A DNA stretch of 26,244 bases, from positions 1 through 26,244 of IMG/VR virus record IMGVR_UViG_3300032893_000251; one strand, written 5' to 3'. The position numbers and the translations under genes were made by a program. Positions 1 to 26,244 of this stretch are shown piece by piece; the stretch's first letter is position 1; every line of letters begins with the position of its first letter. The stretch comes from a virus. The notes under the pieces were generated by a model, which saw nothing but the letters and a program-made list of their open reading frames with translations, searched no databases and had not been told where the DNA came from.

Positions 1-730
1 CGGAGTGACCGGCTATAGTTATTGATGAGTTGGCTAGCGCTGCGTTCGGCACAGCTTCATACGTTACTGTATTAGAACTTGTCACCACAGGAACTGTGTT
101 TGTTGAGGGCGTAGCCGGATACGTTACTCCGTGAACTTTACCGGTAGTTGTCGTGATGGAAGTTGTCCCGGTTCCGGTCGTGTCCCCACTTAATGTGATG
201 GTAGGAAAACTTGTGCTGATAGTTACGCCATTGACCGCCAACCCTCCAGCTACGTTAAGGAATCCCTCTCCTAAGTCACCTCCGGTAGGCGAACCTAATG
301 TCAATCCACCACCACTTATATTGGTGGTGAAGGTTGATGGGTCTCTCGTAAAGCCAGAATCAGAACTAAAAGCACCGTTAAAATTGTATTGAATATCTCC
401 TTGGGATCCTGATGCACTTCCAGCACAGCTAGCCCAAACTCCATTTCCTCTCCAACAGGTAGATGAATTGGCATTAAGTCCGCCATTAAAGTTGACTATA
501 TTTAAATTGCCAGTTACGAACGATTGATTATTAAGATTTATAGGAAACCAGCTCAGGATTGTATTTATGTCGTTCCATGTATGAAGGAAATTTTGCTGAA
601 CAGGAGGAGCAGTTACTGGTTGTCCATTTACAGGAATAAGTGGATTAACAGTTGATTGGGTCTGCAACGCCTTAGCTGCTGAAGGCAGTATTAATAAAGT
701 TGACAAGATAAGTGTTAAAAGTTTTTTCAT
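1..730 (-). CDS. Tail-fibre-like surface protein with signal peptide (3' end outside window)
   Basis: About 243 codons are visible and the gene runs off the left edge. The protein starts with a typical signal peptide: two lysines, a Leu/Ile-rich core and an AKA cleavage site around residue 21. A Pro/Asn-rich stretch follows, then a small loop bounded by two cysteines (CWRGNGVWASC), then a Gly/Ser/Thr-rich region with GDTTGTGTTSITT and VPNAALANSSITI. These low-complexity beta-type motifs are familiar from phage tail fibres and related structural proteins. The start ATG overlaps the stop of the preceding gene as ATGA, so the two are probably translationally coupled. A Sec-type signal is unusual for a virion protein, so a secreted or host-surface role is an alternative. 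The frame is secure; the function is inferred. Confidence 0.8.
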   Translation of the reverse strand, partial: MKKLLTLILSTLLILPSAAKALQTQSTVNPLIPVNGQPVTAPPVQQNFLHTWNDINTILSWFPINLNNQSFVTGNLNIVNFNGGLNANSSTCWRGNGVWASCAGSASGSQGDIQYNFNGAFSSDSGFTRDPSTFTTNISGGGLTLGSPTGGDLGEGFLNVAGGLAVNGVTISTSFPTITLSGDTTGTGTTSITTTTGKVHGVTYPATPSTNTVPVVTSSNTVTYEAVPNAALANSSITIAGHS

Positions 731-1086
731 GGTTCAAAATTTTGCCCATCGCCCCAGTTTCCGTCTTCGCCCCAAATTCCTCCTCCGCCCCAAACATTGT
801 CGCTAGATTCATCTACCGAATAAGGCTCTGGACGTGGCTGCTCCAAAGGAACAGGATCCGGAGGAAGAATGATGGTCCGTAAAAATTCGGATGGCTTGTC
901 GTAGCAAGTTACAGTGCAAACCCTTAATTTTAGATTTATTAATTCAGTTCCTTGCCATTGGTACTGCCATTTCAAATCGTTTAGGTTATAGAGAAAACCA
1001 CACCGATCACAGGTGCCAAATCCTTCTGGAGAATCCGGGTTTACGCGAGCTCTTCCGTGCGGACGCCAAGGCATTAGATGCTCCAA
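727..1086 (-). CDS. Small zinc-finger-like phage structural-region protein
   Basis: 119 residues. Residues 1-55 contain CDRCG (near residue 26) and CTVTC (near 57), spaced like a zinc knuckle. The region around NLNDLKWQYQWQGTELINLKLRVC is followed by a Pro-rich segment (PPDPVPLEQPRPEP) and a Trp/Gly-rich tail (WGGGGIWGEDGNWG). It lies between the head-tail adaptor, which it overlaps by 13 nt, and the tail-fibre-like gene, which it overlaps by 4 nt, so it is probably co-translated with both. Similar small Cys-containing proteins often sit at this point in podovirus-like tail modules, but I know no assigned function. It may be a minor tail or head-completion component (inference). Confidence 0.75.
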   Translation of the reverse strand: MEHLMPWRPHGRARVNPDSPEGFGTCDRCGFLYNLNDLKWQYQWQGTELINLKLRVCTVTCYDKPSEFLRTIILPPDPVPLEQPRPEPYSVDESSDNVWGGGGIWGEDGNWGDGQNFEP

Positions 1087-2270
1087 TATCCAGAAAGTTG
1101 AGGTTTAATCATGATGTCTACATATTCTCGGTTCTCAATCATAGCTTCGTCCATAGCTTGTTTAGCTTCCACAGAGAGAGCTGCGCATAACTGAGGTGCG
1201 TATTTTCTGGCCAGTCTATTAGCCATATCTGCGCATATAGCATCTAAGAATAGATATGGTATTTCGGCCGTTTGCCCCATAGACGCTGCTGCATCCTGTA
1301 TACGCTTCATACGATAATACTTAAATAAATATGGCCCGTTCTGATCAGGAACTTCCCATAATGTAACTGACGGGACGGGTGTTTGACGATTAAACCAATA
1401 TACAGTTGGTGGAGCCTGAGAAAATTTTGTAGCGTAACTTGCATATTCAGAGCGTGAAATAGGAGACATGAACTGATCGATAGGCTCTTGATTTGAGTTC
1501 TGTTCAATCACTTGAGCTTGTCCAGAATTTTCAAAAACTGTTTCTGATGCAGTAGCAATGCCGGGGCCTAAAATCGTGAAATTGTTTGCGTCAACTACGG
1601 ATTGAATCATGAAGGCACCCGAAAGAAATTGATTTCCAACTGTAGTGCCAACCTGAACATCAAAACTATTACCAGCTATTTGGCCATGATTTGCAAGTGT
1701 GACCGTAAAAGTTTGAGAGGTGCTAACGGATGTAAATGATGGGACTGCGCCACCGAGTATGACGGTAGAGGTGGCATTCGATGGTGCGGTAATAGTAAAA
1801 TTATTTGGATCTATAACGCTTGTTACAAAGTAAGAACCAAATAAAATCAATCCACCAACCGATATAGGAATAATAATCTGGATTAAATATCCAGTAGAAA
1901 GCCCATGGTTTTCTTGATTAATAGTTATGCCGCTGGAACCGGAACCCGTAGTAATAGCTACATTAAAGTTAGCTGTGTTCGTGTTTATAAAACTTGATCT
2001 ATAGGCATCAAGAACAGATACAGTATCGGCAGGAAGGTTATATGTAGCCTGTCCTTGAACAAGAGGTATTGTCTGTAGATCTACTTCCCAGAGGTTTACT
2101 CCACGGTTTGACATGGATTGTAAGCATAGATTAAGGGATCTTGTCGCCGAAATCATATGTTGCCGGGTCAGAGCTGTTGGCCTGATTTGACAACGATCAA
2201 ATGCTTCTAGAACGATGTCGCTATTGTCTAAGAAGAAGCTATTTGTACCGCTCGTTGTCACTTTCCCCAC
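1074..2270 (-). CDS. Head-tail adaptor / tail tubular-type protein
   Basis: 398 residues. The N-terminal 90 residues (ATRSLNLCLQSMSNRGVNLWEV, then QGQATYNLPADTVSVLDAY) match the adaptor or tail-tubular proteins that sit under the portal in short-tailed phages. The middle (about 100-260) holds two beta-rich repeats, each with an HG..(T/N)G segment and a (V/I)xDxNNFTI ending, like the domains often labelled E1-FCCH-like in phage tail proteins. The C-terminal helical part (about 330-398) returns to the adaptor family (PYLFLDAICADMANRLARKYAP). The start used is GTG. A second GTG three codons later, preceded by AGGTGGGG, is an equally good candidate. It follows the small basic genes and the capsid genes, as expected for a connector. 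Confidence 0.8.
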   Translation of the reverse strand: MGKVTTSGTNSFFLDNSDIVLEAFDRCQIRPTALTRQHMISATRSLNLCLQSMSNRGVNLWEVDLQTIPLVQGQATYNLPADTVSVLDAYRSSFINTNTANFNVAITTGSGSSGITINQENHGLSTGYLIQIIIPISVGGLILFGSYFVTSVIDPNNFTITAPSNATSTVILGGAVPSFTSVSTSQTFTVTLANHGQIAGNSFDVQVGTTVGNQFLSGAFMIQSVVDANNFTILGPGIATASETVFENSGQAQVIEQNSNQEPIDQFMSPISRSEYASYATKFSQAPPTVYWFNRQTPVPSVTLWEVPDQNGPYLFKYYRMKRIQDAAASMGQTAEIPYLFLDAICADMANRLARKYAPQLCAALSVEAKQAMDEAMIENREYVDIMIKPQLSGYWSI

Positions 2271-2291
2271 CTCGCCCTGTCAGGGTAGGGC

Positions 2292-2708
2292 TTATTTCTT
2301 GTTCATTTTACTCAGTGCTAGTCCAAGACGAGCGCGGCGTCCTGCGGTGCCGCTATCATGCTTATGCTCTTCCATATATTCGTGCGTAGATTTACCGGCT
2401 CTAGCGGCGGCTCTCTTTTCAGCTCCCGGATGCTTGATAGCGCCTTGTATCCACTTTTTCTTAGGCGCACCACCATCCTTGTAACCATCCCAAGAGGTCT
2501 TTTGATCGTCCTGATTTTTACCGAGCTTTTTAATTTCCTGCTCAGATTCATCATCGGGCACACCAGCACCTCTCTTGTGTTTACCAAGAGATTTAGAGCC
2601 TTTTTCACCGTCAACCTTACCACCACTTTTGTATTTCTGATTCTTAGAAACCTTAAGTGATCTACGTTTACGGGCAAGCTCTTGCCAGCTCTCTCCGCAC
2701 TCTTGCAT
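2292..2708 (-). CDS. Small basic Lys/Gly-rich structural-region protein
   Basis: 138 residues, very rich in Lys, Arg and Gly. It contains KYKSGGKVDGEKGSKS, then GKHKRGAG, and the segment KKKWIQGAIKHPGA, a sequence type that recurs in phage proteins next to the head-tail connector. It starts 2 nt after the stop of the next basic gene (2711-2935). The KxGG...GKxxRGxG pattern is shared with 2711-2935 and 9607-10194. A DNA-binding or virion-internal role would fit the charge but is inference. No enzyme motif is present. Confidence 0.75.
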   Translation of the reverse strand: MQECGESWQELARKRRSLKVSKNQKYKSGGKVDGEKGSKSLGKHKRGAGVPDDESEQEIKKLGKNQDDQKTSWDGYKDGGAPKKKWIQGAIKHPGAEKRAAARAGKSTHEYMEEHKHDSGTAGRRARLGLALSKMNKK

Positions 2709-2710
2709 GA

Positions 2711-2935
2711 TTAGTCGTCCGACTTATCAGTGCCAATTGGCTTTGGCTTATTTGACATTCTACCAGCGCCAGAAAGAGGAGACTCAGGAGTCATCTTGGC
2801 TGACGACATAGTGCCGCCCCCACGAGCGTATTTACCCATGTGACCATGGCTCTTTTCGCCGTGAGCCATTCCACCTGATTTCATTTTCTTGTGGTGCTCT
2901 TTCTTTTCGTGTTCTTTCTTGTGATGCTTCGCCAT
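2711..2935 (-). CDS. Very small His/Lys-rich basic protein
   Basis: 74 residues. The first 20 are almost all His, Lys and Glu (AKHHKKEHEKKEHHKK). GHMGKYARGGG follows, the same motif found at 9607-10194. The C-terminal part is Ser/Pro-rich (SPLSGAGRMSNKPKPIG). It lies tightly between two structural-region genes and is probably co-transcribed with them. The highly charged, disordered composition suggests a packaged nucleic-acid-binding peptide, but no function can be assigned from sequence. Confidence 0.7.
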   Translation of the reverse strand: MAKHHKKEHEKKEHHKKMKSGGMAHGEKSHGHMGKYARGGGTMSSAKMTPESPLSGAGRMSNKPKPIGTDKSDD

Positions 2936-2948
2936 CTTACTCTCCCTT

Positions 2949-3614
2949 TTAGAACGGACCCGTACCCATTGGAGTGATGATTCGTGCCGTTGCCGAACCA
3001 GTTCCTGAGTTGATCGTGAGACGTATCATAGTGAACGGCCCATTAAGAACCCCATTGGTATTTGAAGTTTTGCTAGTGAAATTTGAGTCTGCGAACCACG
3101 TAGGGGAAGCGCTATTAATATCCCATGCTGGTCCTAGATCGTCATAAGACTCTTCGATAGTATAGTTTACAGTTCCACTCGCTGTAACTCCACATGCATA
3201 GTCCGCGCGGCTAATTATGGCATCACAAACGAAAGGAAGAGACGATCCAACTCCATTGGTTCCAATTTGAACTGTGCTGGTAGTTGCCGCATCAACAGAA
3301 ACTTTACTTACAGTTTTGAAATCCTTAGTGCTCTGGGCTGTAGTGGATGTACCGGCAACCACTTCGGTTTGAGCCAATCCATTCCAACCAGTACCTGTGA
3401 TGGTAAAATTATGTCCAGTTTCATCACCAGCAAAAGTGAACAGAACTCTACGGGCGTTGCCATTGGAATCAAGAGTTGCAACTCCGGCAGTCACGAGAGA
3501 ACCATTTAGAGTAAAGTTTCCTGCGGATCCCTTACTTTGGCTCTGCGCGATACCATTAACTACGGAAGCAGCAAGCTGCATAGTAATGGTTTTTTGGTAA
3601 GGCGTTCCGGTCAC
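2949..3614 (-). CDS. Phage structural protein, beta-rich (possible decoration protein)
   Basis: 221 residues, rich in Thr, Ser, Gly and Val. The central ARRVLFTFAGDETGHNFTITGTGWNG followed by TEVV.GTS.....KDFKTVSKVSVDAATTSTVQIGTNG is a pattern I recognise from conserved phage virion proteins of unknown detailed role. The start is GTG, supported by GGCGGAG six bases upstream. It lies between the beta-helix protein and the small basic proteins in the capsid-to-tail block. A capsid decoration or minor virion component is the most likely role. Confidence 0.75.
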   Translation of the reverse strand: MTGTPYQKTITMQLAASVVNGIAQSQSKGSAGNFTLNGSLVTAGVATLDSNGNARRVLFTFAGDETGHNFTITGTGWNGLAQTEVVAGTSTTAQSTKDFKTVSKVSVDAATTSTVQIGTNGVGSSLPFVCDAIISRADYACGVTASGTVNYTIEESYDDLGPAWDINSASPTWFADSNFTSKTSNTNGVLNGPFTMIRLTINSGTGSATARIITPMGTGPF

Positions 3615-3639
3615 AATAATCTCCGCCTAACAGCTACCA

Positions 3640-4614
3640 TTATGAGCTGTGGTTGTTGACAGCGATTCCTACATCTGCAACCGTTGAAGGAGCAGAGTTG
3701 TTGACAAAGATTATGTTCGTAGGAGTCGTTTCAAGGTGAGTTGCCCCAACCGTGGTGCACTGATCCATCATAATCAAACCGCCAGCGGTACCAGAGATAT
3801 TGAAAGCTTGAGTCATGGTCGATCCAGTTGACTTAACATCGCTCAAAAAACGACAGTTCTTAAAGTTAACGTAACGGTCAATACCTGCCGCACCGATCTT
3901 TAGGAAGCTTCCACCGGTCCCACCTGAAGCTAGCAAAGCTTCAAAATCGCAATCTTCGAATGTGATACGAGGAGCACCGCCTAGAATTTCAACATTGAAG
4001 TTAGCAGCTCCACGAGCAACCGTATCAACTCCAAATACACACTTGCGGAAAGTGGTCTCTCCAGTGCTTGTGTTTAGAACGAAAGAACGAGCCGCTGTTA
4101 GATTTGCTGTTCCTGTTGAGGCCGTCCCATCGCCGAAGCCAAGAAATTCAACAACATCGTAGCTATTGCGGCCTCCGGTATCCTGCCAAGGAATGGCATT
4201 ATTTGATGCTGAGTTAAAGCCATAGAACGTTCCGAAGTTACGGAAATTGCAACCAGATCCGGTTACGCTAACCATTGGGCTGAAGGCTGTCGTACCACTA
4301 ACACTGATACGAGCTCTCTTGCCACGCATCAATGGAGCACACATGCCGATCAAGTGCACTTGGTTCTTATTCCAAGTCAGCGTTGATGTCAGGTGGATTG
4401 TACCTTCAAAAGCAACAACATCGTTGTTGTTAGCTTGGGCAACACTTATAGCCTGACCAAGAGTCTTAAACGGATTGTCAGAAGCTCCGGTGTTTCCGTC
4501 TGAACCAGTTGATTCGTTAACGAACCACCAATTGCCAGTATACAATGGTGCTCCGCCGCTAGTGATGATCGGAACGCCAGCTACTTCAAGACCTGATAGG
4601 TGTGTAATACCCAT
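3640..4614 (-). CDS. Right-handed beta-helix (pectate-lyase-like fold) virion protein
   Basis: 324 residues. Residues 27-75 (WWFVNESTGSDGNTGASDNPFKTLGQAISVAQ) are the classic entry sequence of phage parallel beta-helix proteins: a GSDGN.G....PFKT motif before the first coil. Repeating short strands with Asn/Cys turns follow (FRNFG, FRKCVFG, FEDCDFEA, FKNCRFLSD), giving the periodicity of a beta-helix. No catalytic triad could be identified. The gene follows the major capsid gene, where a tailspike would be unusual, so a capsid-surface fibre or decoration with carbohydrate-binding capacity is plausible (inference). The N-terminal SGLEVAGVP may be its attachment segment. Confidence 0.75.
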   Translation of the reverse strand: MGITHLSGLEVAGVPIITSGGAPLYTGNWWFVNESTGSDGNTGASDNPFKTLGQAISVAQANNNDVVAFEGTIHLTSTLTWNKNQVHLIGMCAPLMRGKRARISVSGTTAFSPMVSVTGSGCNFRNFGTFYGFNSASNNAIPWQDTGGRNSYDVVEFLGFGDGTASTGTANLTAARSFVLNTSTGETTFRKCVFGVDTVARGAANFNVEILGGAPRITFEDCDFEALLASGGTGGSFLKIGAAGIDRYVNFKNCRFLSDVKSTGSTMTQAFNISGTAGGLIMMDQCTTVGATHLETTPTNIIFVNNSAPSTVADVGIAVNNHSS

Positions 4615-4669
4615 ATTCTATCTCCTCATAATGGATGCCAGATTACCCGTCCGGCTCTTCGGGTCGGAG

Positions 4670-5578
4670 TTATGATGTTGGGTACGTACCCCAGATTGCT
4701 CTCCAGTCATCGTAGCCGAAGCTGTAACGCTCGTAGCCCTTAACCAGAAGGTTGTCTGTAACGTCATCAACCCACATAGAAGTTTCATATGGAACACGTT
4801 CCAGATAGTTGAGACCTTCTTGATCGGTAAGAACAAACCAAGCGAACTGAGACGTCAAGAAATCAAGGACTATATAACCACCGGGCAATCCACCGGTAGC
4901 CAACAGTGCGTTAATATCGTTGTCAGCAGTTCCCGGACGAAGCTGCGTCTTTGTCAGACGACTTGCCACGTACTCCAACTGAATTGGAACCACCAGTTTA
5001 CGGCCGCGAGCCATGATCTTAAGGCCGCGGTTGTCCTTAAACTGACGGATCTGGATAAGAGACGAAAGCAGAGAGCTCTCATTCAAATCGAGATCGACAG
5101 ATGGCTGGTTAGCAACTGTTCCGCCATCAATTGGGTGAGCTGTATTGATTAATGAAACCCCGTCACCGCCGATTGTGGCGTCGTATACGTTGCCGTTATT
5201 AAGAATACCGGCTCCGATGACTTCCTTGGTCTGCGCGAATGAACGGTTTAGACCCAAGTTTGAAGGTTTGAACTGCTGCTTGTACAGATTGTCGTCGATG
5301 GCCTTACGAGTGATCGAATAGCCAAGACCAATTTCCAAGTGCTGCTGATTGTAGATGTAACGCTGACCAGCGGCGTTATCGAACTGCGTAGCAGCTCCTT
5401 CAGTCTTAAGGGCAGCTAGCGGCAAGAAAGCAAGTGAGACTGAACGCTCAACTGCCATCTTTGATTTACCCTCTTGGAAGATTTCCTTCCACTGAGTTGG
5501 GATTTGGCGGTATTCGCCGGGTAGCTTACGAACACCCGGAAGAAGGAGAGCCTGAATTTGTGAAAGTGCAATAGCCAT
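4670..5578 (-). CDS. Major capsid protein (HK97-fold type)
   Basis: 302 residues. The sequence has the pattern of phage major capsid proteins of the HK97 fold: an N-terminal helix with PGVRKLPGEYRQIPTQWKEIF, an E-loop-like region (KTEGAATQFDNAAGQRYIYNQ), a central helical spine (ITRKAIDDNLYK..), a P-domain with LKIMARGRKLVVPIQLEYVA, and a C-terminal A-domain ending YERYSFGYDDWRAIWGTY. It is preceded by scaffold-like and capsid-associated genes and followed by decoration-type proteins, as expected. The ribosome-binding site is AAGGAGAT seven bases before ATG. This identification is the anchor for the whole leftward structural module. Confidence 0.9.
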   Translation of the reverse strand: MAIALSQIQALLLPGVRKLPGEYRQIPTQWKEIFQEGKSKMAVERSVSLAFLPLAALKTEGAATQFDNAAGQRYIYNQQHLEIGLGYSITRKAIDDNLYKQQFKPSNLGLNRSFAQTKEVIGAGILNNGNVYDATIGGDGVSLINTAHPIDGGTVANQPSVDLDLNESSLLSSLIQIRQFKDNRGLKIMARGRKLVVPIQLEYVASRLTKTQLRPGTADNDINALLATGGLPGGYIVLDFLTSQFAWFVLTDQEGLNYLERVPYETSMWVDDVTDNLLVKGYERYSFGYDDWRAIWGTYPTS

Positions 5579-5588
5579 TTATATCTCC

Positions 5589-6197
5589 TTACACGCCGGT
5601 CAACTGGTTAGCGTCACAGCTATTTAGACGCACCAATACGTAGTTATTAGCTGTTGGGGTGCTGGTTGGCAGCGGAAGGCCATTCAGCGAAGCCTGAAGT
5701 GATAGACCCACGATCCGGAACGGAAGTGTATTTGTGGTTGAAACAGAAGTTCCATCTACAGCCGCTGTACTAAATCCGATAGTGTTTGGAACACCGTTAG
5801 CCGTGAAGTTCACGTTCATACCAATACTTGAATTGGTAATTGCGGTTGCTCCACTCACTTGAGCTTGGAAAACAGCCGTTGGATCTTGGCAAACATAGGC
5901 AAGAATATTGCCAGATGCCGTAGTTACACCGGGCCATTGGCGAGAAAATTGCTGGCCAAATCCGCCCTGCTGAGCTGTGTCATAGTATTCGCAACCGAAA
6001 AACACGCCCAAAACTTGGGTATTTGTGGTTGCAGCGATGTCAATAAATCCAGTATTTAACGACTGAACAACGTCCCCATAACCGATCTTGTTGGTGTTGG
6101 CGCTTGAGATAAGACGTGTAGTCAAGGTATAGTTCGGAGCGTAGCCCTCGAACTGGTTCACCATTTGGAACCCATTAGGCGCATAAGTATTCGCCAT
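5589..6197 (-). CDS. Capsid-associated structural / decoration protein
   Basis: 202 residues. The opening MANTYAPNGFQMVNQFEGYAP, then the IGYGDVVQSLNTGFIDIA and QVLGVFFGCEYYDT blocks and a WPG..TASGNILAYVCQDP segment, match a family commonly encoded next to the capsid gene in tailed phages. It lies 10 nt upstream of the major capsid gene. It contains no membrane or enzymatic motif. The leader ends in AACGGAG before the start; part of this ribosome-binding site lies in a short hairpin (6206-6218). A head decoration or capsid-stabilising role is the usual interpretation; the exact role is unproven. Confidence 0.8.
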   Translation of the reverse strand: MANTYAPNGFQMVNQFEGYAPNYTLTTRLISSANTNKIGYGDVVQSLNTGFIDIAATTNTQVLGVFFGCEYYDTAQQGGFGQQFSRQWPGVTTASGNILAYVCQDPTAVFQAQVSGATAITNSSIGMNVNFTANGVPNTIGFSTAAVDGTSVSTTNTLPFRIVGLSLQASLNGLPLPTSTPTANNYVLVRLNSCDANQLTGV

Positions 6198-6345
6198 TGA
6201 TAACTCCGTTTCTAACGGGCGTTCTCAACAGCGCGTCGAGTTTTAGCCTAATTTTTCGATTTGATTTGAAGCGCGTTCAAAAAACAAAACGAAATTTGAT
6301 GATTGCAACGTATTAAACCGTTCCTATTAAGATCAAGAACAATTT
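6198..6345 (-). promoter_or_regulatory. Leader between capsid-associated genes, possible promoter and RBS hairpin
   Basis: This AT-rich gap of 148 bases is the longest break inside the head module. A small perfect hairpin (CCGTT, loop AGA, AACGG; 6206-6218) contains part of the ribosome-binding site of the gene at 6197. A possible promoter -35 (TTGAAC) is visible upstream but has no convincing -10. The gap could hold a late promoter for highly expressed capsid genes, but this is only suggestive. Confidence 0.3.
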
Positions 6346-6840
6346 TTATTCTTTCGGAATTTCTACCGGTGCTTCGTAACTACGTTTGATTCCCAACACC
6401 TGCCGTGGGGCCTGTCCGCTTTCGGTTTGGCCAAGTTGAGCTAGCTTTTGGTGAAGTTGATGATCGGCACGAGCTTTCTGAATTTCTCTTACTTTATCGC
6501 TAATTGCCTTGGGGCGAATCATCAAAATCAACCCCTCTTTTTCAATAGTTTGTCCAGTAAAACCGGGAGGCAAAAGAGCTTTAAACGATGGATGGGTGTC
6601 AATATTTACTACTTCCCATCTCGTTCTAGCGAGATTTAGCTCATAGGTTGATTGATTGGGGGCTCTAGCGCCCATCACGGTCTGCCGTTTCCATTCGACA
6701 ACATATCCTTCTGGAATAATTTCAGGTGGAACACGGAACGGATCGTCTTCTTGAAGAACTGCATCCACCAAGTCGGCGATTTCATCCTCCCGAAGAGGTC
6801 CGGGAACCTTTAATTTTGTTGGTTTTGGCGATTCAGCCAT
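6346..6840 (-). CDS. Conserved head-module protein of unknown function
   Basis: 164 residues, soluble and charged. EGYVVEWKRQTVMGARAPNQ near residues 43-62, WEVVN...HPSFKALLPPGFTGQTIEKEGLILMIRPKAI and a C-terminal helix follow a plan I associate with a family encoded between scaffold and capsid genes in many phages. No catalytic residues or zinc motifs are present. The position suggests a capsid-assembly or head-completion role (inference). It starts 2 nt after the scaffold-like gene stops, so the two are co-transcribed. Confidence 0.7.
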   Translation of the reverse strand: MAESPKPTKLKVPGPLREDEIADLVDAVLQEDDPFRVPPEIIPEGYVVEWKRQTVMGARAPNQSTYELNLARTRWEVVNIDTHPSFKALLPPGFTGQTIEKEGLILMIRPKAISDKVREIQKARADHQLHQKLAQLGQTESGQAPRQVLGIKRSYEAPVEIPKE

Positions 6841-6842
6841 AA

Positions 6843-7826
6843 TTATCTCCCTGCTTTTTCTTTCTGTTGGTTAATGAGATCCTGAGCGTATTCCACGGGT
6901 GACATCCCCATAAACTCAGCAGCCTCAAGTTGAGCTGGCGTTAGCCGAATTTGCGTGACACTCTGTCCGTTCGCACCGCTAGCGCCGGAACCGCGACCAA
7001 CGGGAGCAGCAGTTGAAATAGCTACCGTGGTCGCGGCTTTCGGGACGGGTACCGTAACGGTCGTGCCACCGACAGGGGCTTGTTCTGTAGGGAACATCTT
7101 TTCCAATCTTGTGTTTAGATAATCGTAATACGCATCGGTATCGGGGATGATTCCCTTTTTCTTCGCTTGAGAATCCAGAGACCACACAAGAGCCTGAAAA
7201 TCCTCATCCGTATTGTATTTCGGGTGCTCGTCGATCCATTTCTGCTCTCGCGCAGAAAACCTACGAGTTCCGTCGGGATTTTGGTTGTTAACTGTAGCAT
7301 TTTTTATAGCGTCTTCCTGCGCCTTTTTTTGGGTAGCTAGATTTTCTTTCTGCCAAAGACTTGCATTGTACTGATAACGGGTATCGGCAAGCTTTTCTTC
7401 AAGCTCAATTTCCTTGTCGATGTCGCCCTTCTCACGAGCGTCCTTGAGCTGTACTTTGATCGCGTCCAGCTCTTTTTTGGCGGCGCTTATTGAGTTTTCT
7501 ACTGATGTTTCGCGTGCCTTGAACTCATTATCTATAGCCGTCGTGGCTTTTTTAATTTGGCTTTGATGCTCGGATTCTAGTTTGGCAACGCGACCTTGGT
7601 ATTCTGCTTCACGCGCTTTCGCTGCTTCGATTTCTTTTTTAAGGGCCGCGATAGTGTCTTCGGCGGCTGGGGTTGAAGAGCCTTGAGCTCCTTTGCCGTC
7701 AGCGGAACTATCCGTGGTTTTGATTTCTTTACCATCTTGATCGAGAGTAATGACAGTATCTTCTTTATTGTTGCTTTCATCGACAATTTTCTCCAAATCC
7801 AGTTCATTTTGTTCTTGAGTCGTCAT
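6843..7826 (-). CDS. Scaffold-like coiled-coil protein
   Basis: 327 residues from the chosen start. The start is MTTQEQNELDLEKIV, preceded by AGAGGCAG; a longer frame would invade the upstream gene. The N-terminal 60 residues are acidic. Residues about 60-190 form a long Ala/Glu/Lys-rich coiled coil (IAALKKEIEAAKAREAEYQG, then further heptads). The ensuing SAREQKWIDEHPKYN....LVWSLDSQAKKKGIIPDTDAYYDYLNTRLEKMFP block is typical of phage scaffold-region proteins, and a basic C-terminus ends in MSPVEYAQDLINQQKEKAGR. Long coiled coil, acidity and position just upstream of the capsid genes fit an internal scaffold that leaves the procapsid. No protease was seen. Confidence 0.75.
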   Translation of the reverse strand: MTTQEQNELDLEKIVDESNNKEDTVITLDQDGKEIKTTDSSADGKGAQGSSTPAAEDTIAALKKEIEAAKAREAEYQGRVAKLESEHQSQIKKATTAIDNEFKARETSVENSISAAKKELDAIKVQLKDAREKGDIDKEIELEEKLADTRYQYNASLWQKENLATQKKAQEDAIKNATVNNQNPDGTRRFSAREQKWIDEHPKYNTDEDFQALVWSLDSQAKKKGIIPDTDAYYDYLNTRLEKMFPTEQAPVGGTTVTVPVPKAATTVAISTAAPVGRGSGASGANGQSVTQIRLTPAQLEAAEFMGMSPVEYAQDLINQQKEKAGR

Positions 7827-7834
7827 GTCTGCCT

Positions 7835-8251
7835 CTACCAAACAGAGTAAGGGGTTGGGATTACCATTTTGATGTATCGATCTTGGATAATCAGGCATTC
7901 ATATCCTTCACCTGAATTATCTCCACATAGGTCGAACCTATATCCGTCACTATTACGCGCCATGACCCATTCACCGACTTCTGCTTTGAATCCGCCGAAT
8001 GAACCTTGGTCACTATCTTGGAAGCAAAGAGGTCCGGCCTTAAGAACCAGCCAAGCTTTTCCTTGGTATTTATCTTCTTCTTGATGGGATGTTGGACGGA
8101 TGATGCTGCCGATCTTTTCCGGTCTTTTATAAAGAGCTAGAAGAACTTTTCCTTGGGAAACTCTGAAATTCGATATGTCTCCTACATTTTTTAGAATTTC
8201 TTCTTTCGGATCTTGAGAGTGAGAGATATTGAAAACTGAACTAGGAGGCAT
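7835..8251 (-). CDS. GroES-like phage co-chaperonin
   Basis: 138 residues. The sequence follows the Cpn10 plan: a first strand VSQGKVLLALYKRPEKIGSI at about 31-50, a mobile-loop-like region (IIRPTSHQEED), then KYQGKAWLVLKAGPLCF, VGEWVMARNSDGYRFDL and a terminal strand CLIIQDRYIKMVI. GroES partners such as T4 gp31 work with host GroEL so that the large capsid protein can fold. The gene sits just before the scaffold gene, which suits that role. It overlaps the preceding 68-residue gene by 11 nt and has AGAGGA ahead of its ATG. Family assignment is by pattern; a specialised phage variant is likely. Confidence 0.75.
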   Translation of the reverse strand: MPPSSVFNISHSQDPKEEILKNVGDISNFRVSQGKVLLALYKRPEKIGSIIRPTSHQEEDKYQGKAWLVLKAGPLCFQDSDQGSFGGFKAEVGEWVMARNSDGYRFDLCGDNSGEGYECLIIQDRYIKMVIPTPYSVW

Positions 8252-8447
8252 GGGTTATTCCTCTAATGACGTTTGACATTTCTTTGAATTTTTGGCCTAG
8301 GGCTCTAATCATACGAATCCGGCCTTGGATTTCGTATACATCTTGAAGGGATTGGTGGCGGTTGGAAATGAGACGCTCGCTGAGATCTTTAAACTCATTT
8401 TCCAAATAAAGCTGAAAATCTGTTTCGAACTGACTGTCTATCATCAT
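8241..8447 (-). CDS. Small helical phage protein
   Basis: 68 residues, predicted mostly helical (MMIDSQFETDFQLYLENEF, then LQDVYEIQGRIRMIRALGQKFKEMSN). Its ATG overlaps the stop of the glycosyltransferase gene as ATGA, and its end overlaps the GroES-like start, so translation of all three is probably coupled. Small helical proteins with this RIRMIRAL-type tail are often found in phage head modules. No function is assigned. Confidence 0.7.
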   Translation of the reverse strand: MMIDSQFETDFQLYLENEFKDLSERLISNRHQSLQDVYEIQGRIRMIRALGQKFKEMSNVIRGITHAS

Positions 8448-9412
8448 GATGATTTTTCCTGAGGGCTTAAGACCTTAAGCCCGTCTTGAGTCTCTTCAGT
8501 ATGGTATAGAGCTTTAATCTTTGCAAGATAAGCTTTTACATCAGGGTTATTAGGATCTTTAAATTCGCTGTTTGGTAATAACACACCGCCGTCAATTATC
8601 TTGCATCTCGACATAAGGATCTTCTTCTGACCATCGACTTCGCACTCTACAGGAAAATCAACTACCTGTTGAGGCATAGTTTCCCCGACAAGTCGGACAT
8701 GCATTTTCAGTCGTTCATCCTTTAGGTTCGATCCAGTATCACCCGCCATACTTTCCGAGAGTTTACCTCTGTATGCCACAGTTCCCATATGGGCTACTTC
8801 CTCATCAACATAAGCCCAAATATCAAAGCCTGCTTCTCTGGCCAACCGGCAGAAATTATAATCTTCTGACATATAGGTTTTTGTTCCAAGATATTTGTCA
8901 TCAATGAGTTCATGTCTGAAAAACATGATGATATCAGGTCCATCTTTGTCGTGACGAATGACTGGCATTTTGTCTTTTAAAGCCTCGAAAACTCGCCTTT
9001 TCACGAGAGTCATGCCGCAGCTAATGCCGTCAACCTTTACGAGATATGGTCTCGTCTTCTTATGCTCTACTTCGAACGTATGACGGGCGGTAAAGCTGAC
9101 AGGAGTTACAATCTTTCGACGGTAGGGAACGCCAATGATATCAAGATCTTCTTCCAACATGCGAGCAACTAAATCAGGTGCCCAAGCCATGTCGTCATCG
9201 ATCATCATAAGATGGGTGCAATTGGTCTGAAGAAGCTCCGTCGCATGTTTGCTGCGAGCCGCGTCAACTCCAGTGTTAACTGCATAATTAAACATATGCT
9301 GGATGCGGTTCTCACCCAGATACTTCATGGTCATGAGCATACTGGTGTGATAATTTATATCCACCTTGCCCGTGTAACAGGGCGTGGATATGTAAACATA
9401 TGGTGAGTTCAC
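8444..9412 (-). CDS. GT-A-fold glycosyltransferase-like protein
   Basis: 322 residues. The N-terminus (YVYISTPCYTGKVDINYHTSM) resembles the nucleotide-sugar-binding opening of family 2-type transferases. The metal-binding DxD element is CTHLMMIDDDMAWAPD around residue 74. An acceptor-side segment SEDYNFCRLAREAGFDIWAYVDEEVAHMG follows, with the ED general-base motif and a late His. The C-terminal 90 residues have no recognised domain. Start is GTG with CAGGAG five bases upstream. Position inside the head operon suggests modification of a virion protein or of phage-related surface glycans. Both substrate and acceptor are unknown. Confidence 0.75.
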   Translation of the reverse strand: MNSPYVYISTPCYTGKVDINYHTSMLMTMKYLGENRIQHMFNYAVNTGVDAARSKHATELLQTNCTHLMMIDDDMAWAPDLVARMLEEDLDIIGVPYRRKIVTPVSFTARHTFEVEHKKTRPYLVKVDGISCGMTLVKRRVFEALKDKMPVIRHDKDGPDIIMFFRHELIDDKYLGTKTYMSEDYNFCRLAREAGFDIWAYVDEEVAHMGTVAYRGKLSESMAGDTGSNLKDERLKMHVRLVGETMPQQVVDFPVECEVDGQKKILMSRCKIIDGGVLLPNSEFKDPNNPDVKAYLAKIKALYHTEETQDGLKVLSPQEKSS

Positions 9413-9424
9413 AATACTCCTGAA

Positions 9425-9604
9425 TTAAAATGCGATCTGCGGCATCCCAGATTTTAGCTTTGCAGCATCAATCTCTAGCTTTTCGATTCGCGCTTCCAAC
9501 TCAGCAATAATATTCATAAGTCTCTCTTCAAGGGAAGAGGCAGTTTCCTTTACTGCCCCTTCTCCATCTTCTAAGGTCGTCGAGTCTGCGGTTGGTTCTT
9601 GCAT
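9425..9604 (-). CDS. Small acidic coiled-coil protein
   Basis: 59 residues, shorter than most gene finders accept, but well framed. The ATG lies 3 nt after the end of the basic gene at 9607, and its stop (TAA) is followed directly by the CAGGAG of the glycosyltransferase. Residues 24-51 form a short heptad helix (LEERLMNIIAELEARIEKLE). The N-terminus is acidic and probably disordered. It may help dimerise or regulate a neighbouring virion protein; this is inference. Confidence 0.6.
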   Translation of the reverse strand: MQEPTADSTTLEDGEGAVKETASSLEERLMNIIAELEARIEKLEIDAAKLKSGMPQIAF

Positions 9605-9606
9605 GA

Positions 9607-10194
9607 TTAAGCCCTCTTAGGAGGACCATAATCCTTTATTTTTTCGATTCTGCCAAGCCCTCCACCAGCACCGGCTTTCATATTGACCTTGTCGATCTTT
9701 CGAATCGCTCCACCTCTATTCATTGGGGGTCGAGGCGGCATAGCTCCCGGTGGCATAGCACCCGGAGGACCACCGGCCATTGGTGGACGCGGTGGCATTG
9801 GGGGACCTCCGCCACCGGCAGGTACTGGAACTGGAACTTTTTGAGGCTGTTGCTGACCTGAACCAGCGATAACTACATTAACAGTAGTACCACCTTTCTT
9901 TGATTTCTTAGCAGCTCCTCCTGAAGCATACGCATTAGCTGCCCCACCGCGAGCATACTTACCCATATGACCCTTAGAGCCACATCCTTCTGCTGCACCA
10001 CCAGTTTTTAATTTGATTTTGGTCTCTTCTTGACCCTTATGAAGATGCTTTTCGTGCTGATGGACTCCTTTTTTGACTTTATCGTCAACTCCACCACCAT
10101 TTTTATACCCACCACGCTTCAAAAGTGAATTTGCTTTGGCGTTTCTTTTCGCCATTACGCTGTTATAGCCAGCATCTACATTGCTATCGCCCAT
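9607..10194 (-). CDS. Gly/Pro-rich basic virion-region protein
   Basis: 195 residues of low complexity. The N-terminal third is basic and His-rich, with repeated KxGG/GG blocks (LLKRGGYKNGGG, KTGGAAEG). GHMGKYARGG then appears, the same motif as in 2711-2935. A Pro/Gly tract near residues 120-155 (PVPVPAGGGGPPMPPRPPM) is followed by AGAGGGLGRIEKIKDYGPPKRA. No structured domain or enzyme is recognisable. It lies directly after the portal gene, so it may be a packaged internal protein or a linker (inference). Confidence 0.75.
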   Translation of the reverse strand: MGDSNVDAGYNSVMAKRNAKANSLLKRGGYKNGGGVDDKVKKGVHQHEKHLHKGQEETKIKLKTGGAAEGCGSKGHMGKYARGGAANAYASGGAAKKSKKGGTTVNVVIAGSGQQQPQKVPVPVPAGGGGPPMPPRPPMAGGPPGAMPPGAMPPRPPMNRGGAIRKIDKVNMKAGAGGGLGRIEKIKDYGPPKRA

Positions 10195-10203
10195 AGTTTC
10201 CCC

Positions 10204-12300
10204 CTAAATAGGCCGTGAAAGGCCAGTATTAGCTGTTGCAGCCTTAATTTTCTCTTGATCAATTTTCATAGATTCCAACTGAAGACGATTTTGACGTTCA
10301 GCTTCGTTGTCTTGCATCTGCTGCTGAGTTTCATGCTCTCTTGCCTGCGTTTCAAGCACAGCCGTCTGCGCCTCACGCTGCTGTTCGAGAGTTTTCATCT
10401 GCAATTCTTGTTGCTTGATGGCGATCATAGGATCTGGAGGAGGTCCCGCCTGCGGAGGAGCAAATAATGAGTCAGAATCAGCAATTCCAAGCGTCTGTAA
10501 GGCTCTCTGATGAACATTATGCATATTATAAATCTGCGGCGCAGCCTGTGAGAGCTGAATCAGAGCAGTTGCCTGCATAATACGATGAATATGGCTTGGA
10601 ATATTTGGATCTGCGGCCGGAACGAGCTCCAAATCCTGAAATTCTTCAGCCATTTGCCATTTTCTGGCTGGATTTTTAGCGAAACGCCACAATGCTGTAG
10701 GATCTTCAGCGAAAAGTTCCTTCAAAATCTCGAATTCTTCCTGTTGGGCACTGTGTAGACGCTTATGGATGACGGAAACAACCTTCGTTGCCTGCTCAAT
10801 CAGCGCGATAGTCGTGCCAACAGGTACGTCAGCACGACCCTCGCCCGCTTGAATCTCAGTAGTTCCACCTAAACGGCGTCCATCATCAGCTATTTTTTGC
10901 GAAATTTCAGCCAGAGTAGCGTTTGCACCCTTGTAAGGAAGGGGAGAAACGACGTCACCAATCGGCATACCGCCTGTATCAATCTCGTGGGCACCTCCCG
11001 GTGGAACCCTAATCTGATTTGTAGTCTGTCTCTGGCCCTGTTTGCTGATTAAGAGACCGGGGAAGTTGGCGAATTGTCCGGCATCGAGAAGTTGTCGTTC
11101 GATGGCCGTAAGCGCTCTGGTGGTATTCCCAAGGAGATGCATATATCCATAGTCGTAAAATCCGAGACCGGGAACGACAGGATATTTGACGAACCTTCTT
11201 CTGCATCGGTAATCGGGGTCTCCATCTTTCCAATTCCTCCGTATTTCCAATATTTGTCTGCTGTCGCGATCAATCGTCACTCGATATGGAAGAGGAAGTC
11301 CCGTTGGTGCACCGTCCTCTTCGTGCTCAAAGCCCGGAAGGTCGAGATCGACGTAGCATTCATAAATCGTATAGCGATAGTCTTGAGGAAGTTTAGTGCC
11401 GCTCTCCATACCTTCGATGGATTTGATGCGAGTTTCATTCACATCGGGTTGATCGACTGGAGTACCAAGCTCAACAGACTTCCTGTATTGACCAGAAATC
11501 TGCATTCTCTTCATCGTCGATTGATTCATGTAGATTCTGTGCGTGACGCGGATTGCGCTCGTCAAATCCACAGCATCATTTGAAACGATTAGGTCTTGAG
11601 GGGGAATTGAATCGGAAACAGGACGTCTCCGGATAGGGCAATGGTAAACTTTTTTGAAACCATCTCCGCTTAAAAATGTGCTAAAAAACATCTTATCAGT
11701 ATCGGGATAATACTCCTTAGCCACCGATGTCAGATAATAGTTCATATCTTTTTCGAGAGCTTCGGCCAACAAGACACGCTCTTGGTCTCCTTGAGGCTGA
11801 TAGTCCATTACCTTAACAGGACCAGACGCAGGGAGAAGCTCAGCCCTCGCATTAGCCTGAGAACGGACAACAGCTTCAAGCAAAAGAGGGTGATAAACCT
11901 TGGAGAGGGTGCCGTAAGACGTAATTTCAGTTGAAGCCTCTTCGAGCTTCAGACCTAAAAGATCGATGGCCTTGTTGTAAATGGCCTCCCATTCTGAGCG
12001 AGACTGCAAATCGGATTCAATGCCAAGAAGAATATCTCCGCCAGCCATTCCGAGCTGCGTCTCGGTCATATGCTCGGCTAGATTTGCATCGAAATTTGAT
12101 GGTTTATTGGCTTCTTTGGTGGGATTTAAGTCAACCGTAGCTGAGCCATCAAGGTTGTGGGTAACGACCGCTCCGGTATCGGGGTCGATAATAATCGTTT
12201 GAGAGTCTCCGTCGATAGGTACGGACACATCCATAGCTTCTGGGAGATTGTTTTCGTCTGGGAGTGGTTCTGGAATAGTATTGGAAGGTGCTAAAGCCAT
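10204..12300 (-). CDS. Portal protein
   Basis: 698 residues, the size of podovirus-type portals. After a disordered acidic N-terminus the wing and stem sequence appears: RSEWEAIYNKAIDLLGLK near residue 101, YYLTSVAKEYYPDTDKMFFSTFLSGDGFKKVY, then VTHRIYMNQSTMKRM. The late part ADVPVGTTIALIEQATKVVSVIHKRLHSAQQEEFEIL is a strong portal signature. The C-terminus is a long Gln/Glu helix (LQMKTLEQQREAQTAVLETQ), as expected for the barrel. It forms the dodecameric DNA gate at the capsid vertex. It lies at the start of the leftward head module, but the large terminase is about 12 kb away, across the tRNA array. Confidence 0.9.
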   Translation of the reverse strand: MALAPSNTIPEPLPDENNLPEAMDVSVPIDGDSQTIIIDPDTGAVVTHNLDGSATVDLNPTKEANKPSNFDANLAEHMTETQLGMAGGDILLGIESDLQSRSEWEAIYNKAIDLLGLKLEEASTEITSYGTLSKVYHPLLLEAVVRSQANARAELLPASGPVKVMDYQPQGDQERVLLAEALEKDMNYYLTSVAKEYYPDTDKMFFSTFLSGDGFKKVYHCPIRRRPVSDSIPPQDLIVSNDAVDLTSAIRVTHRIYMNQSTMKRMQISGQYRKSVELGTPVDQPDVNETRIKSIEGMESGTKLPQDYRYTIYECYVDLDLPGFEHEEDGAPTGLPLPYRVTIDRDSRQILEIRRNWKDGDPDYRCRRRFVKYPVVPGLGFYDYGYMHLLGNTTRALTAIERQLLDAGQFANFPGLLISKQGQRQTTNQIRVPPGGAHEIDTGGMPIGDVVSPLPYKGANATLAEISQKIADDGRRLGGTTEIQAGEGRADVPVGTTIALIEQATKVVSVIHKRLHSAQQEEFEILKELFAEDPTALWRFAKNPARKWQMAEEFQDLELVPAADPNIPSHIHRIMQATALIQLSQAAPQIYNMHNVHQRALQTLGIADSDSLFAPPQAGPPPDPMIAIKQQELQMKTLEQQREAQTAVLETQAREHETQQQMQDNEAERQNRLQLESMKIDQEKIKAATANTGLSRPI

Positions 12301-12303
12301 ATT

Positions 12304-12381
12304 TTAATCGCTATAGGTTGGCGGCTGGGCCCGATTTTTACAGTCCATGCCTCGCAATGAATATCTCGCTACTTTCTGCAT
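12304..12381 (-). CDS. Possible 25-residue leader ORF before portal gene
   Basis: An ATG preceded by AAAGG opens a 25-residue frame (start MQKVARYSLRGMDC, end PPTYSD) that stops 3 nt before the portal start. It is basic and reads like a real peptide, and tight spacing suggests translational coupling. It is too short to judge by composition alone, so it may be spurious. A TATAAT lies 40 bases upstream (12421-12426). Confidence 0.3.
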   Translation of the reverse strand: MQKVARYSLRGMDCKNRAQPPTYSD

Positions 12382-12420
12382 CGAGCCTTTGTTCACTGGG
12401 ATTGCCGCCTTATCCCTTAG

Positions 12421-12449
12421 ATTATAGCGAACGAGGCCCCTCAGGAACT
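12421..12449 (-). promoter_or_regulatory. Candidate promoter for portal/head module
   Basis: A perfect TATAAT (12421-12426) lies between the last tRNA and the portal gene. The -35 region is poor (AGTTCC). A 6-bp hairpin (CCTCAG, loop, CTGAGG) sits at the -35 position. A phage activator-dependent late promoter is possible. Run-through from the tRNA array is the alternative. Confidence 0.35.
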
Positions 12450-12495
12450 GAGGAGGATGATATATTTCATAACGTTAATAACATTTTATGGAAAA

Positions 12496-12570
12496 TGGTG
12501 CGTCTTACGGGGATTGAACCCGTCTTTCCACCTTGAGAGGGTGATGTCCTGACCGATAGACGAAAGACGC
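12496..12570 (-). tRNA. tRNA-Glu (anticodon CTC)
   Basis: Cloverleaf folds with acceptor GCGTCTT/AAGACGC. The anticodon loop is CTCTCAA and the T-loop TTCAATC. CCA is encoded. It reads GAG. It is the last tRNA of the array in transcription order. Confidence 0.92.
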
Positions 12571-12574
12571 AAAA

Positions 12575-12650
12575 TGGTCACCCGGACGGGACTTGAACCC
12601 GCATTGAGCACTTGAAAGGCGCTTATCCTGACCATTAGACGACCGGGTGA
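12575..12650 (-). tRNA. tRNA-Glu (anticodon TTC)
   Basis: Acceptor TCACCCG pairs with CGGGTGA; the anticodon loop is CTTTCAA and CCA is encoded. It reads GAA. It is 4 nt from the CTC-Glu gene, with which it shares the D-arm pattern, so the two may be duplicates. Confidence 0.92.
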
Positions 12651-12651
12651 A

Positions 12652-12725
12652 TGGTGCTCCAAAGAGGAATCAAACCTCTGTCTTCGCTTTACGAGAGCGC
12701 AGCTCTGTCACTGAGCTATAGGAGC
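12652..12725 (-). tRNA. tRNA-Thr (anticodon CGT)
   Basis: Acceptor GCTCCTA/TTGGAGC has one T-T mismatch at pair 6. The anticodon loop is CTCGTAA and CCA is encoded. It reads ACG. The gap to the Glu gene is 1 nt. Confidence 0.88.
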
Positions 12726-12726
12726 G

Positions 12727-12801
12727 TGGTGCAGACGAAGAGATTCGAACTCTCGTTGGGTTCCCTCGGATGGAACTGACCTTCCATTGGTCCACGTCTG
12801 C
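12727..12801 (-). tRNA. tRNA-Arg (anticodon CCG)
   Basis: Acceptor GCAGACG/CGTCTGC is perfect. The anticodon stem GTTCC/GGAAC encloses ATCCGAG, and CCA is encoded. It reads CGG. One of four Arg tRNAs in the array. Confidence 0.9.
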
Positions 12802-12805
12802 AAAA

Positions 12806-12880
12806 TGGCACCGGGGTAGGGACTCGAACCCTAGTAAGCAGTTTTGGAGACTGCCGTATTAGCCGCTATACGACCCCGAT
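12806..12880 (-). tRNA. tRNA-Trp (anticodon CCA)
   Basis: Acceptor ATCGGGG/CCCCGGT has one wobble. The stem GCAGT/ACTGC encloses CTCCAAA. Discriminator G and encoded CCA are as expected for Trp. Confidence 0.92.
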
Positions 12881-12887
12881 ATTAAAC

Positions 12888-12973
12888 TGGTGCATCGTGA
12901 TGGACTCGAACCACCGCATCCCAACGGGAATCTGATCTACAGTCAGACGCAATTGCCGCTCTGCCAACGATGC
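12888..12973 (-). tRNA. tRNA-Tyr (anticodon GTA), class II
   Basis: The anticodon loop is CTGTAGA with stem TCTGA/TCAGA. An extended variable arm makes an 86-nt gene, as normal for bacterial tRNA-Tyr. Acceptor GCATCGT/ACGATGC; CCA encoded. Confidence 0.92.
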
Positions 12974-12979
12974 TTAAAC

Positions 12980-13055
12980 TGGTGCCCCTGCGACGACTCG
13001 AACGCCGCGTCTTCCGCTTACAAGGCGGTTGCATCGCCATCTATGCTTCAGGGGC
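12980..13055 (-). tRNA. tRNA-Thr (anticodon TGT)
   Basis: Acceptor GCCCCTG/CAGGGGC. The anticodon loop CTTGTAA is closed by CCGC/GCGG. CCA is encoded. It reads ACA. An HNH-like ORF starts the next interval upstream (13066). Confidence 0.9.
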
Positions 13056-13065
13056 TTATATTTAA

Positions 13066-13638
13066 CTAATTCCCACCGCTCGTGTGTTGAAGTTGTAGGG
13101 GGTCTGGCTCAGAATCCATGCTGCTGTCGGACTCCGAAGTATTCCCGCCGTGCACACGCAAAGAACTTTCTTGTACGATCCTTGATATGGATTCTTTGAG
13201 TTGTGCGTTCTGTTCATGTCTCCGAATTCGCTCTTCATTATATTCCTTCCTTTGCTGACAGTTTGCACATCTCACAACACATCTTTCAAACTCATTATAA
13301 AGATGTGTGGGTTCTCCGCCGGACTGAACAAGGGCGACAACAGACTTATTGTATCTGGCGTGTTCTTGGCCTTCCCTTAGGTGAAATTTCAAAACAAAAG
13401 GATCTTTATTTCCGCATTCGAAGCATCCAAGCTTTGAGGATTCTTGAAAAACTATATTCTGAAGAGATTCAACGCGTTCATTTGTGCTGAGTTTTCTTTT
13501 AATTCGTACAGAAGGATTGCTCATATAGTTAATTCGGTCTTTTTTACGCTTACATTCCAAACAAATATAGCCAGCTCTATTGGCTTTGTTTGGAAAGTAA
13601 CACGACCTCTTATCCTTATTACAAACACGACAAAGCAT
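13066..13638 (-). CDS. HNH-endonuclease-like protein, catalytic motif degenerate
   Basis: 190 residues from ATG at 13638. A longer frame exists only because it runs through tRNA-Thr and tRNA-Gly upstream. Residues 1-40 hold a CxxC/CxxC zinc ribbon (CRVCNKDKR...ICLECKRKK). Residues about 70-135 resemble the HNH module of 17036-17479: CFECG, LKFHLREGQ, then CVVRCANCQQ. The usual D-H of the first motif is replaced by H-L, and NCHR by NCQQ, while the zinc cysteines remain. It therefore looks like a homing-type endonuclease with a decayed active site, or a repurposed DNA-binding protein. It lies between two Thr tRNA genes. Confidence 0.7.
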   Translation of the reverse strand: MLCRVCNKDKRSCYFPNKANRAGYICLECKRKKDRINYMSNPSVRIKRKLSTNERVESLQNIVFQESSKLGCFECGNKDPFVLKFHLREGQEHARYNKSVVALVQSGGEPTHLYNEFERCVVRCANCQQRKEYNEERIRRHEQNAQLKESISRIVQESSLRVHGGNTSESDSSMDSEPDPLQLQHTSGGN

Positions 13639-13657
13639 TTTTCTCTCCGGTTTGAAG

Positions 13658-13731
13658 TGGTGCTCTCTACAGGTATCGATCCTGTGTCTGATCCTTACCA
13701 AGGAACTGTACTGCCTTTGTACTAAGAGAGC
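13658..13731 (-). tRNA. tRNA-Thr (anticodon GGT)
   Basis: Acceptor GCTCTCT/AGAGAGC. The anticodon loop is TTGGTAA; the stem has one T-T mismatch. The T-loop is ATCGATA instead of TTCGA-type. CCA encoded. It reads ACC. Confidence 0.85.
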
Positions 13732-13733
13732 TT

Positions 13734-13809
13734 TGGTGTGCGAGAAGGGAATCGAACCCTCATCCTCACGTTGGCAACGTGACATACTAAGCCGTTGTAC
13801 TACTCGCAC
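13734..13809 (-). tRNA. tRNA-Gly (anticodon GCC)
   Basis: Acceptor GTGCGAG/CTCGCAC; the loop TTGCCAA is closed by TCACG/CGTGA. T-loop TTCGATT; CCA encoded. It reads GGC/GGT. Confidence 0.92.
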
Positions 13810-13815
13810 ATGAAC

Positions 13816-13889
13816 TGGTGTGGGTTACGGGACTTGAACCCGTTTCACCTGTTTGGAAGACAGGCGTAATACCTATATACGAAACCCAC
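13816..13889 (-). tRNA. tRNA-Gly (anticodon TCC)
   Basis: Acceptor GTGGGTT/AACCCAC; the loop CTTCCAA is closed by CCTGT/ACAGG. T-loop TTCAAGT; CCA encoded. It reads GGA. Confidence 0.92.
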
Positions 13890-13894
13890 AAAAA

Positions 13895-13982
13895 TGGCGG
13901 AGCGTGTTGGGATCGAACCAACGCAACCCTTTCGAGTTGTACGGTTTAGCAAACCGCTACCTTGCCTCTCGGTCAACGCTCC
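13895..13982 (-). tRNA. tRNA-Ser (anticodon GCT), class II
   Basis: Acceptor GGAGCGT/ACGCTCC with discriminator G. The anticodon loop is TTGCTAA and a long variable arm is present, as in normal Ser tRNAs. CCA encoded. The upstream HNH ORF (13957-14382) overlaps its 5' end by 26 bases. Confidence 0.92.
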
Positions 13983-14382
13983 TTCTATCTCTTCTCTTAT
14001 CGTGTTTTCTTTTACATTCAGAGCACCAAGCCCAAGGATCTTTATCCTTCCTGAAAACAGATAAGTCTCTATAGTCCTTACAGCCACCACACCATTTTGT
14101 TCCAGCAGGCGCTGTATCGTTTTTCTTTTGACGTGGCCGACCAACAACAATCTTTATCGATCTTCCATGGGCCGTATTACATGACCAATGTGAGAATGCT
14201 ATATTATCCACATCCAGATATAATTCTGGATGTGTAAGCCAAGGCTTTTTGTGCTCAACACTGAAGTCTTCAATTCTGTTTATCTTTTCGCCACAACGAA
14301 AACAGTTGTCCTGTTTAAGTTGCTTACAAAGATGGAACATAACCAAGCGATAAATCTTAGTTGGATTCGGTTTCTTCATCAT
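13957..14382 (-). CDS. HNH endonuclease, 3' end inside tRNA-Ser
   Basis: 141 residues. The core is CFRCGEKINRIEDFSVEHKKPWL, then YLDVDNIAFSHWSCNTAHGR, with the His of VEHKKPW, the Asn of DNIAFSH and the His of SHWSCN in the correct HNH order. A second zinc ribbon follows (CGGCKDYRDLSVF....CSECKRK). It probably cuts DNA as a site-specific, intergenic homing enzyme. It lies between tRNA-Ser(TGA) and tRNA-Ser(GCT). Its last codons and stop are the first 26 bases of tRNA-Ser(GCT), so it has no stop of its own before the tRNA. Confidence 0.85.
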   Translation of the reverse strand: MMKKPNPTKIYRLVMFHLCKQLKQDNCFRCGEKINRIEDFSVEHKKPWLTHPELYLDVDNIAFSHWSCNTAHGRSIKIVVGRPRQKKNDTAPAGTKWCGGCKDYRDLSVFRKDKDPWAWCSECKRKHDKRRDRRSVDREAR

Positions 14383-14395
14383 ACAAAATAAAAGG

Positions 14396-14484
14396 TGGCG
14401 GAGGATGTAGGACTCGAACCCACACAGAACTTTCGTCCTTCGTCAGTTTTCAAGACTGATGCCTTACCATTAGGCTAATCCTCC
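14396..14484 (-). tRNA. tRNA-Ser (anticodon TGA), class II
   Basis: Acceptor GGAGGAT/ATCCTCC, discriminator G. The stem TCAGT/ACTGA encloses CTTGAAA. A long variable arm and encoded CCA are present. It reads TCA. Confidence 0.92.
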
Positions 14485-14488
14485 AAAC

Positions 14489-14565
14489 TGGTGCCCAAGG
14501 TGAGCTTCGAACTCACAAAATTCAGATTTTAAATCTGACACGGTTTCCAATTACGTCACAAGGGC
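14489..14565 (-). tRNA. tRNA-Leu-like (anticodon TAA) with short variable loop
   Basis: The anticodon stem TCAGA/TCTGA encloses TTTAAAA, giving TAA for the Leu codon TTA. The T-arm GTGAG-TTCGAAG-CTCAC is perfect and CCA is encoded. Bacterial tRNA-Leu normally has a long variable arm; here only five bases (ATTTT) link anticodon and T-arm. The acceptor GCCCTTG/CTTGGGC has two adjacent T-T mismatches, so it may be decayed. The 3-bp D-stem is Leu-like. Confidence 0.75.
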
Positions 14566-14575
14566 AAAAATTGAC

Positions 14576-14597
14576 GACAGTTACTTAATTCACTGTC
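14576..14597 (-). repeat. Inverted repeat between tRNA genes
   Basis: GACAGT and ACTGTC form a 6-bp stem with a 10-base loop. In the leftward RNA it is followed a few bases later by a run of five T, so it could be a weak terminator or processing hairpin. Confidence 0.4.
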
Positions 14598-14600
14598 TTA

Positions 14601-14623
14601 CCTAGATTTACATCCGATCTAGG
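14601..14623 (-). repeat. Inverted repeat between tRNA-Leu and tRNA-Asp
   Basis: CCTAGAT and ATCTAGG form a perfect 7-bp stem around a 9-base loop. With the hairpin at 14576-14597 it fills an otherwise empty gap of 66 bases in the array. It is not a recognisable tRNA. Confidence 0.45.
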
Positions 14624-14631
14624 ATAAACTG

Positions 14632-14705
14632 TGGCGGTCAGTACGGGAATTGAACCCGTGTTGGAGGATCGACAATCCTCTGTCCTGCCATTGAACGAAC
14701 TGACC
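14632..14705 (-). tRNA. tRNA-Asp (anticodon GTC)
   Basis: Acceptor GGTCAGT/ACTGACC with discriminator G. The loop TTGTCGA is closed by GAGGA/TCCTC. CCA encoded. Confidence 0.92.
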
Positions 14706-14709
14706 AAAC

Positions 14710-14785
14710 TGGTGTGCCGAGAGGGACTCGAACCCCCAACTTTCTGCTTAGAAGGCAGAATTTCTGTCCATTGAATTATCGGCAC
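14710..14785 (-). tRNA. tRNA-Arg (anticodon TCT)
   Basis: Acceptor GTGCCGA/TCGGCAC. The loop CTTCTAA is closed by TCTGC/GCAGA. CCA encoded. It reads AGA. The stop codon of the coiled-coil ORF (14748-15284) lies inside this gene. Confidence 0.92.
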
Positions 14786-15284
14786 TTGAACTGGTGCTCT
14801 CTACTGGACTCGAACCAGCAACTTCCCCGTTAGGACCGGGGTACTCTTCCTGTTGAGCTAAGAGAGCTTCATTTCTAAGATCTCGTTTTCTTTCTCTCAT
14901 GGATTTCCTCGGCAGAATGCTTTGGTCCTTACCAAGGATCGTCGTGATACAACCCTCCGAAATAACATATTTATAGCCATCAACAGTGATAGCAGAAGCT
15001 CCTAACCGAATAGCCTCTTTTACTTTATCGGTAAGGATTTCGTCACGAATAGCATCGAAATCGACCCCGTATTTTCTCTGAAGATATCTAAAAATTGCAT
15101 GATCAGAAACACGAGGAAGAAGACCGATAATGCGAATTGCCGTTTCTCTTTCTTTGATTTTTTCATCCACTTTTCGCGCTTGATCGCGGAGGGGTATCCA
15201 CCCTTTATCCAACTCCATTTTTCTTTTCTTTAGTTCCTTCAGCTCCTCCACTAGTTCGTTTCGACCCGGCATGTCCATCTCCAT
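14748..15284 (-). CDS. Coiled-coil phage protein (SDHAIFRYL family), reads through two tRNA genes
   Basis: 178 residues as framed. Residues 1-60 form a charged coiled coil (ELVEELKELKKRKMELDKGW). Residues about 55-120 (PRVSDHAIFRYLQRKYGVDFDAIRDEIL, GASAITVDGYKYVISEGCITTIL) match a conserved phage domain of unknown function that I recognise by its SDHA..RYL.R..G.D pattern. The last 38 or so residues are a translation of tRNA-Arg(CCT) and the first half of tRNA-Arg(TCT). They are unlikely to be native, so the original stop seems to be lost. Several Met codons near the start (15284, 15278, 15272) are possible starts; none has a clear ribosome-binding site. Confidence 0.65.
   Translation of the reverse strand: MEMDMPGRNELVEELKELKKRKMELDKGWIPLRDQARKVDEKIKERETAIRIIGLLPRVSDHAIFRYLQRKYGVDFDAIRDEILTDKVKEAIRLGASAITVDGYKYVISEGCITTILGKDQSILPRKSMRERKRDLRNEALLAQQEEYPGPNGEVAGSSPVESTSSSADNSMDRNSAF
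14792..14867 (-). tRNA. tRNA-Arg (anticodon CCT)
   Basis: Acceptor GCTCTCT/AGAGAGC. The stem CCCCG/CGGGG encloses GTCCTAA. CCA encoded. It reads AGG. It is fully overlapped by the 3' part of the coiled-coil ORF. Confidence 0.92.
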
Positions 15285-15408
15285 AGTTCAGCCACGTAAA
15301 ATACAAACTCCCGCAATAAGGGCAATTATTCGGATGCCAACAACGGCCGTCTCGATAGACGCCGTCAAAGACCATCGTACATTTCCAGCATTGGTATTCG
15401 GGAATCAC
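15205..15408 (-). CDS. Small zinc-ribbon protein
   Basis: 67 residues from GTG at 15408. Two Cys pairs, CWKC (residues 7-10) and CPYC (29-32), bracket a short insert; the following GSLYFTWLNY is a tail I have seen on small phage zinc ribbons. The C-terminus (SGGAEGTKEKK) overlaps the start of the coiled-coil gene by 80 bases. The start is uncertain: a promoter-like site (15415-15443) would place transcription start at or near this GTG, implying a leaderless message. A later start would lose the first Cys pair. Confidence 0.45.
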   Translation of the reverse strand: MIPEYQCWKCTMVFDGVYRDGRCWHPNNCPYCGSLYFTWLNYGDGHAGSKRTSGGAEGTKEKKNGVG

Positions 15409-15414
15409 CGGTAT

Positions 15415-15443
15415 AGTATACTGGAAGACCGGATGAGAATCAA
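15415..15443 (-). promoter_or_regulatory. Candidate sigma-70-type promoter at end of tRNA-Cys
   Basis: TTGATT (15438-15443), 17 bases, then TATACT (15415-15420), within and just after the tRNA-Cys 3' end. The -35 is the T-loop of the tRNA, so it could be chance. It would serve the zinc-ribbon and coiled-coil genes. Confidence 0.4.
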
Positions 15444-15497
15444 ACTCACATCGACGCAGATTTGCAGTCTGCCGCATAATCACTCTGCCACCGGCCT
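15422..15497 (-). tRNA. tRNA-Cys (anticodon GCA)
   Basis: Acceptor AGGCCGG/CCGGTCT, discriminator T as in Cys. The loop CTGCAAA is closed by GCAGA/TCTGC. The T-loop is TTTGATT. CCA follows the discriminator. Confidence 0.9.
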
Positions 15498-15502
15498 AAA
15501 CT

Positions 15503-15594
15503 TGGTCTACCTACTAGGATTTGAACCTAGACCGCGCTCCTATCTGGAACTCATGGCTTATAAGGCCACCGTGCCGCCATTACACCATAGGTAG
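15503..15594 (-). tRNA. Class II tRNA with anticodon TAT (Ile-type anticodon)
   Basis: Acceptor CTACCTA/TAGGTAG is perfect; the T-arm CTAGG-TTCAAAT-CCTAG is perfect. The stem GTGGC/GCCAT encloses CTTATAA, so the anticodon is TAT (reads ATA, Ile). The variable region is 22 bases with its own 5-bp stem (GTTCC/GGAGC). Ile tRNAs are class I, so a long arm is anomalous. It may be a Leu/Ser-type body with a changed anticodon. CCA encoded. Confidence 0.8.
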
Positions 15595-15596
15595 AA

Positions 15597-16067
15597 TTAT
15601 TTCTTAACGATAGCGACTGTTGTGGGTTGTTGTGAATGACAGTTAGGGCAAAGAAACCTTAAATTTTCTTTACGATCATCAGACCAATCTCCATTTATAT
15701 GATCAATCTCAAGAACAATCCTCTTCCCGTTCCACTCACCTTTATTTCCACACAAACATTCATAAACTATACCGGACTCTAGCATTGCTCTTCTAAGTTG
15801 AGCTGCACGATTCCTATTTGTGGCATTTGGCCGAATAATTAATATCTGCTGCCAAGAAAGTTTATTGGGTGATATTTTTTCTCTTTTGTATGCTTGGCCA
15901 GTAAAATGACTCGTATCAATGTTTGCTTTTTTTAGTCGCCGAGAAACCCAATGATTAGTTCCACCTCCATCATTTCTTCCAAGTCTTCTGCAAACCTCAG
16001 CAACAGAAGAGCTTTGTTGAGCAAAAAATTTTAGATCGTCATCGGTAATAAAATATTTTCTATTCAT
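15597..16067 (-). CDS. HNH endonuclease (intact motif), between tRNA genes
   Basis: 156 residues. The C-terminal half has a complete HNH core: CLCGN, then VLEIDHINGDWSDDRKENLRFLCPNCHSQQ, with the DH, N and H residues in place and paired Cys. Residues 1-55 look like a DNA-recognition domain with helix-turn-helix-like spacing (SSSVAEVCRRLGRNDGGG...WVSRRLKKANI). It probably acts as a homing endonuclease for the tRNA array. It starts 2 nt after tRNA-Leu(TAG) ends and stops 2 nt before the class II TAT tRNA. It has its own stop, unlike most neighbouring ORFs. Confidence 0.9.
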   Translation of the reverse strand: MNRKYFITDDDLKFFAQQSSSVAEVCRRLGRNDGGGTNHWVSRRLKKANIDTSHFTGQAYKREKISPNKLSWQQILIIRPNATNRNRAAQLRRAMLESGIVYECLCGNKGEWNGKRIVLEIDHINGDWSDDRKENLRFLCPNCHSQQPTTVAIVKK

Positions 16068-16069
16068 AC

Positions 16070-16145
16070 TGGTGCCCCTGCTCGGACTCGAACCGAGAAA
16101 CTTCTGAGTCTAAATCAGACACCTTTACCATTTGGCCACAGGGGC
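16070..16145 (-). tRNA. tRNA-Leu-like (anticodon TAG) with short variable loop
   Basis: Acceptor GCCCCTG/CAGGGGC and T-arm CTCGG-TTCGAGT-CCGAG are perfect. The stem TCTGA/TCAGA encloses TTTAGAC, so the anticodon is TAG. The variable loop has five bases (AGTTT), not the long Leu arm. It resembles tRNA-Leu(TAA) at 14489 in its first nine bases. CCA encoded. Confidence 0.85.
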
Positions 16146-16249
16146 ATCTAGTATAAAACTGATGCGGCTTTCTGTTTCGAGGCAACCGCTGCCCAATCAG
16201 CTTACGCTGAAAGAAGTGAGGGACAATTATTCCCTACAGCCTTTACGAG
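16146..16249 (-). other. Structured 100-base gap, possible decayed tRNA plus -10-like element
   Basis: The gap ends on its left with GCATCAGT, one base from the usual GCACCAGT tRNA end. It contains two short hairpins (TCAGC/GCTGA and AGGGA/TCCCT). TATACT (16150-16155) lies just before tRNA-Leu(TAG). No complete cloverleaf or ATG/GTG-started frame was found. It may be a tRNA remnant. Confidence 0.3.
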
Positions 16250-16324
16250 TGGTGCGCACGGTAGGACTCGAACCTACATATACGGGCTTCGTAGACCCGC
16301 GCCCATCCTTTGGACCACGTGCGC
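16250..16324 (-). tRNA. tRNA-Arg (anticodon ACG)
   Basis: Acceptor GCGCACG/CGTGCGC. The stem CGGGT/GCCCG encloses CTACGAA, with one wobble. T-loop TTCGAGT; CCA encoded. It reads CGT, and CGC/CGA if A34 becomes inosine. Confidence 0.92.
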
Positions 16325-16328
16325 ATAT

Positions 16329-16404
16329 TGGTAGGTCGTGTAGGTCTCGAACCCACAACATCCTGTGTGTAAAACAGGTGCTCTTCCAATTGAGCTAACG
16401 ACCC
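16329..16404 (-). tRNA. tRNA-Val (anticodon TAC)
   Basis: Acceptor GGGTCGT/ACGACCT with one terminal wobble. The loop TTTACAC is closed by CCTGT/ACAGG. T-loop TTCGAGA; CCA encoded. Confidence 0.92.
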
Positions 16405-16410
16405 ATAAAC

Positions 16411-16485
16411 TGGTGGAGGCTACGAGAGTCGAACTCGTGACTTCGGAGTGCAAAACCGATGTTTTCCCATTATAACTAAGCCCCC
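16411..16485 (-). tRNA. tRNA-Ala (anticodon TGC)
   Basis: Acceptor GGGGGCT/AGCCTCC. The loop TTTGCAC is closed by TCGGT/TCCGA, with one mismatch at the loop end. T-loop TTCGACT; CCA encoded. The usual Ala G3:U70 identity pair is present (G3 with T70). Confidence 0.9.
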
Positions 16486-16492
16486 TTGAAAC

Positions 16493-16569
16493 TGGTACCC
16501 GGTGAGGGTCTCGAACCCACACATGAGCTGGTTTTGAATCAGCTGCCTCTTCCTTTGGGCTAACCGGGC
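16493..16569 (-). tRNA. tRNA-Leu-like (anticodon CAA) with short variable loop
   Basis: Acceptor GCCCGGT/ACCGGGT. The stem GCTGA/CCAGC, with one A-C mismatch, encloses TTCAAAA, giving CAA (codon TTG). The T-stem has a T-T mismatch. The variable loop is about six bases. Third Leu-anticodon tRNA here without the long arm. CCA encoded. Confidence 0.82.
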
Positions 16570-16573
16570 ATAT

Positions 16574-16647
16574 TGGTTGGCATGAGTGGTATCGATCCAC
16601 CGTCTAAGAGTTATCAACTCCTTGCTCTACCTTTGAGCTACATGCCA
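16574..16647 (-). tRNA. tRNA-Ile (anticodon GAT)
   Basis: Acceptor TGGCATG/CATGCCA. The stem AGGAG/CTCTT encloses TTGATAA. T-loop ATCGATA, the same variant as in tRNA-Thr(GGT). CCA encoded. Confidence 0.9.
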
Positions 16648-16653
16648 AAAAAC

Positions 16654-16729
16654 TGGTGCATCCCCACGGGATCGAACCGTATCCTTCTGCTCTTCAGGCA
16701 GACGTGCTGACCTTCAACACCAGAGACGC
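16654..16729 (-). tRNA. tRNA-Phe (anticodon GAA)
   Basis: Acceptor GCGTCTC/GGGATGC with two wobbles. The loop CTGAAGA is closed by TCTGC/GCAGA. CCA encoded. Confidence 0.9.
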
Positions 16730-16824
16730 TTAAACTCATACTGTCTCTCCAGCGCCAAGTCTGTTTTTTCGACAGGCCGACTTTCGCCCCGCTCAATGAA
16801 GTTTCCCGTGGAGACCACTGCCAC
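16714..16824 (-). CDS. Possible small ORF (36 aa) ending inside tRNA-Phe
   Basis: From GTG at 16824 a 36-residue frame runs leftward. It reads like a protein (ERGESRPVEKTDLALERQYE) and is charged. It ends on a TGA inside tRNA-Phe, 16 bases into that gene. A weak GGGG lies upstream. Because four other ORFs here also end inside tRNA genes, it is noted, but the evidence is thin. Confidence 0.3.
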   Translation of the reverse strand: MAVVSTGNFIERGESRPVEKTDLALERQYEFKRLWC

Positions 16825-16837
16825 AAGCAGCTACCCC

Positions 16838-16867
16838 TTGAACGTTCGAGTGCCCCCTAGCGTTCAA
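16838..16867 (-). repeat. Inverted repeat in tRNA-Phe / tRNA-Lys gap
   Basis: TTGAACG and CGTTCAA form a perfect 7-bp stem with a 16-base loop. With a second potential stem nearby (TCTCCA/TGGAGA) the 160-base gap looks structured. It is not a recognisable tRNA. Confidence 0.4.
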
Positions 16868-16888
16868 ACACCGGACTTCAAAGGAACT

Positions 16889-16964
16889 TGGTGGGTTCGG
16901 TGAGGATCGAACTCACGCGCAATCGCTTAAGAGGCGAACGCTCTGCCTACTGAGCTACGAACCC
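16889..16964 (-). tRNA. tRNA-Lys (anticodon CTT)
   Basis: Acceptor GGGTTCG/CGAACCC. The loop CTCTTAA is closed by TTCGC/GCGAT with one outer mismatch. T-loop TTCGATC; CCA encoded. It reads AAG. Confidence 0.92.
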
Positions 16965-16968
16965 GAAT

Positions 16969-17045
16969 TGGTGTGCACTGTCAGCCATGATCTGACACCT
17001 CACGGCTTAAAAGGCCGTTGCTCTGCCTGCTTGAGCTAAGTGCAC
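16969..17045 (-). tRNA. tRNA-Lys (anticodon TTT), unusual T-loop
   Basis: Acceptor GTGCACT/AGTGCAC. The loop CTTTTAA is closed by ACGGC/GCCGT. The T-arm GTCAG-ATCATGG-CTGAC is stable but its loop lacks the TTC core. CCA encoded. The HNH ORF at 17036-17479 ends inside its 5' end. Confidence 0.85.
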
Positions 17046-17479
17046 ATGGATGGGGAGGAAGGGGTCGAACCTTCATTGATCGGGTCAAAGCCGACGTTCC
17101 TGCCGTTAGAAGACTCCCCAAAAGCTCTTTTATAAGTTCTCATGCGGTGACAATTTGAACAAACAACATCACACTTATCAATCTCTTCCTTTAGTTTTTC
17201 TACAGAGCGACGGTTGCTTGTTGCTTGAGCAATATTAAACTTTTTTTCCCCACGAACGTGGTCAAAATCCATAACAAAATACGGGTATGAAATTCCGCAA
17301 TCAAAACAAGGTACTTTCTTTGCCGAAATTATAATTTCCCTGATTTTTATTTTCCATGTTCGCTGATCTTTCCAACCCCTTCTTCTAGACCACTCAACTT
17401 GGTATTTTGATTTGCATGGATTGCAATAACAGGAATAAGAGTTCCTTTCGGACAACCCACACCTAGAACAAAGCTTCAT
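17036..17479 (-). CDS. HNH endonuclease reading through tRNA-Gln into tRNA-Lys
   Basis: 147 residues from ATG at 17479, which lies 4 nt after the CCA of tRNA-Gln(CTG). Residues 4-25 hold a first zinc ribbon (CSRCG...CYCNPC). About residues 56-120 hold the HNH core: CFDCG, VMDFDHVRG, EEIDKCDVVCSNCHRMR, with DH and NCH intact. The last 28 or so residues are translations of tRNA-Gln(TTG), and the stop lies in tRNA-Lys(TTT). The native end is therefore lost, or the enzyme tolerates the extension. No ribosome-binding site is visible. It is related in layout to the degenerate 13066-13638 protein. Confidence 0.8.
   Translation of the reverse strand: MKLCSRCGLSERNSYSCYCNPCKSKYQVEWSRRRGWKDQRTWKIKIREIIISAKKVPCFDCGISYPYFVMDFDHVRGEKKFNIAQATSNRRSVEKLKEEIDKCDVVCSNCHRMRTYKRAFGESSNGRNVGFDPINEGSTPSSPSMCT
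17047..17120 (-). tRNA. tRNA-Gln (anticodon TTG)
   Basis: Acceptor TGGGGAG/CTCCCCA, with the first base T as in Gln tRNAs. The loop CTTTGAC is closed by GTCGG/CCGAT. The discriminator is T instead of the usual G. CCA encoded. It is fully overlapped by the HNH ORF. Confidence 0.9.
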
Positions 17480-17483
17480 ATAT

Positions 17484-17557
17484 TGGTTCCTCGCCAACGA
17501 TTCGAACGTCGATTAATAGGTTCAGAGCCTACGGTATTGCCATTATACGAGCGAGGA
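17484..17557 (-). tRNA. tRNA-Gln (anticodon CTG)
   Basis: Acceptor TCCTCGC/GCGAGGA. The loop CTCTGAA is closed by GTAGG/CCTAT. T-loop TTCGAAT; CCA encoded. It reads CAG. Confidence 0.9.
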
Positions 17558-17563
17558 ATAAAT

Positions 17564-17637
17564 TGGCTGGGGAACATGGACTCGAACCATGATTGGCTGA
17601 TTAACAGTCAGTTCTCTTACCTTTAGAGGATACCCCA
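17564..17637 (-). tRNA. tRNA-Asn (anticodon GTT)
   Basis: Acceptor TGGGGTA/TTCCCCA with one mismatch; discriminator G. The loop CTGTTAA is closed by CTGA/TCAG. CCA encoded. Confidence 0.9.
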
Positions 17638-17647
17638 ATATTATTTG

Positions 17648-17751
17648 AAATTTAGTTGGCGATGGGGAAACCATCGGGAGTCGAACCCGAATTGGCGCAT
17701 TCACAGTGCGCAGTCTTGGACCGTTAGACGATGGCTTCCATCGCTAAATTT
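17648..17751 (-). repeat. Inverted repeat enclosing tRNA-His
   Basis: AAATTTAG + GCGATGG to the left and CCATCGCTAAATTT to the right of tRNA-His are complementary, apart from a 3-base bulge. In RNA they would extend the acceptor stem by about 14 bp and pair with the CCA end. The right arm overlaps a candidate promoter -10. Its effect on processing is unknown. Confidence 0.55.
17663..17739 (-). tRNA. tRNA-His (anticodon GTG)
   Basis: The stem GCGCA/TGCGC encloses CTGTGAA. An extra 5' G (G-1) faces discriminator C, the hallmark of tRNA-His. Acceptor GAAGCCA/TGGTTTC; CCA encoded. Coordinates include the G-1. Confidence 0.92.
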
Positions 17752-17776
17752 AAAAACTTCCTATTCACATTTCCAA
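17748..17776 (-). promoter_or_regulatory. Candidate promoter for main tRNA array
   Basis: TTGGAA (17771-17776), 17-base spacer, TTAAAT (17748-17753), upstream of tRNA-His and just downstream of the terminator at 17797-17821. Each hexamer matches consensus 4/6. Transcription would begin close to the tRNA-His 5' end. Confidence 0.45.
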
Positions 17777-17796
17777 GATAGGCACTGCACTAAAAC

Positions 17797-17821
17797 TAAA
17801 AAGGGACCTTCTTAGGTCCCT
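17797..17821 (-). terminator. Leftward Rho-independent terminator inside tRNA region
   Basis: AGGGACCT (17802-17809), loop, AGGTCCCT (17814-17821): a perfect 8-bp stem with a 4-base loop, followed in the leftward direction by TTTT, AG, TTTT. It separates tRNA-Pro from tRNA-His and the rest of the array, so those must have their own promoter. On the plus strand no T-run follows. Confidence 0.85.
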
Positions 17822-17822
17822 C

Positions 17823-17855
17823 TTAAAACAACCGGATCTATGATGGCTGTTTTAA
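17823..17855 (-). repeat. Inverted repeat next to terminator
   Basis: TTAAAACA and TGTTTTAA form an 8-bp stem, directly upstream of the terminator in transcription order. The loop is 17 bases. It may assist termination or tRNA 3' processing. A further small stem (ACGGC/GCCGT, about 17875-17893) lies beside it. Confidence 0.5.
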
Positions 17856-17946
17856 AAGGGCACAACTACTCCCCAACGGCAAACAATGGCCGTGAGATAA
17901 TTTTGTTCATAAAATTTCGATATGCTTCTCATTTAGTTCCTTAAAT

Positions 17947-18021
17947 TGGTCGGGGATGAGAATTTTAAAATCTCGGCCTCTCGGTCCCAAACCGAGCGCT
18001 CTGTCTCTGAGCTAATCCCCG
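17947..18021 (-). tRNA. tRNA-Pro (anticodon TGG), unusual T-loop
   Basis: Acceptor CGGGGAT/ATCCCCG, with the C1-G72 pair typical of Pro. The loop TTTGGGA is closed by CTCGG/CCGAG. The T-loop is TTTAAAA, lacking the C. CCA encoded. It stands between the promoter at 18032-18060 and a terminator, so it is probably a single-tRNA unit. Confidence 0.88.
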
Positions 18022-18031
18022 TAAGCTGTGT

Positions 18032-18060
18032 AGTATACTAAAGGGAACTTAACTTGGCAA
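18032..18060 (-). promoter_or_regulatory. Strong sigma-70-type promoter before tRNA-Pro
   Basis: TTGCCA (18055-18060), 17-base spacer, TATACT (18032-18037); each hexamer matches consensus 5/6. Start would fall about 4 bases before the tRNA-Pro 5' end. It shares CTTGC...AGTATAC with the candidate promoter at 18527-18555. Confidence 0.75.
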
Positions 18061-18094
18061 GCGATTTTTTAAGTTTAGCTCTCATTCTTGTCAT
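18038..18094 (-). CDS. Possible 18-residue basic peptide ORF
   Basis: AAGGA lies nine bases before ATG at 18094. The 18-residue frame (MTRMRAKLKKSLAKLSSL) is basic and would be amphipathic. It begins 12 nt after the gene at 18107 and its end overlaps the tRNA-Pro promoter. It may be a chance frame. Confidence 0.25.
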   Translation of the reverse strand: MTRMRAKLKKSLAKLSSL

Positions 18095-18106
18095 GTTTAT
18101 ATTTCC

Positions 18107-18424
18107 TTAAGCGCAGTTTTCTATTTCTTCGAGGATCTTCGATGTTGACTGAATAATCAATCTAATCCCATTAATTTGGGCATCTATCCTGTTCAGATGA
18201 CCCGGCGGCTCAATGTGAGCTTGGCTTTTATCAGAGTTCGCTTCCGGAACAATACCAAGTAGACGATCTCTTAGATTCTTTGTGCGCTGGAAAAGGAAAT
18301 AGAGAGATTCGGTAGTAGAACTAAGCTCAGCCGAAGTTATTTCAAGGCGAGACATTTGCTTTTCAGGCGCTAATGCTGCCGTTCCCATGTTTGCTTGGTT
18401 GTAGGCGAGTGGTGGAGTTAGCAT
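18107..18424 (-). CDS. Small helical phage protein
   Basis: 105 residues from ATG at 18424, which has AGAGGA six bases upstream; a longer frame would start within tRNA-Met. It is mostly helical (MSRLEITSAELSSTTESLYFLFQRTKNL, then LNRIDAQINGIRLIIQSTSKILEEIE) and may form a coiled coil. No domain or catalytic residue is recognised. It is the last protein gene of the small-gene operon before tRNA-Pro. Confidence 0.6.
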   Translation of the reverse strand: MLTPPLAYNQANMGTAALAPEKQMSRLEITSAELSSTTESLYFLFQRTKNLRDRLLGIVPEANSDKSQAHIEPPGHLNRIDAQINGIRLIIQSTSKILEEIENCA

Positions 18425-18447
18425 GAGGATCCTCTGACGAAAAGAGA

Positions 18448-18520
18448 TGGTAGCGGGTAAGGGAGTCAAACCCTTCGCTATCTGGCTTATGAAGCCTGAC
18501 TGACCATCGGGTCACCCGCC
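18448..18520 (-). tRNA. tRNA-Met (anticodon CAT)
   Basis: Acceptor GGCGGGT/ACCCGCT. The loop TTCATAA is closed by CAGGC/GCCAG with one A-A mismatch. Initiator hallmarks are absent, so it is elongator Met or Ile2. CCA encoded. The TAA in its anticodon loop is the stop of the GcrA-like ORF. Confidence 0.88.
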
Positions 18521-18690
18521 TCAGATGGTATACTGGATTTTTTCTTATAATGCAAGCGAAGACCTAAGCGACGAACTTTCGAATACGCGGCTATTTTGGA
18601 AGTTCCAAGCTCTTTGGCAATCGGACCTATCTCTATTCCCTGATTCCACATTTGCTTCAACTTATCAGCCTTATCTTTAGGCCAAGTCAC
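18487..18690 (-). CDS. GcrA-like helix-turn-helix protein, stop inside tRNA-Met
   Basis: 67 residues. The N-terminal 45 (TWPKDKADKLKQMWNQGIEIG, PIAKELGTSKIAAYSKVRRLGL) match the DNA-binding part of GcrA, an alphaproteobacterial cell-cycle regulator: W..ek...LK.lW..G.....IA.eLG.....A...K.rRLGL. Length fits a phage-size GcrA-like factor. GTG at 18690 is favoured, with GGAG seven bases upstream. Its last 11 codons and stop lie in tRNA-Met. A promoter for tRNA-Met (18527-18555) is embedded in its coding sequence. It may act on phage or host promoters. Confidence 0.75.
   Translation of the reverse strand: MTWPKDKADKLKQMWNQGIEIGPIAKELGTSKIAAYSKVRRLGLRLHYKKKSSIPSEAGDPMVSQAS
18527..18555 (-). promoter_or_regulatory. 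Candidate promoter for tRNA-Met inside GcrA-like gene
   Basis: TTGCAT (18550-18555), 17-base spacer, TATACC (18527-18532). It shares CTTGC and AGTATAC at identical spacing with the promoter of tRNA-Pro. Predicted start is at about the tRNA 5' end. Confidence 0.5.
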
Positions 18691-18693
18691 CAA

Positions 18694-18849
18694 TTATCTC
18701 CGCTTTTGCAAATGCTCCAACCAAAGAACTCTTATGTGTTCTGGTCCTATATGCCGTTCATTTACCTGAAATCTCCGAGCTATATCGGATTTTGTCAATC
18801 CCAACTCACGACAAGCATAGTTAATGATTCGATCATGTCCCCCGACCAT
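18694..18849 (-). CDS. Small helix-turn-helix-like protein
   Basis: 51 residues from ATG at 18849. Residues 10-35 (INYACRELGLTKSDIARRFQVNERHIG) have helix-turn-helix spacing, with L.....DIA..F.V....I. It overlaps the end of the upstream gene by 17 bases and its stop directly precedes the GcrA-like start, so the two are probably co-translated. A longer start (18909) would overlap 77 bases. It could be a transcription regulator (inference). Confidence 0.55.
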   Translation of the reverse strand: MVGGHDRIINYACRELGLTKSDIARRFQVNERHIGPEHIRVLWLEHLQKRR

Positions 18850-19279
18850 AATTTCGGAGTTGCCGGGCGTAGAAATAGCCGTAGTTGCTTTCGTCTTTTG
18901 GATCACCATAAGTGCCTTCCCCGTTCTGTAAAAAAATTCGGTAATAAGGACGATCCATATAGCCCTTCGTTACCTCAACAATTCTTCCGACTAATCCTCC
19001 ATTGACCATCACCTCTTGGTCCAGAGGCAAGACCTCATCTCCTACCGCTTTTATTTCCGCCTCCACCGCCGCCGCTCTACTCTCGGCTATTTTATCATCA
19101 CGGTCGCAAGCCGCCAAAAAAGCTTCGTATTTTTTATAAAGAGCATCAGAGAATTTTATGCTTCCGATAACCTTTCCAGATGCATCTTCTATTTCCACCA
19201 ACTTCTTTTTTGCGCGTACCGCATCCAGTATCTGATTGATTAAAGGATCGCTACGCATATTTTTTTCAGCGGTGTTCAT
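18833..19279 (-). CDS. Hypothetical small-operon protein
   Basis: 148 residues. A helical N-terminal half (INQILDAVRAKKKLVEIEDASGKVIGSIK, then YKKYEAFLAACDRD) is followed by a beta-rich C-terminus with VMVNGGLVGRIVEVTKG and Tyr-rich YRIFLQNGE...YGYFYARQLRNYG, like a small SH3-type barrel. ATG overlaps the stop of the gene upstream as ATGA. No enzyme motif is seen and I do not recognise the family. Confidence 0.65.
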   Translation of the reverse strand: MNTAEKNMRSDPLINQILDAVRAKKKLVEIEDASGKVIGSIKFSDALYKKYEAFLAACDRDDKIAESRAAAVEAEIKAVGDEVLPLDQEVMVNGGLVGRIVEVTKGYMDRPYYRIFLQNGEGTYGDPKDESNYGYFYARQLRNYGRGT

Positions 19280-19560
19280 TCCTTTGGCCTCGTCAGTTCT
19301 ATTTCATCTTCAAAGAAGGACCTGCGTTCGAGTTTTCCGCCATCGTCGGCGAACTCAACCATATACTGATTCCGACCATCGTATTCGCACCACGAAACAC
19401 GGCCGCGATAATTCAATCCAAGCTTCGTTATAGTTACGTAATCTCCCGGTTTAAAAAGGAACGATACGTTGAAGTATTTAGAAGGGGATGGAGTCTCCGA
19501 GATCGGTGGGAGGTTGTGCAGGCTTTTGAGTAGTTTCTCCTCCAGAGTTTTTTTCTTCAT
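19276..19560 (-). CDS. Small SH3-barrel-like phage protein
   Basis: 94 residues from ATG at 19560; longer starts would overlap the gene upstream further. The C-terminal part has FKPGDYVTITKLGLNYRGRVS..EYDGRNQYMVEFADDGG, then RRSFFEDEIEL, the pattern of small phage proteins with a KOW/SH3-type barrel. The N-terminus is a short helix. It overlaps the preceding ORF by 83 bases, so the exact start is uncertain. Function unknown; nucleic-acid binding is possible. Confidence 0.6.
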   Translation of the reverse strand: MKKKTLEEKLLKSLHNLPPISETPSPSKYFNVSFLFKPGDYVTITKLGLNYRGRVSWCEYDGRNQYMVEFADDGGKLERRSFFEDEIELTRPKE

Positions 19561-19717
19561 TTGGCACCAAGAGACATTTGATTTTTGGCCCACCACGGAC
19601 CAGTTCCAAGTTTACGCTGTAGCCGCCCTTCTCGCGGATCCACGCGGCACCGATGGTTTCCCATCCACTGCCGTCGTCTTTGCGCTTTATTAACCGATAT
19701 TGAGGTTTGTCACCCAT
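19478..19717 (-). CDS. Conserved phage protein with SSB-like C-terminal tail
   Basis: 79 residues from ATG at 19717, with GGAG five bases upstream. KPQYRLIKRKDDGSGWETIGAAWI at the N-terminus is a recognisable phage pattern (dG..W..IGAAW). A Gly/Pro/Thr-rich linker then leads to the extreme C-terminus DSIPF, close to the DDDIPF tail with which bacterial SSB recruits repair and replication proteins. It may bind or mimic ssDNA-binding proteins (inference). Confidence 0.65.
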   Translation of the reverse strand: MGDKPQYRLIKRKDDGSGWETIGAAWIREKGGYSVNLELVRGGPKIKCLLVPNEEKNSGGETTQKPAQPPTDLGDSIPF

Positions 19718-19893
19718 CACTGCTCCGTCACTTCTTTTGTTGCCTGTTCCTCAGTCGTATCAATCACAATATCAATATTCTGAGGCTGATATTGAACCTG
19801 CTTGGTCGCTGGCTCTTTGTCAACGTTTCCAAACACCATTCCACCGAACGGAGCGGTCACTGCTAAGAACAAAACTATGGCTAATACTGGCAT
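19717..19893 (-). CDS. Small membrane or exported protein
   Basis: 58 residues from ATG at 19893, chosen because TAGGT lies about six bases before it and the protein then begins with a signal-like helix (MPVLAIVLFLAVTAPFGGMVFG). The rest is an acidic, Thr/Gln-rich tail probably outside the cytoplasm. An upstream GTG (19983) would add 30 residues with RSRKLVGKR ahead of the helix, a normal membrane anchor layout. Its stop overlaps the next start by one base. Confidence 0.5.
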   Translation of the reverse strand: MPVLAIVLFLAVTAPFGGMVFGNVDKEPATKQVQYQPQNIDIVIDTTEEQATKEVTEQ

Positions 19894-20001
19894 ACGTTTA
19901 CCTACCAACTTTCTCGATCTTTGAATTCCAAGGTCTGCTGCCAATGCGATACGCATTTTCACAGGTGGATCTGATTTTATCACAGTATATCTACCTATAC
20001 A

Positions 20002-20280
20002 CTATTGATTCGAAGATTCGTTCGCAAGTTCTAAAAGCACATCGGCGTGACAAGCTTTGGGAGCACACCAGCAAACTAGGTTTTTTCCCTTCAGTTCGCC
20101 TATACGCGCAAGTAGAGGCTTATTTTTGTTAATATACTCTCTATATTTTTCTATACACTGGTCGCGGTTGCCATCCGATCCTATCAAATAAGGATTTCCC
20201 CATATCGAAGGTCTACCAACGTAGACAGCATCTTTCGGGACGAGAGGATTATGTCGGTTGTAAACTCTGGGGAGAGACAC
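20002..20280 (-). CDS. DUF4326 family protein
   Basis: 92 residues from GTG at 20280, one base after the macro-domain gene stops. The family pattern is clear: RVYNRHNPLVPKDAVYVGRPSIWGNP near the start, then QCIEKYREYINK, RIGELKGKNLVCWCAPKACHADVLLELAN. The CWCAP..CHAD motif provides conserved Cys and His. DUF4326 has no established biochemical role. Its tight pairing with a macro-domain gene suggests a shared ADP-ribose or nucleotide-related pathway (inference). Confidence 0.85.
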   Translation of the reverse strand: MSLPRVYNRHNPLVPKDAVYVGRPSIWGNPYLIGSDGNRDQCIEKYREYINKNKPLLARIGELKGKNLVCWCAPKACHADVLLELANESSNQ

Positions 20281-20281
20281 T

Positions 20282-20869
20282 TTACAAGCCGAAGTTAATC
20301 TTTCTGTGAAGATCGTAGCTCTGTTTGAACATATCTTCTTTCGTATTCGGTATATTGATACCGTTAATTGCGTCTTCAATCCCAATTTTCATTGCACGAG
20401 CTGCAACTGGAAAATCAACGCCTCCCTTACCAGTCCCCATTCCGGGAAACGCTATAATTTCTTTTTCCAGTTCCTCTATATTTGAGATAACAAATAGCCA
20501 TTCCCGCATCGCCGCACGTGTCGCAAGATAAATATCTATGGGATCCGCAATGACTTTAGGAATACGCATGGTGGGTGCCGCAATCATAAACGGAATTTCT
20601 TCGTCATCTGTCTGACAAATAATGGCCTGTCCGATTAAAAGCTCGCCGCCTTGATGCTTTATAGTTTCACGAAGGTCATCTTCAACTCCGGGGAAGCGAT
20701 TTTTTAACGCAAGAGCTGCGCCGGAACCCATAATGCCGAATGAATTAGCCGGTAGAACTACGCACGCAGCTTTTGCCTTAGTAATATCGACATACTCAAC
20801 ATTTTCAAACCCAACTGCTTGGGATGCCAAAATAAATTTTGGGTTTGTATCCCGAATAAAAACCTTCAT
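20282..20869 (-). CDS. Macro-domain (ADP-ribose-binding) protein
   Basis: 195 residues. The ligand-site sequence CVVLPANSFGIMGSGAALALKNRF matches macro domains (N-S-x-G-x-M-G-G-G). The later block IIAFPGMGTGKGGVDFPVAARAMKIGIED corresponds to the second phosphate loop (G.GTG.GG....A). The centre (GQAIICQTDDEEIPFMIAAPTMRIP) is the core strand region. Macro domains bind or hydrolyse ADP-ribose derivatives. In phages they may reverse defence-type ADP-ribosylation or process NAD metabolites. The C-terminal 25 residues are basic and unassigned. Confidence 0.85.
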   Translation of the reverse strand: MKVFIRDTNPKFILASQAVGFENVEYVDITKAKAACVVLPANSFGIMGSGAALALKNRFPGVEDDLRETIKHQGGELLIGQAIICQTDDEEIPFMIAAPTMRIPKVIADPIDIYLATRAAMREWLFVISNIEELEKEIIAFPGMGTGKGGVDFPVAARAMKIGIEDAINGINIPNTKEDMFKQSYDLHRKINFGL

Positions 20870-21066
20870 GCGCTTCCTATGGGTGTTTGAATAACTTCCT
20901 TATCTTTTTTGCGAACCTCGTAACCGTTTTCTTCCAGCCAGTCGAGCACCGCATTAACGCTCCATGTCTGATACTGCCATGCGGCCTCAGCCATTGCCTT
21001 CCCTTCACAAATTTCGCGGATCATATTGTTACGGGCAAGCTGTTTAAGATCGATAATTTGGGTCAC
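20866..21066 (-). CDS. Small hypothetical protein
   Basis: 66 residues. Start GTG with AAGGA six bases upstream. Helical (MIREICEGKAMAEAAWQYQT), then SVNAVLDWLEENGYEVRKK. Overlaps the macro-domain gene by 4 bases (ATGA) and the 29-residue ORF upstream by 3, so all are coupled. No family recognised. Confidence 0.65.
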   Translation of the reverse strand: MTQIIDLKQLARNNMIREICEGKAMAEAAWQYQTWSVNAVLDWLEENGYEVRKKDKEVIQTPIGSA

Positions 21067-21152
21067 TTATTTTCCTTTTCCCTAAAGTAAAAATCACGTT
21101 GTCCAACGATATACCCCATATCGGATGGTAGGCAAGGAGGATTATGAAACAT
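21063..21152 (-). CDS. Tiny conserved-looking ORF (29 aa)
   Basis: From ATG at 21152 a 29-residue frame begins MFHNPPCLPSDMGYIVGQRD. The NPP...PSDMG sequence resembles tiny phage proteins I have seen, but I cannot assign a role. Its stop overlaps the next gene's GTG as GTGA. Upstream is one of four AACCCC leader motifs. Confidence 0.5.
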   Translation of the reverse strand: MFHNPPCLPSDMGYIVGQRDFYFREKENK

Positions 21153-21160
21153 ATGCCCAG

Positions 21161-21170
21161 CAGGGGTTAA
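21161..21170 (-). promoter_or_regulatory. AACCCC leader motif before 29-aa ORF
   Basis: TTTAACCCCT lies 8 bases before the ATG at 21152. The same TAACCCC core precedes the starts at 21360, 22185 and 22401, in place of a Shine-Dalgarno sequence. Confidence 0.45.
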
Positions 21171-21174
21171 AGAT

Positions 21175-21360
21175 TTACTCTTTAGTAGATGCAATTTCTT
21201 CCGGCGTCCTAGTCATGTAAAGCGCATCCGCGACTTGTCCGTTATCAAAGCCGAATGCTTCGCCTGTTAGGGCTAACAGCTTCTCCGTGCTGATGCCGGG
21301 ATCAGCATTTTCTATCTCGTTCCATTTGACTCTGACCTTCTGTGCGGTTGTTAGTTTCAT
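21175..21360 (-). CDS. Small hypothetical protein
   Basis: 61 residues. A helical N-terminus (MKLTTAQKVRVKWNEIEN) and a middle with TEKLLALTGEAFGFDNGQVADALY, suggestive of a compact helical domain. No Shine-Dalgarno is present; the AACCCC leader motif lies ten bases before ATG. No family recognised. Confidence 0.6.
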   Translation of the reverse strand: MKLTTAQKVRVKWNEIENADPGISTEKLLALTGEAFGFDNGQVADALYMTRTPEEIASTKE

Positions 21361-21370
21361 GGCAATTTCT

Positions 21371-21377
21371 GGGGTTA
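21371..21377 (-). promoter_or_regulatory. AACCCC leader motif before 61-aa gene
   Basis: TAACCCC-AGAAATTGCC-ATG. An imperfect second copy (TTAACCC) lies just upstream of it. Confidence 0.45.
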
Positions 21378-21566
21378 AGGGTTAAGTGGAGCTTCCCGCA
21401 GGGTTTTGCACCATGTCCCATCCACACGTCTAGATGGTCTGCTCAAGCCTATTGCCGAGACGATCAACAGTAGGGTCAATAGCAGAGGGAAGCATAATTC
21501 CTTTCGTTCTGGATTATAGAGCTTACAGTTTGCCGCCTGTAAAATCGCGGTGTTTGATCTTGGCAA
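21375..21566 (-). CDS. Possible small membrane protein (start uncertain)
   Basis: A 63-codon frame downstream of the RNA ligase has a hydrophobic helix (FPLLLTLLLIVSAIGL) and a basic C-terminus (RRVDGTWCKTL). It overlaps the ligase 3' end by 44 bases and has only a TTG start. An alternative 21-residue frame (21430-21495), starting MLPSAIDPTVDRL with AAGGA before it, uses another phase. At most one is real. A spanin-like role is only a guess. Confidence 0.3.
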   Translation of the reverse strand: MPRSNTAILQAANCKLYNPERKELCFPLLLTLLLIVSAIGLSRPSRRVDGTWCKTLREAPLNP

Positions 21567-22185
21567 TGATGCGATGACCTGACCGAGTTTTTAATTCAAC
21601 TTTTGGACGCATGACGAGTCCTTCGGACGGGAAGTCACCCCATGTTGATTTCATACCATCACGCACAAGTTTGATGGCATCGGACAGAGTACCGCTGCCG
21701 ACCAGAGGAACGACGTCAATGCCGAGTTTCTTGGCGACATCCTCAACGTCCTCGCGCTGTAGCCACCAAGGACCAGCTTGAACGTCAAATAGTATGAAGC
21801 CAGGTTCCTTGCGATAATTGCCGCCAGATTGAATTTTTCCGCCGTAGCCTTCGCCGTATAGAGTAATTGGCACAAGGTCTTGGCCTTCAAAAGCGGCCTG
21901 AAACTTATCAAAAGTGACGGCAGCGTTAAGCGCATCGAGCAAGGTGGCAGGAATTTGCGCCGCATCCGTGCGACCACCAAAGCGCAGTTCTTTTCGTCCA
22001 TCCGTATAGAAAGCAGCCGAGATGCGAATGTTTGTGCCGTCCACCTTCTCGGTGAAAGACCATTCGTTGTCTTTGAGATATTTGAACTCAGGGCAAGCCC
22101 ATTCGCTTTCGATAATGCGGCCTTTGTTCGCCATATCGCGCTTAAACAGGGTGTTGATTTTAACGTATTCTTCCATGGTGCTCAT
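21523..22185 (-). CDS. RNA ligase, Rnl2-type nucleotidyltransferase
   Basis: 220 residues. It has the ordered motifs of covalent nucleotidyltransferases: motif I WSFTEKVDGTNIRI (nucleophile Lys of KVDG near residue 47), the YGEGYGGKIQSGGNYR segment, motif IIIa-like PGFILFDVQAG, motif IV SEGLVMRPKVEL and motif V IIAKIKHRDF. This is the T4 Rnl2-like group, which seals nicked RNA with ATP. No kinase/phosphatase partner lies in the window. With 33 phage tRNAs next door it may repair tRNAs cut by host anticodon nucleases (inference). The start uses the AACCCC leader. Confidence 0.85.
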   Translation of the reverse strand: MSTMEEYVKINTLFKRDMANKGRIIESEWACPEFKYLKDNEWSFTEKVDGTNIRISAAFYTDGRKELRFGGRTDAAQIPATLLDALNAAVTFDKFQAAFEGQDLVPITLYGEGYGGKIQSGGNYRKEPGFILFDVQAGPWWLQREDVEDVAKKLGIDVVPLVGSGTLSDAIKLVRDGMKSTWGDFPSEGLVMRPKVELKTRSGHRIIAKIKHRDFTGGKL

Positions 22186-22190
22186 ATTTC

Positions 22191-22197
22191 GGGGTTA
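22191..22197 (-). promoter_or_regulatory. AACCCC leader motif before RNA ligase
   Basis: TTTAACCCC-GAAAT-ATG. The TAA of the preceding gene is part of the motif. Confidence 0.45.
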
Positions 22198-22401
22198 AAG
22201 TTGGTTCCGCTCTTTCGCCTTCTGGGCGTTCGACTTCTTTATGGTGATGAACCACTCAATACCGCCGATCTTCACCCACAAGTCGCTTTCATCCATTCCC
22301 GACCCGGTATCAATTTCAGTCCCTTGATCTTTCACGCCTTCAAGGAAGGTCATAATCTCGTGAGCTACGGAGGCGGCATCTCTAGTTGTTTGGTTGAACA
22401 T
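22195..22401 (-). CDS. Small hypothetical protein, first gene of leftward operon
   Basis: 68 residues from ATG at 22401. MTFLEGVKDQGTEIDTGSGMDESDLWVKIGGIEWFITIKK: a compact alpha/beta protein with two strands at the end and a basic tail. It is the first leftward gene after the divergent control region and carries an AACCCC leader motif. A longer frame would run into the promoter. No family recognised. Confidence 0.6.
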   Translation of the reverse strand: MFNQTTRDAASVAHEIMTFLEGVKDQGTEIDTGSGMDESDLWVKIGGIEWFITIKKSNAQKAKERNQL

Positions 22402-22410
22402 GCAAATTCT

Positions 22411-22417
22411 GGGGTTA
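22411..22417 (-). promoter_or_regulatory. AACCCC leader motif before first leftward gene
   Basis: ATAACCCC-AGAATTTGC-ATG. Fourth copy of the shared leader sequence. Confidence 0.45.
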
Positions 22418-22444
22418 TTGACTCTCGGTTGATTCTTGACACAG

Positions 22445-22473
22445 ATATAACATGGCTTGACATTGGTTGTCAA
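22445..22473 (-). promoter_or_regulatory. Leftward promoter of small-gene operon
   Basis: TTGACA (22468-22473, minus strand), 17-base spacer, TTATAT (22445-22450). The -35 is one arm of the palindrome at 22457-22473, so a repressor bound there would block it. A second possible leftward promoter (TTGACT, 16 bases, TATACC; 22476-22503) overlaps the rightward one. Confidence 0.6.
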
Positions 22474-22503
22474 GAGGTATAATGTGTCAGACATTGGAGT
22501 CAA
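22457..22503 (+). promoter_or_regulatory. Divergent control region: rightward promoter and two operator repeats
   Basis: TTGACA (22457-22462), a 15-base spacer and TATAAT (22478-22483) form the rightward promoter. The same TTGACA is half of a palindrome TTGACA-TTGGT-TGTCAA (22457-22473). GACATTGG-tt-GTCAA is repeated as GACATTGG-a-GTCAA at 22490-22503, covering the ribosome-binding site of the RHH gene. Such placement fits autoregulation by the repressor it precedes. Confidence 0.65.
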
Positions 22504-22504
22504 A

Positions 22505-22648
22505 ATGAAAAACGAACAATTAGCCATCCGTATGCCGAAACCCATGAAAGATGCCCTCCAGAAACAGGCCGACAAAGAAGGTCGAACGATGTCAAATTTG
22601 GCATTCAAAATCATAAGTGATTGGTTGGCTGAGAGGAAGAAGAGATAA
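22505..22648 (+). CDS. Ribbon-helix-helix (Arc-type) DNA-binding protein
   Basis: 47 residues. The strand LAIRMP(KPM) near residues 6-13 is followed by two helices (MKDALQKQADKEGRTMSNLAFKIISDWL): the Arc/MetJ ribbon-helix-helix plan, where the strand inserts in the major groove. GGAG five bases before ATG lies within the second operator repeat. It probably represses its own operon and the divergent one. A longer TTG-started frame would include the promoter. Confidence 0.85.
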   Translation: MKNEQLAIRMPKPMKDALQKQADKEGRTMSNLAFKIISDWLAERKKR

Positions 22649-22941
22649 TGTCTGAAAAATCAGTAACGACTCAAGATGAAGTGCTTGCAACACTCCAAGA
22701 CCGCCACAAAAGGTACGGTACTTTTATGGATCAGGCTCGATGCGTTCAGAACCTGAGAGCATTCTTCCGCGAACAACCGAAATGGAATGATCTAGCGCAC
22801 GATCAGAAAGAAGCTTTGGAAGTAATAGCTCAGAAAATAAGCCGCATTCTTGGCGGTGATCCTGACTATGACGATAATTGGCATGACATTGCTGGCTACG
22901 CTCGGCTTGTAGAAAAACGTTTAAAGGGAGAGGCGTTATGA
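22648..22941 (+). CDS. DUF6378-like phage protein
   Basis: 97 residues. RHKRYGTFMDQARCVQNLRAFFRE, then WNDLAHDQKEALEVIAQKISRILGGDPDYDDNWHDIAGYARLVEKRL: the Asp/His-rich, helical pattern of a phage family annotated DUF6378. Its start overlaps the repressor stop (TAATG). Function unknown. Confidence 0.8.
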   Translation: MSEKSVTTQDEVLATLQDRHKRYGTFMDQARCVQNLRAFFREQPKWNDLAHDQKEALEVIAQKISRILGGDPDYDDNWHDIAGYARLVEKRLKGEAL

Positions 22942-23114
22942 GTTCACAAACCACTCCGCGTTACCGATTAGAGCAACGGCCTATGGCTACGCCCACGCCA
23001 ATGATGATCGTGGACACCGAGGGCAAACGGCTGGTTGCTGTGCTGGAGGGTCAGGCTAGCGCGACAATGGACGAGGCGCGGATTATGGTGGAGGCATTGA
23101 ATGCAGGACTCTAA
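22938..23114 (+). CDS. Small hypothetical protein
   Basis: 58 residues, overlapping the DUF6378-like stop as ATGA. The middle (MMIVDTEGKRLVAVLEGQASATMDEARIMVEALNAG) looks like a small alpha/beta module. GGGAGAGG lies before its start. Short but well placed in the operon. Unrecognised. Confidence 0.6.
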   Translation: MSSQTTPRYRLEQRPMATPTPMMIVDTEGKRLVAVLEGQASATMDEARIMVEALNAGL

Positions 23115-23129
23115 AACGACGAGCAAATT

Positions 23130-23285
23130 ATGATGAAACAAAATGTTATCTATTTTATAGCGGCTGTTTTCTTCGCTAGTTTTTCAGTGGCGCTCGTTTT
23201 TTCCGGTTTTGATCCTACTGGAGCCGGAGCCTCATTTTCTGCGATAGCTTCCATAGGATTTTTCGTTGCGGCAGGAGTAAATTGA
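23130..23285 (+). CDS. Small membrane protein (two hydrophobic helices)
   Basis: 51 residues. VIYFIAAVFFASFSVALVFSG and FSAIASIGFFVAAG give two membrane segments separated by a Gly-rich turn. Two adjacent ATG codons; the second (23133) is equally possible. Its TGA overlaps the next ATG by one base. Holin-like features exist, but no lysis gene is near, so no claim is made. Confidence 0.55.
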   Translation: MMKQNVIYFIAAVFFASFSVALVFSGFDPTGAGASFSAIASIGFFVAAGVN

Positions 23286-23473
23286 TGACAACCAAAACGA
23301 CGCCAGATTTCCGCGCAGCAACTGCTGAGTTGTATCAGAAGGTTGAGCATTGCGTATCCGCATCCGGAAGGCCGGTGAGGATAGACGTTCTGTTGCTCAC
23401 ACACATCGACCAAGCATTGAAAGCGGCTTATGACGAAGGCCGACGGGATGGGGAGAACTATGCAAGACCATAA
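23285..23473 (+). CDS. Small hypothetical protein
   Basis: 62 residues. Start ATG at 23285; TTG three bases earlier is possible. VRIDVLLLTHIDQALKAAYDEGRRDGENY: mostly helical and acidic. Coupled to the membrane protein upstream and overlapping the next ORF by 14 bases. Unrecognised. Confidence 0.6.
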   Translation: MTTKTTPDFRAATAELYQKVEHCVSASGRPVRIDVLLLTHIDQALKAAYDEGRRDGENYARP

Positions 23474-23678
23474 ATCCAAAACCACACCACAAGGGATGCA
23501 AGATCCTTTGACAACAAAATGGGAAGTAGCTGGAGAACTTAACGGTGATGGCGAAAACTTTTTTGTAATTTCAAATATTCCGCAGAACGACAGAGCATGG
23601 ATTATTCTGAAGAATATCCCTCGCCGTTTAGCTGATCACATTGTTTCTCTTCACAACGCGGATTATGGCCATGACTGA
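23460..23678 (+). CDS. Small hypothetical protein
   Basis: 72 residues from ATG at 23460, with GGAG five bases upstream. WEVAGELNGDGENFFVISNIPQNDRAWIILKNIPRRLADHIVSLHNAD suggests a compact beta-alpha domain. It overlaps its upstream neighbour by 14 bases and its end overlaps the nuclease-like start. Unrecognised. Confidence 0.65.
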   Translation: MQDHKSKTTPQGMQDPLTTKWEVAGELNGDGENFFVISNIPQNDRAWIILKNIPRRLADHIVSLHNADYGHD

Positions 23679-24060
23679 AAGACCGCCACAAACGACAACA
23701 GACGGTGCTGAGGAAGTCCACCTTCTCAATGAGAAATACGCGCTTAATAATTCTCAAAAGACGCCCATCCCGAAAGATCATACACAGCAGCCAGCGTGTC
23801 CCATGGAGATGGCATTTGAGAATATGTGCGTTCGTTACGGAATTAAATTCGAGCGCAATGATAGTGTTACAGGTTTAGATTTTTATCTGCCGAGCTTTAA
23901 TGTTTATGTCGAGGTTAAACAATTTCATAGCGAGCGCATCGCCGAGCAAATGTCACGGCAAGAAAACGTGATCGCCATTCAGGGAATGCGGGGGATGGTT
24001 GCCCTCGAAAAAATGATGAACCAAGCTTGGCTGATGGGGGATAAAAATGGACAATCCTGA
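23671..24060 (+). CDS. PD-(D/E)XK nuclease-like protein
   Basis: 129 residues from ATG at 23671; ATG at 23665 is an alternative. Residues about 47-100 show the restriction-type nuclease pattern: MEMAFENMCVRYG with an early Glu, TGLDFYLPSFNVYVEVKQFH with Asp and the E-x-K pair on adjacent strands. MSRQENVIAIQGMRG follows as a strand-helix. This matches small DNA-processing enzymes such as very-short-patch or DUF559-type nucleases. The first 45 residues are disordered. Its role could be recombination, packaging or defence-related. Confidence 0.65.
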   Translation: MTERPPQTTTDGAEEVHLLNEKYALNNSQKTPIPKDHTQQPACPMEMAFENMCVRYGIKFERNDSVTGLDFYLPSFNVYVEVKQFHSERIAEQMSRQENVIAIQGMRGMVALEKMMNQAWLMGDKNGQS

Positions 24061-24085
24061 AACAATAACGGCTGATATTATCTAG
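24047..24085 (+). CDS. Possible remnant ORF (12 aa) at end of rightward operon
   Basis: ATG with GGGGGATAA before it opens only 12 codons, ending at 24085. It overlaps the nuclease-like stop. It may be the stub of a truncated gene: transcription ends here against a convergent minus-strand ORF that shares the same stop triplet on the other strand. Confidence 0.3.
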   Translation: MDNPETITADII

Positions 24086-24285
24086 GGAACGGCGGATTTA
24101 TTTCTCGCGTTCAGGTTCAGGCGATGCACAAATGCAAACGCCTCACCTCCGTCTTCGAACGTCACAACCGGTCGCTCCGGCCGCTCACCCTCATGGCAGA
24201 ATATGGCCGTCACTTCTTTTTTGCCATCATGCCACGCACCCAGATAATAAGGATGCTTTTTACCGATGAGAGGATCTGGGGTCAC
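24082..24285 (-). CDS. Small hypothetical protein
   Basis: 67 residues from GTG at 24285. YYLGAWHDGKKEVTAIFCHEGERPERPVVTFEDGGEAFAFVHRL reads as a compact beta-rich protein. A purine-rich segment lies before the start. It overlaps the 41-residue ORF upstream by 26 bases and converges with the rightward operon. Unrecognised. Confidence 0.55.
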   Translation of the reverse strand: MTPDPLIGKKHPYYLGAWHDGKKEVTAIFCHEGERPERPVVTFEDGGEAFAFVHRLNLNARNKSAVP

Positions 24286-24385
24286 GTATCTCTATCTCCG
24301 AATCATGCAGCCTCGACATAATGACTATCGGTTTTACATTATCTGATTCTAATCTTTTCTTAAGATGCTGTGAATCAGCAGTCAT
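24260..24385 (-). CDS. Small ORF (41 aa) after terminase
   Basis: ATG at 24385 overlaps the terminase stop, preceded by GAAGG. The frame (MTADSQHLKKRLESDNVK, then MSRLHDSEIEIRDPRSSHR) is charged and helical. It runs into the next ORF by 26 bases, so the three are coupled. Unrecognised. Confidence 0.5.
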   Translation of the reverse strand: MTADSQHLKKRLESDNVKPIVIMSRLHDSEIEIRDPRSSHR

Positions 24386-26156
24386 ATATAGCCTTCGCCT
24401 GTGTCTTCAGCATCGCCGCTTCCTGCTGGCTGATATACCGCTCGCGCTTCATCTCGATATACCCGTTTCTCCGCAACCACGCAATCGCACCAAAAATAGC
24501 GTCCGGCATGTCGTCATGGTCACCCTTCGGAAACTTCGCGCACTCCTGTATCGCCACATCCGCCCATGCCCTCGCAGGCGCATACACCATCTTATCCGCA
24601 AACAAATACTGAATGCTATACGCTCTTGCCACCTTGTCCCCACGCTCCGGATCCGCCAAAATCGTCTGGAAATCCTCATTTCCGAATAGCCTTTTTATTT
24701 CCTGCGCCACGCTCTTCCCCGACGCCTTGTTCTCAATTATCAACGCATCGCAAAACACAGCGTTCCTCGCCCCATACTTTCCCGACAGTAAACACGTGCT
24801 CACCAACCGATGCACCAGCTTGTGCAGCTCCAGCCGCTCCTGCCACGCCCTCATCAACATCATCTTCGCGTTGCCCTGCCGGTCCCGCCATACCCCTATC
24901 ATCGCCGCCGCGCTGTAGTCGTTCTCCTCATCCTCCGTGTACGCCGTGTCCGCATACACCACCACGTATTCCATCGGCGGGTAGTTAACCACCTCATGCT
25001 CCACGTAATCCTGACTCTGCTCGTCCCACTGCTTCTTCTTGACCGTCCACACCTTCTCCTCACCCTTCGGCGGAAATAACTGCCACCACGCCTCCCGTAT
25101 AATCCCTCCACCCCTCGGCGTAGGACTCTGCTGCAACTGCCCCGCCGCCGCAAAAGGCCCCAACGCCCGCTTCAGATTGTCCACTTCCTCCTGCCCAAAC
25201 CGCTCCGGCCATAATAACGTCCCCCGCGCCTCAGCCATCGGACTCCCCGGCACCACCACCAACTGCCCGTTCGTCCCCTCCGTCAACCCCTCCAGCGTCT
25301 CCCCGTTCTCGTCCAATCCCCTCGGATCCTGCCACCCCAACTTGGTCACGCAATGCATCGTCGGCTCATACTCCATCGGCAACCGCAACAACGTCCAGTC
25401 CCCATCTGCCTCCGCCTTCTTCATAATGTGCCCAGCCAAATCTCCCTCATGCAGCCGCTGCATCACCACAATGAAACTCCCCGTCTTCGGGTCGTTCAAC
25501 CGCGTACTCATAGCCTCGTCCCACCACTGCAACACCCCCTCTCTCACCACGTCCGACTCCGCCTCAGCCGCATTGTGCGCGTCGTCCACCACAATCACCT
25601 CAGCCCCCTCACCCGTCAGCGCTCCCCCCACCGACGTGCTCAGCCGATACCCGCCTTCAGAATTGTCAAACCTCACCTTCGTGTTCGCATCGTCCAATAA
25701 CGTAAAATGCTTCCAGTTCGCCTTGTACCACGGACTCTGCATCAGCCTCCGCGACTTCACACTGTCCCTCAAACTCAAATGATGCGCATAGCTCGCATAC
25801 AAAAAACTCGTCTTCGGACCCATATGCGCTTTCCGATTTACCAAATCTATCTTCTGCGCCCAGCAGTACGGAACCAACGCCACACTCGTCGTCAAACTCT
25901 TCATCGTCCGAGGCGGCTGGTTTATCAGCAAGTGCCTTATCTCCCCTCTCAATAACGCCTCCAGATGCTCACACACCGCCTGCGTATGCCACCCGTCCAC
26001 AAACGGTGCCGGATCCAAATACTTCCACCCAGCCTTGATAAACCCGTACAGGCTCCTCTCACACAACAGCTTCCCCAGCTCATCCTCAATCTGCGAAAGC
26101 TCTCCTAACTCCGCTCCAGCAGCTAGCGCCATCAGTCTGTCAAGTTGCTCACTCAT
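24375..26156 (-). CDS. terL: Terminase large subunit
   Basis: 593 residues from ATG at 26156. The ATPase part has a Walker A-like HLLINQPPRTMKSLTTSV near residue 83, the coupling region FVVMQRLHEGD and a Walker B VIVVDDAHNA near 190. The C-terminal nuclease part shows VVYADTAYTEDEENDYSAA (first Asp), CDALIIENKASGKSVAQEI and GDHDDMPDAIFGAI (last Asp). It is the packaging motor that cuts and pumps DNA. Its sequence is strikingly purine-rich and GC-rich on the coding strand compared with its neighbours, which hints at recent exchange. It is separated from the portal gene by the tRNA array. Confidence 0.92.
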   Translation of the reverse strand: MSEQLDRLMALAAGAELGELSQIEDELGKLLCERSLYGFIKAGWKYLDPAPFVDGWHTQAVCEHLEALLRGEIRHLLINQPPRTMKSLTTSVALVPYCWAQKIDLVNRKAHMGPKTSFLYASYAHHLSLRDSVKSRRLMQSPWYKANWKHFTLLDDANTKVRFDNSEGGYRLSTSVGGALTGEGAEVIVVDDAHNAAEAESDVVREGVLQWWDEAMSTRLNDPKTGSFIVVMQRLHEGDLAGHIMKKAEADGDWTLLRLPMEYEPTMHCVTKLGWQDPRGLDENGETLEGLTEGTNGQLVVVPGSPMAEARGTLLWPERFGQEEVDNLKRALGPFAAAGQLQQSPTPRGGGIIREAWWQLFPPKGEEKVWTVKKKQWDEQSQDYVEHEVVNYPPMEYVVVYADTAYTEDEENDYSAAAMIGVWRDRQGNAKMMLMRAWQERLELHKLVHRLVSTCLLSGKYGARNAVFCDALIIENKASGKSVAQEIKRLFGNEDFQTILADPERGDKVARAYSIQYLFADKMVYAPARAWADVAIQECAKFPKGDHDDMPDAIFGAIAWLRRNGYIEMKRERYISQQEAAMLKTQAKAIYDC

Positions 26157-26244
26157 CAGATGGGACCCAATCATAAGGGGTACTTACAGATGGGACCCTT
26201 TTCATTTCCTGTCCTGTTCCGGGGGTAGAAGGGGAGTAGGTACC
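26149..26244 (-). CDS. 3' end of upstream gene (partial), possible small terminase
   Basis: An open frame enters from the right edge and ends at 26149, overlapping the terminase start by 8 bases. The visible residues include two copies of a VPS(V/D) element, coded by a 12-base direct repeat (26157-26168 and 26187-26198). The position directly ahead of the large terminase would suit a small terminase, but nothing recognisable remains. Confidence 0.4.
   Translation of the reverse strand, partial: GTYSPSTPGTGQEMKRVPSVSTPYDWVPSDE
26157..26198. repeat. 12-bp direct repeat upstream of terminase
   Basis: CAGATGGGACCC occurs at 26157-26168 and again at 26187-26198, 30 bp apart. It touches the terminase start codon. 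It could be a protein-binding site, a packaging-related repeat or a coding duplication of ten codons. Confidence 0.7.

Follow-up and report, generated by a model that had tools for sequence, protein, structure and literature searches.

The window analyzed here, i.e., the whole 26,244-nt stretch of DNA, is of viral origin and contains 32 tRNAs. In four of its genes the frame continues into the next tRNA, with overlaps of 26, 120, 85, and 34 nt, and two further genes halt just short of a tRNA, by 2 and 10 nt. The coordinates bear out an earlier note on this DNA, which had claimed four clear cases of ORFs ending inside downstream tRNAs. The relevant features are as follows:

12496..18021, (-) strand: tRNA array, with 31 tRNAs called by ARAGORN plus tRNA-Pro at 17950-18021 (ARAGORN, Rfam)
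13066..13638, (-) strand: HNH endonuclease gene flanked by tRNA-Thr(GGT) and tRNA-Thr(TGT) (phrog_2255, E=2.3e-11)
13895..13982, (-) strand: tRNA-Ser(GCT), overlapped by HNH gene 13957 (ARAGORN)
13957..14382, (-) strand: HNH endonuclease gene, 141 aa (PF01844, E=1.2e-7; phrog_23251)
14396..14484, (-) strand: tRNA-Ser(TGA), directly 5′ of HNH gene 13957 (ARAGORN)
14710..14785, (-) strand: tRNA-Arg(TCT), nt 36-38 of which are the stop codon of gene 14748 (ARAGORN)
14748..15284, (-) strand: gene matching phrog_8252, function unassigned (PHROG profile match)
14792..14867, (-) strand: tRNA-Arg(CCT), within the frame of gene 14748 (ARAGORN)
15597..16067, (-) strand: HNH endonuclease gene (phrog_10822, E=1.6e-46; PF01844)
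16969..17045, (-) strand: tRNA-Lys(TTT), nt 8-10 of which are the stop codon of HNH gene 17036
17036..17479, (-) strand: HNH endonuclease gene, ATG at 17479, 147 aa (phrog_2255, E=2.9e-31)
17047..17120, (-) strand: tRNA-Gln(TTG), entirely within the frame of HNH gene 17036 (ARAGORN; Rfam, 48.1 bits)
17484..17557, (-) strand: tRNA-Gln(CTG), intact, directly 5′ of HNH gene 17036 (ARAGORN)
~18448..18520, (-) strand: degenerate tRNA-Met-like cloverleaf with a Met anticodon and a 4-nt D loop
18487..18693, (-) strand: GcrA-like helix-turn-helix gene, 68 aa (PF07750, E=4.2e-8, residues 3-52)

How the genes of the array end

HNH gene 17036 starts 4 nt past the CCA of tRNA-Gln(CTG), and the acceptor strand of that tRNA, GCGAGGAACCA, may serve as its ribosome-binding site. 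As the earlier note described, the frame reads through the whole of tRNA-Gln(TTG) into tRNA-Lys(TTT), where it ends at nt 10 with a TAG stop codon. The phrog_2255 match stops at residue 122, and the conserved HNH region extends to residue ~120, which is where tRNA-Gln(TTG) starts. Homologues of this gene are also present in tRNA arrays elsewhere. HNH gene 13957 likewise ends where it had been said to, 26 nt into tRNA-Ser(GCT), with its final eight codons inside the tRNA. The stop codon of HNH gene 13066 is 10 nt short of tRNA-Thr(TGT), and HNH gene 15597 occupies the spacer between tRNA-Leu(TAG) and tRNA-Ile(TAT) with 2 nt to spare on each side. The HNH catalytic domain was recognized by PF01844 (13957 and 15597) and by phrog_2255, phrog_10822, and phrog_23251. 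The endonucleases have HNH domains only, with no GIY-YIG domain, and domain and PHROG profile matches for the array proteins scanned revealed no integrase.

The other two overlapping genes are not HNH genes. Gene 14748 spans tRNA-Arg(CCT) and, in agreement with the earlier reading, terminates 38 nt into tRNA-Arg(TCT), for a total tRNA overlap of 120 nt. Its sole phage homologue, an 88-aa protein from a tRNA-free locus, ends three residues beyond the aligned region, and the aligned end is the point at which the window protein enters tRNA-Arg; the tail of ~39 aa that comes from tRNA is missing from the homologue. The homologue of 14748 and the end of the conserved region of HNH gene 17036 both support the view that the C-terminal tails of overlapping ORFs are additions encoded by tRNA. 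The GcrA-like gene has its last 11 codons within the tRNA-Met-like sequence and does stop 34 nt into it. However, the “tRNA-Met” of the original description has no ARAGORN call and no Rfam match even at E<=5, and we therefore regard it as a degenerate tRNA-like sequence. A small ORF at 16638-16826 (TTG start), suggested to end in tRNA-Phe, is not credible as a gene; it sits in a structured non-coding spacer, and the spacer (16725-16889) has no match among known phage RNAs.

The lengths of these overlaps are not informative in themselves. A random frame that enters a tRNA of the window runs for a median of 41.5 nt before it meets a stop codon, and 35% of frames cross the whole tRNA. Overlaps of the observed lengths are thus nothing unusual for a gene that has reached a tRNA with no stop codon. 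Sequencing error was rejected as the origin of the missing stop codons, since the same layout occurs in dozens of records. Searches with the portal protein (viral and genome contigs) and with ORF 14748 (viral contigs) found no close relatives of the window, and no empty-site relative was found for its HNH genes in the collections searched.

HNH stop codons at tRNA 5′ ends across viruses

For viruses other than the source of the window, 270 distinct HNH genes were scored against the next same-strand tRNA. The stop codon lies inside that tRNA for 66 genes, 0–10 nt before it for 38, and 11–300 nt away for 39. Hence, 104 of the 143 HNH genes with a tRNA ≤300 nt downstream end within the tRNA or ≤10 nt from it. 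This stacking of HNH stop codons at tRNA 5′ ends is beyond chance. HNH–tRNA pairs in the survey are overwhelmingly same-strand (103, vs 6 convergent). Peaks in overlap length lie at 10 nt (17 genes) and 15 nt (6 genes), i.e., HNH genes frequently stop at nt 8-10 or 13-15 of the tRNA. Ranked among the three possible frames, the overlaps tend to be shorter than expected (mean rank 0.64 vs 1, P=0.00025), and only 6 of the 66 run through a whole tRNA, against 26% expected, which hints that overlap may carry a cost. The conflict between mRNA and tRNA that the earlier note saw as implied by such overlaps is plausible, if weakly supported.

Overlap by itself is not specific to homing genes, since about 10 of 22 non-HNH genes in these arrays also overlap tRNAs, although some of these are spurious ORFs. 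It could be argued that any gene in a compact array abuts the next tRNA and is closed by its stop triplets, with no functional link between HNH gene and tRNA. Consistent with this, non-HNH genes in the same arrays both overlap and abut tRNAs, two of the four cases in the window are non-HNH genes, and more than a third of frames traverse an entire tRNA by chance. The overlaps of 14748 and 18487 probably are of this kind, i.e., other genes packed onto tRNAs without the involvement of homing. As an account of the HNH genes, dense packing is disfavored, and we consider it unlikely: it leaves unexplained the truncated tRNAs of matching isotype on the far side of HNH genes, the replacement, at a single site in each of three phage groups, of a tRNA by another with the same anticodon, and the constant pairing of HNH gene and tRNA allele in ounaviruses, all described below.

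Annotators should be warned that an HNH gene overlapping or abutting a tRNA is frequently missed, as in ET08, ECML-1, and phiPsa347.

Truncated tRNAs and same-anticodon replacements

Three of the four HNH genes in the window have tRNAs for the same amino acid on both sides (Gln-HNH-Gln, Ser-HNH-Ser, and Thr-HNH-Thr), marginally above the window's own background (P=0.03). The flanking tRNAs have very dissimilar sequences. As a general rule, intact same-isotype flanks were rejected: there was no enrichment in a first survey set (7/39 vs 55/324, P=0.82), and in a larger set the signal was weak (11 of 35 overlap cases vs a 17.5% background). Our argument is therefore built on truncated tRNAs. Of 13 tRNA stubs upstream of HNH genes, 8 match the isotype of the downstream tRNA (P=5e-5, fixed rule), and two additional stubs match by anticodon; some stubs are discordant (L111 Ser/Leu, L211 Leu/His, L165 Gln/Ser, and L141 Trp/Leu). 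A remnant on one side and an intact, diverged tRNA on the other are seen at survey loci L295, L301-L305, L019, L104, L215, L230, and L254, among others. No stub was found at the HNH genes of the window, where the upstream tRNAs are intact.

Comparisons among related phages reveal the alleles. In Ounavirinae, EcoM2, SP-107, and SUSP2 have only one tRNA-Leu(TAG), Leu_A, and BPS17S6 and Mijalis have only another, Leu_B. ECML-1, SP22, pSJ21, EcSzw_1, PC79-13, and Michonne have an 11-nt stub of Leu_A, then the HNH gene, then Leu_B. These six HNH-containing genomes represent three genera with their own left flanks, and the HNH gene goes with Leu_B in 6/6. In felixounaviruses and relatives, Leu_B is complete, with a sequence unlike that of the resident tRNA-Leu and an identical anticodon. 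In ECML-1, the HNH gene takes its TAA stop codon from GATTTAAT, the sequence that precedes tRNA-Leu_B in BPS17S6, which has no HNH gene. In the Bixzunavirus phages Dandelion and Mangeria, a 25-nt stub of tRNA-Thr(GGT) is followed by an HNH gene and a different tRNA-Thr(GGT); the stub corresponds to a tRNA-Thr(GGT) that is intact in Nappy, with 176 nt matching up to the break. Lastly, the Otagovirus phiPsa347 has an HNH gene and another tRNA-Leu(TAG) at the site where phiPsa374 and phiPsa300 keep theirs. Outside the window, carried and resident tRNAs are only about 60% identical. HNH homologues are present in some genomes and absent from others at one site in Ounavirinae and Bixzunavirus. Position, overlap, recurrence, stubs, same-anticodon exchange, and presence/absence at a site are thus observed across three phage groups.

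The partnership between HNH gene and tRNA appears not to be long-lived. The isotype of the adjoining tRNA changes 34 times in 54 rows along quick, poorly supported HNH trees, and such frequent change suggests a short-lived link. HNH families do show preferences for particular tRNAs, e.g., the A3 family for tRNA-Leu (16/44, P=8e-5).

Proposed origin of the overlaps and known systems

We think it likely that each overlapping HNH gene encodes a free-standing homing endonuclease, sits directly at a tRNA 5′ end, and travels with a replacement tRNA. Where alleles can be compared, the HNH gene has interrupted a resident tRNA gene near its start, 11–45 nt in, leaving a stub, and the incoming unit has supplied a complete tRNA of other sequence and the same anticodon, which takes over the role of the broken one. 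The HNH frame can do without a stop codon, since one is provided by conserved nucleotides of the tRNA (U8-A9-G10, 13-15, or the D loop) or by its native flank; hence ORFs that end in tRNAs. Homing is the inferred driver of this spread, and the HNH genes of the window may have arisen by the same route. The layout recurs in many unrelated phages, and the units look like selfish genes that would cut a resident tRNA gene and bring a same-anticodon substitute. The enzyme may cut the resident tRNA allele and spare the carried one. We tentatively suggest, with confidence just short of even, that these are cleave-and-rescue elements, in which the HNH protein destroys the resident tRNA allele and the fused tRNA, at ~60% identity, is immune and restores function.

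Alternatively, the overlap could be a control device, with RNase P processing of the tRNA trimming the 3′ end of the HNH message so that the stop codon is lost and endonuclease levels are kept low. The geometry implies such a loss, and T4 homing endonucleases are under tight restraint at the RNA level (PMC2988022). Nonetheless, 38 of the 104 tightly placed HNH genes stop before the tRNA and retain their stop codon, and short overlaps are favored; this is a doubtful explanation. The earlier note proposed that tRNA 5′ ends had been sites of insertion or recombination that repeatedly stripped genes of their native stop codons, implying an mRNA/tRNA conflict; on this reading, the genes would be unrelated and the conflict harmful. 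Other phages do show insertions at such ends, and show them repeatedly, and the tRNA-encoded tail missing from the tRNA-free homologue and the short overlaps fit this proposal. However, stop codons supplied by tRNAs or flanks are common across many lineages, such that it seems to be a stable condition and not an accident that keeps recurring, and there is no sign of an earlier stop codon having been lost. Removal of native stop codons is very unlikely; a mobile unit that includes the tRNA, with the tRNA or native flank providing the HNH stop codon, is the better account. It is equally improbable that HNH cuts in tRNAs duplicate tRNA + HNH units to give the same-isotype flanks of the window, in the manner of SegB, which amplifies tRNA-Tyr + segB through microhomology between the tRNA 5′ and segB 3′ ends (PMC13096335), since the tRNAs flanking the window HNH genes are so dissimilar and carried and resident tRNAs elsewhere, at ~60% identity, are not recent duplicates.

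Homing together with a replacement tRNA explains the crowding of homing endonucleases in phage tRNA arrays. It also provides a mechanism by which phage tRNA genes turn over: with a selfish gene as its travelling companion, one tRNA can take the place of a different tRNA that has the same anticodon. If cleave-and-rescue is true, competition between phages turns over tRNA alleles, in a natural counterpart to engineered cleave-and-rescue drives. Cultured coliphages already hold the alleles Leu_A, Leu_B, and HNH+Leu_B.

A literature search for tRNA insertion with truncation gave no match, and several known systems share parts of the arrangement. HNH genes, the same gene type in the same setting, have been proposed to spread tRNA clusters in mycobacteria and mycobacteriophages; overlap, stub, and replacement tRNA are not described in the available portions of those reports (PMC6582537, PMC6409571). 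Group I introns with homing endonucleases also interrupt tRNA genes while function is kept, but there RNA splicing regenerates the tRNA (PMC3984707). The phage HNH case is a replacement at the DNA level; Rfam scans of the window found no intron families, and the tRNAs flanking its HNH genes are complete. SegB of T4/T6 is a free-standing homing endonuclease beside phage tRNAs that cuts tRNA genes and drives exchange of the tRNA region. It differs in being a GIY-YIG enzyme, and a stub with a same-anticodon replacement tRNA is not described for it in the available text (PMC13096335, PMC2988022). Also close are the mitochondrial mobile endonuclease ORFs (mORFs) of Allomyces atp6 and Glomus atp6, atp9, cox2, and nad3 (PMC3630166). 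There, a free-standing endonuclease ORF enters a gene, carrying with it a diverged version of the displaced part, a remnant stays behind, and the invaded host gene still works. The mORFs encode LAGLIDADG or GIY-YIG enzymes, invade protein genes, and replace the 3′ part alone, whereas the phage units encode HNH proteins, occupy tRNA genes, supply a whole tRNA, and have an ORF end that overlaps it. By analogy, the best reading of the HNH-tRNA units is that they would be a phage-tRNA version of the mitochondrial mobile ORFs.

tRNA-encoded ends of window ORFs

The window, a 26,244-base virus record from IMG/VR, encodes a terminase and a portal protein with 30-43% identity to alphaproteobacterial and uncultured phage proteins. 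ARAGORN identifies 31 tRNA genes on its minus strand, alongside the following features.

13066, minus strand: HNH endonuclease gene in the array
13957, minus strand: HNH endonuclease gene in the array
14748: phrog_8252 gene within the array
15205-15483: zinc-ribbon ORF within the array
15597, minus strand: HNH endonuclease gene in the array
17036, minus strand: HNH endonuclease gene in the array
17950-18021, minus strand: tRNA-Pro, additional to the 31 ARAGORN tRNAs
18487-18693: GcrA-like gene upstream of the array

The earlier note described several ORFs as ending inside downstream tRNAs, and their coordinates bear this out for 13957, 14748, 17036 and 18487. Counted from the 5' end of the first tRNA it meets, ORF 13957 continues for 26 nt, ORF 14748 for 120 nt and ORF 17036 for 85 nt; the last two read through one complete tRNA and terminate within its downstream neighbour. 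ORF 18487 continues for 34 nt into a tRNA-like sequence. Two HNH genes fall just short of a tRNA, 15597 by 2 nt and 13066 by 10 nt. Two other proposals did not hold up: the proposed tRNA-Met (18448-18520), with a D loop of 4 nt, is called neither by ARAGORN nor by Rfam at E values up to 5, and the small ORF said to end in tRNA-Phe lacks support as a gene.

Comparison with homologues confirmed that the C-terminal tails of 14748 and 17036 are tRNA-encoded. The sole phage homologue of 14748, an 88-aa protein of Thiobacimonas phage vB_ThpS-P1 with no tRNA nearby, ends three residues beyond the aligned region; in 14748, this region extends to residue 136, and tRNA-Arg starts at residue 139. The conserved part of 17036 ends at about residue 120, where tRNA-Gln starts, and other HNH homologues end a few to about 25 residues from the same motif, in unrelated ways.

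Several other features of the window were observed. The GcrA-like HTH (18487-18693) adjoins the decayed tRNA-Met, and some array HNH enzymes (L003 type) start with a similar HTH; the gene could be a remnant of a longer homing gene. The acceptor strands GCGAGGA (tRNA at 17484-17557, minus strand; CCA end 4 nt before the start of HNH 17036) and AGGGGC (tRNA at 16070-16145, minus strand; CCA end 2 nt before that of HNH 15597) look like ribosome-binding sites of these HNH genes. A 159-nt minus-strand spacer between tRNA-Lys and tRNA-Phe (16730-16888) has no gene call, a predicted fold of -52 kcal/mol and no Rfam or phage match, and is a candidate structured RNA. The only match for a structured 104-nt minus-strand spacer between tRNA-Arg(ACG) and tRNA-Leu(TAG) (16146-16249) is a weak, tmRNA-like Rfam hit (12 bits).

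HNH genes next to tRNAs in other viruses

We surveyed 293 loci in viral contigs and annotated phages, yielding 270 distinct HNH ORFs in four related families. The HNH stop codon lies inside the next same-strand tRNA in 66 of the 270, and 0-10, 11-50 and 51-300 nt before it in 38, 15 and 24, respectively; a convergent tRNA occupies the same place in only six. Overlap lengths peak at 10 nt (n=17, mostly UAG from U8-A9-G10), with a second peak at 15 nt. Bixzunavirus Dandelion has two overlaps: gp160 runs through tRNA-Trp into tRNA-Tyr; gp178 overlaps tRNA-Thr by 72 nt. ET08 has a Dandelion-type HNH frame that is unannotated.

The mRNA/tRNA conflict suggested earlier would arise if tRNA 5'-end processing removed the stop codon from the HNH message. 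Overlaps are shorter in the observed frame (mean rank 0.64, P=0.00025; neutral value 1) than the average of the three possible frames, and full run-throughs make up 6 of 66 cases, below the expected 26%. Both trends are consistent with a cost of overlap, although related genes are not independent. With two full run-throughs, the window is an unusual case.

Resident and replacement tRNA alleles

Sequences just upstream of HNH genes were searched systematically for tRNA genes truncated to their 5' ends ("stubs"), and 13 were found within 150 nt. In eight of these, the best-matching isotype is that of the intact tRNA downstream of the HNH gene (P=5e-5, downstream isotypes shuffled). Two further stubs match by anticodon (L056, His GTG; L231, Tyr GTA), and mismatches occur at L165, L211, L147 and, by eye, L111. 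The break falls just past the anticodon loop at L215, L254, L230 and L252.

Three groups of phages allow alleles to be set side by side. Bixzunavirus Nappy has a single tRNA-Thr(GGT). Dandelion and Mangeria share 176 nt with Nappy up to and into this gene, with the match lost after tRNA nucleotide 25; a ribosome-binding site, an HNH gene and a complete tRNA-Thr(GGT) of different sequence follow, after which, in Mangeria, the Nappy-type sequence returns. Among ounaviruses, EcoM2, SP-107 and SUSP2 carry one tRNA-Leu(TAG) allele, Leu_A, and BPS17S6 and Mijalis carry another, Leu_B (about 59% identity). In ECML-1, SP22, pSJ21, EcSzw_1, PC79-13 and Michonne, the first 11 nt of Leu_A are followed by an HNH gene and then Leu_B, a layout found in three genera. 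The HNH gene's TAA derives from GATTTAAT, the native flank of Leu_B also where there is no HNH gene. Otagovirus phiPsa347 has an HNH gene and one Leu(TAG), and phiPsa374 and phiPsa300 have another Leu(TAG) at the same place.

Related observations concern individual phages. At bixzunavirus HNH site 1 (L019 7900-8600, L137, L135), the exchange boundary lies near nt 11 of tRNA-Pro, within the gene; the HNH gene was swapped along with tRNA-Trp and tRNA-Tyr. Phage Colt has an internally deleted HNH gene between tRNA-Thr genes (L136 3726-3891), its intact counterpart being in phage Asterius (L135 3743-4117). The ECML-1 stub contains GGGAG, placed before the HNH gene as the window acceptor strands are. 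In Salmonella phage FSL SP-107 (L307, KC139640.1), the annotated tRNAs are apparently offset by several hundred bases from the actual tRNA sequences.

A putative mobile unit and known systems

The mobile unit is most likely an HNH gene plus the tRNA in which, or at which, it ends. The HNH enzyme would cut the resident tRNA allele, repair would transfer the unit across, and the carried tRNA would take over from the broken one; the HNH reading frame would need no stop codon of its own. We infer cleavage specificity and homing from the allele patterns and by analogy with SegB, known to cleave tRNA genes in T6 (PMC13096335). By kinship, the window HNH genes may work in the same way: they share families and placement with the surveyed genes. 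Three of the four have the same amino acid on both flanking tRNAs (Thr, Ser, Gln; P=0.03 versus the window's own background); a stub in the window and an empty-site relative of it were both sought, and neither was found.

In the literature searched, which largely comprised sources other than subscription journals, no account of HNH genes combined with tRNA stubs and replacement tRNAs of the same anticodon was found. Known neighbours are SegB (PMC13096335) and HNH genes in tRNA clusters (PMC6582537, PMC6409571). The closest kind of known system is the mobile ORF of mitochondria, which enters a protein gene and supplies a diverged version of the end that it replaces (PMC3630166).
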